60,461 nt of DNA from an uncultured Pseudomonadota bacterium (GTDB lineage Bacteria > Myxococcota_A > UBA796 > JAFGLY01), in assembly GCA_937912125.1 (NCBI GenBank), contig CALDOK010000481.1:1-60461 (forward strand), read 5' to 3'. Under the pieces are notes generated by a model. The model was not told where the DNA came from. It ran no database searches and saw only the letters and a list, made by a program, of their open reading frames with translations. Positions within the stretch are counted from its first letter, which is position 1, and every line of letters starts with the position of its first letter. Of this stretch, positions 1 through 60,461 are shown in pieces. Both the position numbers and the translations under genes were made by a program.

Positions 1-3000
1 GCGCCGCCATGGCCTCGAGGCAGGTGGCGCGATCCAGCAGGTTCTCCTGGGCCTCGGATGAGGCGAGGGCCCGCTCGTAGGCATGCAGCGCCTGGGTGCT
101 CTGGCCGGCTGCTGCCAGCAGCCCGCCCTGGATAATCAGGGCCTTGGGCTCGAAGTTGTCCGGCGCGTGGCGCGCCCAGACCTTCAGGCGCCGCAGGTTC
201 CCGCGGACTCTACGCCGCGCTGCGCCGCTCATCCCGCCCTCCCGTCGACCGAGCTCGAGCAGGGTCAGGGCCTGGTAGAAGGGGATCATGGGCGTGTAGA
301 GGCTGCCGAGGATGTCGTCCTCGGAGGCCGAGGCCGCCTCGAGGTGGACGGCCGCTTGCTCCGGCTCGCCAAGGAGCAGGCGGAACAGCCCCATGGTGGT
401 GTTGTAGACGGCCAGCTGGGTGGCGTCCTTGTTGTCGCGGATGCGCTGGAGGTAACGATCCTGGTCGAAGACCTCGCGGGCGCCGTCCATCACCTGCTCG
501 TCCCGGTCCAGCAGCAGGTTGAGGCTGTGGCGTCGGAACACGCTGTTCTCGCAGTACCACTCCTGGTGGTACTTGCGCATCAGGGGGATGTTGTGGTCCA
601 GGGCCTGGACCACCTCGGCCAGGCCCCGACCCCTGAACAGCAGGTGGTAGGCCAGGCTGTGGTGGCACATGATGGTGCCTTCGGGGTCGCCGTTGTCCAT
701 GCCCACCTGGGCCCCGCGCCGGAGCAGGGCGATGCCTCTGTCCATGGGCGCATGCCAGTGGCTCACCATGGCCCCGTGGGCGAAGAGCACCTTGGCTGCG
801 ATCTCTCGGGAGTCGAAGCGCTCGAGGATGTCCAGCGCGAACTGCCCATAGGCCGCGCCGTCTTCGAAGTTCTTCATCACCATGGTGATGACGAAGGCGT
901 GGCCTGCCATGCCCCAGCCTGCCGGAGCCGCCACGCCGAAGCGGTGGGTGAGCTCCACCGAGCGGAAGCACAGCAGCGGGATGAGCTTGGGGCGTACCCA
1001 GAAGGCCGGGACGGAGCCGATGCGGATGATGCGCAGGGCGGCGAGGACACGCTTGTCGGTCATGTCCGGCAGCGCGGCCAGGTGGGCGGGCTTGCGGCCC
1101 CGCAGGAAGGCGTGCAGGCGAGCGTAGTGGAGCAGGATGTGGGGGACGCCAGGATCCCTGGGCAGGTGGACCCCGAGCATCGCCAAGGCCTCGATGGCGT
1201 CGTTGACCGCTTCGTTGGGCCGGTTCTGGGCCTGGTGCTCGGCGATGCGCGTCTCGAGGTAGCGCATGCGGTCCAGGGTGTCCCGGGCGTTGTCCAGCAC
1301 GCGCTGCCCGTAGCGCTCCATGTCGTCGGCGCGGCTGGCCTGCTGGGCGCAGATCGCGGCCTCGTCGTGCAGCGCCAGGGTCAGCGCGTAGTGCTCGCTC
1401 CAGGCATCCTCGGGCAGCAGATCGATCCCCGTCTCGAGGTAGGACAGCGCGGTCTCGATGGCCAGGGCCAGCCGCGCCTGCTGCCCGCCCCGCAGGTTCA
1501 GGCTGGCCACCGCCAGCCGCTCGGCGGGATCCTCGAGGGCCGGCAGGCAGGCGTTGTAGTGCCCCAGGGTATCGAACAGGGCCTTGCCCGAGGGCTCGGT
1601 GGCCGCCAGCAGGCGCCCCAGGCGCAGCTCCAGGACCTGCCGATCCTCGGCGGAGATGCGGGTGGATGCGGCTCGCCAGATGCGGTCGTGGCTGAAGCGG
1701 TGCTGGTCTCGGACCACCGTGGTGCGCAGGCGCTCGGCCTCGAAGGCGCCAGCGCTGGTGATCAGGCCCAGCTGCGTGGCTTCGTCCAGCCAGGCCAGCA
1801 CCTGCTGCTCCTGCCAGCCCCCCAGCAGGGCCACCGTGGCGCTGTCGAAGCGGCTGCCCACGCAAGCGGCCAGCTCCAGGACCCGCCGGGTGGAGGGGTC
1901 GAGGCGGTCGAGGCGGGTGGACATGAAGTCCACCACGTTCTCGGTGAAGCGGGCGGCCTTGACCGCGCTGGTGTCCCAGCACCACTGCCGGTCGCCGGGG
2001 TCCAGGCGGAGCGCTTGATCCTCGTGCAAGGCGCAGAGGAACTGGTTGAGGAAGAAGGGGTTGCCGTTGGTCTTGTCCAGGCAGGCCCCGGCCAGCTCAC
2101 GCAGGGAGCCCCGGACCTGATGGAAGGAGTCCCCCAGCCACTGCAGCACCGCGGGAAGATCGAGGGGCTGCAAGACGAGCTCGAGGGGTGGGTGGGCGCT
2201 CGCGCCCAGCTGATCCATGAGCTGGCGCAGGGGGTGTCCGGCTCGAACCTCGTTGTCGCGGTAGGAAGAGAGGATCATGCAGTGCCGCAGATCTTCGTCG
2301 TGGCCCACCAGATCCAGGATGCGCAGGCTGCCCGCGTCGGCCCACTGCAGGTCGTCCAGGAAGAGCACAAGGGGCTCCTCCGCGCTGGACGCCGCATGCA
2401 GGAAGCGCAGGAAGACGTAGTCGAAGCGATGCTGGCGCTCGGCCGGGGGCAGATCCGGGCCTGCGGGCTGGGGCCCGACGATGAGCTCCAGCTGGGGCAG
2501 CAGATCCAGGACGATCTGCCCGTTGACGCCCATGGCTTCCTGCAGGCGCACGCGCCACCCCTCGACGGCCTCAGGGCTCAGGGTGAGCAGCTGCTGGACG
2601 AACTCGTGCAGGGCCTCGGCCAGCCCGCTGTAGGGGACGTTCTGCTCCTGGGCGATGTAGCGGCCCGAGACGAAGCGCCCACCCACGCTCACCACGGGCA
2701 GGTAGAACTCCCGGGCCAGCGCGGACTTGCCCACTCCCGGCCCTCCGCCGAGGAACGCCAGCTCGCAGCGCCCGCCGCTGCGGGCTTGGGTCAGGGCGGC
2801 GTCGAGCATGTCGAGCTCGCGCTGGCGGCCGTAGAGCGTCTCGGACAGCCGGAAGCTCCTGGAACCATCGCCCACCCCGAGGGGGAAGGCCTGGATGCTC
2901 CCCTGGGCCTCGAGCTGGTGCAGGCAGGCCTGGAGATCGGCCAGCAAGCCCCGGGCGCTCTGGTATCGATCCTCGACGCGCTTGCTCAGCAGCTTCATCA

Positions 3001-3736
3001 CGATCTCGGAGATCAGCTCCGGGATGGTGGGGTCCAGCTGATCTGGAGGGATGGGCAGGCGCGCGATGTGGGCATGCACAAGCTCGAGCACGCCGGTGGC
3101 TTCGAAGGGCAGCCGATTGGTCAACACCTCGTACAGGGTGGCCCCGAGGGAGTAGAGGTCGGAGCGGGCGTCGATGGACTGGTTTGTCCGGCCGGTCTGC
3201 TCCGGGGGCATGTAGGCCAGGGTGCCCTGCATCAGCCCTGCGTTGGGGATGCTGTTGCTGGCGGCCACCAGGCGGGAGGCGATGCTCAGGTCGATGATGC
3301 GCACATCGCCGGTGCTGCGGTTCCAGATCACGTTGAAGGGGTTGAGGTCTTTGTGGACGATCCGCCGCTCGTGCAGGTGGACCAGCCCCCGGGTGATGGC
3401 GGAGGCCAGGTGCAGGAAGCTGCTGGTGTCCAGGGCCCCGAAGATGCCCAGGCGGTCCAGGGAACGCCCGCCGATGTCGTCCAGGAGCAGAGCCTGGCCG
3501 TTGCCGTGGGTGATCAGCCCCAGGGGGCGCACGACGGTGTCGGAGTCCAGATCCGCCAGCAGCCGATGCTCTCGCACCAGCCGGTCCAGGGCCGAGGGGT
3601 CGGGGTAGTCGGCGTTGAGCAGCTTGATGATCACGGGCTGCTGGGCACCGCCGCGCTCGCGGGCGCGCAGCACGCTGACGTCACGGCTGTAGTACAGCCG
3701 CTCCTCCACCTGGTAGTCCTGGAATGTGGTGCTCAT
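1..3736 (-). CDS. Ser/Thr protein kinase with AAA-type ATPase and TPR-like region (COG3899 type), partial
   Basis: The frame opens at ATG 3736 behind a GGAGAG ribosome site and stays open for about 1245 codons to the left edge, so the C-terminus is missing. Residues 1-270 form a protein kinase fold: Lys in VIIK, catalytic loop HKDLNPFN near residue 130, and DLS where most kinases have DFG. A predicted-ATPase module follows, with Walker A GGPGVGKS near residue 335 and Walker B LFLDDLQWAD near 460, then a long helical TPR-like region. This order is typical of large signalling proteins that often end in GAF and histidine-kinase domains; that end lies outside the window. It follows the FAD oxidoreductase gene by 19 bp, so the two are probably co-transcribed. 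The kinase and ATPase assignments are secure; the signal sensed is unknown. Confidence 0.9.
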   Translation of the reverse strand, partial: MSTTFQDYQVEERLYYSRDVSVLRARERGGAQQPVIIKLLNADYPDPSALDRLVREHRLLADLDSDTVVRPLGLITHGNGQALLLDDIGGRSLDRLGIFGALDTSSFLHLASAITRGLVHLHERRIVHKDLNPFNVIWNRSTGDVRIIDLSIASRLVAASNSIPNAGLMQGTLAYMPPEQTGRTNQSIDARSDLYSLGATLYEVLTNRLPFEATGVLELVHAHIARLPIPPDQLDPTIPELISEIVMKLLSKRVEDRYQSARGLLADLQACLHQLEAQGSIQAFPLGVGDGSRSFRLSETLYGRQRELDMLDAALTQARSGGRCELAFLGGGPGVGKSALAREFYLPVVSVGGRFVSGRYIAQEQNVPYSGLAEALHEFVQQLLTLSPEAVEGWRVRLQEAMGVNGQIVLDLLPQLELIVGPQPAGPDLPPAERQHRFDYVFLRFLHAASSAEEPLVLFLDDLQWADAGSLRILDLVGHDEDLRHCMILSSYRDNEVRAGHPLRQLMDQLGASAHPPLELVLQPLDLPAVLQWLGDSFHQVRGSLRELAGACLDKTNGNPFFLNQFLCALHEDQALRLDPGDRQWCWDTSAVKAARFTENVVDFMSTRLDRLDPSTRRVLELAACVGSRFDSATVALLGGWQEQQVLAWLDEATQLGLITSAGAFEAERLRTTVVRDQHRFSHDRIWRAASTRISAEDRQVLELRLGRLLAATEPSGKALFDTLGHYNACLPALEDPAERLAVASLNLRGGQQARLALAIETALSYLETGIDLLPEDAWSEHYALTLALHDEAAICAQQASRADDMERYGQRVLDNARDTLDRMRYLETRIAEHQAQNRPNEAVNDAIEALAMLGVHLPRDPGVPHILLHYARLHAFLRGRKPAHLAALPDMTDKRVLAALRIIRIGSVPAFWVRPKLIPLLCFRSVELTHRFGVAAPAGWGMAGHAFVITMVMKNFEDGAAYGQFALDILERFDSREIAAKVLFAHGAMVSHWHAPMDRGIALLRRGAQVGMDNGDPEGTIMCHHSLAYHLLFRGRGLAEVVQALDHNIPLMRKYHQEWYCENSVFRRHSLNLLLDRDEQVMDGAREVFDQDRYLQRIRDNKDATQLAVYNTTMGLFRLLLGEPEQAAVHLEAASASEDDILGSLYTPMIPFYQALTLLELGRREGGMSGAARRRVRGNLRRLKVWARHAPDNFEPKALIIQGGLLAAAGQSTQALHAYERALASSEAQENLLDRATCLEAMAA

Positions 3737-3755
3737 GGAAGCTCTCCGAGCAGGC

Positions 3756-5504
3756 CTACTGGAGGAGCCCGCGCCTGACCTCGTCGGACATCTCCTTCGC
3801 GGGGCTCTGGGGCAGCAGGCGCTCGAGCAGCAGCCTGGGGGTCCACAGGACCGCGGTGGCGGCTGCCTTGGCCACCTGCTGCGCCAACAGCGGGGTGAGC
3901 GCGGCGCCGGCGGCCAGGATGCCGTTGCTGGTGGTGATGCCGTGGAACAGGATGTCCTCGCCTGACAGGTAGAGCCCGGGGATCCCGGAGCGGGGGAGGA
4001 TGTCCAGGTCGAGGATCTTGTAGGCGTCCAGGCCGTAGATGGAGCCCTTGCCCTGGCGGGTCTCGACCATCAGCGACTGGGGGGAGGTGATCTGGGTGTG
4101 CACCACGTAGGGTCGTAGCTCGGGAAACCAGTCCTCGAAGGCCTTCAGCAGGGCCTCGCGCACGATGTCCAGGGTCGCGGTCAGGCCGGGGTCGTCGGGG
4201 TCGGTGTACCGAGCCAGGTGTTTCTGCAGCGAGGTGAGCACGATGAGCTCGGCGGTCTGGCCCACGGGCTCGTCGGGATCCATGGCGTACAGCTTGGGGA
4301 AGATGATCAGCACATCGGGTGGATCCCAGCCGGGCTGGGTGGGATCGTCGTCCATGCTCCAGCAGCCGTCGCGGACGAAGCGGTAGGTGGTGCGGTCGGC
4401 ACCCAGGCGCAGCATGTCGGCGGCGGTGAGCGCCGGATCGAAGCCCACCCGCACGTTGAAGTTCGAGGGCACGGCCACCCGCTTGGCGAAGGCCCGCTCC
4501 AGGTGCTTGGGCAGGCGTTTGTCGGGCATGAGCTGGCGGGTCTTGCCCAGGCCCACGCTGCTGACCACGGCCCCCGCGCGGATGATCTCGCCGCTGGCAA
4601 GGCGCACCCCCACCGCGCGCTTGCGGAGCCGCCCCTCCACCAGGATCTCCTCGACGCCGCAGTGGACGCGGTGGGCGCCCCCGTGGGCCTCGACGTAGCC
4701 CATCAGGCCTTCCACCAGGGTGATGGCGCCGCCGTGGGGGACCCTGACCCCGCTGAACTGGATGTTCTGAGCCGCCAGCCAGAAGAAGAGGTTGGTCTCG
4801 GGCGGGAGCCCCAGGAAGTTCCAGCACGAGCACAGCAGCAGCTTGAGGCGGGCGGCCTCGTCGCTCTGGCCCGGGAAGAGCTCCTCGAGGGTCGCCGCGA
4901 ACTGCCTCTTCATCAGGGGCTGGAGCTCTCGGGTGATCAAGGGCATGAGCAGCTTCGCCGCGTGGCGCGGGAGCATCTTGGCGACCATGATCGTGTACAG
5001 GTGCTGGTTCAGGATCTCGAAGTAGGTCCAGTACTCCCGCAGGCCTCTCTCCTGGCTCGGGAAGGCCAGGATCAGCTCCTCGAGCATCCGGTCGCGATCG
5101 CTGTACAGGCGGTACTCGTTGGGCTCGGGGAATCCTGGCAGGCGCAGCACCTGGAAGGCGCCGGTGTCCCGCTCCTCGATCGAACGCCACCCGATCTGTG
5201 GGGTGGTGAACAGGGGGAGCAGCGCGGACTCCACGAAGTCCACGGGGCCGAACTTCGCGGTGAGCAGCGTGAGGTATTGGATGCCGAGGTTCCAGGTCCA
5301 GGTGGGGTCCGGGTGCAGCTCCGGCGTGGTGACCTCGTTGGGATCGTCGTCCGGGTAGAGGGTCATCATCGCACCCCCCAGCTGCGGGTTCTTCTCGAGC
5401 ACCAGCACCCTCTGCCCGGCAAGGGACAGCAGGGCCGCGCAGGTGAGGCCCCCGATGCCCGAGCCGATCACCACTGCGTCGTAGTCATTATTGGTCGTTC
5501 CCAC
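3756..5504 (-). CDS. NAD(P)/FAD-dependent oxidoreductase, retinol saturase / phytoene desaturase-like
   Basis: A 582-residue flavoprotein. The N-terminus has the dinucleotide-binding motif VVIGSGIGGL at residues 11-20, followed by VLVLEKN and a GG segment for the FAD ribose and pyrophosphate. The C-terminus has the matching FAD motif around LYLSGEDILFHG and SNGILAAG. This architecture is shared by phytoene desaturases, carotenoid isomerases (CrtISO) and all-trans-retinol 13,14-reductases (RetSat); length and C-terminal motif fit the RetSat/CrtISO side best. The likely substrate is a polyunsaturated isoprenoid or lipid, which is inference, since no phytoene synthase or other carotenoid gene is adjacent. 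It lies 84 bp downstream of a patatin-like lipase gene and 19 bp upstream of the kinase-ATPase gene, all on the minus strand. Confidence 0.85.
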   Translation of the reverse strand: MGTTNNDYDAVVIGSGIGGLTCAALLSLAGQRVLVLEKNPQLGGAMMTLYPDDDPNEVTTPELHPDPTWTWNLGIQYLTLLTAKFGPVDFVESALLPLFTTPQIGWRSIEERDTGAFQVLRLPGFPEPNEYRLYSDRDRMLEELILAFPSQERGLREYWTYFEILNQHLYTIMVAKMLPRHAAKLLMPLITRELQPLMKRQFAATLEELFPGQSDEAARLKLLLCSCWNFLGLPPETNLFFWLAAQNIQFSGVRVPHGGAITLVEGLMGYVEAHGGAHRVHCGVEEILVEGRLRKRAVGVRLASGEIIRAGAVVSSVGLGKTRQLMPDKRLPKHLERAFAKRVAVPSNFNVRVGFDPALTAADMLRLGADRTTYRFVRDGCWSMDDDPTQPGWDPPDVLIIFPKLYAMDPDEPVGQTAELIVLTSLQKHLARYTDPDDPGLTATLDIVREALLKAFEDWFPELRPYVVHTQITSPQSLMVETRQGKGSIYGLDAYKILDLDILPRSGIPGLYLSGEDILFHGITTSNGILAAGAALTPLLAQQVAKAAATAVLWTPRLLLERLLPQSPAKEMSDEVRRGLLQ

Positions 5505-5588
5505 GGTTTTGGTTCCTCCCGCGCAGGTCCGGGGAATCCTACACCAGATCCGCCGTAGCCATGGCGCTCAGCGGGCGTTTTCCATGGG

Positions 5589-6593
5589 TCATGGCGGTGA
5601 GTCGGAGAAGTCTGCCTTGTGCAGCCGCTGGGGGGGCGCGTGCTCGGCCCAGCTGCGCGTGGCCCGGTATTGCTCGAGCTCACGGCTGAAGTTGAACGCG
5701 TTGTAGCTGCGGTCGAGCGCCGGCATGTAGAGCCAGGCTTCGTCGGCCAGCTCGGGCGCCTGCTGGATCTCCATGCTGAACGCGGCCTGCATCAGGTAGT
5801 CCAGGCAGTGCGCCGACTGGACCATGGGGATGCGGTCGAACAAGCCGCCCAGGCCCTGCTTGATGGACCGGAGCAGCTGGGTGGCCGAGAGCTTGGCGTC
5901 TGTACCCTCGACCGGGACGTTGGCCAGGTGGCGCTGGGAGGTGACCAGGTAGATCTGGTCGCAGCGTTCGTGCTCGAGGGACAGGGTGGGGATGCCGTCG
6001 CTGCCGGTGCCTCCGTCCACGAACAGGGCGCCGTCGCGGTAGCCGGTGATGGCGCGGGGCGGCAGCGCCACGGGCATGGCGGTGCTGGCCAGCAGGATCT
6101 CCACCAGGTCCAGGTCGCCGTGTTGCACGCTGCTCAGCCGGTGCAGGGCGCCCGTGGAGCGCTCGACCACCGAGATCCAGGTGGGGGTGCGCAGCTGCCC
6201 GAACTCCTGGATGCCCATCTGCTCGTTGACGATGTCGCGCAGCAGGCGCTCGAAGTTGCGGGTGCCCAGCAGGTAGCCGTGGAACAGGGCGCAGGGGTCC
6301 AGGCTGTAGATCTTTCGGTTGCGGAGGGTGGCGAGGATGCCGGTGGGCCTGTCGGGGTCCGAGTCATCCACCATGGACTTCCAGGTGAAGGTCGAGTTGC
6401 CGTCCAGGATGGCGTTGAGGCACACCGCGAGCAGGGCGCCGGAGCTGGTGCCGGCGATGACCGCCGGCGGCGCGAGCACCGGGTGGCGCGTGGGGTGGCA
6501 CTCTCGAAAGAGCGCCTCGAGGAGGGCGTACTCTTGGCCCAGGCAGGCCGCTGCGCCTGCGATGACCAGGCCGAGACGAGGTTCGTTGTCCAT
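5589..6593 (-). CDS. Patatin-like phospholipase family protein
   Basis: A 334-residue protein with patatin landmarks. A Gly/Ala-rich oxyanion-hole segment (AGAAACLG, residues 12-19) lies near the N-terminus, the nucleophile elbow GTSSG places the catalytic Ser at residue 50, and the downstream DGG motif in FVDGGTGSDG supplies the catalytic Asp near residue 205. No signal peptide is visible, so it is probably a cytoplasmic or membrane-associated acyl hydrolase. The ATG at 6593 is preceded by GGAG five bases upstream. It begins a minus-strand run with the FAD oxidoreductase and kinase-ATPase genes and diverges from the MMACHC-like gene across a 139-bp intergenic region that must hold both promoters. 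The fold is confident; the lipid substrate is not known. Confidence 0.85.
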   Translation of the reverse strand: MDNEPRLGLVIAGAAACLGQEYALLEALFRECHPTRHPVLAPPAVIAGTSSGALLAVCLNAILDGNSTFTWKSMVDDSDPDRPTGILATLRNRKIYSLDPCALFHGYLLGTRNFERLLRDIVNEQMGIQEFGQLRTPTWISVVERSTGALHRLSSVQHGDLDLVEILLASTAMPVALPPRAITGYRDGALFVDGGTGSDGIPTLSLEHERCDQIYLVTSQRHLANVPVEGTDAKLSATQLLRSIKQGLGGLFDRIPMVQSAHCLDYLMQAAFSMEIQQAPELADEAWLYMPALDRSYNAFNFSRELEQYRATRSWAEHAPPQRLHKADFSDSPP

Positions 6594-6732
6594 GGTGGCT
6601 CCGCGTGAGACCCAGCATGGAGGGTATCCCGTCGTCCGCTATCCCTGCGCCTCGTCCCGCGGTTCGCCGCCGATCAGGGCGAGGATCGACCCAGGGCTTG
6701 CCGCCGCTGCGGGCCGTCGAGTAGGGAGAGCC

Positions 6733-7473
6733 ATGACCACATCCCCCTGGCGCACCCTCCTCGACGCCCTCGCGGCCTCCCTCGCCCCCTCGGGCCTCGA
6801 CCTGACCGCCCCCATGCGGGTGGACTGGTACAACCGGCACGAGCCCGCGCCGATTCGGCTGCCCGAGCCCGCTGGCCCCGGCTCGCTGGCGGTGGTGGTG
6901 GGCAACTCGGTGGCCATGTGGCCGCCCTTCTTGCAGGGCGTGCGCGACGAACCGGGGTTGCTCGAGGGGCAGCATCCCCTGGACGCCTGGGTGGAGCGGC
7001 GGGTGCTCGCGGCCTTGGCGGGGCTCCCGGTGCGGCCCAGCTCGGTCCACTGGGTCAACGGGCCTGGCAGCCGGAGCTTCTCCATGCAGCGGGCCGCGGT
7101 GGCCACGGGGCTGGTGGGCATGGCGCCTTGTCGGCTGACCATCCATCGTGGCGTGGGGCTGTGGTTCGGGCTGCGTGCGGTCGTGCTCTTCGACTGCGAG
7201 GGGCCCGTGGAGCCTCTGTGGGCGGAGCCCTTCCCCTGCGCGAGCTGCACCGAGCGGCCCTGCCTGCCGTTGCTGGAGCGGGCCCTGGGCGCCGCGGCGG
7301 AGGGCGCCCAGGCACCATCCATGATGGGGGTGCGCCAGCGGTGGGAGCCCTGGTTCGCCATGCGGGACGCCTGCCCCCACGGGCGCGAGCATCGTTATGG
7401 TGAGCTGCAGGTGCGCTACCACTACTCGAAGCAGCGCCGGTTCCTGGAGGAGGCGCTAGGGGCGCTGGGCTGA
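6733..7473 (+). CDS. MMACHC (CblC)-like cobalamin-processing family protein
   Basis: A 246-residue soluble protein resembling human MMACHC along most of its length. Matches recalled from the human sequence: VDWYN near residue 31 (VAWYN in human), an AMWPPFLQ segment (AMFDRALKPFLQ), the core IHRGVGLWFGLRAVVLF (IHPRFGGWFAIRGVVL), and WFAMRDA (WTYRDA), whose Arg binds cofactor or glutathione in MMACHC. MMACHC removes the upper ligand of cobalamin by reductive decyanation or glutathione-dependent dealkylation. Unlike the human protein it has extra cysteines: CASCTERPC in the second half and a further CPHG. The start is ATG 6733 with GGGAGAG upstream. It overlaps the convergent M28 peptidase gene by 18 bp. 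Family membership is by remembered motif comparison; enzymatic activity is inferred. Confidence 0.72.
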   Translation: MTTSPWRTLLDALAASLAPSGLDLTAPMRVDWYNRHEPAPIRLPEPAGPGSLAVVVGNSVAMWPPFLQGVRDEPGLLEGQHPLDAWVERRVLAALAGLPVRPSSVHWVNGPGSRSFSMQRAAVATGLVGMAPCRLTIHRGVGLWFGLRAVVLFDCEGPVEPLWAEPFPCASCTERPCLPLLERALGAAAEGAQAPSMMGVRQRWEPWFAMRDACPHGREHRYGELQVRYHYSKQRRFLEEALGALG

Positions 7474-8646
7474 CAGGCGCCGCGCAGGCGCCGCGCGGCG
7501 CCGCCCGGTGAGCCACAACCCGAGCAGCGTCAAGAGGGCCAGGGGGGGCCAGGCTCCGGGCGCCACGCAGCCGCAACCGCCTTCATGTCCGGGTGTCCCG
7601 GTGTCGTTCGTTTCCGGACCGCTGTCCGAGTCGCGGGAGCCGGTGTCCTCCGGCAGCGCTTCAATCACGGCCAGGTGCGCCGCGAGGGCGAGATAGCTCT
7701 GGGTGAGCGGGACGTAGAGCGGCCAGGTGAAGGTGGAGACGAGGTCGTCGGCGCTGTGCCAGTTGGGGTTCCAGTGATCCCGCTCTTCGGCGACGAGCAG
7801 CGCCGCGGGGTAGCCCTGGTTCCAGAAGCTGCCGTGGTCGCTCCAGTTGTTGCCGCTGGGCACGTGCTGGGGCTCGATACCAGCGATGCCGTAGGCTTCG
7901 ATGAGCTCGAGCCAGAGCTCGGCGATGGCCTGGTCGCCGCCTCCGGGGTCGTTGGAGGGCCGGCGGGTGACGAGCTCTCCGATCCGCGCCTCGGACTCTG
8001 GCGGGTCATAGGCGATGGCGTCGGCTTGGATCATCGCGACGATGTCCTCGCCCGCATCGGCGCAGCGGGCGGCGTACCCGGCAGAGCCGATCTCGTCGCA
8101 GACCCAGGGCGCGTTCTCCTCGTCCCCGAAGAAGGCGAAGCGGATGGTGCGCTCGAAGCTGTGGCCGGCGAAGCTGCGCGCCACGTACAGCGTGGCCGAG
8201 ACGCCTGAGGCGTCGTCGTCGGCCCCGGGAGCCGCGCCGTTCCAGGGGTAGCTGTCCATGTGCGCGCCGAGCACGACGATCTCGTCGGCGCGGGTGGTGC
8301 CATCGATCTGGCCGATGACGTTCCGCCCCGGGGGCGCCCCGCTCTCGGGTGGGAACTCGTGGTAGACCACCGAGTCCAGCCCGTAGGACGAGAGCTGCTC
8401 GAACACGTACTGCTCGGCCATGTCGATGGGCACACCTGAGCTGGACGAGCGGGTGGTGAAGCTGTATTCGGCGCCGCCGATGGTGGCGGGTGTCGCCCCA
8501 CTCAGATCGGCGACCACCGGCTCGAGCTCCTCCCGGCTGACACCCTCCAGCATCTCGATGACGCGAGAATCAGGGGTCACTGCGGCCGTCGCGGCGGGCA
8601 GATCGAGGGCGGCGAGCATGAGCAGCGAGCAGGTCGAAGCGATCAA
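7456..8646 (-). CDS. Secreted M28-family metallopeptidase with MYXO-CTERM tail
   Basis: A 396-residue exported zinc aminopeptidase-like protein. It starts at TTG 8646 behind GAGG and has a short hydrophobic signal peptide ending near ATAA. M28 metal ligands appear in order: His-Asp in GAHMDSYP, Asp in GADDDASGV, Glu-Glu in FFGDEEN, Asp in IQADAIAYD, and His in NWHSADD. These define the co-catalytic two-zinc site of M28 enzymes. After an Asp/Thr-rich linker the C-terminus has the GGCGC motif, a hydrophobic helix and GRRR, the MYXO-CTERM sorting layout, so surface anchoring or processing is expected. An 11-residue tail after the Arg cluster is slightly unusual. It is convergent with, and overlaps, the MMACHC-like gene. 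The substrate is unknown. Confidence 0.88.
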   Translation of the reverse strand: MIASTCSLLMLAALDLPAATAAVTPDSRVIEMLEGVSREELEPVVADLSGATPATIGGAEYSFTTRSSSSGVPIDMAEQYVFEQLSSYGLDSVVYHEFPPESGAPPGRNVIGQIDGTTRADEIVVLGAHMDSYPWNGAAPGADDDASGVSATLYVARSFAGHSFERTIRFAFFGDEENAPWVCDEIGSAGYAARCADAGEDIVAMIQADAIAYDPPESEARIGELVTRRPSNDPGGGDQAIAELWLELIEAYGIAGIEPQHVPSGNNWSDHGSFWNQGYPAALLVAEERDHWNPNWHSADDLVSTFTWPLYVPLTQSYLALAAHLAVIEALPEDTGSRDSDSGPETNDTGTPGHEGGCGCVAPGAWPPLALLTLLGLWLTGRRRAAPARRLSAQRP

Positions 8647-8746
8647 CAGGCACCTCGCGGGAGCACAGCTCCGATAGGCCTAGCCAGGTCCGATGAGGGG
8701 GGCGAGAGGAAGTCGCGGGAGCTGCGCGATCGGTGGGTCGTGGCCC

Positions 8747-10651
8747 TCAGTCCGGGTCGCAGGCACCGTCGCAGAACTGGGCGATGGTGCCGTCTTCCAT
8801 GAACGCGCCCACGTGCTCGAGGTAGGCCTCGAGGCGGCGCACGGTGCCGTGGGCGCCGTTGTCTTCGTCTGGGGGCAGGTTGCCCGGGTCCAGGGGATCG
8901 TAGCCTTCGTCGTAGATCAGCAGGGCGGCGTTGCGAGCGGTGCCGTTGGGGGGCTCGGCCGTGATCTGCTCGAGGCCCCAGACCTCCCGGGGGGAGGGGG
9001 TGACCAAGGGAATGTCGCCGGCCCTGGCCACCCACTCGGTGACCATGTTGCTGACCTGGCAGTCGCCCACCGCTTCCTGCAGGCTGACCCGCACCGGGGG
9101 CCGCCCGGGGAGCCGATCCTTGGCCAGGTGCTCCACCCAGTTCAGGGAGTCGATGGGGTCGAACACAAGCTGCAGCAGGGACATCTCGAGCTGCAGCTCC
9201 CGGGGGTCGTCGTACTGGCTCGAGAACGCCGTGCCCATGGTGTTCCACTGCACGGCCCGCTGCAGCATGTGGGTCCAGCCGCCCCCGGGTACGTCCAGCA
9301 CCCCGCGCTCGAAGAAGGGCGAGGCGGTCATGATGACCAGGCCCTGGGTGCCGCCGTTGGAGATGCCCATGTAGTGCACGTTGTCGCCGTCGAGGATGGG
9401 GTCGCCCGCCTCGGACAGCACCGCGGCGCTGAGCTCTTCGGCCACCAGCCGGCCCAGCAGGGTCTGGTGCACATGGCTCTGCATCTGCTGGTGCACCACG
9501 GTGGTCACCCCGTCGAGCCCGGAGCCCAGGATGCCCATGGTGTCGAACAGGTCGTCCTCACAGAAGCCGATGAAGTTGGTGGTGGCCGCGGCCATGCGCC
9601 AGGTCTGCAGGCCGTTGTTCAGGGACGACCAGGTGGGCTCTTCGAGGCTCGAGAAGAAGCCGTGGCCGAACACCATGGCCGGGCGCAGCTCTTCCGAAGC
9701 GGTGACGGGGATGGTGAGCATGAACTCGACGCTGCGCACGCCTTGCTGCAGGGGCTGGCCATCGTCGTCCAGCTCGATGATCTCGGCGCTGCCCAGGTAG
9801 TCGGGGGCCTCGAAGGTGCCGCGGATCAGCCGGTTCAGCCCGTCGTCGTCCCAGGCGTCCTCGGTGATGGCCCAGTTGTTCAGGTCCCAGTCCACGGTGC
9901 TGTCCTGCATGGCCAGCAGGGTGCTCTGGGATTGCTCGGCCGAGCGGGTGTGGAAGCTCCAGGCCAGCACCACGTCTTCGGGGGCCAGGCCGGCTGCGGA
10001 GATGGCGTCATTGACCCGCTCGAAGTCCGCACGCTGGGCCTCGACGGTGCTCGAGTCGGTGGCGATGCCGTCGCGGAGGGCTCGGAAGGCCTCGCTGACC
10101 GGCGGGGTGGACACGCCATCGGCGCTGCGCAGGCCGGTGGTGAGGATGGCGATGTAGCCGACGCCGGGCTCGAGGATGTCCTGGGGGCGGATGATCAGGG
10201 CCTGCTCGTCGAGGTCCTCGGTGTTCAGGTCCAGCTCCACCAGCAGGGGCACCGGCTCCCAGCTGTCTTCCCGCAGCAAGCGCACCGTGGCATCAGCCGC
10301 CATGGACGCGCCGGGGTCGTCGATGGTGGGCAGGCTGCTGGCGTCGAGGCCACCCTCGAACCAGGCCAGCAGGGCGGGGGCGCGGGAGAAGCCGTCGGCG
10401 CTGGCCAGGGTGGTGGCGCTGACGCCATCGGGCATGGTGGCGTCCACGAGGGCCACGCGACGGCCGGTCAGGGTGCTGGCGTCGGCCTCGAGGTAGAAGT
10501 CCGACGGGAAGGGGTACATGGCCACATCGGGCACCAGGGGGTTCTCGCCGGCGACATCGGGCAGCCCGGTGAGCAGCTCTTCCTCTTCGGGGGGGCAGCC
10601 GGAGCTGATGATGGCGGCGAACAGCAGAGGCGGGAGGCGGGACGAGGTCAT
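8747..10651 (-). CDS. Large lipoprotein with alpha/beta-hydrolase-like core
   Basis: A 634-residue predicted lipoprotein. The signal peptide ends in the lipobox ISSGC, so Cys19 would be acylated. The second half looks like an alpha/beta hydrolase: an MVFGHGFF oxyanion-type segment, then the nucleophile elbow GISNGG. Similar myxobacterial proteins are annotated as lipase-like or virulence-factor-lipase N-terminal proteins. An acidic residue and His for a full triad are probably present late in the sequence (DEG, then AHGT) but cannot be fixed by eye. The start ATG 10651 has GGAG five bases upstream. It is followed on the same strand, after about 100 bp, by the M28 peptidase gene, suggesting a shared extracytoplasmic role. 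Hydrolase fold moderately sure, substrate unknown. Confidence 0.75.
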   Translation of the reverse strand: MTSSRLPPLLFAAIISSGCPPEEEELLTGLPDVAGENPLVPDVAMYPFPSDFYLEADASTLTGRRVALVDATMPDGVSATTLASADGFSRAPALLAWFEGGLDASSLPTIDDPGASMAADATVRLLREDSWEPVPLLVELDLNTEDLDEQALIIRPQDILEPGVGYIAILTTGLRSADGVSTPPVSEAFRALRDGIATDSSTVEAQRADFERVNDAISAAGLAPEDVVLAWSFHTRSAEQSQSTLLAMQDSTVDWDLNNWAITEDAWDDDGLNRLIRGTFEAPDYLGSAEIIELDDDGQPLQQGVRSVEFMLTIPVTASEELRPAMVFGHGFFSSLEEPTWSSLNNGLQTWRMAAATTNFIGFCEDDLFDTMGILGSGLDGVTTVVHQQMQSHVHQTLLGRLVAEELSAAVLSEAGDPILDGDNVHYMGISNGGTQGLVIMTASPFFERGVLDVPGGGWTHMLQRAVQWNTMGTAFSSQYDDPRELQLEMSLLQLVFDPIDSLNWVEHLAKDRLPGRPPVRVSLQEAVGDCQVSNMVTEWVARAGDIPLVTPSPREVWGLEQITAEPPNGTARNAALLIYDEGYDPLDPGNLPPDEDNGAHGTVRRLEAYLEHVGAFMEDGTIAQFCDGACDPD

Positions 10652-10705
10652 GGCGGCTCCGGGACTGTGCCCAGAGTAACCCCACGCCGCCCGTGGCCGG
10701 TGCTC

Positions 10706-11020
10706 CTACCAGGTCTCGAGTCGACCCAGCTCCCACACCTCCACGATGTGGCCTCCGGGGGTGTCGAGCTCGGCGGTCAGCATGTGCTCGCGGACCTCCA
10801 GGCGCACGAGCACCTCGTCGTCCTTGGCGTGGGGCGCGATCTCTCCCCACGCGTCCGTGCGCTCGAAGGCGCCGCCGAGGAGGGGCAGTGCTTCGACATT
10901 GCTGCAGTCGCTGGTCCAGCAGGCCTGCGCCATCACGCTGCAGCCCAGGCCGGTGAGCAGGCCCAGGCCGAGGACCGCGAGCTTGCGGGCAGAGGAGGCC
11001 TGGCCGCGCCGGGGGCTCAC
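10706..11020 (-). CDS. Small secreted protein of unknown function (GTG start)
   Basis: A 104-residue protein whose GTG start at 11020 forms a GTGA overlap with the stop codon of the gene upstream, indicating translational coupling. A longer frame with an upstream ATG is possible but would run far into the neighbouring gene and add a basic, unstructured leader, so the coupled start was chosen. After a short basic N-terminus there is a hydrophobic segment (LAVLGLGLLTGLGC) that could be a signal peptide or membrane anchor, then a Cys pair (ACWTSDC) and a short beta-rich region ending ELGRLETW. It shows no recognisable domain. It may be a diverged partner of the preceding small secreted protein, since both are short with cysteines just after the export signal. 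Confidence 0.6.
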   Translation of the reverse strand: MSPRRGQASSARKLAVLGLGLLTGLGCSVMAQACWTSDCSNVEALPLLGGAFERTDAWGEIAPHAKDDEVLVRLEVREHMLTAELDTPGGHIVEVWELGRLETW

Positions 11021-11289
11021 GGCTGCCTCCGCTGGTAGCTCTCGCCGCCGACGACGTAGCCATCGCCATCGAGCATGGAGATCTGGAGACCGTCCCACAG
11101 GGCGCTGATCTCGTACTGGCGCAGCGACGGCTCATCGGGGTGGGTGGTGGGCTCACCGTCGATGGTGGTCGAGACCAGGTGCATGGTGGCGTACTCGCTG
11201 GGCTGGAAGCAGCAGGCGATGGCCACCGTGGCGCGGGTCAGGCCCATCGCCGCGACGAAGCCAGCCAGGAAGAGCAGAAAGCTGCGCAT
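11017..11289 (-). CDS. Small secreted protein of unknown function
   Basis: A 90-residue protein with an N-terminal hydrophobic signal peptide (SFLLFLAGFVAAMG) and a Cys-Cys pair near residue 26, then a polar beta-rich region. No known family is recognised. Its stop overlaps the GTG start of the next small secreted gene by four bases, so the two are probably made together at similar levels. The roughly 205 bp upstream (11290-11494) holds no convincing gene and presumably the promoter for the pair. Its function cannot be assigned from sequence. Confidence 0.6.
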   Translation of the reverse strand: MRSFLLFLAGFVAAMGLTRATVAIACCFQPSEYATMHLVSTTIDGEPTTHPDEPSLRQYEISALWDGLQISMLDGDGYVVGGESYQRRQP

Positions 11290-11494
11290 GGTTCACTCGG
11301 GGGTGTGCGGGGTGCGATGCTCGCTGCTGCAGGAGCCGTGCCAGAGGGCTGAGATGCCGTCCATCAGCGCTTCTTGGTGGATTGGCTCTGCAGGGACATC
11401 CGGGCCTCAGGCTGTGGAACACGATCCCGGTGTCAGCCTATGGGCTCCGTTGGAATCAGACGCTGGGCCGGCGACTTCGGTGACCGAGCCGCAC

Positions 11495-12049
11495 TTAGCC
11501 CCCCGTGTCCAGCTGCCCCTGGAAGTGCTCCAGGTCCATCAGGGCCTCTCGCAAGGTCACGGCTTCTTCGGGCCGACCCTCGTCCCGCAGCCAGGTGATC
11601 ACCCGCTGCATTTCGGTGATCGCTTTGCGGTGCTCGCCCAGGTTGGCCTCGCTCCAGGCCAGCTTGTAGGCGGCGTAGGGTGCCATGGGGTGATCTGGGG
11701 CCTCGTCCACGATGGCGCGGAAGTGCCCTCGAGCCGCCTCCATGTCGCCCCGGCCGAAGGCCTCGGCGCCCAGCCCAAGCTGCACCTCCGGGAGTACCGA
11801 GGGCTCGGCGGTGTCTGCGGCCAACCCGGGGGCGGGCTCGGGAGGGGCCGCCCCGGGCGTGGGCGGCGACGATGGGGAGGCAGGCGCTGGGGTGGCGGGC
11901 TCGGGCAGCGTCCCTTGGTCGGGCGGGGGAGCGGCGGTGACACCGCTGCGCTGGGGGGGCGCGGGCGACCACACGCGGAGCGCGAGCACGATGGCCAGCA
12001 AGGCGAGCAGGCCGAGGGTGAGGCCAAGGACTGGGAGAGCACGCTTCAC
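11495..12049 (-). CDS. Membrane-anchored TPR-like protein
   Basis: A 184-residue protein with GTG start 12049 behind AGGAG. Residues 5-25 form a single transmembrane segment, followed by a Pro/Ala-rich linker to about residue 85. A C-terminal helical region then resembles one or two tetratricopeptide units (AFGRGDMEAARGHFRAI, then KLAWSEANLGEHRKAI). Such proteins are usually periplasm-facing scaffolds. It follows the duplicated membrane protein gene by 15 bp on the same strand, so the two are likely co-transcribed. No enzymatic motif is visible and the partner is unknown. Confidence 0.65.
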   Translation of the reverse strand: MKRALPVLGLTLGLLALLAIVLALRVWSPAPPQRSGVTAAPPPDQGTLPEPATPAPASPSSPPTPGAAPPEPAPGLAADTAEPSVLPEVQLGLGAEAFGRGDMEAARGHFRAIVDEAPDHPMAPYAAYKLAWSEANLGEHRKAITEMQRVITWLRDEGRPEEAVTLREALMDLEHFQGQLDTGG

Positions 12050-12064
12050 GGGTCGGCTCCTGGT

Positions 12065-12868
12065 TCACACCAGCTTATCGTCTGCGTACCGGCGGTGGAG
12101 CTGGAGCCTCTCGAGCAGTCCCGCGCCCTGCCTCTTGACCCAGAGCATGCCCTGGACGCCCCGGGCGAAGGCCACGGTGGCGAAGCCGTGGGCCAGGGCG
12201 GCCTCGAAGGGGGGATGCTCGCGGGTGTAGTAGGTCCAGCAGTGGCGGCTGGTGCCCCAGTACTCCAGGAAGATTCCCAGCGCGGCGCCGGCCACAAAGA
12301 GCAGCAGGTCTCGCTTGGGCTTGGCCCCCACCAGGGCCACCACTACCATCAGGCCCACCACCACCTGGCTGGCGGGCACGTGGATGCGGATCCACAGGAA
12401 CTTGGTCATCACCGCCACGAAGGCGGGGATCACCAGCCAGTAGGCGGGCCAGGCGCGCTCGAGGATGGGCAGGGCGCGGCGCAGGATGGTGTAGATGCGC
12501 ACGATGGCCAGGGCCGAGATGGGCCAGGCCGGGAGGATCCACAGGGGTGGGCGCTCCCGGGTGTAGTAGACCCACAGCACGCTCTCGGTGCCCCACCACT
12601 CGATGATGCCGCCGCCGATGAGCCCCACGAACAGCAGGGGCAGATCCCGCTTGGGGTCCACCCGCCACGACAGCAGGGCTCCCATGACCGCCCAGATGCC
12701 CACCAGCAGCCAGTCCATGGGAGCGTCCCACTCGATCAGGTGGCTGTAGACCACGCCCACGGCGGCGCAGGTGAGCCCCATGAGCACCAGGGCGATGATC
12801 GTGCGCCGGTCGTAGCCGGCCCACAGCCAGCGCCAGAAGCCCGTGTGATCTTCCTCGGGGTGCGACAT
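12065..12868 (-). CDS. Polytopic membrane protein with internal duplication
   Basis: A 267-residue integral membrane protein with about seven or eight hydrophobic segments. It contains two related halves: the first has PKRDLPLLF, then EWWGT and WVYYTRERPP; the second has PKRDLLLF, then EYWGT and WTYYTREHPP. The spacing between these motifs is almost the same in both copies, so the protein arose by tandem duplication. The conserved Glu, Trp and Tyr-Tyr residues next to membrane helices could form a lipid- or ion-facing site, but this is speculation. No characterised family is recognised. It lies between the split mgtE gene (33 bp upstream) and the TPR-like gene (15 bp downstream), and may be co-transcribed with both. 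Confidence 0.7.
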   Translation of the reverse strand: MSHPEEDHTGFWRWLWAGYDRRTIIALVLMGLTCAAVGVVYSHLIEWDAPMDWLLVGIWAVMGALLSWRVDPKRDLPLLFVGLIGGGIIEWWGTESVLWVYYTRERPPLWILPAWPISALAIVRIYTILRRALPILERAWPAYWLVIPAFVAVMTKFLWIRIHVPASQVVVGLMVVVALVGAKPKRDLLLFVAGAALGIFLEYWGTSRHCWTYYTREHPPFEAALAHGFATVAFARGVQGMLWVKRQGAGLLERLQLHRRYADDKLV

Positions 12869-12901
12869 GTGGAGGCCAATAGCCCGTGGCCGGGCTGGCT
12901 G

Positions 12902-14253
12902 TCAGCTCACGAGGTGGCTCATCATGAGTGTAGCCAGACCCAAGAAAGAGAGGAAGCCCAGGCTGTCTGTCAGGCCGGTGACCAGGATGCCCGAGCCCAG
13001 CGCGGGGTCCAGGCGCAGGCGCAGGAGCAGCAGAGGGACCGAGGCTCCCACCAGCGCTCCGATGGCGATGTTGATCACCATGGCCAGGAAGAGCACCAGC
13101 CCCAGCCAGGGGTTGCCCTTGGTCAGGGTGACGATGACTCCGGTGATGGCGCCGGCCACGGCACCCACGAGCAACCCGACGCCTAGCTGGCGCAGGACGG
13201 CTCGGGCGCGGGTGCCGGGTTCCAGCTCGTCGCGGGCCAGGGCACGGATCATCAGGGAGAGGGACTGGGTGCCGCTGTTGCCTCCCAGGCCCGCCACCAC
13301 GGGCATGAAGGTGGCCAGGGCGACCACCTTCTCGATGGAGCCTTCGAAGAAGCCCACCACCGCGCAGGCGGCCAGGGCCGTGAGCAGGTTCAGCAGAGAC
13401 CACAGCACCCTGCGTCGCGCTGACCCGAGCATCGGGTCGCTCAGCCGCTCCTCGGGCGCCAGGCCGGCCATTCCGAGCAGATCTTCGGCGGCTTCGTCCT
13501 TGATGGCGTCCAGTACGTCGTCGATGGTCACCACGCCCAGCAGGCGCCCGTCTGTCTCGGTGATGGGCAGGCAGAGCAGCTCGTAGCGCACCATGGTGGC
13601 GGCTACGGCGGCGCGACCCTCGAGCACATGGGCGCTGAGGGGCTCGGGGCGCATCAGGTCCCTGAGGACCTTGGTGCCGTCCACCACCAGCAGCTGGCGC
13701 AAGGACAGGACGCCTACCAGCTTGCGCTGCTCGTCCACCACGTACAGGTAGTGGACCGCCTCGAACTCCACGCCGCTGCGCAGCACTCCGATGGTGTCCT
13801 CGACTGTGGCGGTCCAGGGCATGGACAGCGCCATGGTGTTCATGACCTGGCCAGCGCTCTCGGCCGGGTAGCGGATCTGGCGCTCGAGCTGGTCGCGCCG
13901 GCGTGCGGCAGGGCCTCCAGCACGGCCTGCCTGGGCTCCTCCTCGAGCTGTGTGAGGAAGAAGACCGCGTCGTCGGAAGGCTGCTGGACCAGAAACGCGG
14001 CGAGCTTTTCCTGGTCGGTGTTCGCCAGCAGCTCGGCCAGCGTGGGAGTGCGCAGGGCGCGCAGCACCGCGCCTCCGCGCTTGGAGGCCAGCAGCGCCCT
14101 GGTGGCCTTGCGGCGCTCGGAGGGGGGCAGCTGGGTGAGCGCCTCGGCGACGTCCGCCGGATGGAGTTTGTTGATCATGCTCGTCACGCGGGCCGTGGCC
14201 CCGTGGCTGATCAGGCGCCGCATCGCGCGGAGCTGGGGCGTGAGAAGTGACAT
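12902..14253 (-). pseudogene. mgtE: Magnesium transporter MgtE, split by a single-base frameshift
   Basis: Together the region encodes a full-length MgtE of about 450 residues. The upstream part (ATG 14253 to TGA 13840) has the superhelical N domain. The downstream part (to 12902) has two CBS domains, then five membrane helices including GLGGNSGTQS, the conserved ion-pore segment. The first frame ends in a meaningless tail after LEALPHA, whereas the next frame immediately continues with RDQLERQIRYPAESAGQVMN, the expected linker into the CBS domain. Adding one base near 13898-13901 (a GCCGGCGC tract) restores one frame. The downstream half also has an ATG at 13843 and could in principle be translated separately. 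A sequencing or assembly error in a GC tract is as likely as a real mutation. The CBS domains of intact MgtE sense cytosolic Mg2+. Confidence 0.88.
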
Positions 14254-14255
14254 AT

Positions 14256-14282
14256 CGGCCTCCGCTCCCCGTGGGGAGGCCG
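14256..14282 (-). promoter_or_regulatory. Hairpin that can sequester the mgtE ribosome-binding site
   Basis: A perfect 8-bp inverted repeat (arms 14256-14263 and 14275-14282, 11-base loop) sits just before the mgtE start. One arm contains the GGAGG ribosome site, five bases from ATG 14253. A competing smaller hairpin (14265-14278, CTCCCC/GGGGAG) would leave the ribosome site free. The structure is seen in sequence; a regulatory role is inferred. Confidence 0.4.
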
Positions 14283-14425
14283 GTCCAGGACGGGCGCTCC
14301 CCTAGCGGGGTGAGTCGCTGCGGAACCAGCGACTAGAGGGACTGGGGCCTTCGGGGCTCGGGTCCATGGTGGGCGCTCCCTGGGGCCTTGCGGGAGACTC
14401 CGCATGGCTCGCGATCGTTTGTCGG

Positions 14426-16246
14426 CTATCCCTGCGCCCGTGCTCTGTCACCTGCCCCCGTCGTTCGGGGCGAACGCCGTCGTCGGGCCAGCAGCACGAC
14501 CGCCAGGAGCCACCCCGCGGCGCCTCGGAGTCCGGGCGTTGCGCACCCACAGCGCCCAGGCTCTTCCTGTTCATCGGGGATGGGCGCCTCGAGCTCGAAG
14601 TCCACCGTGGCGGGGGTGGGGTCCTCGTTGAGCCAGCCGTCCCGGGCCTTGACCTCCACCGCGTGCAGGCCAGGGGTCAGCCCGTCGAGGATCAGCTCGG
14701 TGTCGAGGGCCCAGCTGGTCCAGCCCTGGCCGTCCAGCTGGCTGGCGAAGGCCAGCTCGGTGGAGCTGTCGTCGTTGCCGGTCCAGGCGATGCGGGCGCT
14801 GCCCGCGGCAGGGGTGGTGTCCAGTAGCCAGGCCTGGGTGTCGGGGGCGGTGAGGTCCACCGCTGGATCGTCCTGGTCGTACAGGCTGGCGTAGATCACC
14901 ACGCCGCCGCGTTGCCACGCGCTGCGGTCCAGGCGCAGGATGGTGCCGAAGAGGTGGTACTGGGTGGCGAACAAGGCCACGCCTTGGACCTGCTCGGCCA
15001 CCCACTCGGCCACCCAGCCCTCGAGGAAGTCTTCGAGGTGCTCCTGGGCATCGGGGCTGTCGGAGAGCAGGTGCTCGGCCTCGAGGCTCAGGATCTCCAG
15101 ATCCAGCTCGTGCAGGCTCATGGTCAGGGAGGCCAGGGCCGGATCGACCCCGATAGACGCCTGGGCCCGCAGGTCGGCGGTGGCCGCGAGCAGGACCTGC
15201 TGCTGGCCGCCGATCACCCCGGTGATCTCGAGCTCCAGGCCCTGGAACAAGGCCTCGGCGCCGTCGGCCTCCACCACCAGCACAGGTGGATCGCCGATGT
15301 TCGCGCTGGCGGCCAGCTCGGCGATGCTGGGGTCGAACAGCTCCTGGACCGCGGCGTAGACATAGTCCATGCGGTCGGGATCGAAGCAGAAGAAGCCATC
15401 GGCCTGCAGCTGGCGCAGCAGGGCGTTGAGCTGGGACTCCGTGAGCCCCACCGCCATGGTGGACCCCCCGCCGTCGGCCATCTCGAGCTGGGGCTCGCGG
15501 CCCGCGGCCGGCTGCTCGGGGCCGGGATCGCAGCTGGCCGTGCCCAGCCAGCCCGCCTCGAGATCGGCGCCCACCCACAGGGCCTCGGGGCTCACGTCCG
15601 CGTCCTCGAGGGTCGCGGCCACCGCGTAGTCGTCGTAGCTGCCGCTGAGCATGCTGGCGTCGAAGGTCGAGGCGACCAGCTCGGGGATCATGGTGCGGGC
15701 GGCCTCGGAGAGCTGCTCGAAGATGGTGTCCTCGTAGAAGAACAGGACCAGATCGTCGGGGAACCAGTCGATGTCCATGTCCAGATCGCCGGTGACCTCG
15801 GGATCGCCCAGGACCTCGAGGATCAGCTCGCCCTGCTGGACCCGGGGCTGCAGGGTGACCTCGAAGACCGGGTCGGTGACGGTGACGTAGACCAGCTCGG
15901 ACTCGAACTCCACGCACAGGTCGAAGTAGTCCGCGTCGATGGCGTAGACCTCCATGTGATCGCCGCGGATGGTGTCGAACTCCACGCGCACGTCCAGGTA
16001 GTGGTCCCTGAGCGTGACCTCCACCGTCTCCACAGGGACCTCGAGGGCGAAGTCTCGGATGCCCACTTCGTCCCAGCAGCTGTACTCGCCGCCCACTTGA
16101 TCTTCGGCCAGATCGTAGCGCTCGTGCTCGAACCAGCCCGTGGCCAGCTCGATGCCCGAGGGGAACAGCGCCACCTGCGCGCCGCCGCCCACGGGCAGGG
16201 CCGGGGTGGGCTGGCACAGGGTGAGGGCGAGGAGCAGCGGGAACAT
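14426..16246 (-). CDS. Secreted MYXO-CTERM protein of unknown function
   Basis: A 606-residue exported protein with a signal peptide (MFPLLLALTL onward, cleavage near residue 17) and a C-terminal MYXO-CTERM layout: GRCGC, a hydrophobic helix, then RRRR. The body is acidic and rich in alternating hydrophobic residues, suggesting long beta sheets, interrupted by a Gly/Ser-rich stretch near residue 260. Around residues 470-550 there is an Ig/fibronectin-like segment (AWTGNDDSS, then LTPGLHAVEVKARDGW) seen in surface proteins. The long amphipathic pattern before it could suit a lipid-binding BPI-like fold, but this is only a guess. The start ATG 16246 is the first in frame before the signal peptide. 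It is a single gene with 199 bp on the FadL side and 172 bp on the mgtE side. Confidence 0.75.
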   Translation of the reverse strand: MFPLLLALTLCQPTPALPVGGGAQVALFPSGIELATGWFEHERYDLAEDQVGGEYSCWDEVGIRDFALEVPVETVEVTLRDHYLDVRVEFDTIRGDHMEVYAIDADYFDLCVEFESELVYVTVTDPVFEVTLQPRVQQGELILEVLGDPEVTGDLDMDIDWFPDDLVLFFYEDTIFEQLSEAARTMIPELVASTFDASMLSGSYDDYAVAATLEDADVSPEALWVGADLEAGWLGTASCDPGPEQPAAGREPQLEMADGGGSTMAVGLTESQLNALLRQLQADGFFCFDPDRMDYVYAAVQELFDPSIAELAASANIGDPPVLVVEADGAEALFQGLELEITGVIGGQQQVLLAATADLRAQASIGVDPALASLTMSLHELDLEILSLEAEHLLSDSPDAQEHLEDFLEGWVAEWVAEQVQGVALFATQYHLFGTILRLDRSAWQRGGVVIYASLYDQDDPAVDLTAPDTQAWLLDTTPAAGSARIAWTGNDDSSTELAFASQLDGQGWTSWALDTELILDGLTPGLHAVEVKARDGWLNEDPTPATVDFELEAPIPDEQEEPGRCGCATPGLRGAAGWLLAVVLLARRRRSPRTTGAGDRARAQG

Positions 16247-16445
16247 GACGTCTCGAGCTTACTCCCTCGGGCCGGGGTGGGGCTACTCCGCCCTGGGCAA
16301 GGCTCCCTGGGCGTGCAGCTGCTGGGCCCGGTCCCAGGTGGCCTCGGTGGTCGTCATGGAGCCGCGGTGCCCTGGTCGGGGTGGATGGACGCCAGCCAGG
16401 GCAGGCACCAGGGCTGGGAACACCGCCAGGCCAGCGCGCCCACGC

Positions 16446-17801
16446 TCACAGCACCAGCTTCACGGTCAGGCCCACGCGGAACATCCGGAACCAGTAGCTG
16501 CCGTCGCCGCTGGGCAGCGCCGGGCCCTGCTCGGGGGTGTTGTCCCAGGAGTAGACGCTGTCGGTGATGGTGCGGCTGCGGTAGTGGATCCAGTCGCCCG
16601 CCAGGGCCAGGGAGGTGGTCTCGTAGGGCTGCCAGCCCACCACCAGGCGGCCGTCCAGGGTGGCGTAGTCGAAGTTGCCGGGGGCCAGGTACTGGCTGTC
16701 CATGGCCGCCTGGGCACCGTACAGGCCGGTGAGCAGGCGCCAGCGTTCGGCCACCGGGAAGCGCGCCGCCAGCCCCAGCGAGAACATGTCGCCCAGGCCG
16801 TAGACCCCCTCGGTGGCCAGGGTTCCGAGCAGGGCGGGGTCGTCCAGGCCATAGCTGGCCAGGAGCGCTGTCAGGATGGGGTCGTCGCTGACGATGGTGA
16901 CGTCATCGGCCTGCTGGTGGACCGTGGCCATGCTGCCCCAGCCGATCCAGCCGCCCTCGAGATCGATCTCGGCGGGGCCGATGGGGACAGCGGCGGCCAG
17001 GAAGACCTCGGGTGGGAAGGCGAAGCTGCCCACCATGTCGCCCTCGAGGGCCATGTTGAGGTCGTTGCTCGGGACGATCTCGACGGTGCCGCGGATGGTG
17101 GTGTGGGTGGGTGAGCGGTAGCCGCCGCTGAAGGCCAGGCCGTTGTCCCAGGCCAGCCGCGCGCCGGCAGACCAGCCGACGGCCCAGCCGACGGCCTTGT
17201 CCACGCTGCGGGTGCCCTCCAGCAGGGGGTCGCCCACTGGGGCCAGCGGCTCACCCAGCATCTCGTTGACCATGGCGCCGGCGTCGATGGCGACCACCGA
17301 GCGGTAGCGGGCCTGGCCACCCCGCAGGCCGCCGCCGATGGTGAGCCAAGGGGTGGCCTGCCATGCGGCGCTCAGGTCCAGCTCCATCAGGATCAGGCGG
17401 CCGACGATGGTGTGGAAGCGCTGCGGGCCCTCGGGGTCCGAGCTGCCGCTGCGGGCATAGGGCAGCCCGCCGCACAGGCCCAGCCCCACCGGCCCGATGG
17501 GGACCGCCGCCGCCACGTAGGGCAGCAGATCCTGGCTGTCGTCCTGGACCGGCTCTCCGCCCTCGAGGGTGTAGCCGTGGTGGTAGCGCAGGAAGCCGGC
17601 GTCGATGAGCGCCTCGGGGCGCTCGGGGTGGGCCGCCGCGGGGTTGAGCACCAGGCCCAGGGCGCCGTCCTGGCTGGGGCTGGACAGGCCGCCACCGTAG
17701 CCGGGCAGGCCCAGGCCCGAGGGGGAGTGGGCCCAGGTGGCTGGGGCGTGCAGCAGGGCGACCAGCAGCGGACCCAGGAGGCTGAGGAGGGTGGGTCGCA
17801 G
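16446..17801 (-). CDS. FadL/OMPP1-family outer membrane transport protein, probable CTG start
   Basis: An outer membrane beta-barrel of about 451 residues. The mature N-terminus (SGLGLPGYGG, then LNPAA) matches the FadL pattern in which an N-terminal hatch enters the barrel, and the rest alternates hydrophobic and polar strands ending GLTVKLVL. FadL proteins carry hydrophobic compounds across the outer membrane. The first ordinary start, GTG 17651, would cut off the signal peptide and hatch. In frame upstream is a good signal peptide (LLSLLGPLLVALLHAPATWA) but no ATG, GTG or TTG before the stop codon at 17805-17807. CTG at 17801, six bases after a GGAG, is the only reasonable start, three bases beyond the stop of the preceding lipoprotein gene. 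Translational coupling is therefore likely. Confidence 0.85.
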   Translation of the reverse strand: MRPTLLSLLGPLLVALLHAPATWAHSPSGLGLPGYGGGLSSPSQDGALGLVLNPAAAHPERPEALIDAGFLRYHHGYTLEGGEPVQDDSQDLLPYVAAAVPIGPVGLGLCGGLPYARSGSSDPEGPQRFHTIVGRLILMELDLSAAWQATPWLTIGGGLRGGQARYRSVVAIDAGAMVNEMLGEPLAPVGDPLLEGTRSVDKAVGWAVGWSAGARLAWDNGLAFSGGYRSPTHTTIRGTVEIVPSNDLNMALEGDMVGSFAFPPEVFLAAAVPIGPAEIDLEGGWIGWGSMATVHQQADDVTIVSDDPILTALLASYGLDDPALLGTLATEGVYGLGDMFSLGLAARFPVAERWRLLTGLYGAQAAMDSQYLAPGNFDYATLDGRLVVGWQPYETTSLALAGDWIHYRSRTITDSVYSWDNTPEQGPALPSGDGSYWFRMFRVGLTVKLVL

Positions 17802-17804
17802 CGG

Positions 17805-18383
17805 CTACTCCGGCGCGCCGGAGCCGGCCCAGGCCCAGCTGCAGGGCAGGGACGGGAAGGTGTGCTGCTCGGTGTCGCCCACGATGAAGCTGCAGGCGTC
17901 GGGGGAGAGCTCTTCCTTGATGGAGAGGGTGGCGTCGGTGCGGTAGTCGAAGGTGGAGTCGGCGGTCAGCGTGCCCACCATGGTGGCCTCGATGAGCAGC
18001 ACGCAGGTGCCGTACTCGAAGTCCATGCTGCCCTGGAGCGTGAACTCGGCTCCATCGCTCATGCCCTCCATGACCATGGCCCCCGGGGTGTCGGGCTCGA
18101 CGACGGTCTGGACGCAGGCGCCGGCCTGGCTGAAGTCCATGGGGATGGTCTGGCCCACGTGGATGTGCATGCCGTTTCCCGCCGCGTTCTCGCAGCCCAG
18201 GGAGATGGCCTCGTCGGTGAGCACCTCGTAGCGCCCCGTGGCCAGGGGGTAGCCCCCGGGATCGGTCTCGCAGTCGCCCGCCGGCGTGGTGTCGGTGTCG
18301 TCTGGCCCCGCGGTGTCGTCCTTGGGGTCGCCACAGCCGAGGGTGAGCAGGAGCGTCAGGGTGGCCAGGGAAGTGCGGGACAT
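17805..18383 (-). CDS. Predicted lipoprotein of unknown function
   Basis: A 192-residue lipoprotein with lipobox TLGCGD near residue 17 and an Asp/Thr linker (DDTAGPDDTDTT), as is usual for surface lipoproteins in this window. The remaining 150 residues contain six cysteines and are probably beta-rich; no domain is recognised. It lies directly upstream of the FadL-type porin in the same frame, only three bases separating its stop from that gene's presumed CTG start, so the pair probably works together at the outer membrane. Confidence 0.72.
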   Translation of the reverse strand: MSRTSLATLTLLLTLGCGDPKDDTAGPDDTDTTPAGDCETDPGGYPLATGRYEVLTDEAISLGCENAAGNGMHIHVGQTIPMDFSQAGACVQTVVEPDTPGAMVMEGMSDGAEFTLQGSMDFEYGTCVLLIEATMVGTLTADSTFDYRTDATLSIKEELSPDACSFIVGDTEQHTFPSLPCSWAWAGSGAPE

Positions 18384-18412
18384 GGGAAGCTCCGGTGAGG
18401 GTCGCGCCTATG

Positions 18413-19789
18413 CTACTCGATCTCCATGCCCGCTCGGGCGGCCTGGATGCGGGTGGCGTGCCAGCCCTTGGTGCTGCCGTCGGGCAGGTCAAGGCGGTAG
18501 TCGAAGAGGTCGGCCTCGCTCACCTCGACGGGCGCGCCGTAGGCCAGATCGGGGATCTCCACCGGATCGTTGATGAGCAGTCCCTGGAAGGCGTCCCCGC
18601 TCCAGCTGCGCGTCTCCACCCACATCCACTCGGTCCCACCGGAGGGTGTGGGGAAGGGGCCCTTGACCAGCAGGGCCCAGCCCTGGTCGAAGTGGCCCTG
18701 CAGCTCGGCCTTCATGCCCAGCAGCTCGTCGCGGGATCGGGCCGAGGCCGCCAGCAGCTCTTCGTCGTGCTCCATGTGGATCACGCCGTCCTCGCTGTTG
18801 CCGAACATGCCCTCGAGGGTGGCGATCTGTGCGGCGTAGTAGGCCTGGCCGCTGCCGGGGAAGGAAAGCTCCCACAGGCGGTTGTCGGCGTCGCCTTGCA
18901 TGGGGGTGGCCTCCCGCAGCTCGATCTCGGCCTTGCCTGTGCCTTGCACTACGTAGCTCTGCAGGACCTCGCGCAGCTCGGCGTGCTGCAGGCCCGCCAG
19001 ATCGACGCTGAGCTCTCCCCCCTGGCTCAGCTGGCCGCCCTCGATCATGGTCTGGGCGATGGCGTTGATCAGCGGCCCCAGCACCTCGGAGTCGTTGCGG
19101 ATCAGGTCGGGGATGCTGAGGTCCGGCAGGCCCAGCTTGTCCATGCCGATGGTGACCAGCCTGTTGCGGCCGTCCAGCTCGTACAGGTGCATGTTCATGT
19201 GGTTGTCCACTCGGGGCAGGTCACCCTGCCAGTGGGCCTGGCGCAGCTCGCTCCATGCCTCGACCGAGAAGGCCTGGCGGGTGTCGTCGTCCCAGGGGAC
19301 GCCGCCGGTGGCGCCGGCCAGCGCGCTCCACAGGCCCATCACCTCGCGCAGCTGTCCCTGGCCCTGGGAGCCTGTGGCGAGGGTCCACTCGGTCACGAAC
19401 ACCCGATCGGCAAGGGGGAGCCCGCGCTCCTGGTCGGCGCTCAGGCCGATGGAGAAGTAGGGCAGCGCGTCGGCCGGTGGCGGTGGGAACTCATCGATGA
19501 GGGGCGTGAGCACCTGCACGCGCGGCCCCTGGGGGGTGGGGGCGTCGCCGTCGAAGCGGGCCAGCCCGGGCAGGCGCTCCGCCAGCAGCGCGGAGAAGGC
19601 GGCCTCTGGCGCGAAGTCCTGGCCAGGCAGGCCGTACAGGGCGAGGTGTACATGCGCCTCGGCGGCGAAGGGGCTGCCCGCTGGGGCCGGCGCCTGCTCC
19701 GTGGGGGGCGGGGCGCTGGGGGTGGGTGCGCCGCCGGTGCAAGCCTGCAGGGTGAGGACGGCACACGGGCCGAGAAAGGAAGCTCGCAT
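18413..19789 (-). CDS. Lipoprotein with C-terminal DUF2314-like domain
   Basis: A 458-residue predicted lipoprotein (lipobox LQACTG near residue 16) with a Pro/Ala linker to about residue 40. The middle region has no recognised family. The last 75 residues resemble DUF2314, with EWMWVETRSWSG, then GLLINDPVEIPDLAYG and a final DLFDYRL stretch, a small beta domain of unknown function found in many bacterial proteins. The gene is 29 bp upstream of the lipoprotein/FadL pair and 17 bp downstream of the HD-GYP-like gene, all on the minus strand, so it is probably in the same transcription unit. DUF2314 is recognised by motif only. Confidence 0.7.
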   Translation of the reverse strand: MRASFLGPCAVLTLQACTGGAPTPSAPPPTEQAPAPAGSPFAAEAHVHLALYGLPGQDFAPEAAFSALLAERLPGLARFDGDAPTPQGPRVQVLTPLIDEFPPPPADALPYFSIGLSADQERGLPLADRVFVTEWTLATGSQGQGQLREVMGLWSALAGATGGVPWDDDTRQAFSVEAWSELRQAHWQGDLPRVDNHMNMHLYELDGRNRLVTIGMDKLGLPDLSIPDLIRNDSEVLGPLINAIAQTMIEGGQLSQGGELSVDLAGLQHAELREVLQSYVVQGTGKAEIELREATPMQGDADNRLWELSFPGSGQAYYAAQIATLEGMFGNSEDGVIHMEHDEELLAASARSRDELLGMKAELQGHFDQGWALLVKGPFPTPSGGTEWMWVETRSWSGDAFQGLLINDPVEIPDLAYGAPVEVSEADLFDYRLDLPDGSTKGWHATRIQAARAGMEIE

Positions 19790-19806
19790 GGGGACTCCGG
19801 GGTGTG

Positions 19807-20397
19807 TCAGCCCTGGAGGTGGAAGCGCTCTTCGTTCTGCAGCAGCAGCTCCACCAGGGTGGCGTCGAGGTGGGTGCCGGCGAGGCTGCGCAGCAGCTCG
19901 ATGGCCTCGGCGTGGCTGCGCATGGTGCGGAAGGGGCGGGGCTGGGTGAGGGCCACGTAGATGGAGACCACCGCGGTGATGCGCGCTTCGATGCAGATGT
20001 CTTCGCCGGGGATGCCGTTTGGGTAGCCGCCGCCGTCCATGCGCTCGTGGTGGGTCGCCGCCACGGTGGCGGCGATCTGGAACGAGGGGTGGTCCACGCC
20101 CGCCAGCAGATCCTGGCCCACGATGGTGTGCTGCTGTAGCACCTCGCGCTCGGTGGCCCGCAGCGGACCGTCTCGAGACAGCAGCTCATGGGGCATACCC
20201 ATCATGCCCAGGTCGCAGACGGCCGTGGCCCGGCCCACGGCCATGGCATGCTCGTCGTCGAGCCCTGCCAGGACGGCCAGATCCCGCGCCAGCTCCCGCA
20301 GGCGTGCGGGGCTCTTGTAGAAGCCGCAGTAGGCCAGCGAGCTCTCGATGATGCCCTCGAGCATGTCGAAGATCTGTTCGGGCTCACAGCCTTGCAT
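19807..20397 (-). CDS. HD-GYP-like domain protein with degenerate HD site
   Basis: A 196-residue protein aligned with the HD-GYP family of cyclic-di-GMP phosphodiesterases. The second half is well kept: HHERMDGGGYPNGIPGEDI has both histidines and the GYP triplet, and the REVLQQH segment is present. The first half is not. Where active enzymes have HDIGK the sequence reads CDLGM, so a metal-binding His and the Lys are lost, and the usual early His before the HD helix also appears absent. The protein may bind but not cleave the nucleotide, or act as a scaffold. There is no receiver or membrane domain. ATG 20397 follows a GGAG. It begins a run with the DUF2314 lipoprotein and FadL genes. Confidence 0.78.
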   Translation of the reverse strand: MQGCEPEQIFDMLEGIIESSLAYCGFYKSPARLRELARDLAVLAGLDDEHAMAVGRATAVCDLGMMGMPHELLSRDGPLRATEREVLQQHTIVGQDLLAGVDHPSFQIAATVAATHHERMDGGGYPNGIPGEDICIEARITAVVSIYVALTQPRPFRTMRSHAEAIELLRSLAGTHLDATLVELLLQNEERFHLQG

Positions 20398-20475
20398 GCG
20401 CTCTCTCCGCGGGGCCAGTCAAGGCCGATAATCGGCCGGACGCGGTGAGGCGAGCGTCGTGGGCATTCCCTGCTG

Positions 20476-21126
20476 TCAGCTGGCCCAGCTCCCGCTCCGG
20501 GCTCGGGTGGGGCGAGCGCCCCAGCGGGAGGCGGCGGCCTCGGCGGTCTCCTGCTCGTCGGGGCCCAGCAGGCGTCGGGCGTTCAGCTGCTCCAGCTGGC
20601 TCAGCAGCAGCTCCGCCCGGGAGCGTGCGCCTGCGTGGTCACCGCACTCGTCCAAGAAGCAAGCCTCGTCCAGGGCGTCAGCGATGTGCCACAGGGCCAG
20701 GCAGCGGCCGCGCAGCCGTTCCAGCAGGTCTGGAAGATGGGGGAGCAGGCCCGCGAGCTCGACCAGGTGCTCTCCGGCGCGGCCGGCAGCGGCCACAGCT
20801 TCACCCGGCTCGCCCCGGTCCAGGTGACGCCAGCTGGTGTCCATGCGCTCGCACAGCGCCCAGCACAGCCCCACCCTGTCGTAGGAGGCGATGGTCGCGG
20901 CGCGATCGATGGTTCCCTCTCGCTCGGCCAGCCGTGCGCTCTCGGCCAGCAGCCAGCTCTGATCTCGCACCCGCGCGAAGTCGGCGCAGTCGGCCAGTGC
21001 GGCCAGCAGCTCCTCGGCAGCCCGGTGCAGCTCCCGGTCGCTGCGGGCGGCGCGCACGGTGGGTGCCGGGGGGCGTCGGCAGGCGCCGGGGAGGCTGAGG
21101 GGCTGGTCGAGGGGGGCAGCCAACAT
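20476..21126 (-). CDS. Hypothetical helical protein
   Basis: A protein of about 216 residues with no recognised family. It is rich in Ala, Leu, Glu and Arg and probably all-helical (for example LHRAAEELLAALADCADF and LLSQLEQLNARRLL), with scattered cysteines. Two ATG codons lie six bases apart; the one at 21126 is seven bases after AGGAG, a better spacing than 21132, so it was chosen. No signal peptide or membrane segment is evident. It lies 78 bp upstream of the HD-GYP-like gene on the same strand, and the two could form a small signalling pair. Since other frames are also open in this GC-rich DNA, existence is probable rather than certain. Confidence 0.55.
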   Translation of the reverse strand: MLAAPLDQPLSLPGACRRPPAPTVRAARSDRELHRAAEELLAALADCADFARVRDQSWLLAESARLAEREGTIDRAATIASYDRVGLCWALCERMDTSWRHLDRGEPGEAVAAAGRAGEHLVELAGLLPHLPDLLERLRGRCLALWHIADALDEACFLDECGDHAGARSRAELLLSQLEQLNARRLLGPDEQETAEAAASRWGARPTRARSGSWAS

Positions 21127-21285
21127 GGGCATGCTCCTGGGCCGCGGTCCCCCCTGCCTTTCGCAAGACTCGGGCCAGGGGTCTGGAGACCCTGGAAGCA
21201 GCCTTTTCGCAGAGGTGGCCAGATGTTGGAGTGCGCGCAGGCCCCGCTGGGTGGTCCGCGTCCACCCCAGCGGGATCTCGATGCC

Positions 21286-24200
21286 TCAGCTTCGGGTTGC
21301 GGTGAGGGGCTTGCTGGCCAGCGCCAGGTCGGTGGGCTCACCGGGATCCCTCGTGCCCTCCTGGTCCACCGGGATGCCCTTGATGTCCTCGAGGATCAAG
21401 TACAGCGCGGGCACCAGCAGCAGGATGACGAAGGTCGAGAACAGCACACCGAAGCCCAGGCTGATGGCCATGGGGATCAGGAAGCGCGCGCCCACCGAGG
21501 TCTCGAGGATCATCGGCGCCAGGCCGAAGAAGGTGGTCAGCGATGTGAGCAGGATGGGCCGCAGGCGCCGCACGCCGCCGTAGGTGGCGGCCTCGAAGGC
21601 GCTGACCCCCTCCGCGCGCTTCTTGTTGACCGCGTCGATGAGGACCAGGGAGTCGTTCACCACCACGCCACTCAAGGCGATGATGCCGAACATGCTGATG
21701 AGGCTCAGGGAGTAGCCCAGGATCAGGTGGCCCAGCACCGCCCCCACGAAGCCGAAGGGGATGGCCGACATGATGATCAGGGGCTGCACGTAGCTGCGGA
21801 AGGGGATGGCCAGCAGGCCGTAGATGACGAACAGCGCCACCAGGTAGTTCTTACCGAGGCTGCCGAAGGCCTCCTGCTGGGAGCGCTGCTGGCCCACGAA
21901 CTGAGCGTCGAGCCCGGGGTACTTCTTCACGATCCTGGGCAGCACGTTCTCGGTCAGGTCGTCGCGCACCGCCCGGGAGGACTTGACCTGGGCGGTGAGC
22001 TCGGCGCTGACGTTGACGATGCGCCGGCCGTCCTCGCGCAGGATGCTGGTGGGGGCGCGGTTGCGGTTGATGTCGGCCACCGAGCCCAGGGGCACGAAGC
22101 CGCCACGGGGGGTGCGGATGCGCAGGGCCTCGAGATCGTGCTCGGAGCTGCGCTGGTCCTTGGGCAGGCGCACCATGACCTTGAGCTCGTTGCGGCCCCG
22201 CTGTTCGCGGATGGCTTCGGCGCCGAAGAAGGCCGAGCGCAGCTGGCGCCCCACCTGGGCGGTGTCGAGGCCCAGGCTCTCCGCCCGGGGCAGGGGATCG
22301 TAGTCCAGGCGGGGCTTGCCGGCGGCGAAGCCGTTCTCGACGTTGTACAGCTCGGTGTAGCCCCCCAGGCTCTCGGCCAATTCGGCGGCGGCGCGCTCGA
22401 GCACGGCGGTGTCGGTGTGGGACAGCTGGACGTCCACCGCCGCCCCGGCGCCCGGCCCCACCGAGGACTCGAAGGTCACGGCGTCGGCCATGGGCAGCGG
22501 GGGGGTGTTGGCGGCCCACAGGGTCGAGAACTCCTGGGCGCTGAAGTCCCGCTGGTCGCTGGGCACCAGGGCCTGCTCGATGGTCACCAGGTGGCTGCCG
22601 GACTCGGCGGGGCCGAAGCGCTGGGCTGGGCCCTCGCCCACCAGGGTGTACATGCCCCGGCTGTGTTCGGAGCCCCCCAGCTCGTTCAGGGCGGTGTTGG
22701 CCGCGAGCTCGATGGCCTGGCGCACCGCGATGGTGTCGGCCATGGGGGCACCGTAGGGCAGGCGGGCCTGCACCATCACCACGTCGCCCTCGAGGCTGGG
22801 GAAGAAGTTGAAGGGCACCGTACCGCTGGCCACCATGCCCACGGCGACGAAGAAGACGGCCACCCCGGCGCTCACGCTCAGGTATCTGTGGCGCATCACC
22901 ACATGCAGGGCGGGGCGGTAGCGCTGGGCGGTGAAGCGCTCGAGGGCGCCGCCGGCCTTGGCGCTCTGGCGGTCGATCCAGCCGGCGATGCCTGTGCGCT
23001 GCTTGTCTCTGCCGTGGCCCAGGTGGGCGGGCAGGATGAAGAAGCTCTCCACCAGGGAGAACAGCAGCACGGCGCTGACCACGAAGGGGAAGAACGCGAA
23101 GATCTTGCCCATGGTGCCGGGCACGAAGAACAACGGCGTGAAGGCGGCGATGGAGGTGAGCACGGCGAAGGTGACGGGCATGGCCATCTCCTTCGCGCCC
23201 GAGATGGCGGCCTCCAGGGGATCCTCGCCCTCCTGCATCCTCGCGTAGATGTTCTCGCCCACCACGATGGCGTCGTCCACCACCATGCCCAGGGTGACGA
23301 TGAAGGCGAACAGGGTGATCATGTTGATGCTGAGGTCGGCGCCTGGCATCAGCATGAAGCCGCCCATGAAGCTGATGGGCAGGCCCATGGAGACCCAGAA
23401 CGCCAGCCGCAGCTTGAGCAGCAGGGTCAGGGTGACCACCACCAGGATCAGGCCGAGGGCGCCGTTCTTGAGTAGCAGGGTGATGCGATCGGTGAGCTTC
23501 TCCGAGTCGTCGTCCCAGGTGGCCACCTCGACGTGGTCCGGCAGCTCGGCCTCGAGCTCTCTGACATAGGCCTGCACGGCCTTGCTGACGGATGAAGGGG
23601 TCTCGTCACCCACGCGGTAGGCCACCAGGCGCACGGCGCGCTTGCCGTTGTAGTAGTTGGCCTGGTCGGTCTCGGCGTAGCCGTCGACGATCGTGGCCAC
23701 GTCGCCCAGGCGCAGGCTGGCGCCCCCGGCGGTGCTGCGCAGGGGGAGGTCCTCGAAGTCCCGGACGGTCAGGGCGCGGTCGGCGACGCGCACCAGCACC
23801 TCGCCCTGCTCGGTCTTCACGCTGCCGCCGGGCAGCTCCAAGGAGCCCGCCTTCACGATGCCGGCGACCTCGTCGATGGTCAGGCCCAGGGCCTCGAGCT
23901 GCTCCCGTGGGATCTCGATGGCCAGCTCGAGGGGGGGCACCCCCTGCAGCTCCACCTGGGTGATCTCGGGGTTGCTCAGCAGATCGGCCCGGGCCCGCTC
24001 TGCCAGGTCGTGCAGCTGGCGCAGCTCGAGGTCTGCCGCGATGACCAGGGAGATGACCGTGGAGCGGCGGCTGGCCAGGGTGACCTGGGGCTTCTCGGCC
24101 TCGAGGGGGAACACCGTGATGCGATCCACCGCGTTCTTGACGTCCCCCAGGACCTTGTCCGGGGTGGCGTCCAGCAGCAGCTCCACCGAGACCATGCCCA

Positions 24201-24480
24201 CACCCTCGCCCGAGGTGCTGTTGACACGCTTGACGCCGTCGATGCCGCGCACGGCCTCTTCCACAGCGCGCACGATGCCCTGCTCGACGTCCTCTGGGGT
24301 GGCGCCGGGGTAGGGCACGGACACGCTGACCAGGTCCAGGTCGAACTCCGGGAAGACCTCCTGCTTGACCTGCAGGGCGCCCACCAGGCCGCCCACCAGG
24401 ATGACGATCATCAGCAGGTTGGCCGCGACGGGGTTGCGGGCCATCCACGCGATGGGGCCCGTCCGGGTGTTGGGGGTCAT
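21286..24480 (-). CDS. RND-family efflux pump permease (AcrB/HAE1-like)
   Basis: A 1064-residue inner membrane transporter of the RND superfamily. It has the expected plan: TM1 (residues 17-37), a large periplasmic porter domain ([23 protein letters not shown]), a TM block, a second periplasmic domain, and a final TM block. The TM4 proton-relay motif [13 protein letters not shown] carries the paired Asp residues of proton-driven hydrophobe/drug exporters, and no heavy-metal-type signature was noticed. It would pump small hydrophobic compounds with the adaptor and TolC-like protein encoded just upstream. Its ATG overlaps the adaptor stop by four bases. It is the last gene of the tetR-led operon. 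Substrate not predictable. Confidence 0.95.
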
Positions 24481-25703
24481 GGCGCAGCGACCTCGTCGGC
24501 AGCCTCATCGGCGTCCGCGACTTCGGGTTCGTTGCAGATCTCGCAGCTCTCTCCACCTTCGTGCAGGGTGACCTTCAGGCCGTCGGCCGCCAGCGGGGGT
24601 GGATTGGGCGCCAGGCGCTCGCCGGGCTCGATGCCCCCGACGGCGAAGACCTCGTCGCGGGTGCGCCAGGCGACGTCCAGGGTGCGCTGGGCCAGGGTGC
24701 TGTCAGCGGTGACGACCCAGACGACGTCGCCCTGCTGAACCGCGCTGCGTGGGATGGCGGCGATGTCGGCGATGGGGGACCCCTGGATCTCCACGTCCAC
24801 CCAGGCCCCTGGGAGCAGGGGCAGCCCGTCGGGGCCGGCCTGCATGGGGTCATCCACCAGCACCAGCAGGCGAGCGGTGCGGGCCTGGGGATCCAGCTGC
24901 GCCGCCAGCCCGGCCACCCAGCCATCGCTCGTGACGGTGGAGCCGTCGTCCAGGCGCTGGATGACCGCGGCGGGGGAGCCCTGCTCGGCGTTGAGCCCTG
25001 GCACCTGCAGCAGCGCCACGTCGGCCAGAGGGAGGGAGATGTTCACCCGCACGCGGTCGGTCCCCACCAGGGTGGCCAGGGGGCTGCCGGGGCCCACGAC
25101 CTGGCCCAGGTCCACCTGCTCCTCGAGGATCGTGGCGTTGAACGGAGCCCGCAGCACGGTGCGCTGCAGGTTCAGCTCGGCGCGCTCGAGGCCCGCCCGA
25201 GCGGAGGCCAGGGCGGCCTCGGCGTTGGCCCGCTGGGGCCCCCGCAGGGTCAGGCTGGACTGGTCGCTGGGCGTGTCGGTGCCCAGCAAGGCCCATTCCT
25301 GGCGGGCGGTCTCACCTCGGCCCTGCTCCAGGGCCAGGTTCAGCTCGGCCTGCCGTACCAGCGCGGTCTGCTGCTGGATGGCGAGCTCGTAGTCGCGGGA
25401 ATCGAGCCACACCAAGGGCTCACCGGCCGCAAATCTACCGCCAGGTCGGAGCCCCTCGGCTTGGCGCATCACCCGCCCGGAGACCTCTGGCACCAGGCTG
25501 ATGCGCTGATCCGGTTCCACCACGCCGCTGGCTTGGACCAGCGGCTGGGTGGGCCCTGTCTCGATGGCCATCAGGGCCACATGGGGCGAGGGGCGGTCCG
25601 GGGTGCCCTTCTTGGTCTTGGGGCGCAGCAGGAACATGCCGACGGCGATGGCCAGGCCTGCCAGGACCACCAGCAGGGGGAACGCGACACTGCGGACGCT
25701 CAT
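24477..25703 (-). CDS. RND efflux periplasmic adaptor (membrane fusion protein)
   Basis: A 408-residue adaptor with one N-terminal membrane anchor (VAFPLLVVLAGLAIAVGMFL). A lipoyl/barrel-sandwich half-motif (GVVEPDQRISLVPEVSGRV) is followed by an alpha-hairpin with coiled-coil character (residues about 105-175), the second lipoyl half (APFNATILEEQVDLGQVVGP) and a beta-barrel. It links the RND pump to the TolC-like channel across the periplasm. The C-terminal tail is odd: after the normal end it adds an acidic stretch including CEICNEPE, a possible metal- or thiol-reactive Cys pair. Both ends overlap neighbouring genes by four bases (ATGA). Confidence 0.93.
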   Translation of the reverse strand: MSVRSVAFPLLVVLAGLAIAVGMFLLRPKTKKGTPDRPSPHVALMAIETGPTQPLVQASGVVEPDQRISLVPEVSGRVMRQAEGLRPGGRFAAGEPLVWLDSRDYELAIQQQTALVRQAELNLALEQGRGETARQEWALLGTDTPSDQSSLTLRGPQRANAEAALASARAGLERAELNLQRTVLRAPFNATILEEQVDLGQVVGPGSPLATLVGTDRVRVNISLPLADVALLQVPGLNAEQGSPAAVIQRLDDGSTVTSDGWVAGLAAQLDPQARTARLLVLVDDPMQAGPDGLPLLPGAWVDVEIQGSPIADIAAIPRSAVQQGDVVWVVTADSTLAQRTLDVAWRTRDEVFAVGGIEPGERLAPNPPPLAADGLKVTLHEGGESCEICNEPEVADADEAADEVAAP

Positions 25704-27109
25704 GGGGTCACCTCGAGGGCGGTCGCGAAGCGACCACCCAGGGCTTCATGGAGGGAGATGCGGGCATCCAGCAGGGCGCGCTGGGCGCTGAGGAGCGCGA
25801 TCCGGGCCTGCTGATTGGCTTGGAGTGCGGAGAGGACCTGGGGGTAGGTGATCAGGCCTTGGAGGTAGTACTCGCGGCTCTGCTCGAAGGCGGCGGCCGC
25901 GGCCTCGACCTGGCGCAGAGTGGCCTCGACCTGCAGGCGGTACTCGGCCTCGACCGCCAGGGCGCCCTCGACCTCCTGCACGGCGGCCATGGCGGCGCCG
26001 GACAGGGCGTGGGCTGCGGCGGACTGAGCCGCGCGGCTGACCTGCAGGCCTGTGTGGGCGCCGCGGGCCTGCCACAGGGGCACCGACACCGAGCCGCTCA
26101 CGGTCCAGGTGTCGATCTCCTTGGTCTCATCGGTGACGAAGTACTGGCGGCCGCCCTTGGCGTTGAGGCCCAGGGTGGGCAGGAAGCCTCGCAGTGCCGA
26201 TCGCGCGCTGGCGTCACTGGACTCGTAGCGGGCCATGGCGGCCCGCAGGTCGGGACGGTTCTCGATCAGGTCGGCCGGGACCCCGGTGGGGGGCGTGGGG
26301 GGGACCTCCGGCAGCGCGCTGGGCAGGGCGGGGAGCAGGCGGGCATCGGGCTGGTCCAGCAGCACCAGCATGGCGCGCTGGAGCTGGTGGATGGCGGCAC
26401 GGATGGCGGGGAGCTGGGCCTCGGTGGCGGCGAGCTGCTGGCGCTGCTGCAGCACGTCCAGCCCGGACAGCTCGCCCTGGGAGTAGCGCTGCTCGGTGAG
26501 GGCGAGCAGATCGGCCACCAGCGCCCGCTGGTCTTCGAGCAGGCTCAGCTTTGCACGGGTGGCCACCAGATCGTACCAGGTGCTGGCGATGGCGGTGCCG
26601 ATGGCCAGGGCCGCGGCGTCGCGATCCCCCTGGGCGGCGTCGGCGTCGAAGCGCCCGGCGCGCCAGGAGAGGATCTGACCGCCCCAGATGTCCGGCTGCC
26701 AGCTCAAGCCGAGCATCGCCGAGGCGGTGGTGTAGGTCTCGGGGCTGTCGTCGCTGGCGGGGGCACCGCTGCCGGCGCCGCCGAACTGGAAGCCCAGGGA
26801 GTCCATGGGGTTGGTGGCGCTTGACAGGTCGATGGACGCCACGGGAGCCAGCGCGGCGCCGGCCTGGGCGGCCATGGCGCGAGCGACGGTGACCGCGGAC
26901 TGTGCCGCGGCCAAGTCGTGGTTGTTGGCCAGCCCCAGCTCCACCAGCTGGGCCAGGGCGGGGTCGTCCAGGCTGCGCCACCAGGGCTCGCTGGGCAGAT
27001 CGCCCTGGACCTCGTTGTCGTAGCGGAGCTCGCCGTCCGGGAGCCAGGGTTCGGTGGCGGCGTCTGCGGAGGCCAGGGCCAGCAGAGCGGCCAGCGCCAG
27101 GGGGGTCAT
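25700..27109 (-). CDS. TolC-like outer membrane efflux protein (OMF family)
   Basis: A 469-residue outer membrane factor. The start ATG 27109 overlaps the tetR stop (ATGA) and is followed at once by a signal peptide (TPLALAALLALASADA); upstream in-frame codons lie inside tetR and are not used. The mature protein shows the duplicated OEP repeats typical of TolC/OprM: EPWWRSLDDPALAQLVELGL, long helical arms, LTEQRYSQGELSGLDVLQ, and NRPDLRAAMARYESSDASARSA. No lipobox is visible, so it is TolC-like rather than a lipoprotein. It forms the outer channel of the pump encoded downstream. Confidence 0.93.
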   Translation of the reverse strand: MTPLALAALLALASADAATEPWLPDGELRYDNEVQGDLPSEPWWRSLDDPALAQLVELGLANNHDLAAAQSAVTVARAMAAQAGAALAPVASIDLSSATNPMDSLGFQFGGAGSGAPASDDSPETYTTASAMLGLSWQPDIWGGQILSWRAGRFDADAAQGDRDAAALAIGTAIASTWYDLVATRAKLSLLEDQRALVADLLALTEQRYSQGELSGLDVLQQRQQLAATEAQLPAIRAAIHQLQRAMLVLLDQPDARLLPALPSALPEVPPTPPTGVPADLIENRPDLRAAMARYESSDASARSALRGFLPTLGLNAKGGRQYFVTDETKEIDTWTVSGSVSVPLWQARGAHTGLQVSRAAQSAAAHALSGAAMAAVQEVEGALAVEAEYRLQVEATLRQVEAAAAAFEQSREYYLQGLITYPQVLSALQANQQARIALLSAQRALLDARISLHEALGGRFATALEVTP

Positions 27110-27720
27110 GGGGTCTCCTCGCGGGGCTGCAGCCCCCGCCACAGGCTGGCCACCAGGGCGTCGAGGGACTCGTCGCTGGCGGCCTGGGCGTCGGCGCCCG
27201 CCATGAACGTCAGGAAGGACTGCAGGTGGACCGCGCCCAGGATGGCGTAGGCCATGGCTCCTGCGTCGGCAGGCGACAGGGAGCCGCTGCCCTGGGCTCG
27301 CTCGAGCCACGCCGTCACGGCACGCTGGAGACGCACAGGGGGCAGCTCCCGGTGAGGGTCGTGCTCGCCGCAGCCGCTTGGCCGCTGCAGCCCCGCCGTT
27401 CGGAGCACGGCCATCCGGGGCAGGAACTCGGCGAAGCGGTCCCGCAGGCGCTGGGCCAGGTCGATGATCTGAGGTCGGATCGGGCCAGGTGCGGGGCCCG
27501 CGTCGATCCAGGCCAGCAGGGCGTCGAGCTGCTCTGGGCCGGGTCTGAGCGCGGCGACCAGCAGCTCGTCCTTGGTCCCGAAGCGCTTGAACAGCGCCGC
27601 TTGAGATACTCCGAGCTGGTCGGCGATCACGGTCGTGGACACCGAGGGTCCGTGCTCGAGGAAGCAGGCGCGCGCTGCCTCCAGGATCTGGTGGTCGCTG
27701 ATCTGGCGAGGTCGTGCCAT
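27106..27720 (-). CDS. TetR/AcrR-family transcriptional repressor
   Basis: A 204-residue regulator. The N-terminal helix-turn-helix fits the TetR pattern: ILEAARACFLEHG, then TVIADQLGVSQAALFKRFGTKDELL. The C-terminal ligand-binding part is helical and unrelated to specific subfamilies. It is the first gene of a four-gene operon with TolC-like protein, adaptor and RND pump, each joined by a four-base overlap. A perfect 9-bp inverted repeat lies 17-42 bases upstream of its ATG, overlapping a likely promoter. This strongly suggests autorepression relieved by a pump substrate. Confidence 0.95.
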   Translation of the reverse strand: MARPRQISDHQILEAARACFLEHGPSVSTTVIADQLGVSQAALFKRFGTKDELLVAALRPGPEQLDALLAWIDAGPAPGPIRPQIIDLAQRLRDRFAEFLPRMAVLRTAGLQRPSGCGEHDPHRELPPVRLQRAVTAWLERAQGSGSLSPADAGAMAYAILGAVHLQSFLTFMAGADAQAASDESLDALVASLWRGLQPREETP

Positions 27721-27736
27721 GGGGCGATCCTGCCTG

Positions 27737-27762
27737 TTAGTTAGTAAGCGCGCACTAACTAA
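27737..27762 (-). promoter_or_regulatory. Palindromic TetR-type operator
   Basis: TTAGTTAGT and ACTAACTAA form perfect 9-base inverted arms separated by 8 bases. The site is strikingly AT-rich for its surroundings and sits directly upstream of the tetR start, a typical position and size for binding of a TetR dimer. Confidence 0.8.
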
Positions 27763-27784
27763 ACCCGCCTCTGTGGACCGTCAA
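27756..27784 (-). promoter_or_regulatory. Probable tetR-tolC-RND operon promoter
   Basis: On the minus strand TTGACG (27784-27779) makes a good -35 box. Seventeen bases downstream is TAGTTA (27761-27756), a weak -10 box that lies inside the palindromic operator, so repressor binding would block the promoter. The -10 match is poor, hence modest confidence. Confidence 0.45.
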
Positions 27785-27849
27785 CCGATTCTGCGCACCC
27801 CTGGCGCTCGGAGCTGCGGCACCCCACGGAAGCGTGACGCGGCCTACGC

Positions 27850-29091
27850 TCAGCATTTCTCCTTCAAGCTCGCGAACCAGGCGCGGTAGGCGTCGCTGAG
27901 CTTGCCCTTGGGGTTCGTGATGAACCACGAGCGCAGGAACAGGCCGCCGGCGTTGCCCACCTGCTGGTCCTTGGGCAGAAAGCTCGCGGCGTTGTCGGAC
28001 TGCTTCTTGCTGGCGTTGATGTACGCGTTGGCGTCACGGACGCCCTGGTCGGTGCCCACGAAGGGCAGCTGGTTCTTCAGCCAGCGCACGTTGCCCCAGA
28101 CCCGACCCGCGGTGCCCTCGACCTTCTCCTGGATGACCTGGGTCTGGTCGCCCCACTCGGTGTTGACCCGGCTCATGAACCACGACGAGGCCCGGTTGCG
28201 GTTGATGGAGGCCCGCAGGCCGGCGTAGGCGTGGCCCATGTCGATGACGGTGCCGCCGGTGCTCTCGATGAACTTCTGGCTGCTGTAGGGGATGTTCACC
28301 TTCTCCCAGCCCGCGTTCGCGGGGCCGTTGACGAACAGGTCCACCCCCCCGAAGCTCAGGTGGGTGTCGGCGGCGTAGATGCCCTGGTGCATGGCCGTGG
28401 CGATCTGCTGCCAGCCCATGTCCGCGTTGAGCTGCTCGATCTTCTCTACGAACACCAGGAACTCGCAGCTGTTCAGCCGCTGGCCCTTGGCCAGCTTTGC
28501 GCGGACCTTGTTCCAGGCGACCTCCTGCGAGCACAGGCCGCGCAGCTCTGCGCGCTGGTAGACGAGATCGGCCAACCGCACGCTGTTGTCGTCAGCGTCC
28601 GGGGAGTTGGCGATGAACATGGTGCTGCCGCACCGCCAGGCCACGGTGCCGGTGGCCTGGACGCACAGCTTGCTGGTGTCCGCGTCGGGGGCGAAGGTCG
28701 TGACGATGAGCCGGAGCGCCCGGAGGATCCAGCCGATGGTGCCGCCGGCCTCGCAGATGCTCTTGCCGTTGCGGATGCGCAGGGCCGGCTTGCCGTGGAA
28801 GCTGTCCCGGGGGATCCCGTTGGTCTCGAGCAGCTCCCACAGGTCGTCGGCCGCGTCGGGGTCGTCGAACACCACCATCACCTTGTCGACCTCGGCGTCC
28901 ACCCCGGCCGCGCTGATGGCCAGGGAGCTGCGCGGTGAGTCTGCGGCCCGGAAGGTGCCGGACGGCCAGCCGACGCCCCTGGCGGTGTCGGACAGCACGG
29001 CCTCCACCGTCGCCCGATCGCCGGCGGCGTGGGCCCCGGGGCTGACCAGCGTGATGGTGAGGACGGCGATGGTGACGAGGGTGCAGCGCAT
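27850..29091 (-). CDS. Secreted protein of unknown function
   Basis: A 413-residue exported protein with a clear signal peptide (LVTIAVLTITLVSPGAHA, cleavage near residue 22). Seven or eight cysteines are spread through the mature part, suggesting disulfides. No known domain is recognised; the middle part (KIEQLNADMGWQQIATAMHQ, then GGVDLFVNGPANAGWEKVNI) looks like a folded alpha/beta domain and the C-terminus is Trp- and Lys-rich. It is a single gene: the downstream neighbour is the tetR operon with its own promoter, and upstream lies a 146-bp divergent region shared with the CrtC-like gene. Confidence 0.7.
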   Translation of the reverse strand: MRCTLVTIAVLTITLVSPGAHAAGDRATVEAVLSDTARGVGWPSGTFRAADSPRSSLAISAAGVDAEVDKVMVVFDDPDAADDLWELLETNGIPRDSFHGKPALRIRNGKSICEAGGTIGWILRALRLIVTTFAPDADTSKLCVQATGTVAWRCGSTMFIANSPDADDNSVRLADLVYQRAELRGLCSQEVAWNKVRAKLAKGQRLNSCEFLVFVEKIEQLNADMGWQQIATAMHQGIYAADTHLSFGGVDLFVNGPANAGWEKVNIPYSSQKFIESTGGTVIDMGHAYAGLRASINRNRASSWFMSRVNTEWGDQTQVIQEKVEGTAGRVWGNVRWLKNQLPFVGTDQGVRDANAYINASKKQSDNAASFLPKDQQVGNAGGLFLRSWFITNPKGKLSDAYRAWFASLKEKC

Positions 29092-29237
29092 GGAGCAGCT
29101 CTCCTGATGGACTTTCGGCTGCTGAGGAGCCGGCCTTACCCATCCGGCGACCCTCGGTGCAACCTGGACGGTGCCTTTGGCCGGGGGTGTCGATCCACCG
29201 CCCCTGTTAGGTGACAGCCAGCTCTGGAGGATGCGCC

Positions 29238-30311
29238 ATGTTGAGGTTTCTGCTCACCTGCCTGATCGTCTCGTTCGCTGCGCTGGGGGCCGAGCCCATC
29301 TCCCTGTTCGAGCCCGATGGCACGCGCGGGGTCACGGCCGACTTCCAGCGCTGGCACTCGGAGTTCGAGGACAACGGCAACTATGGAGAGAGCTACTTCT
29401 ACGTTGCGCGCACCAACGACGGCAGCACCCTGTTCACCATGCTGTCCATCACCAACCTGGGCCTGTCCACCTTCATGGCGTCCCTGGATCTGCAGTACTA
29501 CGCCCCCGATGGCCGCAAGTGGAACCTGCACCACGAGTACGACCGCGACGACATCACGGCCGCCACCGACCGCATGGACATCACCATCGGCCCCGCCCGC
29601 ACCTGGGGCGGCGGCAACGCCTACCATGTCACCATCGACGAGTCCGACGTGCAGCTGGACTTCCACCTGGCCAACGAGCTTCCGTCCTACAAGTTCGGCT
29701 CGGGCAAGGTGCTGTTCTACGCCGACCAGTCCGCTGAGTACACGCTGGGCATCAGCTCGCCCCGGGCCGCGTCGTCGGGCAGCGTCACCCTGGACGGCGA
29801 GCGCTTCGATCTGGCGGGCAAGGGCTACCACGACCACGGCTGGGCCACGATCAAGATGCCCAGCTTCATCAAGGAGTGGTACGCGGTCCGCATGTTCTCA
29901 CCGGACCACACCCTGGTGCTGCACCGTCAGTTCCTGCAGCCCAAGTTCGGCGGCGGCGAGAACAAGTTCGGCATCGTAGGCCACGACGGCAAGATCGTCG
30001 GCACCACCCGCAACTTCAGCCTCAACGGCACCCAGTTCCGCGAGGAAGCCGGCCACCGCCTGCCCACCGAGATCGAGGTGCTGATCAACACAGGCGGCTA
30101 CAACGTCACCGGCACCATCACCGAGCTGCGCTACCAGGAGAGCATCGACGTGCTGGGCCGCATCAGCTTCCCCGTGCGCATGGCCATCAAGGCGTTCTAT
30201 ACGAACCCCTACTTCCTGCGGTACATGGGCCAGTGCGAGCTGGACTTCACCAAGGACGGGGTGACCGAGCATGTCAGCCACGAGTGCTTGGTGGAGATTG
30301 ACTACTACTAG
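29238..30311 (+). CDS. CrtC/AttH-like (lipocalin-like hydratase) family protein, exported
   Basis: A 357-residue protein. ATG 29238 follows GGAGG by seven bases; an upstream in-frame start was rejected because the signal peptide (LLTCLIVSFAALGAEP) begins here. The central motif GKGYHDHGWA closely resembles the GxGYHDHNWG signature of CrtC (hydroxyneurosporene synthase)/AttH proteins, which have a double lipocalin-like barrel. Some members hydrate carotenoids, others have unknown roles. Here the signal peptide places it outside the cytoplasm. No other carotenoid gene is next to it, although an isoprenoid-type FAD oxidoreductase lies at 3.8-5.5 kb. Family recognised by motif; catalytic role uncertain. 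Confidence 0.7.
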   Translation: MLRFLLTCLIVSFAALGAEPISLFEPDGTRGVTADFQRWHSEFEDNGNYGESYFYVARTNDGSTLFTMLSITNLGLSTFMASLDLQYYAPDGRKWNLHHEYDRDDITAATDRMDITIGPARTWGGGNAYHVTIDESDVQLDFHLANELPSYKFGSGKVLFYADQSAEYTLGISSPRAASSGSVTLDGERFDLAGKGYHDHGWATIKMPSFIKEWYAVRMFSPDHTLVLHRQFLQPKFGGGENKFGIVGHDGKIVGTTRNFSLNGTQFREEAGHRLPTEIEVLINTGGYNVTGTITELRYQESIDVLGRISFPVRMAIKAFYTNPYFLRYMGQCELDFTKDGVTEHVSHECLVEIDYY

Positions 30312-30331
30312 GCACGATGCCGTGGGTGGGC

Positions 30332-30483
30332 GGACCCAATCGTCCGTTCCGGTCTCAGAGCCCCCATCCTGGTCCGCCCTGCCGGACCCAATCGTCCGTT
30401 CCGGTCCCAGAGCCCCCATCCTGGTCCGCCCTGCCGGACCCAATCGTCCGTTCCGGTCCCGGAGCCCCCATCCTGGTCCGCCT
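30332..30483. repeat. 52-bp tandem direct repeat, about 2.9 copies
   Basis: Units begin at 30332, 30384 and 30436; the third is cut short near 30483. Copies differ at only one or two positions. The unit starts with a CGGAC...GTCCG five-base stem and also contains GGTCC and GGACC elements. The period is not a multiple of three and the repeat fills most of a 222-bp gap between convergent genes, so it is taken as non-coding. The copies abut directly with no unique spacers. Confidence 0.9.
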
Positions 30484-30533
30484 GGTGCTCGCGGGCCCGC
30501 GCTACCGCGCCTCCAGCTCCACCCGGATGAGGG

Positions 30534-30812
30534 TCAACGCTTCCTGGCCGGCTCCGCCCCAGCCGCGCTCGACAGCCCACTGGCCCCACAGCTCTCCTCC
30601 ACCTGCTGCCAGAGGGGGTGGACCACCGGCCCAGCCCCGCAGCTGCGGGTGAAGGCTTCCACGGAGCGTTCCTCGCTGGTGGCGTAGAGGATGTCGTTCA
30701 TGCCTTCGGTGCGATCACTGCTGCGGCCTGCTTCTATGGCGGTGTTGTGGCAGGGGTTGCAGGCGCTGGCCATTGTGGCCAGTGTGAGCAGGGCCTGGCG
30801 CGTGGGGGCCAT
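30534..30812 (-). pseudogene. Internally deleted copy of the adjacent metalloprotease-like lipoprotein gene
   Basis: A 92-residue frame whose two halves match the neighbouring 511-residue protein. The N-terminal signal and lipobox (ALLTLATMASACNPCH) match LLTLATLTTACDPCH. The sequence then jumps to NDILYATSEERSVEAF and PLWQQVEESCG, matching SETLYATDDERTHEAF and PLWRQIEEHCG about 100 residues further on in the full protein. The HELCH segment and everything after residue 180 are missing. It starts five bases after the stop of the full gene. It is most simply a decayed tandem duplicate, though the lipobox and open frame mean a short lipoprotein could still be made. Confidence 0.65.
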
Positions 30813-30817
30813 GGTAT

Positions 30818-32353
30818 CTACTGGGGCTGGATATGAAGCTGCAGCAGGGTGAGGGGACCGTAGACGCCGTCCACATCTGGGCGGTACACCATCCAGTACC
30901 CGCCCTCCCAGCTCACGCTGTCCAGGTAGTAGCGCATCGTGTGGCAGTCGCCGGTGGGGGCGCTGAAGCTGTCGGTGACGGGGTCGTAGCGCAGTGGAAA
31001 CTTCTTGTTGGTGTTGCCGCTGACAGGGACGTAGGGCGCGGCCAGCACGGAGCCGTCGGGGAGGCGGTTCACCCTGAAGGTGTGGCTGCTGCCGCCCTCG
31101 AGGCCCATGGGGGCGGTCCACTCCAGCTCACCTTGGATAGACAGGCTGGCCAGCTCCGGGCCCGTGGCTCCGTAGAACACCAGCAGCGCGCCTTCTTCGC
31201 TGGCGTCGAAGGCCTGGACGTCTGCCCCCTCGAGCTCCTCGCCCTCGAAGGCCAGCGGGGCCCAGGCAGTGTCGCCCAGGGCCGCCGTGGCCTGGTAGAG
31301 CCCGTCGCCCTCGTCGATGGAAGCGATGAGCTGGCCATCGGCATCGAAGCCTTCGAGGCGGGCGCCTTCGACGAGAGCGGGCAGGCTCACGACCTCCAGC
31401 TCCAGGGGATCGCTGTGTACGCGCCAGGCGCTGCCTGGGTCGAAGCGGTCGTAGAGCAGGGGCTGGCTGTTGGAGCCCAGCAGGGCGTGGGGCTGGGTGG
31501 TGAAGTTGCCGGTGGCGTCTATCAGGTGCTCCTCGAAGGGCTCGAGGAACAGGTTCTCCAGCACCGTGGCGCTGTGTGGATCGATGCGCCGTAGCACCGG
31601 CTGGTAGGACTCGAGCTCGCCCTGGTCGTCGAAGTTGTACAGGGTGTCGAGCATGAACACGCCGTCTGCCCCGGTGACCAGCAGGCCGTATCCATGGCCC
31701 CTGTCTGTGCTCTCGTCGGGATCGAGGCCCGCCAGCTCCCACTCATCGACGCTGCCCTCGAAGCTGCCAAGCTCGATCTCGCGGTCCCCAGCGGTGAACA
31801 TCAGCTCGTGCACCGCCTGGTAGGCGTCGTCCAGGTAGTCGTCGCCGCAGTGCTCTTCTATCTGGCGCCAGAGCGGATGCAGCCGGGGCCCGACCTCGCA
31901 GATGTTGGCGAAGGCCTCGTGGGTGCGCTCATCGTCGGTGGCGTAGAGCGTCTCGGAGAGGCCTTCTGTGTAGGGCTCGAGGGCCTGGGCCATGCCCTCG
32001 CTCGGCGTGCCCTCCTCGTTGTCCACGGCGTGGCAGAGCTCGTGGATGGCCATGTAGCCCATGGCCCACTCGTTCTCCCGATGGAGGACTCGGATGTCAC
32101 CTGTGGCGCTGTTGTATACCCCGCCGATCCGTTGCCCTCGATGCTCCAGCTCCTCCACCACCTTCACGCGGCCCACGCAGGTCTGTTCCCGCCCCGTCCA
32201 GGCGGCGAAGGTGTCGATGGCGGCTCGGATGCTGGAGACGGCCTCGCCCTGGTCCAGGCCCTTGCGATCCACGATCTTCACCTCGTCCCAGCTGTGGCAG
32301 GGGTCGCAGGCGGTGGTCAGTGTGGCGAGGGTGAGCAGGGTTTGGAGCTTCAT
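30818..32353 (-). CDS. Lipoprotein with HExxH metalloprotease-like domain
   Basis: A 511-residue predicted lipoprotein (lipobox TTAC near residue 16, then DPCH). In the N-terminal third the segment AIHELCHAVDN provides an HExxH zinc motif, with acidic residues following (EEGTPSEG, EPYTEGLSE), so a zincin-type peptidase is possible. The rest is acidic and beta-rich with repeated short blocks, possibly a propeller (SIQGELEWTAP, NRLPDGSVLAAPY). The third zinc ligand cannot be fixed by eye. It is followed, five bases away, by a shortened copy of itself. Signal and HExxH are seen directly; peptidase activity is inferred. Confidence 0.72.
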   Translation of the reverse strand: MKLQTLLTLATLTTACDPCHSWDEVKIVDRKGLDQGEAVSSIRAAIDTFAAWTGREQTCVGRVKVVEELEHRGQRIGGVYNSATGDIRVLHRENEWAMGYMAIHELCHAVDNEEGTPSEGMAQALEPYTEGLSETLYATDDERTHEAFANICEVGPRLHPLWRQIEEHCGDDYLDDAYQAVHELMFTAGDREIELGSFEGSVDEWELAGLDPDESTDRGHGYGLLVTGADGVFMLDTLYNFDDQGELESYQPVLRRIDPHSATVLENLFLEPFEEHLIDATGNFTTQPHALLGSNSQPLLYDRFDPGSAWRVHSDPLELEVVSLPALVEGARLEGFDADGQLIASIDEGDGLYQATAALGDTAWAPLAFEGEELEGADVQAFDASEEGALLVFYGATGPELASLSIQGELEWTAPMGLEGGSSHTFRVNRLPDGSVLAAPYVPVSGNTNKKFPLRYDPVTDSFSAPTGDCHTMRYYLDSVSWEGGYWMVYRPDVDGVYGPLTLLQLHIQPQ

Positions 32354-32410
32354 GGGTCCCCCCGAGGGACTTGTTGCACCCCACTACAGTAGCATCACCT
32401 CACAGGCCAG

Positions 32411-33400
32411 CTACTCCCCCAGCTCCCGGTCGATCAGCGCCGCGAACTTTTCGGCGGGCTGGGCGCCGCGCAGGCCGTAGCCGTTGACGAAGAAGGCCGG
32501 GGTGCCGGTGACCCCCAGGGCGGTGCCCTGCTCCATGTCGGCGTCGACCTGGGCGGCGGTGGTGGGGTCGTCGATGTCGCGCAGGTAGCGGTTCATGTTC
32601 AGTCCCACCTGTTCAGCCACCTCGGCCATCAGCTCGGCGTTGCTGCGCAGCTCGCTGGCCCGGGCGTACAGGGCGGCCTTGTACTCCCAGAAGCGGCCCT
32701 GGCGGCGGGCGGCCTCCATGGCGATGGCGGCGGGCTTGGCCTGGTCATGGAAGGCCAGCGGGAAGTGCTTGTACACCAGCCGGAGCCGGTCACCGTAGCG
32801 CTGGGCCAGCTCGTCCATGGTGGCCGAGCCGCGCACGCAGTAGGGGCACTGGACCTCGAGGAACATCACGATGGTGATGGGGGCGTCGGCCGCGCCCAGG
32901 GCCGGTGAGTCGCCCGCGGGCACGGCGACCCAGGGGGCGTCGTACCGGATGGCCTCGGTGATGGCGGCCTGTTGGTGGCCTCGCCTGGCCATGTCGATCA
33001 CCCGCGCGGTGACCCGGGGCATGTTGGCGCACTGGGGCGCCTCGATCAGGCAGGTCGCGGCGCTCTTGCCTTGGTCCACGCAGGCCTTGCAGGGGGCCGG
33101 CGCGGCGTTGAGCACGGCCATGGCGACGCTCTGGGCCTGGAAGGGTAGCGCCAGCAGCGCGGGGATGCCCAGCTGCTGGACCTGATAGGTCGAGGGCTGG
33201 ACCGGGGGTGGGCCGGAGGGCCGAGCGTGACCGCAGCGGGCCTCGGCGGCATCGACCTCGGCCTCCATCTGTGCCATGGCCACCTGCTGGAGCATCACCA
33301 GCTGCCGGGTCTCGTCGAGCTGGTTGACGGCGTTGTTGTAGCGGGCCCGGGGCACGCAGGCAGTCAGCGACAGCAGGGCGGCGAGGGCGGTGGGGCGCAT
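32411..33400 (-). CDS. DsbA-like thioredoxin-fold lipoprotein
   Basis: A 329-residue predicted lipoprotein (lipobox LTACVP near residue 15), then a helical coiled-coil-like stretch (residues 24-55). The C-terminal half is a DsbA/BdbD-type thioredoxin fold: PITIVMFLEVQCPYCVRG gives the CPYC active site, followed by LVYKHFPLAFH and the cis-Pro region GTPAFFVNG. It would catalyse thiol-disulfide exchange outside the cytoplasm. A second Cys cluster (PCKACVDQGKSAATC) lies between the two parts. ATG 33400 follows GGAG. It is divergent from the selenoprotein redoxin gene across 137 bp, making a back-to-back pair of extracytoplasmic redox lipoproteins. Confidence 0.88.
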   Translation of the reverse strand: MRPTALAALLSLTACVPRARYNNAVNQLDETRQLVMLQQVAMAQMEAEVDAAEARCGHARPSGPPPVQPSTYQVQQLGIPALLALPFQAQSVAMAVLNAAPAPCKACVDQGKSAATCLIEAPQCANMPRVTARVIDMARRGHQQAAITEAIRYDAPWVAVPAGDSPALGAADAPITIVMFLEVQCPYCVRGSATMDELAQRYGDRLRLVYKHFPLAFHDQAKPAAIAMEAARRQGRFWEYKAALYARASELRSNAELMAEVAEQVGLNMNRYLRDIDDPTTAAQVDADMEQGTALGVTGTPAFFVNGYGLRGAQPAEKFAALIDRELGE

Positions 33401-33537
33401 GGGCTTCTCCTGGCTTCCCCCACGGCTATCGCATCTGCGGCGTATCGCCCGCTACACGGGTCGAGCTTCGCCTGTCACGGGGGGAGTCGTCGTTCGTCTC
33501 GGGTCTACTGAGTCAACGCTGCAACCCGGAGAACCCC

Positions 33538-35394
33538 TTGCGATCTTCCCTGATCATCCTGTCGTTGCTCGCCCCGGGCTGCCCCGTCGACCCAGTCACC
33601 GACGACAGCGCCCCCGAAGCCGACACGGACAGCGACACGGACAGCGACACGGACAGCGACACTGATACCGACACTGATACCGAGTGGATCGTCCTGGCCG
33701 AGACCTGCGATCCCCCCGCCGAGCTCCCCGCCTCCCCCTTCCTGCAGCTGGACGAGCTGGTGCTGAGCGGCAGCACCGAGATCCCCCAGGTCTACTTCAT
33801 GGAGCTGGTGGACCTCGAGATCGACGCCGTGCGCGGCGTGGCCTGGGGTGTGGGCCAGGGGGGCATCGTGTCCTTCGACGTGTCCGACCCTGGCAGCCTC
33901 TCCATGCTCGGCAACTACGGCCGGCATGGCAACCGCTACTACCGCGTCGAGCTGGGTCCGGACGGCGTCGTCTACACCACCCACCGGGATCAGGGGCTCT
34001 ACGCCCTGGACGGCGCGGATCCCACCGCCATCCAGGGCTTGTCCTTCCACAGCCAGCGTGACCTGGCCGGCATGGCCCGGGACGGGGATCGCCTCTATGC
34101 CGTGGGACACGACGGCAGCCTGACCACCTTCGATCTGGGCGATCCGCAGCAGCCCGCCGAGCTGGCTCGCACCGAGGGCCTGGGCAACGCCTGGGACCTG
34201 CTCCTGGCCGGCGATCTGGCCTATGTCGCCGACAACAGCCTGGGCATCGGCGTGGTGGACATCAGCGACCGCGACGCCCCTGTGGTGATCGGCTCGGTGG
34301 ACCCCGGGCGGGGCATGCTGGACCTGGCCATGGACGCGGCGGGGACCACCCTGTACGCCGCAGGCGGCGGTGCGGGCGTGCTGGTCTTCTCCCTGGAAGA
34401 CCCGGCGACCCCCGTGCTCATCGACACCATCGAGCTCGAGGGCTCGGTGCTGGCGGTGGCCTCGGCCGGGGATCGCCTGTGGGCCGTGGACCAGCTGAAC
34501 CTGGCGGGCTTCGATCTCTCCGACCCCCGCGCCCCCCGCTTGCTGGGCACGGTGGAGACCGACCAGTGGGCCATGCACGTCGCCGCGGCGGAGGACCGGG
34601 CCTATGTGGCCGACTGGGGTCAGCTCTCCACCTGGCAGGCCGACGCCGCGGTGTCCTCGCCCGATCTGCTGGTGAGTACAGGCACGGTTGTGCTGGACCA
34701 GGACGGCGAGACGGTGGTGCTCGGCCTGACGAACCTGGGCGCCGGCACGCTGGATCTGGTCGGCGCCAGCGCAGGCTCCGAAGCGCTCCAGCTGAGCGTG
34801 GACAGCGCCAGCCTGGCGCCTGGCGAGCAGGGGCAGCTGCGCATCGAGTTCGCCGGGGGGGAGGACCTGAGCGCCGAGCTCTGCATCGTCAGCACCGATC
34901 CCGACGAGCCAGTGCAGCAGGTGAAGATCTACAGCGGCGAGGGCAGCGGCGGCACCAGCATCGGAAGCCCCGCGCCGGACTTCGTGCTCACGGGCATCGA
35001 CGGTGAGAGCTACCAGCTGTCCCAGCAGCTGGGCTACCCGGTGGTGCTCGTCTACTTCGCTACCTGGTGACCTCAGTGCGCGTCCGAGGTCTCGGACATC
35101 GAGCACAGCCTGTGGCAGGCCTGGCAGGATCGCGGCGTGCGGGTCTGGGGCATCGCCTCGGCCGACGACGAGGGCACCGTGCGCACCTACGCCGAACAGC
35201 TCGGGCTGAGCTTCCCCATCCTGATGGACAGCGACGGCAGCGTGGCGCGTCAGTACCAGCAGCACTCCCCCTTCCCCTCGGCGGCCTATCCCCAGGACTG
35301 GATCGTCGATGATCAGGGGGTGATCGTCTACGTGAACAACGCCTTCGATCTGGACGCCATGGAGGCGGCCCTCGAGCGGGCCTTGGACGACTAA
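33538..35394 (+). CDS. Selenocysteine-containing lipoprotein: beta-propeller plus redoxin domain (in-frame TGA = Sec)
   Basis: One reading frame of 618 codons interrupted only by TGA at 35068-35070. The TTG start follows GGAG by six bases and begins a lipoprotein signal (lipobox LAPGC). Next come an Asp/Ser/Thr linker made by 12-bp repeats, an LVIVD-like beta-propeller (about residues 60-370), a choice-of-anchor/ASH-like beta domain (to about 470), and an AhpC/TSA-type redoxin domain from PAPDFVLTGIDG. The TGA falls at residue 511 in FATW-U-PQC, exactly where redoxins and TlpA proteins have the first Cys of CxxC. The frame stays open and domain-like for 107 codons afterwards (GIASADD, FPILMDSDG, QDWIVDDQG). 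A SECIS-like hairpin follows. The product is therefore an extracytoplasmic UxxC thiol oxidoreductase. A simple nonsense mutation is much less likely. Confidence 0.9.
33622..33681 (+). repeat. 12-bp tandem repeat coding the Asp-rich linker
   Basis: Five abutting 12-bp units: three identical (starting 33622, 33634, 33646) followed by two of a second type (33658, 33670) differing at a few positions. They encode the DTDS/DTDT linker just behind the lipobox of the selenoprotein. Such repeats readily expand or contract in frame. Confidence 0.85.
35076..35106 (+). promoter_or_regulatory. Bacterial SECIS-like element for Sec insertion
   Basis: Eleven bases after the TGA begins a perfect 7-bp stem (GTCCGAG 35082-35088, CTCGGAC 35091-35097) capped by GT. 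The tip reads AGGTCT, the same apical sequence as the SelB-binding loop of the E. coli fdhF SECIS, and lies 16 bases from the TGA (17 in fdhF). A lower 4-bp helix (GTGC/GCAC) extends it with an internal loop. Confidence 0.82.
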
Positions 35395-35648
35395 GAGGCC
35401 TTCTTGACCATGGCCGCTCGCAGCGGCTTCGGCGGAGGCAGGGCTTCGAAGCCCCGGCCCAAGACCTGCCGCACGTCCTGCACCACCATGAAGGCCTCGG
35501 GGTCCACCTCGTTCACCAGCCTGCGCAGGGCGGGCAGGGTGCGGCGTCTGTCCGAGGGTCGTGTCCCCGCGAGCCCTGTGGGGCTGTGGGGCCTGTGCAC
35601 GATCATCGTTCCGCCCTGCTGCGCGGCAGAGGATAGGACTGGGATCAT
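35391..35648 (-). CDS. Short protein resembling a DUF2179/YitT C-terminal fragment
   Basis: An 85-residue frame whose second half (LVNEVDPEAFMVVQDVRQVLG) closely resembles the end of DUF2179 domains in YitT/UPF0316 membrane proteins, where an aspartate-proline-x-alanine-phenylalanine motif is typical. The membrane part that normally precedes it is absent, and the first 40 residues look unrelated. It is therefore either a remnant or a stand-alone small protein. The ATG 35648 has GGGAGAG upstream, but it overlaps the start of the plus-strand membrane protein gene, and its stop overlaps the selenoprotein stop by four bases. Low confidence as a functional gene. Confidence 0.4.
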   Translation of the reverse strand: MIPVLSSAAQQGGTMIVHRPHSPTGLAGTRPSDRRRTLPALRRLVNEVDPEAFMVVQDVRQVLGRGFEALPPPKPLRAAMVKKAS

Positions 35649-37329
35649 GGAAGCGCTCTCCCGTCGCTGGTGGTGGGCCCTGGCCGCGCTCCTGGCGGTC
35701 GTGGCGCTCGTCTACGCCGTGCCCCTGCGGGGCGCGGACTTCGCCTGGGATGACGGCGCGCTGGTGGTGGACAACGCCCTCACGGGCAGCCTGGCCAACT
35801 GGCGGGAGCTGCTGCAGGCGGACCTGTGGCGCACCACCCGCCTGCCCGCGCCCCACAGCGGCTACTACCGCCCCCTGTTCCTGCTGCACCTGGCGCTGGA
35901 CCAAGCCCTCTTCGGCCTGTCCGCCCCGGCCCACCACATGGTCTCCCTGGGCTGGCACCTGCTGGCCACCGTGCTGCTGGCCGCGCTGCTGCGGCGGCTG
36001 GTGGGGGATCTGCCCGCCCTGTTGGGCGCGGCCTTCTTCGCCCTGCACCCCATCCAGAGCGAGACCGTAGCCCTGATCGCGGCGCGCAACGACAGCATGG
36101 CCGCGGCGCTGCTGTTGGCGGCCCTGTTGGCCTGCCTGCCCCTGCGGGTGGCGTCCTGGAGGCTGGCGCTGGCCGCGCTGGCCACCTTCGCGGCGCTGCT
36201 GTCCAAGGAGAGCGCGGTGCTGGCTCCCGCCTTCCTGCTGGCCTTGGATCTGGCCCGCTGGCGCCGCCCCAGGGGGTGGCTGCGCTACGGTGCCATGGCC
36301 CTGGGCGTGGTGGCCTACGGGGGCATGCGGCTGTGGTCCGGGGTGGGGTCGGCGGCGCTGCCGGACGCGGGCAAGCTGTCCACCGTGGCCCCCAAGGCCC
36401 TGCACATCGGCGCTGTGTACGGCAGCCTGATCAGCTGGCCCTGGCCCCTGACCCCCGCGCGGCACGTGGACTGGCTCCCGCCCATCAGCGGGCTGCTGCT
36501 GGGCTGCATGCTCACCGTCGCGGCCTTCGGCCTGGCGCTGGTCTTCGCCCGCCGTCGCGGGCTGGTGCTGGCCGGCCTGGCCTTGGCCGTGCTGGCGTTC
36601 CTGCCCAGCCTGGCCGCCACCTTCGACAAGGGGCTGCTGGGCGAGCGCTACCTCTATCTGCCCATGGCGGGCCTGGCCCTGGCCGTGGCGGCGGCGTTGC
36701 CAGCGAGGGCACGGGTGGCCGCGTGGGCCGCGCCGGTGCTCTTGGCCTGGTGCGGGGTGCTGTTGCTCCGCCTGCCGGACTGGCACGACAGCGCCACCCT
36801 GTGGCGAGCTGCGGATCGCAGCGCCTCGAGCCCCTTCACCCAGGGTGGCCTGGCCTGGTACCTGCGGCGCGACGGCGATCTCCAGGGGGCGCTGGAGCTG
36901 GTGGTGGGCGCCATCCGGGGTGAGCCGCCCTACACCGACGCTTGCCCCTTCCTGGCCATGATCCCCCTCGAGCAGGGCCGGGCCCAGCAGGCCGCGGAGC
37001 TGGGCGCGTGGGGCTTGAACGATCGGGGCTGCCCGCCCACCGTCGAGCTGCTGGGGGCCTACGCCATCGGCCTGGCCGGCTCCGGCCAGTGGGAGCAGGC
37101 CATGGCCGTGGCCCAGCGCCCAGAGCTGCGCGGTCCCAGCACCGGCCAGGTGGTGTTGGCGGCGGGCATGGTGCTGCAGGGCAACCAGCTCCCCATGCAG
37201 CGCTTCGCCGCGGCGTGGCCGGGCGGCGCCGACGACTTCACCCAGCGGGTGGTCAAGCTGCTGCGCTTGGCTGGCCACGAGGTTCACGCGCCGCAGGCTC
37301 CTCTCCGCCCGTCCCCGGGAGCGCCGTGA
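35647..37329 (+). CDS. Polytopic GT-C-type membrane glycosyltransferase with C-terminal TPR-like region (TMTC-like)
   Basis: A 560-residue integral membrane protein with about ten to twelve membrane segments over residues 10-380. The first loop has FAWDDGALVVDN, an Asp pair typical of GT-C glycosyltransferases, and GYYRPLFLLHLALD with LHPIQSETVALIAARNDSMA matches the TMTC/O-mannosyltransferase-like family. The C-terminal 170 residues are soluble, helical and TPR-like. The likely role is transfer of a lipid-linked sugar outside the cytoplasm; donor and acceptor are unknown. ATG 35647 was chosen because the membrane domain begins there; the upstream open frame overlaps the end of the selenoprotein region and is not domain-like. 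It overlaps the next gene by GTGA. Confidence 0.82.
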   Translation: MEALSRRWWWALAALLAVVALVYAVPLRGADFAWDDGALVVDNALTGSLANWRELLQADLWRTTRLPAPHSGYYRPLFLLHLALDQALFGLSAPAHHMVSLGWHLLATVLLAALLRRLVGDLPALLGAAFFALHPIQSETVALIAARNDSMAAALLLAALLACLPLRVASWRLALAALATFAALLSKESAVLAPAFLLALDLARWRRPRGWLRYGAMALGVVAYGGMRLWSGVGSAALPDAGKLSTVAPKALHIGAVYGSLISWPWPLTPARHVDWLPPISGLLLGCMLTVAAFGLALVFARRRGLVLAGLALAVLAFLPSLAATFDKGLLGERYLYLPMAGLALAVAAALPARARVAAWAAPVLLAWCGVLLLRLPDWHDSATLWRAADRSASSPFTQGGLAWYLRRDGDLQGALELVVGAIRGEPPYTDACPFLAMIPLEQGRAQQAAELGAWGLNDRGCPPTVELLGAYAIGLAGSGQWEQAMAVAQRPELRGPSTGQVVLAAGMVLQGNQLPMQRFAAAWPGGADDFTQRVVKLLRLAGHEVHAPQAPLRPSPGAP

Positions 37330-38012
37330 TCGACCGCTACCAGCCCCCAACCGTCCCCTGGCTCACCGTGCTCCACCACGATCGCGATCTGCTGGTGGTG
37401 GACAAGCCCTCGGGCCTGCTGTCGGTGCCCGGCCGGCAGGACGGCTGGCAGGACAGCGCGCTGCTGCGGGCCCGCCGGGACCACACCCCCATCTACGACG
37501 TGCACCGCCTGGACATGGACACCTCCGGCGTGTTGGTCATGGCCCTGCGCCGCAAGGCCGAGGCCGCGCTCAAGGGCCAGTTCGAGGCCCGCACCATCGC
37601 CAAGAGCTACCTGGCCAGGGTGCACGGCCAGCCGCCGGACTCCGGCCTGATCGAGCTGCCCCTCTCGCGCATCGGTGGGTTGCCCCCCCGCAACGAGGTG
37701 GACATGGTCGCGGGCAAGCCGGCCATCACCCACTACCGGGTGCTGGCGCGCGGCCCCCGGGCCGCCCTGCTGCTGCTCGAGCCCCGCACGGGTAGGAGCC
37801 ACCAGCTTCGGGTCCACCTGGCGGCCATCGGCCACCCCATCCTGGGGGACCCCCTGTACGCGCCAGCCCCCGTCGCGGCCGCCAGTCCGCGCCTGCTCCT
37901 GCACGCCTGGCGCCTGGCACTGGATCACCCCTTCAGTGGTCAGCGGCTACACCTCGAGGCGCCGCCACCGGTGCCAGATCTGATCCCGCCGGGAGAATCA
38001 GGCGGGCGCTAG
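37326..38012 (+). CDS. RluA-family pseudouridine synthase
   Basis: A 228-residue RNA pseudouridine synthase. The catalytic motif HRLDMDTSGVLVMA contains the invariant Asp, preceded by LLVVDKPSGLLSVPG and followed by KSYLARVHG and LLEPRTGRSHQLRVHLAAIGHPILGD, all RluA hallmarks. There is no S4 RNA-binding domain, as in RluA itself. It isomerises specific uridines in rRNA and possibly tRNA. The GTG start overlaps the preceding stop (GTGA), so translation is coupled to the membrane protein gene. The stop overlaps the convergent M23 peptidase stop by four bases. Confidence 0.93.
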   Translation: MIDRYQPPTVPWLTVLHHDRDLLVVDKPSGLLSVPGRQDGWQDSALLRARRDHTPIYDVHRLDMDTSGVLVMALRRKAEAALKGQFEARTIAKSYLARVHGQPPDSGLIELPLSRIGGLPPRNEVDMVAGKPAITHYRVLARGPRAALLLLEPRTGRSHQLRVHLAAIGHPILGDPLYAPAPVAAASPRLLLHAWRLALDHPFSGQRLHLEAPPPVPDLIPPGESGGR

Positions 38013-39208
38013 GCCTGCGCTCTGTGCCGCCGCCGCAGGCCCAGGAGGCCCAGGACGCCCAGCCACGGCCCCGGGCCCGTCTGGGTCGAGCCAGTGGTAC
38101 ACCCGCACCCCTCGTCCCCGTAGTCCCCGCGGGCTCCGGGGGGGAAGTCCTGCCGGGGCTCGCTGTCCGCGGGCTCGCTGTCGCCGGGCCCGACAGGATC
38201 GGTGTCGTCGGGGCCTGGGGGATCGCTGTCTTCGGGCGCGCTGCCCTGGCAGTCCACCTCGAGGTGGAAGCTGCTCACCGCATCCTCCCAGCCGTCCACC
38301 AGCACCACGTAGTCGTGGCCAGCGCTGGCATCGAAGCTCAGGGACTCCGCCTCGGTCTCGGAGTTGTCCGAGTACGCCTGGCAGTCCGAGCCATCGCAGG
38401 CGGTGGAGCCCAGCACGTAGAGATCCAGGTCAGCGCTGTGGCCCGAGACCGAGATGGACACGGCCTCATCCAAGTTGGTGGAGAAGGACCAGATCTGCTC
38501 GGGCCCCGTGTAGGACCACTCGGAGCAGCCGTAGTAGCTGTGCGCGTCGCTGGAGCCCGCGCCGTCGTTGCTGGTGTCGATGCGGTCCCCGCAGCTCAGC
38601 GTGGCCGCGGGCTCGCAGGGGTCCCCCCCCGCGCAGCTGCGCCCGGGCTTGCCCATGTAGGAGCCCTGGGCCACCCAGTAGCTGGGGGGGAAGGAGCAGT
38701 CCCCGTCGAAGGGGTCGGACTGGGAGCCCGAGGCCTCGCGCACCTCGAAGTGCAGGTGGGGGCCGGTGGAGTATCCGCTGGAGCCGACCTCGCCGAGCTT
38801 GGTGCCGCAGGCCACCCAGGCCCCAGCGGAGACCGCCACGGACCACTGCCTCATGTGGGCGTAGTAGGTGACCTTGCCGTCGGCATGCTGGAGCTTGACG
38901 TAGTTGCCGTAGCCGCCGCCCCCGTCGCAGTCTCCGGTGCTGCAGCGGTCGTACTCGCCGTCGTTGGTATAGGCCACCGTGCCGTCGGCCGCGGCCACGA
39001 TGTCCTGGCCTGCGTCCATGCCGGTCCAGGAGCCCACACCGTAGTCGTTGCCCCGGTGGCCCGAGTACTGGTAGCCGCCGCAGCTCCAGTCCACGCCGTC
39101 GTGGTCGTAGTATGCGGTGACGTAGAAGTTCCCGAAGTCGACTTCGCTGGTGGGGAAGCTGTAGTCCTGGGCCTGGGCCGTCAGGACCAGCAGCAGCGCT
39201 GCGGTCAT
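38009..39208 (-). CDS. Secreted M23-family metallopeptidase with MYXO-CTERM tail
   Basis: A 399-residue exported protein. After a short signal peptide (AALLLVLTAQAQA-like) comes an M23 (lysostaphin/LytM) domain: zinc ligands His and Asp in GHRGNDYG near residue 50, AHMRQW near 118, and HLHFE near 150. M23 enzymes cut peptidoglycan cross-links or glycine-rich peptides. A beta-sandwich resembling a bacterial pre-peptidase C-terminal domain follows (SADLDLYVLG, then HDYVVLVDGW), then a Pro/Asp linker and a GCGC-hydrophobic helix-RRR MYXO-CTERM end. The start overlaps the stop of the lipoprotein gene upstream by ATGA, and the stop overlaps the convergent RluA gene. Confidence 0.92.
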   Translation of the reverse strand: MTAALLLVLTAQAQDYSFPTSEVDFGNFYVTAYYDHDGVDWSCGGYQYSGHRGNDYGVGSWTGMDAGQDIVAAADGTVAYTNDGEYDRCSTGDCDGGGGYGNYVKLQHADGKVTYYAHMRQWSVAVSAGAWVACGTKLGEVGSSGYSTGPHLHFEVREASGSQSDPFDGDCSFPPSYWVAQGSYMGKPGRSCAGGDPCEPAATLSCGDRIDTSNDGAGSSDAHSYYGCSEWSYTGPEQIWSFSTNLDEAVSISVSGHSADLDLYVLGSTACDGSDCQAYSDNSETEAESLSFDASAGHDYVVLVDGWEDAVSSFHLEVDCQGSAPEDSDPPGPDDTDPVGPGDSEPADSEPRQDFPPGARGDYGDEGCGCTTGSTQTGPGPWLGVLGLLGLRRRHRAQA

Positions 39209-39906
39209 GGGAGCTCCACGCTGTGCTCGCCATCAGGGGCCTGCCAGCTCACGCGGTAGCCTCCGGCTTGGCCGGGCTCGATCACCGGCGGGCCCTGGTG
39301 AGGCGGTGCCACGAAGCCCGCGGGCGGGGCGCCGGGAGAGGCTGCTTCCCGGGCTACGCCACGGTTGGAGAGCTGCCGCGCGTCGCCCCCATCGAAGGGT
39401 GCAGCCCACAGCGACGCCACGCCGCTGGCACCCGAGACCCACACCACCCAGGCGCCGTCGGGGCTGATGGCCACGCGGTCGGGCGAGCCCGGCCCGCCCA
39501 CCAGGGTGCGGGGCTCACCCCAGCGATCGCCCTCACACGCCACCACGCTCACCACCGTATCCGGCCGAGCCTTGGGGGCCTGGCTCCAGGCGACGCGCCG
39601 ATGGGCGGTGTCCAAGGCGGGCTCTCCCACCGCTTGGCCTCCCAGGGGCCTGAGACCTGCTGGCTCCAGCAGCTGCAGCGGACCGCTGGGCTCCAGCTCC
39701 AGGGCAGCGCCGCAGGCCAGGGACCAGCTGCCCGCCGCCATGGGGGGCAGGTCCGACTCGGGGGGCGGCGCTTGTCGCAGCGCCTGGGCTTGCTCTGCGC
39801 TCAGGGCGGTGGGCTGGAGCTCGGCTGGCACCGGGGTCGGCTCTGGGGAGCCGCAGGCGACGCACAGGAACAGGGCTGGGAGCACCGTGGCGGGGCGGTG
39901 GTTCAT
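39205..39906 (-). CDS. Lipoprotein with PD40/WD40-like segment
   Basis: A 233-residue predicted lipoprotein (lipobox CVACGS near residue 18). The middle shows PD40-type propeller blades as in TolB-like proteins: DTAHRRVAWSQAP, then VAISPDGAWVVWVSG followed by SLWAAPFDGGDARQLS. With only two or three blades it cannot close a propeller alone. It is translationally coupled (ATGA) to the M23 peptidase downstream, so a role in positioning or regulating that cell-wall enzyme is plausible. A 148-bp divergent region separates it from the MopE/FG-GAP lipoprotein gene. Confidence 0.78.
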   Translation of the reverse strand: MNHRPATVLPALFLCVACGSPEPTPVPAELQPTALSAEQAQALRQAPPPESDLPPMAAGSWSLACGAALELEPSGPLQLLEPAGLRPLGGQAVGEPALDTAHRRVAWSQAPKARPDTVVSVVACEGDRWGEPRTLVGGPGSPDRVAISPDGAWVVWVSGASGVASLWAAPFDGGDARQLSNRGVAREAASPGAPPAGFVAPPHQGPPVIEPGQAGGYRVSWQAPDGEHSVELP

Positions 39907-40054
39907 GGCTCGCTTCCTCGGGTTGCCGGCATCCTACCCCCATTGCTCCCTGCGCTCCAGGCCTCGCGTCGCTCCAAGCGGCGTCGAGATCGATCGGGTT
40001 TGTCGCTTCCGGGCACAGTATTGTGGTGTTGTCCCAGTGCTCTCCCTGGCGCCT

Positions 40055-42073
40055 ATGACCCACTCGCGTCCACTGCTGATGCTCGGCCTGCTCGCCCTGT
40101 TCGCCTGCGGGGACGAGCCCGATCCGGCCAAGCCCGACGACACTGGCCAGCGGGACACCGACCCGCGTTCAGACAGCGCAGAGCCCTGGGACTGGTCCCT
40201 CGGTGACGGCGTGCGGATCGAGCAGGACCGGCAGAGCGTCTGGTACCAGGACGCCGATGGGGACGGCTACGGCGACCCTGGCGTCTCCGTCCAGGCGGAG
40301 CAGTGCCCCTCGGGCTGGGTGCGGGACGGCAGCGACTGCGACGACGGCGACGCGGCGGTGCATCCAGGGGCCGAGGAGGTCTGCGACGGCGACGACGACG
40401 ACTGCGACGGACGGGCGGACCTGATCGAGATCTCCACCTGGTACAGCGACGCCGACGGGGATGGCTGGGGCCACCCCGCGGAGACCGAGACCACCTGCGC
40501 CCCACAGCTGGGCTGGGTCTCCCAGGGCGGGGACTGCGATCCATCGGACCCTGCAACCCACCCCGAGGCCGCGGAGCTCTGCGACGAGCAGGACCAGGAC
40601 TGCGATGGCGAGATCGACGAGGGCTTCGACGCGGATGGCGATGGCTTCTGGGCCGCCGCCTGCGCCTGGGTGGAGGCCAGCGAGCAGGACTGCGACGACA
40701 CCCTGGCCAGCGTCTACCCCGACGCCGAGGAGCTCTGCGAGGACGGCGTGGATCAGGACTGCGACGGGGGCGACCTGCACTGCGGCTACATGGGCACCAC
40801 CGATCTGGGCCTCGCCCATGCGGTGCTGTACTCGACCACCTCGGGTGCCGACGCGGGGCGCCTGATCGAGACCGGCGACGTGAACGCCGACGGCGTGGAC
40901 GATGTGCTGGTGGCCACGCTCTACGACAACGCCGTGGGCGGCTACCTGGTCTACGGTCCCCTGAGCGCCAGCCAGGACCTGGAGAGCGCCGGCCACGCGC
41001 TGCTGGGCGACACCGCCACCTGCTACGGCAGCGGGCGCAGCATCGGCATGGGCGACACCGACGGCGACGGGTTCCTCGACCTCATCATCGGCTGCCCGTG
41101 GGGCACCATCCCTGGCGCCAGGGTGGTGCATGGGCCCCTCACCGCCGACGTGGACCTCGAGGACTCGGAGGCCTTCCTCTACGGGGCGGCGAACACCTAC
41201 ACCGGGCACGGAAGCGACCTGGGGGATCTGGACGGCGACGGTCTGGCCGACGCCGTGGTCGGCGCCTACTCCGTCCTGGGTGGGAGCGGCGCGATGTATG
41301 TGAGCTACGGCCCCGTGACCGGGAACCTGGACCTGGGCACCGAGGCCGACGCCACCCTCGAGGGCCCTTCCGCCTCCGCCTACATGGGCCGGCAGGTGCG
41401 TGTCGGGGGTGATCTGAACGGCGATGGCTTCGGAGACGCCATGGTCTCCGCGCCCTACGACAGGCCCTTCGGCCTCTCTTTGGGGACGGTGCAGGTGGTC
41501 CACATGCCCATCTACGGCACCGTGGCCGCGGCCGACGCCGACGTGCAGCTGGTGGGCGAGTCGGCCGGCTGCACCGTGGGCATCAGCATGGCCATGGCGG
41601 ACATCGACGGCGATGGCCTGGACGACATGGTGGTGGGCGCCTCCGCCACCAGCGTCACCTCCCGCAACGAGGGCGCGGTCTATGTTGTCCTGGGGTCCAC
41701 CACCGGGACCGTGGATCTGGCCGCGGCCGACGTCATCGTCCGAGGCGCCGCCAGCGGCGCCAGCGCGGGCAGTGGCGCGGCCGCCCGGGACAGCGACGGC
41801 GATGGCTTCGCCGATCTCGTGGTGGGGGCGTCGGCCGACAGCGGCGGCTTGGGGGCGGCCTACTTCTTCTACGGACCTTTGAGCGGCAGCTACGACACCA
41901 GCGCCGCCCACGCCGCGTTCGTGGGCCCCTCGGCGCGCGCCGCCGCGGGCCAGGGGGTGGGCATCGGCGACCTCGACGGCGACGGCCAGGGCGATCTGCT
42001 CGTCGGCGCCACCGGCGCCACCACCGGGGGCTCCACAGCGGGCGCTGTGTTCGTACAGTACCCCGGGACCTAG
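40055..42073 (+). CDS. Lipoprotein with MopE-type metal-binding motifs and FG-GAP (integrin-like) repeats
   Basis: A 672-residue surface lipoprotein (lipobox FACGD near residue 18) with an Asp-rich linker. Residues 65-240 contain three or four MopE-like motifs (WYQDADGDGYGD, then DCDDGDAAVHPGAEEVCDG and DDDDCDG), named after the copper-binding protein MopE of Methylococcus but widespread in myxobacterial surface proteins, where calcium or structural roles are as likely. From residue 260 there are six or seven FG-GAP/integrin-alpha-like blades with calcium loops such as DTDGDGFLDLIIG, DLDGDGLADAVVG and DIDGDGLDDMVVG, giving a beta-propeller. Upstream in-frame codons are not domain-like; ATG 40055 directly precedes the signal peptide. 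Confidence 0.88.
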   Translation: MTHSRPLLMLGLLALFACGDEPDPAKPDDTGQRDTDPRSDSAEPWDWSLGDGVRIEQDRQSVWYQDADGDGYGDPGVSVQAEQCPSGWVRDGSDCDDGDAAVHPGAEEVCDGDDDDCDGRADLIEISTWYSDADGDGWGHPAETETTCAPQLGWVSQGGDCDPSDPATHPEAAELCDEQDQDCDGEIDEGFDADGDGFWAAACAWVEASEQDCDDTLASVYPDAEELCEDGVDQDCDGGDLHCGYMGTTDLGLAHAVLYSTTSGADAGRLIETGDVNADGVDDVLVATLYDNAVGGYLVYGPLSASQDLESAGHALLGDTATCYGSGRSIGMGDTDGDGFLDLIIGCPWGTIPGARVVHGPLTADVDLEDSEAFLYGAANTYTGHGSDLGDLDGDGLADAVVGAYSVLGGSGAMYVSYGPVTGNLDLGTEADATLEGPSASAYMGRQVRVGGDLNGDGFGDAMVSAPYDRPFGLSLGTVQVVHMPIYGTVAAADADVQLVGESAGCTVGISMAMADIDGDGLDDMVVGASATSVTSRNEGAVYVVLGSTTGTVDLAAADVIVRGAASGASAGSGAAARDSDGDGFADLVVGASADSGGLGAAYFFYGPLSGSYDTSAAHAAFVGPSARAAAGQGVGIGDLDGDGQGDLLVGATGATTGGSTAGAVFVQYPGT

Positions 42074-42103
42074 GCCCCTGACCCCCGCCCCAATGTCCCT
42101 CGG

Positions 42104-42140
42104 TCCAGGTGGAGGGTTAGCCTCCTTCATCCCCTGGAGG
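42104..42140 (+). promoter_or_regulatory. Nested hairpin in the fhs leader, overlapping the ribosome site
   Basis: GGAGG (42111-42115) can pair with CCTCC (42121-42125), and TCCAGG (42104-42109) with CCTGGA (42133-42138), the latter covering part of the fhs ribosome site GGAGG (42136-42140). CCTCC could instead pair directly with the ribosome site. The complementarity is real; a switch function is only suggested. Confidence 0.3.
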
Positions 42141-42144
42141 TCCC

Positions 42145-43821
42145 ATGCCCACCGACGTCGAGATCGCCCGCGGCCACACCGCCCGTCCCATCACGGCCAT
42201 CGCCGCCAAGCTCGGCCTGTCGCCCGACGACTTGTTGCTGTACGGCCCCACCAAGGCCAAGGTGCGCCTCGAGGTGCTCGAGCGGCCGCGCGCTCGCCCG
42301 CAGCCAGGGCGGCTGATCCTGGTCTCCGCCATCACCCCCACCCCTGCAGGCGAAGGCAAGACCACCACCACCATCGGCCTGGGGCAGGCCTTCGCCAAGC
42401 TCGGTGAGTCCGTGGCTCTGGCCCTGCGCGAGCCCAGCCTGGGGCCCTGCATGGGGGTCAAGGGCGGCGCCACCGGCGGCGGCTACAGCCAGATCATGCC
42501 GGCCAGCGACATCAACCTGCACTTCACCGGCGACTTCCACGCGGTCACCGCCGCCAACAACCTGCTGGCCGCGCTGCTGGACAACCACGTCTACCACGAC
42601 ATGGAGCCCCACCTGGATCCTCGCCGCATCGAGTGGAGGCGGGTGATGGACATGAACGACCGCGCTCTACGCGACTGCATCATCGGCCTGGGCGGCCCCA
42701 AGCAGGGCGTGCCCCGTGAGACCGGCTTCGACATCACGGCGGCCAGCGAGATCATGGCCATCCTGGCCCTGGCCGAGGGCCCCGAGGATCTGCGGCAGCG
42801 GCTGGACCGCATCCTGGTGGGCTTCACCCGCGACGGTCAGCCTGTCACTGCCCGCTGCCTGAAGGGCACCGGCGCCATGGTGGCCCTGCTGCGGGACGCC
42901 CTGCTGCCCAACCTGGTGCAGACCCTCGAGGGCGTGCCCACCTTCGTGCACGCTGGTCCCTTCGCCAACATCGCCCACGGCTGCAACTCGGTGCTGGCCA
43001 CCCGCATGGCCATGCACTGCGCCGACTGGGCCATCACGGAGGCCGGCTTCGGCTTCGACCTGGGGGCCGAGAAGTTCTTCGACATCAAGTGCCGGGGTGC
43101 CAAGCTCGACACGGCCGCGGTGGTGCTGGTGGCCACCATCCGCGCCCTCAAGATGCACGGCGGCAAGCGCAGCAAGGCCGAGCTGGCGGTCCCCGACCCC
43201 GCCGCTGTGGAACGGGGCCTGCCCAACCTCACCAAGCACATCGAGAACATCCAGCAGTTCTGCGAGCCGCCGGTGGTGGCCATCAACCGCTTCGCCCAGG
43301 ACACCGACGAGGAGATCGCGGTGGTGCGCGCCCACTGCGAGGCGCTGGGGGTCCCGTTCGCGGTCTCCGATCACTTCGCCAAGGGAGGCGAGGGCGCCAT
43401 GGACCTGGCCCGCCAGGTCATCGCCCACGCCGAGCGCAAGGCCGACGCCTTCTGCCCGCTGTACTGCGACGAGGACAGCGTGGAGGACAAGGTGCGCAAG
43501 GTGGCCCAGAAGATGTACGGGGCCGACGACGTGGTGTTCAGCAAGACCGCCCAGCGCGACCTGAGTGACGTGCGCCGGCTGGGCTACGACAAGCTGCCCA
43601 TCTGCATCGCCAAGACCCAGAGCTCCCTGTCCGACGACCCCCGCCTGCGGGGCCGCCCCGAGCACTTCGACGTCACCGTCGCCTCCATCCGCATCAACGC
43701 CGGCGCGGGCTTCCTGGTGGTGCTCACCGGCGACATCATGCGCATGCCCGGGCTGCCCAAGGAGCCCCAGGCCTGGCAGGTGGACCTGCTGCCCGACGGG
43801 GATGTCGAGGGGTTGATGTAG
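42145..43821 (+). CDS. fhs: Formate-tetrahydrofolate ligase
   Basis: A 558-residue enzyme joining formate to tetrahydrofolate with ATP to give 10-formyl-THF, the entry of formate into one-carbon metabolism and purine synthesis. Family signatures are plain: the P-loop TPTPAGEGKTTTTIGL near residues 68-83, then LREPSLGPCMGVKGGATGGGY split over the next motif, FTGDFHAVTAANNLLAA, and TRAGFG-region equivalent ITEAGFGFDLGAEKFFDIKC. The length equals the normal family size (about 555-560). ATG 42145 has a strong GGAGG four bases upstream. It is a single gene between the MopE lipoprotein and a convergent operon. Acetogenic, serine-independent or formate-using roles are all possible. Confidence 0.97.
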   Translation: MPTDVEIARGHTARPITAIAAKLGLSPDDLLLYGPTKAKVRLEVLERPRARPQPGRLILVSAITPTPAGEGKTTTTIGLGQAFAKLGESVALALREPSLGPCMGVKGGATGGGYSQIMPASDINLHFTGDFHAVTAANNLLAALLDNHVYHDMEPHLDPRRIEWRRVMDMNDRALRDCIIGLGGPKQGVPRETGFDITAASEIMAILALAEGPEDLRQRLDRILVGFTRDGQPVTARCLKGTGAMVALLRDALLPNLVQTLEGVPTFVHAGPFANIAHGCNSVLATRMAMHCADWAITEAGFGFDLGAEKFFDIKCRGAKLDTAAVVLVATIRALKMHGGKRSKAELAVPDPAAVERGLPNLTKHIENIQQFCEPPVVAINRFAQDTDEEIAVVRAHCEALGVPFAVSDHFAKGGEGAMDLARQVIAHAERKADAFCPLYCDEDSVEDKVRKVAQKMYGADDVVFSKTAQRDLSDVRRLGYDKLPICIAKTQSSLSDDPRLRGRPEHFDVTVASIRINAGAGFLVVLTGDIMRMPGLPKEPQAWQVDLLPDGDVEGLM

Positions 43822-43835
43822 GCCGGGCCGCCTCG

Positions 43836-44198
43836 CTAGCCCTCGACACAGACCCCGTCATCGCCACACACCGCCCCATCCGGAGGTGCGCACGGGGGGA
43901 TGATCAAGGTGCAGCCGTCGTAGTCCACGCAGTGCTCGGTTTCGGCCTGGTCCAGCGCTGCGTCGAACGCGTCACGGTTGGCCACGGCGATCACCCGGCT
44001 GCAGTTGTCGAAGCACGAGCCGTTGACGGCCACCACTTCGCAGTCCTCGTCCACGGTGCAGGCTTGCTCTTCGGCCACGGCGTCGAGCACCACCGCCGAC
44101 GCCGCTGACTCCACGTCCTGGCAGTACTCGTCGGTGGGGCCGCAGCCCAGGGCTGCGGTGCAGGCCAGCAGGATCGTGAGGGTCGTTCTAGTGGTCAT
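43836..44198 (-). CDS. Small cysteine-rich lipoprotein, last gene of the ACP/ketosynthase operon
   Basis: A 120-residue predicted lipoprotein (lipobox ALGCGP near residue 19). The mature part has nine further cysteines (EYCQDVE, ACTVDEDCEVV, SCFDNCS, HCVDYDGC, PPCAPPDG, VCGDDGVCV), the pattern of small disulfide-stabilised domains common in myxobacterial surface proteins. Its ATG overlaps the stop of the BtrH-like gene by ATGA, which ties it to that operon although its chemistry is different. It might be the extracytoplasmic acceptor or binding partner of the operon product; this is speculation. Confidence 0.7.
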   Translation of the reverse strand: MTTRTTLTILLACTAALGCGPTDEYCQDVESAASAVVLDAVAEEQACTVDEDCEVVAVNGSCFDNCSRVIAVANRDAFDAALDQAETEHCVDYDGCTLIIPPCAPPDGAVCGDDGVCVEG

Positions 44199-45352
44199 CC
44201 TGGGTTCGACTCATGGTGGCTGGCGTTGGGGTCGGGCAGCTGCGGCACTCGCCGAGGGGGCGGACCTGCTGTCCTCACCCTATCCAATTCCTCGAGGAAC
44301 GCGCGCTCACGGGAGGCCATGTCGCGGAGGCCCTCCGCCAGCTCGGGCCAGTCCTGGCTGGGCTTGCCCCGGGCCATGCGGCTGGCGTGCAGGGCCCAGC
44401 GACGCCAGTGGTCCCCTACCTGGGTGGCGGGCTCGGCCATGTCCTCGAGCTGGGGCCAGGCCAGCTGCTCTGCGGCCTGCTGCAGGAAGGCGCCGAAGAG
44501 GTAGCGGAAGCCGGCGCCTCCGGTGCCGATCTCTTCCTGCATTCGCACGACGCTGGCCAAGTACTCCCGGGCTCGTTCTTCGCCCTGGGTCTGGGGCCAG
44601 CGCTCCACTTGCTTTGCAAGATGACCGATGCCCTGGACCCCGAACCACGGCACCACTCGGGGGATGCGCAGCATGCGGTGGCAGACTTGCCGCAGGCCTC
44701 CCAACACCGCGCCACGGAGCTCGAGCTGCTCGGGCAGCTCGTCGGGGTAGTACAGGCGGCCGCTACCCCAGACCTTGGCCCCTCCCGAGAACCGGGCGCG
44801 GCGCAAGGAGTCAGCGCTGCACTCGTACAGCTCCTCGACCACCGGGTCGCTCACCAGGTAGGCGTCCTGCCGCCGCTCCACCACGATGAGGTTGTGGGCG
44901 TTGAAGTGGATGCGCAGCTGGCGTGGGATGTAGTCGAGCCAGAAGATGTTCACCTGCAGGCCAACCCGTCGCCCCTGGTCGAGCAGGGTGTCGAGACGGG
45001 CCATGCCGACATCGGCGTTGCGGAAGCTCTCGCTGGTGAAGCGCACCCCCAAGCGCTTGGCCGCGCTGCTGAAGAGCGTGCCGGGGAAGCTGCGGAAGGT
45101 GGTGAGCGGCAGCCCCATGATCTTGGCGAAGGGCATGTGGGCGAAGAACAGCCCGCCCCCCACACCGAACGCCATGGGCTCGCCGATGGGATGCCCCGCG
45201 TCGGCCAGCAGTGAGGCGGTCACGCCGCTCTCGCAGTGGGCGGTGTTCATGTGGACGAAGTCGTCGTGGGTGGTGCCCAGGGGCGTTGGGGCTGCGCGGG
45301 TCAGGGCGGTGGAAGGCAGGGGCTCGTCCACGGGAGCGGCGGTGGTGCTCAC
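44195..45352 (-). CDS. BtrH_N / DUF4872-type protein, putative ACP-dependent acyltransferase
   Basis: A 385-residue cytosolic protein. GTG 45352 overlaps the upstream stop (GTGA); a longer ATG frame would run into the preceding gene in a non-domain-like way. The N-terminal region HMNTAHCESGVTASLLADAGHP carries the His-Cys-Glu cluster of the BtrH_N domain, a papain-like fold; GVGGGLFFAHMPF, then NIFWLDY and FNAHNLIVVE with YLVSDP follow the same family. The C-terminal half is helical, as in DUF4872. In butirosin biosynthesis BtrH transfers an acyl group from the carrier protein BtrI to an aminoglycoside. With an ACP and ketosynthases in the same operon, acyl transfer from ACP to an amine or hydroxyl is a reasonable inference. 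Confidence 0.78.
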   Translation of the reverse strand: MSTTAAPVDEPLPSTALTRAAPTPLGTTHDDFVHMNTAHCESGVTASLLADAGHPIGEPMAFGVGGGLFFAHMPFAKIMGLPLTTFRSFPGTLFSSAAKRLGVRFTSESFRNADVGMARLDTLLDQGRRVGLQVNIFWLDYIPRQLRIHFNAHNLIVVERRQDAYLVSDPVVEELYECSADSLRRARFSGGAKVWGSGRLYYPDELPEQLELRGAVLGGLRQVCHRMLRIPRVVPWFGVQGIGHLAKQVERWPQTQGEERAREYLASVVRMQEEIGTGGAGFRYLFGAFLQQAAEQLAWPQLEDMAEPATQVGDHWRRWALHASRMARGKPSQDWPELAEGLRDMASRERAFLEELDRVRTAGPPPRRVPQLPDPNASHHESNPG

Positions 45353-45762
45353 AGGGCCTCCGGCTGGTCGGGGACCGAGCGCAGGGTCTGGGGGTCGATG
45401 CCCATGGCCTCGGCGTAGCGGGCCAGCAGGGCGGGGGGGAGCCGTGCGAACACGGCAGGGCGCAGGTGGCGCTTCACTCGCCACCGCCAGATCCCCGTGT
45501 CGGCGGCCAGCAGGGCCGGGCTCATGCGGGCTTGCTCCATGTGGTAGGCGAGGGGACTGAGCTCCCCCGCCCGCACCCGGCGCCAGGTGGCCTGGATGCG
45601 CTGGTTGGCAAGGTCGACGGCCACATTGGTGGTGTCGATCTCGCCTCGCCAGCCCTTGGTCTGCACGCTCTGGTAGCGGCCATCCTCGCCCACGGCGTAG
45701 GTCACGCGGAGCATGTCACCGTAGTGGGAGCCCTCGTCCTGAGGGACGTCGTCGATCTTCAC
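45349..45762 (-). CDS. Small conserved protein of unknown function, BtrH-linked
   Basis: A 137-residue soluble protein with GTG start 45762 behind GAGG. It opens MKIDDVPQDEGSHYGD, then LRVTYAVGEDGRYQ and KGWRGEIDTTNVAVDLA, and the second half is basic and helical (AYHMEQARMSPALLAADTG, RVKRHLRPAVFARLPPALL). The opening recalls a family I believe occurs next to BtrH-like genes in other bacteria, but I cannot name it. The C-terminal helices with RVKRHLRP could suit interaction with an acidic partner such as the ACP; this is a guess. It is coupled by GTGA to the BtrH-like gene, so the two probably act together. Confidence 0.72.
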   Translation of the reverse strand: MKIDDVPQDEGSHYGDMLRVTYAVGEDGRYQSVQTKGWRGEIDTTNVAVDLANQRIQATWRRVRAGELSPLAYHMEQARMSPALLAADTGIWRWRVKRHLRPAVFARLPPALLARYAEAMGIDPQTLRSVPDQPEAL

Positions 45763-45783
45763 GCTCTCACCTCGTGCGGCGGT

Positions 45784-47724
45784 CTATCCCGCCTCGGCCA
45801 GGTCTATCGCCACGGTGAGGAAGTCGTCCTGTGACGCGATCCACACGCCAGGCTCGCAGCGGGGGGCGGAGCTGCGGATCCGGGTGGGACCACCGACGCG
45901 CCTGGGATCCGAGATCTCGGTGACGAACGACGCCTCGTCCTCCCAGGACCAGCGGGCCACCCGCAGCAGGGCGCCGCTCTTGCCGCTGAACCGCGCCTCC
46001 ACCAGCAGGCCCTCGGGGTCGAAGTCCAGCTCGACAGAGGCGTAGGCGGCCGGGCCCCCCTCGGTGGCCATCGCCTCCACGGTGCGCACGCCATCTCCGG
46101 GGCGGAGGGCGGTAGGGGTCCAGCTCTCCAGCAGCCGAGGGGCGAGCAGCTCGGCCATGGCCACCCGGGACTGGACGGGCTGGCCCAGCCCCACGCGGAG
46201 CGCGCGCCCCATGGCCTCGGTCTGGAACCAGGTCTGGTCTCCCTGCCGCAGCACCGCCTGGCGCTTGCCTGGGGGCGGGCTGGTGGTCACCGCCAGGGTG
46301 TGTTCCCCCTGCATCAGCAGGCGCCAGGACACGCTGTTCACATCGTCTTCGATGGCCAGCTCCACCCTGCAGAGCTCGTCGGCGGGCGCGGCCCGGCGGG
46401 CGTCGCTCCCCGCCATCAGGCTCGCGGCTTCGGTCAGAGGGTCGGCCCCGGCCTGGCGGGATCCCAGGCCCAGGGCCAGCAGGATGCCCAAGCCGGCGAG
46501 GGTGCGGGACAGGGCGCCGCGGGAGGCTCTCCAGGCGGGCACGGCCGAAGCGACGATGGTGGCCAGCAGGGTGGCGGGCAGGACGATGGCGTAGCCCAGG
46601 GCGTCGAAGACGAACCACGCCGCGTAGCCCTCGGTGAAGCCCGGGGGTGGAGGCATGGGGATGCCACCAGCCTGCTGCACGATGAAGCCCACTGTCCAGG
46701 CCAACGCCAGGCCCACGCCGCAGCTGAGCACCCCCAGCAGCGCGCCCTCGGCCACGAACAGGCCCACCACGGCCCGGCGGGTCAGGCCCACCACCCGCAG
46801 CAGCGCGATCTCCTGGCGGCGCTCGGCCACTACGGCGGCCACGGCCTGGCTCAGGGACAGCACCACCACCAGCACCATCAGCAGCTCGAAGATGCCGAAG
46901 ATGCGGTCGTACAGGGCGCGCACGGCGGTGTAGTAGGTGGCGCGCTCGAACCACGGCCTGGGCTGGACCCAGGAGTCCGGCGTCACTAAGCGACGCAGCG
47001 CAGCCAGCGCGCGGTCGGTGTCCGCGGTGTCGTGCAGGGCCACCACCAGCAGGTCGGCCTGGTTGGAGTCCACCAGCTCGAGCGTGGTGTCCAGGGGCAT
47101 GCTGGCCCAGGTGCGGTCCAGCTCGATGGACCCGGTGGTGACGACCCCGGCCACCTCGAGGTCCATGGCGTTGGTGAGGCCATCGTCTGTTGTGACCAGG
47201 GCGGTGACGATGTCGCCGGGCTCCACGCCGAGGCGGGCGGCCAACACCGTCCCCAGGACCACGTCGTGGTCTCCTTCGAACGCCGCCAGACTCCAGCCGT
47301 CGCTGGGCACCAGCAGCGGGGCCAGCGCCCCTTCGTTCTCGGGCTCGGTGCCCACCCCAAGGAAGACCCCCGACGAGGTCCCTGTGGTGATCATCCCGGT
47401 GAGCTGGCGACGGATGCCGGCCGCCTTCACCAAGGGGGCGATCTCGGGATCGGCCAGGAGCTGGCTGCGCACCTGCTCGAGCCGCGACAGATCGGTGCGG
47501 TGGTCCTCGGGCGCCGGCGCGTCGAACCAGCGCCTGTCCGCCAGCTGGACATGCCCCCCGCCTCCTCGGGCGAACAGCTCCGCGAGCCCCCAATAGGTGT
47601 GGCGGGTGAAGCCGTAGAACAGCAGCGCCCCGCAGACCGCGTTGGCCAGCGCGCCCACGGTGAGCAGGGTGCGCCGCGGGCTGCGTCGCAGGCCGGTGGC
47701 CGCCAGCCAGAGGCTGTGGAGCAT
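45784..47724 (-). CDS. FtsX-type ABC permease fused to a LolA-like domain
   Basis: A 646-residue inner membrane protein. Residues 1-405 have MacB/LolCE topology: one N-terminal TM (LTVGALANAVCGALLFYGF), a periplasmic domain of about 220 residues, then three TMs with the FtsX coupling region (LSQAVAAVVAERRQEIALLRVVGLTRRAV, given here in two motifs: VAERRQEIALLR and VVGLTRR). An extra TM (AGLGILLALGLG) then leads into about 215 residues resembling LolA-like outer-membrane-lipoprotein-sorting proteins (VTTSPPPGKRQAVLRQGDQT, WFQTEAMGRALRV). The permease and a periplasmic hydrophobic-ligand carrier are thus one chain. Its ATG shares one base with the ATPase stop (TGATG), and the next gene lies 21 bp away. 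The fusion looks genuine, with no frame break. Confidence 0.85.
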   Translation of the reverse strand: MLHSLWLAATGLRRSPRRTLLTVGALANAVCGALLFYGFTRHTYWGLAELFARGGGGHVQLADRRWFDAPAPEDHRTDLSRLEQVRSQLLADPEIAPLVKAAGIRRQLTGMITTGTSSGVFLGVGTEPENEGALAPLLVPSDGWSLAAFEGDHDVVLGTVLAARLGVEPGDIVTALVTTDDGLTNAMDLEVAGVVTTGSIELDRTWASMPLDTTLELVDSNQADLLVVALHDTADTDRALAALRRLVTPDSWVQPRPWFERATYYTAVRALYDRIFGIFELLMVLVVVLSLSQAVAAVVAERRQEIALLRVVGLTRRAVVGLFVAEGALLGVLSCGVGLALAWTVGFIVQQAGGIPMPPPPGFTEGYAAWFVFDALGYAIVLPATLLATIVASAVPAWRASRGALSRTLAGLGILLALGLGSRQAGADPLTEAASLMAGSDARRAAPADELCRVELAIEDDVNSVSWRLLMQGEHTLAVTTSPPPGKRQAVLRQGDQTWFQTEAMGRALRVGLGQPVQSRVAMAELLAPRLLESWTPTALRPGDGVRTVEAMATEGGPAAYASVELDFDPEGLLVEARFSGKSGALLRVARWSWEDEASFVTEISDPRRVGGPTRIRSSAPRCEPGVWIASQDDFLTVAIDLAEAG

Positions 47725-48395
47725 CAGGGAGCCTCCACCCGGCGGCCGCCGTCCAGGGGGATGAGCTGGCGCGCCCGACGCGCCACTGCTGGATCGTGGC
47801 TCGCGACCACCAGGGCTGCGCCCTCGTGGCAGCCCAGCTCGAAGAGCAGATCCAGCACCCGGCCGCCGGTGTCGCGATCCAGGGCCGCGGTTGGCTCGTC
47901 TGCGAAGACCACGATGGGCTTGTTCACCAGGGCCCTGGCGATGGCCACCCGCTGCCGTTCACCGCCACTGAGGGTACGCACGTCGCGATCCGCCAGGGCC
48001 ACCACCCCAACCCTGGACAGCAGATCGAGGGCCCTCAGCCGCGCATCCCCCCGGGAAACCCCGGCCCACAGGGCGGGCAGCATGGCGTTCTCGAGGGGCG
48101 TCAGGGTGCCCACCATGGGGTAGGTCTGGTGCACGAAGCCCAGCTTCGCGCAGCGGAAGCGGCTGCGGGCGTCGTCGCTCAGGGCCGAAAGCTGCCGGTC
48201 ATGCCACCACACCGCACCGGCGCTGGGGGGGTCCAGCAGCGCGGCGACCTGCAGCAGGGTGGACTTGCCCGAGCCGGAGGGCCCCACCACGGCCACGCTC
48301 TGCCCGGGCACGAAGCACGCGCTGACCTCCACCAGGGCCGGCACCAGCACCGCGTCCAGCTGCCAGGTGCGGGAGACGGCCTCGAGCCTATACAC
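47724..48395 (-). CDS. ABC transporter ATP-binding protein (LolD/MacB-like)
   Basis: A 223-residue ATPase: Walker A GPSGSGKST near residue 40, Q-loop LGFVHQTYPMVGTLTPLENAM, signature LSGGERQR, Walker B VVFADEPTAALD and H-loop ASHDPAV. It is the LolD/MacB class that drives mechanotransmission by FtsX-type permeases rather than import. GTG 48395, six bases after AGGA, gives a normal start (YRLEAVSRTW) and an eight-base overlap with the upstream gene; an earlier ATG at 48458 would add an unnatural leader inside that gene. It pairs with the FtsX-LolA permease downstream. Confidence 0.92.
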   Translation of the reverse strand: MYRLEAVSRTWQLDAVLVPALVEVSACFVPGQSVAVVGPSGSGKSTLLQVAALLDPPSAGAVWWHDRQLSALSDDARSRFRCAKLGFVHQTYPMVGTLTPLENAMLPALWAGVSRGDARLRALDLLSRVGVVALADRDVRTLSGGERQRVAIARALVNKPIVVFADEPTAALDRDTGGRVLDLLFELGCHEGAALVVASHDPAVARRARQLIPLDGGRRVEAP

Positions 48396-49230
48396 GTCCA
48401 GTCCTCGCCAGGCGAACCCGTCCCCAGGTGCCCGCTGCGCTGCGCTGCAGATGGACAAAGCTGGGCTCGTTTGCGTCCAGAGCCTCTGCGATGCGCAGCC
48501 CAGTCGCGACGGGAAGCAAGCGCTCCTCGAACTCTGCGACTCCGCCGTGGTGGCACAAGGCGCTGCCCGTCAGGCGCCAGCCCGGGAGCAAACGCGCTGT
48601 GGCAGGGAGGTCGGCGAGCACGACCTGGCGGGGGGCGGCCCCCAGCCAGCACTCCTGCAGCAGTGCGGGGGCGTCGCCATCTGCGGCCAGCAGCAGAAAG
48701 GCGGCTCCTTGGGCGCAACGGCCCGGCGCTCCTACGGCGTTCATGCGCTCGCGCTGTTCGTCTTCGTCACCCGAGATGATGTCTACTCCTCCCACCATGG
48801 CCAGCTGTATGTCCCCGGCCCGCAGGGCGAGCGTCGCCTCGAGCAGCGCGGCTTCGAAGCTCAGGTCCTCCTGGGAGATGGTCACGTTGGGTCCCAGGCA
48901 GGCCAAGGAGCGCGCCGTGAAGAAGCTCGCGGCGTTGCCCAGGCAGCCGGCGAAGCTCATGGGGCTGCAACGCGGCCGGTTGGGGTGCAGCACGCCTTCG
49001 GCCAGAGGCACGATGTCGGCGGTGTTGCCCAGGCCTGTGCCAATGAACAGGCCCGCGGCCCGGATGTCCACGTCGGGGCGCTGTGCTGTGCAGCGCGCGG
49101 CGGCCACCTGCGCGAGCTTGACGAAGCGGCTGATGCGCCGGAACTTCCTGCCGAACAGGGCGCTGTGCTCCGCGGCTGGGTCACCCTCTATGGAGGACCA
49201 GGCCAGCACAGGGAGCGGGCGATCAGCCAT
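48388..49230 (-). CDS. Chain-length-factor-like ketosynthase homologue lacking the active-site Cys
   Basis: A 280-residue thiolase-fold protein similar in size to the short chain-length factors of aryl polyene clusters (about 240-280 residues). The N-terminal half aligns with ketosynthases (LFIGTGLGNTADIV, then FAGCLGNAASFFTARSLACL, and ALRAGDIQLAMVGGVD). Where a ketosynthase has the nucleophile in a TACSS-type motif this protein has ISQEDLSFE, so Cys is replaced by Asp, and the later catalytic histidines are absent. It should pair with the complete ketosynthase upstream to set chain length or gate the pocket. ATG 49230 overlaps that gene by eight bases; an upstream ATG lies inside it. Confidence 0.8.
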   Translation of the reverse strand: MADRPLPVLAWSSIEGDPAAEHSALFGRKFRRISRFVKLAQVAAARCTAQRPDVDIRAAGLFIGTGLGNTADIVPLAEGVLHPNRPRCSPMSFAGCLGNAASFFTARSLACLGPNVTISQEDLSFEAALLEATLALRAGDIQLAMVGGVDIISGDEDEQRERMNAVGAPGRCAQGAAFLLLAADGDAPALLQECWLGAAPRQVVLADLPATARLLPGWRLTGSALCHHGGVAEFEERLLPVATGLRIAEALDANEPSFVHLQRSAAGTWGRVRLARTGRV

Positions 49231-50362
49231 GCCGCACCACCAGTGCGATGCAGCTGCCTCCGAAGCCGAAGGCGTCGAAGATGTGGACACCGCGGTCTGC
49301 TGGCCCCGGGTCCAGGCTGGGCGACAGGCCGATGGCGGGGTCTTGCTCGGTGAAGCCGAGGGAACCGGGTCGGAAGCCAGCCGCGAGGGCCGCCAGCCAG
49401 AGCACCAGCTCCAGGGTCCCCGCGGCCCCCAGGGTGTGGCCCAGCGCGCCCTTGAGGGACACGAAGGGTGGGGGGGCCGAGCCGAAGACCCTGCCGATCC
49501 CCAGGCCCTCTCCCAGGTCGTTGTCGATGGTGCCGGTGCCGTGGGACTTGATGCCCACCACCTGGGCCGGCGTGACCCCAGCGTGGTCCAGGGCGGCCCT
49601 GATCACCGCCTCGGCGGTGAGGCCGTCGGTTGACGAGGAGGTGAGGTTTCCCGGGTCGAGGTGATTGCTCCAGCCTGCGAGCTGGAAGGGGCCCTCGCCT
49701 CGCTCGAGCACCAGGGCGCCGCAGCCCTCGCCGAGCTGCAGACCCTTGCGGCTGGCATCGAATGGCCTGCAGGGCTCCGGATCGTAGAGCATCAAGCCCT
49801 GGAAGCCCCGCAGAGTGAGGTTGGACAGCATGTCGTAGCCCACCACCAGTGCCCGATCACAGGTGCCGGCACGCAGGTGTTGACCGGCGGCGGCCACCGC
49901 GGCGGCGCTGGAGGTGCAGGCCATGGCGTAGGTGAGCACTGGGCCGCGGGCGCCGACGCGTTGGGCCACCCGGTCCGCCACCGCCCCTTGGCCGCGTTGG
50001 CCGAGCCTGGGCCAGGCCAGGGGGTCCAGGGCCCTGGCCCTAAGCAGCTGCAGCTCGGCGTCTACGAAGAAGCCGCCGGTGGTGCCCACGAACACCCCCG
50101 TGCGACCGTGGCCTGGCCCCGCTCGGTCCATGGCCTCGTCCACCACCATGTCCAGCACCTGCCTGAGCCGCTGCTCGGGAGGTGGTGTGATGGGGATCTC
50201 GCCCACCAGGGCGTCGCGGGCGTCGGTGAGCTGCAGGTGCGCGGATCGCTCCGGCCTGCCGAGGCCACAGGACCCCGCGCGGAGCCCTGCGACGCTGGAG
50301 TCGGTGTCGGCGCCCAGGGCACAGGCGCTCCCCCAGCCCAGGACCACCAATGGAGCCGTCAT
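49223..50362 (-). CDS. Beta-ketoacyl-ACP synthase (KAS II / KS-alpha type)
   Basis: A 379-residue condensing enzyme extending an acyl chain on ACP with malonyl-ACP. All three catalytic residues are present: Cys in YAMACTSSAAAV near residue 150, His in KSHGTGTIDND, and His in SLKGALGHTLGAAG. The overall length is a little shorter than FabF (about 410). ATG 50362 overlaps the ACP stop (ATGA) and starts MTAPLVVLGWGSACALG; a GTG just upstream is less well placed. No ketoreductase, dehydratase or acyltransferase is encoded nearby, so any reduction and malonyl loading must come from the general fatty acid system. Confidence 0.92.
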   Translation of the reverse strand: MTAPLVVLGWGSACALGADTDSSVAGLRAGSCGLGRPERSAHLQLTDARDALVGEIPITPPPEQRLRQVLDMVVDEAMDRAGPGHGRTGVFVGTTGGFFVDAELQLLRARALDPLAWPRLGQRGQGAVADRVAQRVGARGPVLTYAMACTSSAAAVAAAGQHLRAGTCDRALVVGYDMLSNLTLRGFQGLMLYDPEPCRPFDASRKGLQLGEGCGALVLERGEGPFQLAGWSNHLDPGNLTSSSTDGLTAEAVIRAALDHAGVTPAQVVGIKSHGTGTIDNDLGEGLGIGRVFGSAPPPFVSLKGALGHTLGAAGTLELVLWLAALAAGFRPGSLGFTEQDPAIGLSPSLDPGPADRGVHIFDAFGFGGSCIALVVRHG

Positions 50363-50652
50363 GGGACCGGCCACCCTCGCTCGCGGGCGATGTGCTCGGC
50401 CAGGCTGGCCACGGAGCGGAAGGTGGCCTTCGCGGCACTGAGATCCTGGATGCGTACGCCGAACTCATACTCGATGGTGGCGGCGATCTCGACAGCGTCG
50501 AGGCTGTTGAGGTCCAGGTCACCACCGATGAGTCGATCGTCACGGTGGATGTCGTCAGGCTCGAGGTCCTCGAGATCGCAGACCGTGATGATCATTCGCT
50601 TGAGGCACTGCTCGAGCTGGCCGAGACTGAGGATGGTCGATGCGTCCGACAT
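50359..50652 (-). CDS. Acyl carrier protein
   Basis: A 97-residue acidic carrier protein. The phosphopantetheine site is DLDLNSLDAVEI, the Ser near residue 50, with the following helix IAATIEYEFGVRI typical of ACPs; it has a ten-residue N-terminal extension compared with AcpP. The protein carries the growing acyl chain for the ketosynthase pair and, by analogy with BtrI/BtrH, could present it to the BtrH-like protein. It is 42 bp downstream of the FHA regulator gene and overlaps the ketosynthase start by ATGA. Confidence 0.93.
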   Translation of the reverse strand: MSDASTILSLGQLEQCLKRMIITVCDLEDLEPDDIHRDDRLIGGDLDLNSLDAVEIAATIEYEFGVRIQDLSAAKATFRSVASLAEHIARERGWPVP

Positions 50653-50694
50653 TGCCGACGCACATATTACAGCGTCAGGGTGCGGGCCAAACGC

Positions 50695-51708
50695 CTAGCG
50701 CGGATCAGCCATGCTCACGGCGGCGCCCTCGGCCAGCACGAAGCGGGTGCGGCCGTGGGTGCGCTCCACCAGGGTGCGGGAGTCCAGGCCGCCGGCCTCG
50801 AGGTCCTTGCGCAGGCGCTTGACCAGGGTGTTGACGGCCTTGGGGTCCCGGGGGGGCAGGCGGCCCCAGACCCGGGTGAGGACCACGGCGTCGGTGACGG
50901 GCTCGCCCGCGGGCCCACTACCCAGGGGCACCAGCAGGACCTGCAGCAGGTCGAAGCGCAGCCCCGGTAGCCAGATGGTGCGGGTGCGATGGCCCAGCTT
51001 GATGGTCAGCTGACCGCCAGCGGGGGGTACGGGTTGGATCTCCACCTGCCACGGCAGATCGGGGGCGTCGTCGCCCATGGTGGTCTGGTGGGCGCTGGCC
51101 ATGTCCACCAGGCGCAGGGTGGTGTCCCGCATGCCCAGCTCGTCACCGCTCTGGAGCAGGAGGGCCAGATCCTTGGGGGGGACCTTGCCGTTCAGGGTGA
51201 GCTCCGCGGCCAGGGTGGCGCGCCAGCCGCCGGGCAGGGCGGGCTCGAGCCGCAGGGCCCCAGGGGGCCAGCTGGGGATGGTGAGGTCGTCGCCGTCGTC
51301 GCCCCCCACCCGGAAGGACCCCAGCGGAAGCTGGGTGAAGGAGGTGGCGCGCCCTGTGGGATCGGCCATGCTGCGGTGGCGCAGGGCCCAGCCCGTGGTG
51401 GACGAGGGCTCCTTGTGCTCCAGCCGGACATGGATCTCGAGGCCGGGCAGGGTGAGCCGATCGCCCTGCTGCAAGGTGCGCTGCTCCTCGAGGGCCTCAC
51501 CGTTGACCTCCACGGCGCTGCGCCCGATGCGGATCAGCTGGACCCCCGCGGGGTCGGTGTAGACCAGGGCGCTGCGGCGGCTGGCCGACAGATCCGTGAG
51601 CTGCACATCAGCGCCGGCGCTGCGTCCGATGAGCACACCCCGCGGACCGACCTCCCAGCGTCGTCCTTCGGTGCCCTCGAGCCAGCATCGGGTTGCGATT
51701 CCGTCCAT
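50695..51708 (-). CDS. FHA-domain winged-helix transcriptional regulator
   Basis: A 337-residue regulator. Residues 15-95 form an FHA domain (VLIGRSAGADVQL, SASRRSALV, then VEVNGEAL and LQQGDRLTLPG), which binds phosphothreonine peptides. Residues 130-220 look like a second, degenerate FHA (FRVGGDDGDDLTI, TLNGKVPP, LQSGDELGM). Residues 255-330 form an OmpR/PhoB-type winged helix (TRVWGRLPPRDPKAVNTLVK, then RKDLEAGGL and RTHGRTRFVL). It would bind DNA in response to Ser/Thr phosphorylation rather than a histidine kinase. ATG 51708 follows AGGAG. It is first in the minus-strand operon leading to ACP and ketosynthase, and divergent from the PAP2 gene, so it is the prime candidate regulator of that operon. 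Confidence 0.85.
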   Translation of the reverse strand: MDGIATRCWLEGTEGRRWEVGPRGVLIGRSAGADVQLTDLSASRRSALVYTDPAGVQLIRIGRSAVEVNGEALEEQRTLQQGDRLTLPGLEIHVRLEHKEPSSTTGWALRHRSMADPTGRATSFTQLPLGSFRVGGDDGDDLTIPSWPPGALRLEPALPGGWRATLAAELTLNGKVPPKDLALLLQSGDELGMRDTTLRLVDMASAHQTTMGDDAPDLPWQVEIQPVPPAGGQLTIKLGHRTRTIWLPGLRFDLLQVLLVPLGSGPAGEPVTDAVVLTRVWGRLPPRDPKAVNTLVKRLRKDLEAGGLDSRTLVERTHGRTRFVLAEGAAVSMADPR

Positions 51709-51780
51709 GGCGTGCTCCTCTTGCTCCTCCGCAATAGCCGAGCAGCACTATCATGCGCTCTCTTGGACGGGAGGTCCACC

Positions 51781-52644
51781 GTGAAGGCTCGCTGCGCTCT
51801 TCCCGCTCTTCTGGCCCTTGCCCTCGGCTTCTCCGCTGGCGCTCACGCGGGCCAGCCCGCCGCGGACCTGGTCTTCGACCCATGGGTGGACGCCCCCTTG
51901 CTGGGCTCCACCCTGGCCTACACCCTGGTGACCTTCATCGACGACGAGACCCCGTGGGTGCAGCAGGCCATGCCCGCCGAGCCCAGCCTGGGCTTCGACG
52001 CGCCCTGGGCTGGCCAGCCCATGATCGACGGCGAGGGCCCCGCGCTGCTCTCGGACATCGTGGGCCTGTACCCCAGCTTCGCCATGCCGGTGGTGATGGG
52101 TGTGCTGGGCGCCGCGCACTCGGAGCAGGGGGGCGTCGGGCGTCGGGCCGCGCGTGCAGGCTCCTGGTTCGTGGTGGGCACCGAGGCGGTCACCATCAAC
52201 GCCACCCTGACCCATTTGGTCAAGAACGCGGTGCGTCGTCCTCGGCCTTACACCTACGATCCGCAGTGGCGCGCCGAGCTGGACGAGGCCTTGGCTGCGG
52301 GCGAGTTCGTGGACGCCGACGGTCAGATGTCCTTCTACTCGGGCCACACCTCGGCGGCCGGAGCCTGGAGCTTCGCGCTGGCCCACACCCTGGCCATCAC
52401 CCACGACTGGTCGTGGCAGGGTCGCGCCGTGCCCTACCTGGCGGCCACGGGCGTCACCGCCTGGACCGGGGTGCTGCGGGTGCGCGCCCACAAACACTTC
52501 CCCAGCGACGTGCTGGTGGGCGGGCTGGCCGGCGCCGCGGTGGGCATCATGGTGCCCGAGCTGCACCGCAGCGATCGCGCTCAGCTGGCCACGGGGAACA
52601 CGCTGGCCGGGACCCCCACGGTGGGCGTCAGCGGGGTGTGGTAG
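51781..52644 (+). CDS. PAP2-family phosphatase, exported
   Basis: A 287-residue protein with a signal peptide (ALPALLALALGFSAGAHA) and the three PAP2 motifs: KNAVRRPRP, YSGHTSAAG, and the third around RVRAHKHFPSDVLVGG with catalytic His and Asp. PAP2 enzymes remove phosphate from lipid phosphates such as undecaprenyl pyrophosphate, phosphatidic acid or lipid A. The GTG start at 51781 has GGGAGG six bases before it; no ATG is better placed. The 3' end overlaps the convergent membrane protein gene by 17 bp. It is divergent from the FHA regulator across 72 bp. Confidence 0.9.
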   Translation: MKARCALPALLALALGFSAGAHAGQPAADLVFDPWVDAPLLGSTLAYTLVTFIDDETPWVQQAMPAEPSLGFDAPWAGQPMIDGEGPALLSDIVGLYPSFAMPVVMGVLGAAHSEQGGVGRRAARAGSWFVVGTEAVTINATLTHLVKNAVRRPRPYTYDPQWRAELDEALAAGEFVDADGQMSFYSGHTSAAGAWSFALAHTLAITHDWSWQGRAVPYLAATGVTAWTGVLRVRAHKHFPSDVLVGGLAGAAVGIMVPELHRSDRAQLATGNTLAGTPTVGVSGVW

Positions 52645-54301
52645 CTCCCAGCAGCCACACCGCGGCCTGGGCGTCCTGGTAGGCGGGAGGCCCCAGGGCC
52701 GTGGTCAGTGCCGCCAGGGCAGGCTGGGGATCGGGCGCCTGGTCCCAGTGGCCTTGGCGGTCCACCACCAGCAGGGCCTGGGCTCCCAGGGCCTCGAGGC
52801 TCGCCAGCGTACCGGACCCGGGAAGGTCACCCCGAGCCAGGGCCTGTAGCTGTACTGCGGCCGCCTGCTGCTCCGGGCTCCAGGCTCCGCCCGATGCGGG
52901 CCCATAGCCCTGGACTGTCTCCAGTAGGGGCCGGCGGTGCCAGGGCTGCAGCGCCACGCCCGCCATGTGCTGGCCCGAGAGTACGTCGGCTACGGGGCCA
53001 TCGCCTTCGGCCGCGAGCCAGCGCGCCGCGTCCACTCCGGGGGGCTCGGTGGGGCGGTTCCAGGTGGTGACCCGGGCCAGGTCGGCGCTCACCGCGAAGG
53101 CACCCAGCCACAGGGACGCCAGCCCTGCGACCCGGAGCCAGCGCAGGCGCGTGTGGGTGGGATCGAGCAGCAGGGCCACCGCCACTCCCAGCGCCGCCAG
53201 GCCCATGGGGGCCGCCCGCACGGGGTGGTGCATGCGCGCGAACCAAGACGAGGCGGCCATCAACGCGGCCATGGGGCTGGTGAGGGAGGGCCCTCCGAGG
53301 ACCCAGGCCAGGCGTGGCCCCATGGCCAGCGCCAGCACCGCCAGCCCAGCCAGGGCCCAGGGACGGGCACGGACCGAGCCCAGGGCGAGCAAGGAGAGGG
53401 GGAGCGCCAGGGGCAGCAGCCGGAAGCGCTCGGGCACCGTGCCCAGGCCCAGCAGCCCCGCGGCGGGCATGGAGGTGTAGCCAGCCGGTGGGGGCGCTCC
53501 CGCCAGGGCCGAGAAGTCCGATGCCTGGGAGACCAGCCAGGGCAGGCCCGCCAGCCCAATGGTCGCCGCCAGCACCGCCAGCCAGAGCCCGCGGCGTCGC
53601 CAGGGCAGGGGGGAGGCCAGGAGCGCCACGGCGCAGGCCAGCCCTGCAGCGAGGCCGTGGAAGGGGTAGGCCACGGCCTGCAGCACCAGCAGCAGCCCGG
53701 CCGCCACCAGGAGTGCGGCGGGTGAGCGGATGCGGGGGGCGCGCAGCGCGGCGGCCACCGCGGCCAGCGCCAGCACCCCCGGGCAGATCATCATGCCGGC
53801 CATACGTCCCCAGCCCAGCTCGTGCAGCAGGGTGGGGCTCATGGCCAGCACCAGGCCTGCGCTGGCTGCGGCCATCCGCGAGGCGCCGGCCAGGCGAGCG
53901 GCCAGCACCGTGGCCAGGATCGCCAGGATCGGCAGCGCCAGCCCCATGGTGTTCCAGACGCGCCACCAGCTGTCCAGCTGGAACCAAGGCAGGGCCAGCC
54001 AGGCGTCTATTCGGTTGGGGAAGAGCTGGTCCAGGACGCCCCCCCCGCCAGGCCAGCCGGTGGCCTCGAGCCACTCCACGCCGGTGGCCTGCAGCTCGGC
54101 CTCGCGCCACCAGCACCAGAAGTTGCCCACGAAGTCGCCGTTGCCCCAGGGCTGCTCCGGCCCCCACAGGCCCTGCCCCAGGCTGGCCAGGGGCCCTCGC
54201 AGTGCCCACAGCAGCGCAGTGACCGGCGCCGCGAAGCAGGCCAGCTCGCCCAGCCCCCTCAGGCTGGACCTCACTGGGCTCGTGGGTGCATTGCGGCTCA
54301 A
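52628..54301 (-). CDS. Polytopic membrane protein, GT-C glycosyltransferase-like
   Basis: A protein of about 557 residues with ten or more hydrophobic segments and a soluble C-terminal 120 residues. The early loop (GNGDFVGNFWCWWREAELQ) and large alternating membrane blocks fit YfhO/GT-C-type membrane proteins, but no diagnostic motif is certain. The start is ambiguous: TTG 54301 follows GGAG and leaves an 86-bp divergent promoter region, whereas ATG 54361 would add 20 residues and leave only 26 bp to the divergent gene; the former was preferred. It shares 17 bp with the convergent PAP2 gene. Function unknown; envelope polysaccharide or lipid modification would suit. Confidence 0.7.
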   Translation of the reverse strand: MSRNAPTSPVRSSLRGLGELACFAAPVTALLWALRGPLASLGQGLWGPEQPWGNGDFVGNFWCWWREAELQATGVEWLEATGWPGGGGVLDQLFPNRIDAWLALPWFQLDSWWRVWNTMGLALPILAILATVLAARLAGASRMAAASAGLVLAMSPTLLHELGWGRMAGMMICPGVLALAAVAAALRAPRIRSPAALLVAAGLLLVLQAVAYPFHGLAAGLACAVALLASPLPWRRRGLWLAVLAATIGLAGLPWLVSQASDFSALAGAPPPAGYTSMPAAGLLGLGTVPERFRLLPLALPLSLLALGSVRARPWALAGLAVLALAMGPRLAWVLGGPSLTSPMAALMAASSWFARMHHPVRAAPMGLAALGVAVALLLDPTHTRLRWLRVAGLASLWLGAFAVSADLARVTTWNRPTEPPGVDAARWLAAEGDGPVADVLSGQHMAGVALQPWHRRPLLETVQGYGPASGGAWSPEQQAAAVQLQALARGDLPGSGTLASLEALGAQALLVVDRQGHWDQAPDPQPALAALTTALGPPAYQDAQAAVWLLGATTPR

Positions 54302-54387
54302 GACAGGAAGCTCCGGGTCCGACCTGGGTGTTAACCTTTGCAGCCCGCGCATCGGCGACATCCGCCTTTCGTCTGCCCTGAGGTCCC

Positions 54388-54786
54388 ATGCGGCTCCCCA
54401 TCCCAGTCCTGTCCGGTGGCTTCCTTTTCCTGCTCGGCGCAGCCGTGGTGGTCGCGGCCCCCCCACCGCCCATGCCCGACACCGCCGACACCGCCGACAC
54501 CGCCCTGGATGACACGGGTGACACCGACCAGCCGGTAGATACGGACACCCAGGTCCCCGACGACACCGACACGGGGCCGGACGACACCGACACCCAGGCC
54601 CCCGACGACACCGACACCGACGGCGTGGTCGAGGACACTGCCTACTACGCTGGCGCCGCAACCCTGGCCGGGGAGGCCGGCGGGTGTGGGTGCTCCAGCC
54701 GGCCAGCGCCCGCGGCCATGGGGCTCGGCTTCTGGTTGCTGGGGTTGGCGGTGATGCGACGGCGGAGCTCTCCCGACCTCTGCTAG
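54388..54786 (+). CDS. Short MYXO-CTERM protein with Asp-Thr repeat region
   Basis: A 132-residue protein consisting of a signal peptide (LSGGFLFLLGAAVVVAA), about 50 residues of DTAD/DTDT repeat, and a MYXO-CTERM end (GGCGC, hydrophobic helix, MRRR). It has no folded domain, so it may act as a spacer or a model substrate of the sorting system. ATG 54388 follows AGGT. It diverges from the polytopic membrane protein and runs convergent to the FHA-like membrane protein gene with 15 bp between stops. Confidence 0.75.
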   Translation: MRLPIPVLSGGFLFLLGAAVVVAAPPPPMPDTADTADTALDDTGDTDQPVDTDTQVPDDTDTGPDDTDTQAPDDTDTDGVVEDTAYYAGAATLAGEAGGCGCSSRPAPAAMGLGFWLLGLAVMRRRSSPDLC

Positions 54787-54801
54787 TCGGGAGCTATCCG
54801 C

Positions 54802-56454
54802 CTACTGGCTGTCGCTCCGCAAGCGCCAGTCCAACATCAGGCACTGGGTGAGGGGAGGGAGCTCGCCCATGGTGGCGGCGGCCTTTTCTTTGTCGACCTT
54901 GGGGTCCACCGCGGCCTGGCAGGGCAGGACGACGGATCGCGCGATGGTGCGGGCGGTCTGCTGCAGCACCCACTCACCCTTCGAGCCCAGGCCCGCGGTG
55001 ACCGTGCTGACGGGGAACTCGGCGTAGCTGACGGCGCCCACTCCATCGGTGCGGTAGTCCACCTCGGGAAGGTCGGCGGTGAAGAGCTTGGCCAAGCGGG
55101 CGCTGGTGGCGTGGGCCGAGGCCTCGGGCAGGGGCACGTTGTCTGCTTCGGCGCCCAGGTGACGCGCCATCTTGTTGACCACCTTGTTGACGCGGGTGCG
55201 TTCGTCGTCGCCCTCGACGTAGAGGCAGCCGCCCTGTCCGCGGGTGAACTCGTTGACGGTGGTGGAGAACGACTCGGGGAACTCGCTCTGGCCGGCACCC
55301 TCGAGGGTGGCTCGCAGGGCCTGCTCGTGCAGCTGCTTGTCGTTCATGTAGCTGGACATCTTCGAGGCCGGGATCAGGGCGTCCAGCTGGGGGCTCAGGC
55401 CGAAGTGCAGGGCCTGGCGGTAGCTGAGCTGCGCCACGCCCCGGGTGCAGACGTCCTCGGTCTGGGAGTCCTCGAGCTTGTTCCACTCGTTGGAGTGGCG
55501 GCTGGGATCAGCGGCGATGTACGGCAACACCTTGACCAGCTCGGAGTCCAGATCTTCTTCGGCCAGCAGGCGCTCGCGCAGGTCCGCGAACTCGTTGGCC
55601 TTGCCGCCCTTGGACTCGATCAGCCAGGCGTACTGCTTGCCCTGGCTGAGGATGAGCTGGGCTTCGGACCACACCGCGTCGCGCAGCTTGGTGTCCTCTT
55701 CCAGGGCCAAACCCACGCCGCCGGGCTCCCGCAGCACCTCGGCCACCAGCTCGGCGAAGGTCCAGCTGGTGTCTTCGCCGCGACCGTCGGCGAAGCCCAG
55801 GGTCTTCTCGCAGCTCTCGAGCTTGACCGACTCGGACTGGAGCAGCTTGGCGGTCTTCTTGCCCTTGCAGCTCATGCCGCCCGCCAAAGCGTAGCCGCCG
55901 ATCATGGTGATCCCCAGGAAGATGTACCGGGGCTGGAAGATGGCGCCGGACTTGACGAAGGTCCAGGCGCGCTGGACGAACTGACCCGGGCCGGTGACCA
56001 GGACCCTGGTGAAGGCCTGGCGCTTGGCCTCCTTGCCGAACGCGCCAGCGTTCAGTCGCTTGTCGCGGATGCTCGGCTTCTTGTCCCGGGCGTCCTTGAC
56101 CTCCTGGGGGAGCGCGTCGAGCTCGATGATGAAGCGCGGGCCGTTCTCCGTGACCAGGGCGAAGCTGTCGTTGGGGCGCACCGCGGTGGGCGTGTCCACC
56201 TGCACGGGGGCGCGGGCGCCCTGCTTCCAGAGGAAGACGGTGGCGGTGCGCTCGGCCGGTGCCAGGATCATGGAGTTGTCGGCCTGCCGCATCACGCGCA
56301 CGTGAATGGGGAGCACGCCGAGGCTCTGGGGCAGGGTGATGTCGCAGCGTGAGCCCTCTGAGCCCAGCACCACCTCGATGCCTTCGAAGAACCCGAAGCG
56401 GGTGCCACCAAACTCGGGGGTCAGGCGAAGATAAAGGACCAGCTCATCACTCAT
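54802..56454 (-). CDS. Membrane protein with N-terminal FHA-like domain
   Basis: A 550-residue protein. Residues 5-110 resemble an FHA fold (IEVVLGSEGSRCDITLPQ, HVRVMRQADN, AVRPNDSFALV) although the usual Ser-x-x-His is not obvious. One membrane segment (YIFLGITMIGGYALAGG) lies near residues 176-192, followed by about 350 residues that should face the periplasm, mixed helical with few cysteines. An FHA-like cytosolic part and periplasmic part suggest coupling of kinase signalling to the envelope. ATG 56454 follows GGAG. It is divergent from the TM-FHA/VWA/kinase run on the plus strand, with a 94-bp shared region. Confidence 0.72.
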   Translation of the reverse strand: MSDELVLYLRLTPEFGGTRFGFFEGIEVVLGSEGSRCDITLPQSLGVLPIHVRVMRQADNSMILAPAERTATVFLWKQGARAPVQVDTPTAVRPNDSFALVTENGPRFIIELDALPQEVKDARDKKPSIRDKRLNAGAFGKEAKRQAFTRVLVTGPGQFVQRAWTFVKSGAIFQPRYIFLGITMIGGYALAGGMSCKGKKTAKLLQSESVKLESCEKTLGFADGRGEDTSWTFAELVAEVLREPGGVGLALEEDTKLRDAVWSEAQLILSQGKQYAWLIESKGGKANEFADLRERLLAEEDLDSELVKVLPYIAADPSRHSNEWNKLEDSQTEDVCTRGVAQLSYRQALHFGLSPQLDALIPASKMSSYMNDKQLHEQALRATLEGAGQSEFPESFSTTVNEFTRGQGGCLYVEGDDERTRVNKVVNKMARHLGAEADNVPLPEASAHATSARLAKLFTADLPEVDYRTDGVGAVSYAEFPVSTVTAGLGSKGEWVLQQTARTIARSVVLPCQAAVDPKVDKEKAAATMGELPPLTQCLMLDWRLRSDSQ

Positions 56455-56548
56455 GCGACTCTCCGCAGGGTTTCGAGCAGCTTAGCGCACTGAAGAGGGT
56501 GGTGGGTGGGGCAGGGGGGACAGGATACCCCAGCAGGTCAGGCTTGAT

Positions 56549-57673
56549 ATGATCCCCGCGGGTCCCTCTGCGCCGTTGGTGGCCATGAACATCTTCCTCG
56601 TGCCCTACACCCCCATGCGCCACCTGGTGGTCGGCCTGTACTGCGCTGGCGCCGGGCTGCTCGCCTGGTGGTTGCTGCTGCTCTACACCACGGCCCTGGG
56701 GCCCAGCTGGGGGCCCGGCTCCGACGGCGCCATCTTCTTGGCGTTGGTGGGCTCCACGGTGGCGACCGCCTCGGTGCTGGCCGAGCACTCGCTGCGTCGC
56801 AGCCCCCTGTGGAAGCGCGTCATGTTGGCGTCCATCACCCTGGCCGTCTCATTCAGCCTGTCCCTGTTCGCCTTCTGGTTCTGGAACGGCGTGCTCGCCC
56901 CCGGCCTGCTCGCCCCGCTCGTGCGCCTGGGCATCGACTCGCTGGGGCTGTTCCACGCTGGCCTGCCGGCGGACGCCGCGGGCGATCAGCTGCGGGCGCT
57001 GGTCGACGCCGTGGATCCCGACGTCGGCGACTCCAGCCTCGTCTCTCTGCGCTACCGCTTGGGAGCCTTCACCGCGGTTGGCTTGGCCACCTCCATCGGG
57101 CCCCTGGCTGTGCGCAAGGCTCGTGGTGTCCTGTACCACCTGCTCGCCGGGCTTCTGGCGGCGCTGTTCGCCGCAGCGGTGTGGCATGTGTTCAACATCG
57201 TGGTCGGGTCGGACCTCTACTGGGCTGGGGCTGCCTCGGCCTGCGCCTGGGGCCTGGCCTTCGGCGCCTTCGCGTGGCCCCTGCCCGATGAACTCTACGC
57301 GGGCTGGCTGCGGATCCTCTCCTTCGATCGTTTCGGTCGCCGCATCCCCATCGACGCCCCCGACGGTCAGCCCAAGGAGCGCTTCGTGGGGCACTTCCCT
57401 CGGGGCCTCGACGTCTTCCTGCCCGGCGAGGCCGGCGTGATGGAGATGCACCTGTCCCTGGCTGTGGACAGCAAGCATCGCTACTTCGCCCGTGGCCTGA
57501 GCCTGGCCTCCACCAACGTCCGTCGCTTCCTCGAGCGCGTGAACTTGAGCTACGATCCGCGGCGGGCCGCCCCCCTCGAGACCCGGCTCACCTCGGGTGA
57601 TCGAATCGTGCTCGGCACCGGCGACCAGAGCGCAGAGCTGGAGTTCCTGATGCTGCCCAGGGAGGAGCGATGA
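56549..57673 (+). CDS. Multi-pass membrane protein with C-terminal FHA-like domain
   Basis: A 374-residue protein with about six membrane segments in residues 20-235 and a cytosolic C-terminal domain of about 130 residues. That domain resembles FHA (FVGHFPRGLDVFLPG, EMHLSLAVDSKHRYFARGLS, LTSGDRIVLGTGDQSAEL). ATG 56549 lies six bases after AGG; ATG 56585 is an alternative that would shorten the N-terminus by 12 residues. The stop overlaps the start of the VWA lipoprotein (ATGA), and the Ser/Thr kinase gene follows, so the FHA-like domain is likely a kinase substrate reader. Confidence 0.75.
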   Translation: MIPAGPSAPLVAMNIFLVPYTPMRHLVVGLYCAGAGLLAWWLLLLYTTALGPSWGPGSDGAIFLALVGSTVATASVLAEHSLRRSPLWKRVMLASITLAVSFSLSLFAFWFWNGVLAPGLLAPLVRLGIDSLGLFHAGLPADAAGDQLRALVDAVDPDVGDSSLVSLRYRLGAFTAVGLATSIGPLAVRKARGVLYHLLAGLLAALFAAAVWHVFNIVVGSDLYWAGAASACAWGLAFGAFAWPLPDELYAGWLRILSFDRFGRRIPIDAPDGQPKERFVGHFPRGLDVFLPGEAGVMEMHLSLAVDSKHRYFARGLSLASTNVRRFLERVNLSYDPRRAAPLETRLTSGDRIVLGTGDQSAELEFLMLPREER

Positions 57674-59229
57674 GCGTCCTCCGCACAGCGACCCTGCTCG
57701 CGGCGGCCTTGCTGGGGCTGGCGGGCTGCGGGTCCAGCGATCTCCAGGCGATCCCTGGCACCACCCTGCGGGTCTCCACCCCGGAGATGGCCAAGGGCAC
57801 CGAGCTGGATCTCAAGATCTTCACCAAGGCCAGCCAGTGCGGGAACCTCACGGGCGCCGAGCCGGAGCAGTGCCTGCCCCGCGTCGATCGGGGCGCGGGC
57901 GAGGTCCACCTGGCCTTCCAGTTCCTGGCGGGCACCGACCCCTGGCCCATGGCCATCGATGAGCAGCACCTGCAGGTGGTCCACCAGGGCTCGCTGATCC
58001 AGGAAGGCCAGAACCAGCAGAGCTTCGACGTCATCCCCCACGACCCGGTCAAGACCGACCAGCTCTTCGTGGTGATCATCGACGGCTCCGGCTCCATGAA
58101 CGAGCCCTCCTCCGACCCCAAGATCGACCGGGTCCGCAAGGCGTTGCTCCAGCCCGAGGTCGCGCAGGCTTTCTTCCCGCCGGGTCAGACCACGGGCCTG
58201 GTGTTGCTCGAGTTCGGCGGCACCAGCGTGCGCCCCGTCGGCGGCAAGATGCAGGTCATCACACGCCGCAGCGACTTCAAGAAGCTGGTGCGCGATGAGC
58301 TGCGGGCCAGCGGCGGCTACACCAACCTCTACCAGGCCGTCGAGTACGCCACGGGCGATCTGCTCAGCAACGTGCCCGAGGTCACCGAGTTCCTGCGCAC
58401 CACCACGGGGGCCCCCACGGTCATCGCCCTGACCGACGGGTTCAACAACGAGCGCTCCGACGACACCTGCTCCACCAATGCCGCCAAGCTCGAGCGCTTG
58501 CTCAAGCACCTCGAGCGGGTGCGCGGCGAGGGGTCGGAGCTCACCGCGCGTCCTCGGGTGTTCACCGTCGGTCTGGGCCGGCCATTCCGTCGGCGCTTCG
58601 AGCTGCCCGAAGAGCTGGGCAACGTCCGGCCCGTGACCCTGTGCGGCAAGAAGTACAAGGACATGCGCATCGACGGGCACCTCGAGACCCTGGGCATCGA
58701 CAACGCATCGTTGGCCTGGATCGCCGAGGTGGGTGGCGGCGGCAGCTTCGTCAAGCAGAAGACCGACGGCCTGGGCGTGGCGTTCCAGGCGGCGGCCGCC
58801 GAGCAGTACGAGTGGTTCGAGGTTCGATATCGGCTCGATCCTTTCTACCTGCGGCGCTCCTTCGAGACCACGCTGCGCCTGGCGGCCTTCGCCGAGGCCG
58901 AGGCCTCCATCGAGCTGCATCCGTCGGCCTGGCTCGACGGGCCTCCGGGCGATCGCGCCGAAGACGGCTGGACCCGCGCGTCCAGCCTCGCACACACCGT
59001 GGGGCTGGTCTTGCCCCTGCTCGGGTTGCTGGTGGCGTCGAGCTTCCTGTCCCCGGCGTGGCTCAATGCGCGCCGCATTGTCCTGGGCCGCTTGCGTCCG
59101 CCGCGAGCGAAGGCATCGGCCAGCCCGGGTGTTCCACCTTCGGGTCAGCCTCCGCAGAGCCAGGCTCCAGGGGCTTCTCCGGCAGGAGCCCCACCTGGCA
59201 CGTTGCCCGGTGGGGATGCTTCCCGGTAA
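57670..59229 (+). CDS. VWA-domain lipoprotein
   Basis: A 519-residue predicted lipoprotein (lipobox LAGCGS near residue 20) with a von Willebrand factor A domain from about residue 130. The metal-ion-dependent adhesion site is IDGSGSMNEPSS, with the later Thr and Asp in GGYTN and ALTDGFNN. After the VWA domain a TM segment (VGLVLPLLGLLVASSFL, near residues 440-456) is followed by a Pro/Gly/Ala/Ser-rich tail, so the C-terminus may be cytosolic. The start overlaps the TM-FHA stop by ATGA; the Ser/Thr kinase gene lies 76 bp downstream. VWA proteins bind protein ligands via Mg2+; this one is probably part of the same envelope signalling complex. Confidence 0.88.
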   Translation: MSVLRTATLLAAALLGLAGCGSSDLQAIPGTTLRVSTPEMAKGTELDLKIFTKASQCGNLTGAEPEQCLPRVDRGAGEVHLAFQFLAGTDPWPMAIDEQHLQVVHQGSLIQEGQNQQSFDVIPHDPVKTDQLFVVIIDGSGSMNEPSSDPKIDRVRKALLQPEVAQAFFPPGQTTGLVLLEFGGTSVRPVGGKMQVITRRSDFKKLVRDELRASGGYTNLYQAVEYATGDLLSNVPEVTEFLRTTTGAPTVIALTDGFNNERSDDTCSTNAAKLERLLKHLERVRGEGSELTARPRVFTVGLGRPFRRRFELPEELGNVRPVTLCGKKYKDMRIDGHLETLGIDNASLAWIAEVGGGGSFVKQKTDGLGVAFQAAAAEQYEWFEVRYRLDPFYLRRSFETTLRLAAFAEAEASIELHPSAWLDGPPGDRAEDGWTRASSLAHTVGLVLPLLGLLVASSFLSPAWLNARRIVLGRLRPPRAKASASPGVPPSGQPPQSQAPGASPAGAPPGTLPGGDASR

Positions 59230-59305
59230 CATCCATGGGCTCGCGCCCGCGCATGCGCTCTCATCGTGCGGTTCGTGACCCACAGCGTCGGTCGGGAGAG
59301 AGAAC

Positions 59306-60461
<1,156 letters not shown>

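Follow-up and report, generated by a model that had tools for sequence, protein, structure and literature searches.

An in-frame UGA, a SECIS hairpin and a ResA-like redoxin domain in a probable selenoprotein gene for a predicted envelope lipoprotein

The gene located at 33538-35394 (+) of the window, the whole stretch of 60,461 nucleotides analysed here, is very probably an authentic selenoprotein gene. Its product is predicted to be an exported lipoprotein acting as a thiol-disulfide reductase of the cell envelope, with selenocysteine (Sec) as the attacking residue. UGA511 lies in a ResA-like active site, a SECIS element follows at a fixed distance, and genes for Sec synthesis and insertion are present in the genome. 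Function and cellular location are suggested by features of the protein sequence.

Layout of the gene and its product

The reading frame starts with TTG, ends with TAA at 35392-35394 and is interrupted by a single TGA at 35068-35070. Reading through this codon yields a protein of 618 residues, in which the TGA is codon 511 and specifies the first position of the motif U-P-Q-C, in the context FATW-U-PQC. From the TGA to the TAA, 107 codons stay open. A previous sequence-only reading of the window had proposed that the TGA replaces the first Cys of a redoxin CxxC motif and that the frame is domain-like beyond it; both statements agree with the sequence, with the residues found at this position in homologues and with the Pfam match to the redoxin domain. 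The following features were assigned:

33528-33531 (+): GGAG, likely ribosome-binding site, 6 nt upstream of the TTG start (sequence)
33538-35394 (+): predicted selenoprotein gene, 618 residues, Sec at 511; 17 homologues span nearly the whole length
33538-33582 (+): short signal sequence ending in residue 15, a Cys that is probably lipidated and occurs in all 18 aligned rows, a count including the window protein and relatives whose start codons were partly picked for such a Cys
33616-33684 (+): acidic Asp/Ser/Thr linker after the lipid anchor (sequence, alignment)
33706-33708 (+): codon of Cys57, a residue that never changes among the 18 rows aligned for the closest branch
33715-34650 (+): LVIVD-repeat beta-propeller region (PF08309, E 2.3e-13), limits approximate and set by eye; stretch matched by Pfam, 34183-34302
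34687-34941 (+): Ig-like domain of ASH/HYDIN/DUF1573 type, from a family profile match to 2qsv, positions 384-468
34882-34884 (+): codon of Cys449, likewise unchanged among the 18 rows aligned for the closest branch
34960-35331 (+): ResA-like redoxin domain (PF00578, E 2.9e-25); best structural matches are ResA
35068-35070 (+): UGA taken to be read as selenocysteine (Sec511); of 71 scored homologues, 59 have TGA here and 12 a codon for Cys
35077-35079 (+): putative resolving Cys514 of UxxC; Cys in 59 of 59 TGA copies
35082-35097 (+): upper stem and loop of a bacterial SECIS, GUCCGA-GGUC-UCGGAC, with the apical loop at 35088-35091; fits published bSECIS constraints
35086-35088 (+): codon of Glu517, overlapping stem and loop; Glu in 59 of 59 TGA copies

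Judged by eye, the protein begins like a lipoprotein, with a hydrophobic N-terminus followed by Cys. The residue at position -3 relative to Cys15 is Ala and not Leu, which is usual in lipoproteins. Many other genes of the same genome share this N-terminus; in L022, L031 and L036, for example, residues about 5-50 of the window protein are matched at 57-65% identity. The shared part looks like a lipoprotein start and linker common to the organism. Further downstream, Cys57 and Cys449 may be connected by a structural disulfide.

The sequence-only reading had described a fusion of lipoprotein, propeller, ASH-like domain and seleno-redoxin and had called it uncommon. In the window protein, the models for LVIVD (PF08309, 49.7 bits, cut-off 20.2) and AhpC-TSA/Redoxin exceed the Pfam cut-offs, and these two parts of the description stand. 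The ASH-like domain is weak in the window protein itself (choice_anch_D, E 0.048) and is supported by the family profile and by single relatives, which are each matched by models for HYDIN Ig, ASH, DUF1573 or choice-of-anchor D; the HYDIN Ig match in L073 reaches 26.4 bits, barely above the cut-off of 25.5. A structure prediction for the whole protein was set aside due to its pLDDT of 36.8. The word uncommon has to be qualified, since 30 of the 71 genomes from the class gave matches at E<=1e-20, as did 47 of the 377 genomes sampled across the phylum, own genome counted, the full fusion being confirmed for part of these 47 only.

The redoxin domain and its relation to known proteins

Structure prediction for the redoxin domain, with eight distant relatives included, reached a pLDDT of 90.6. 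The top 19 Foldseek matches of this model are all ResA chains, with TM values of 0.77-0.81 (query length). UxxC and the Glu three residues past the second Cys align with ResA, and Glu517 sits at what we take to be the position of ResA Glu80. In ResA, the Glu serves as acid/base. The curated NCBIfam model for ResA yielded 70 bits, below its cut-off of 170; the redoxin is like ResA, but not filed as ResA. Since fold, UxxC and Glu follow ResA, and the Thr typical of peroxiredoxins is missing, we infer an envelope thiol-disulfide reductase with Sec as the nucleophile and Cys514 as the resolving residue.

Such a protein could work as follows. SelB bound to the GGUC loop would deliver Sec-tRNA at UGA511, and the product, once exported and carrying a lipid on Cys15, would stay attached to the cell envelope through the flexible acidic linker. 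The selenolate of Sec511 would then attack disulfides, or oxidised sulfur, of envelope partners, and Cys514 would resolve the mixed selenosulfide, with Glu517 acting as acid/base in the manner of ResA. The most likely role of the propeller and the Ig-like domain is to dock the substrate or to keep the redoxin off the membrane.

It is unlikely, but deserves attention, that the protein is a real selenoprotein working mainly as a peroxiredoxin-like envelope peroxidase. Among Pfam models AhpC-TSA matches best, and 17 of 18 rows are matched at E<=0.001 by the PrxQ model NF053650, although the window protein itself obtains 34 bits against a cut-off of 260. Sec also suits peroxide chemistry. The peroxiredoxin motif TxxC/TxxU, however, is absent, with Ala at U-3 here and Thr there in only three of 71 family members. 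Moreover, Cys at U+3 and Glu at U+6 are arranged as in ResA, which also leads the structural matches. The assignment as a thiol-disulfide reductase is therefore preferred.

Comparisons with known proteins revealed similarities to several groups. ResA/TlpA-type proteins share the fold, the position of CxxC, the Glu three residues past the second Cys and export with the window protein, which differs by Sec in place of the attacking Cys and by large N-terminal domains. Pneumococcal Etrx2 (2yp6, 4hqz) is an exposed lipoprotein of similar fold (Foldseek E 9.4e-11), but belongs to a Gram-positive organism. Etrx2 is a single-domain protein in the Cys form. NF041054 (ResA-like WAxxUGC) and NF041057 (Rcas_1661 (seleno)lipoprotein) are likewise models for thioredoxin-fold (seleno)proteins, the second being named a lipoprotein. 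Compared to NF041054, the window protein has the motif UPQC and 25 bits (cut-off 300), while NF041057 does not appear among its matches at E<=1. All NCBIfam models stay below their cut-offs on the window protein.

UxxC seleno-redoxins and fusions of seleno-redoxins are already known (PMC13188914, Table 1; PMC2398784, section 9). Among the selenoprotein families in Table 1 of PMC13188914 are a Prx-like thiol:disulfide oxidoreductase (PF00578, UxxC) and a Redoxin family protein (PF08534, UxxC), with the same domain family and Sec as the first residue of the CxxC motif. As far as that listing goes, these families are defined by the redoxin domain, whereas the redoxin described here ends a lipoprotein-like chain of 618 residues that also contains an LVIVD propeller and an Ig-like domain. 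The fusions from marine metagenomes in section 9 of PMC2398784, Prx with a PP2C-type phosphatase, Prx-like 2 with Secretin_N and Prx-like 3 with Unknown_3, also join a Sec redoxin to another domain. None is described in that section with a propeller or as a lipoprotein, some of the partner domains being unnamed. A propeller-Ig-redoxin lipoprotein was not found in the portion of the 2026 selenoprotein inventory covered here, nor in the open-access literature among the matches listed. The list of selenoproteins would gain a multi-domain, probably envelope-bound member. A standard gene caller would stop at residue 510 and miss the active site, so that the family is probably hidden in annotation.

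Homologues, SECIS hairpin and Sec decoding

In 58 related genomes, 17 near-full-length homologues with 34-47% identity were detected, 15 with one internal TGA and two without; the homologous frame runs on past the in-frame UGA. For a wider comparison, a set of 71 members was collected with the Sec protein as query and with single-domain redoxins removed. Dropped before counting were the named redoxins L047-L054, the Cys genes L018, L019 and L078-L083 judged to be ordinary redoxins, L103 with a TGA, and all matches above E 1e-12, among them the TGA genes L025 and L027 and the Cys genes L021, L023 and L102. Weaker matches were partly left out, for example G022:C53 with one internal TGA, and L067-L069, L141 and L142 were unscored as pieces without residue 511. 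Within this set, the position of U is encoded by TGA in 59 members, TGC in ten and TGT in two, with no other codon. The sequence-only reading had suggested looking for U or C at residue 511, and nothing else occurs. The ratio of 59 to 12 is biased towards Sec, since the set was gathered with a Sec protein and single-domain redoxins were dropped. None of the 59 TGA members departs from Cys at U+3 or from Glu at U+6; among the 12 Cys members, the second Cys is kept in ten and the Glu in six. An open frame of at least 300 codons precedes the position in 64 of the 71. The LVIVD model, applied to 31 members, matches 15 of 18 in the close branch and four of 13 in the other branch, and the propeller is therefore less sure in the second.

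A hairpin with a perfect 7-bp stem and an AGGUCU tip had been proposed to follow 11 bases after the TGA. The distance proved to be right, but the hairpin GUCCGA-GGUC-UCGGAC has a stem of 6 bp, 35082-35087 pairing with 35092-35097, and a GGUC loop. A 7-bp stem and an AGGUCU tip are incompatible, because seven pairs leave a two-base loop and a loop of AGGUCU leaves five pairs. The bSECIS model, in the part of PMC13188914 that sets out its constraints, has an apical loop of 3-9 nt, an upper stem of 4-16 bp, a G within the first two bases of the loop, a distance of 16-37 nt separating the UGA from the loop, and an MFE <= -7.5 kcal/mol. By these values, the 4-nt loop and 6-bp stem, the GGUC sequence of the loop, the 17 nt from UGA to loop, which are equal in both stem types of the family, and the fold energy of -13.9 kcal/mol are all in agreement, though the z-score of that energy is not significant (-0.79; 43 nt from TGA). 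For other spans, z-scores of -1.44 (40 nt after TGA) and +0.41 (63 nt) were calculated. Energy alone is no proof of the hairpin; being unremarkable for the composition, it leaves the case for a SECIS element to comparison. The placement of the hairpin says more than its energy: when both strands of the window are counted, there are 1,079 TGA triplets, and two of them precede a complete hairpin in either register of the family, the one in the gene included. An Rfam search over the gene region gave three weak matches, with no SECIS among them.

Comparison of the homologues revealed two stem registers with a constant position of the loop. Type A has 6 bp (25 members), and type B has 7 bp with a shift of one base (34 members), at least six of the seven pairs being formed in 33 of 34 placed members. 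An in-register hairpin with at least five pairs is present in 58 of 59 TGA copies and in one of 12 Cys copies (Fisher 5.5e-11, rows not independent); L128, with four of seven pairs, is the sole TGA copy without a stem by this rule. The first base of the loop is G in all 59 TGA rows. Paired cells amount to 99.3% in type A and 95.0% in type B, and changes on both sides of a pair were observed for two of six and four of seven pairs, respectively. The covariation scores of 0.105 for type A (slid controls <=0.033) and 0.249 for type B (slid controls <=0.053) are above all 500 shuffles. The count of double changes, a cruder measure, sets the hairpin less clearly apart: a slid control of type B shows three compared to the observed four, and eight of 500 shuffles reach the two observed for type A. 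The proposed check for a SECIS element thus yielded a hairpin which fits the published model and is conserved with covariation.

The stem is also constrained at the level of codons. Where copies have the same residue, their codons show a mean pairwise identity of 0.86 in the stem versus 0.51 in other conserved columns for 16 type-A genes, and 1.0 versus 0.55 for 12 type-B genes. Copies of these 12 genes sharing the residue use AGT, GTT and CCA in the stem without exception; elsewhere, each of these makes up 3-4% of the codons for its residue. In the wider type-B set, stem codons vary (CCG in L130, L131, L133, L139 and L100).

Sec decoding genes were required elsewhere in the genome according to the sequence-only reading, and they were found, on contigs other than that of the window. 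The host genome, G000, is a draft of 9.27 Mb in 527 contigs, 98.9% complete with an estimated contamination of 5.2%. It harbors one tRNA-Sec above the Rfam cut-off (60.6 bits versus 47), also called by ARAGORN as tRNA-SeC with anticodon TCA, SelB as a frame of 733 residues (264.3 bits, cut-off 242.25) plus a second, C-terminal piece, SelA (488.3 bits, above cut-off) and two SelD (361.3 and 335.9 bits). In 14 control genomes, the same models were above cut-off for tRNA-Sec in five, SelB in two, SelA in one and SelD in two. Within the order, 49 of 58 genomes have SelA above the cut-off, and the same holds for 21 of the 24 genomes with matches from the wider searches. It was not found in G023, G034 and G063, which have TGA copies (loci L075, L073 and L104), and among other genomes with TGA copies, G042 has a weak match (E 1.1e-4) and G052 a piece of 93 residues. 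These five genomes are drafts of 78-95% completeness, and SelA may have escaped detection in them; for the three without a match, missing contigs or a different arrangement may be the cause.

One of the two SelD genes of G000 (L014 2403 (-), contig C97) has a TGA in the active-site loop, CAG-U-AAKTSPEVL, and SelD is probably itself a selenoprotein in this genome. A scan of the host contigs with the redoxin domain only gave eight distant redoxins. Two redoxin genes of the genome have TGA at the first position of UxxC, L025 1683 (-) on contig C157 with ADW-U-PTC and L027 455 (+) on contig C107 with AFW-U-PGC, and the genome probably makes several seleno-redoxins. When G000 was scanned with a covariance model of the type-A hairpin, only the site in the window was recovered, the next candidate having an E of 0.37 (150 of 10,498 first-look candidates scored). 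L025 and L027 were not recovered by this model, and other selenoproteins of the genome would appear to use different hairpins.

The UGA could also serve to make two deliberate products, a lipid-anchored propeller-Ig form ending at UGA511 when selenium is scarce and the full redox form when it is ample. The UGA follows the propeller and Ig-like domains, and a short form could fold. We regard this arrangement as quite improbable, since Cys copies keep the full length, which indicates that the redoxin is what is kept. Separate N-terminal pieces lend it no support, since those in G002, G005, G016 and G024 (C214) reach the ends of their contigs, and the piece in G021 is followed by the rest of the gene in another frame. 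A nonsense mutation, a pseudogene or a sequencing error, for which the draft state of the assembly and the five draft genomes with TGA copies but without SelA, or with a piece or weak match, could be cited, is rejected as extremely improbable: 59 of 71 homologues, from many genera, have TGA at this position, codons are constrained past the TGA, and Sec genes are present. That one open frame spans a TGA might indicate a genome-wide sense codon, but this is still more improbable and is rejected for the family, as TGA is the normal stop codon of 32 of 71 genes and the TGA copies listed hold a single internal TGA.

Sec and Cys copies and genomic context

A quick tree with a midpoint root was calculated for 64 members, the seven with short upstream frames being left out. 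In this tree, Cys copies need five state changes. L060, a Cys copy with an intact hairpin, groups with the TGA copies L104 and L105 and looks like a recent change from Sec to Cys with the SECIS element still in place; the other 11 Cys copies are without the hairpin. As the tree is quick and midpoint-rooted, the direction of change is firm for L060 only. Loss of SelA does not explain the Cys copies outside the order (G144, G183, G222, G303, G338, G367 and G369), because SelA is present in those genomes.

These data leave it a serious, tentatively held possibility that lipid anchor, LVIVD propeller, Ig-like domain and UxxC redoxin define a family of envelope selenoproteins that extends through the phylum and has no name so far, in which Sec would be original and Cys copies would have arisen later several times, in genomes still having SelA. 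This view is given slightly less than even odds, because the propeller model matches only four of 13 members scanned in the second branch and the tree is not firmly rooted. If it is true, selenium chemistry at the cell surface would be a long-kept trait of these bacteria. L060 beside L104 and L105 offers a natural pair for asking what selenium buys, and the two stem registers, which share a single position of the loop, could be used to test what SelB measures.

Conserved neighbours were sought in ten enlarged loci, including that of the window, by applying a home-made gene caller. No neighbour occurs in more than three of the ten, and the context therefore names no substrate. L148 and L151, from one genus, share flanking genes, one gene cluster recurs in L148, L150 and L151 and another in L145 and L150, none being located beside the gene in all loci. 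In the window, the divergent neighbour at 32411-33400 (-) specifies a probable lipoprotein with a DsbA-like domain and the motif CPYC. It is of the Cys form and yields 82.7 of 190 bits with the model for the Rcas_1661 (seleno)lipoprotein, below the cut-off. As a partner it was rejected, since it recurs in none of the loci.

Family genes may also lie next to each other. Two type-B copies are adjacent in L092 (G036:C161), and L089 (G024:C915) comprises three copies on one contig of 7.5 kb, one of them cut by the contig end. The Cys copies L118 and L119 (G144 and G183) have CPMA instead of CPVC; the resolving Cys is lost, and these two proteins are possibly changed in function.
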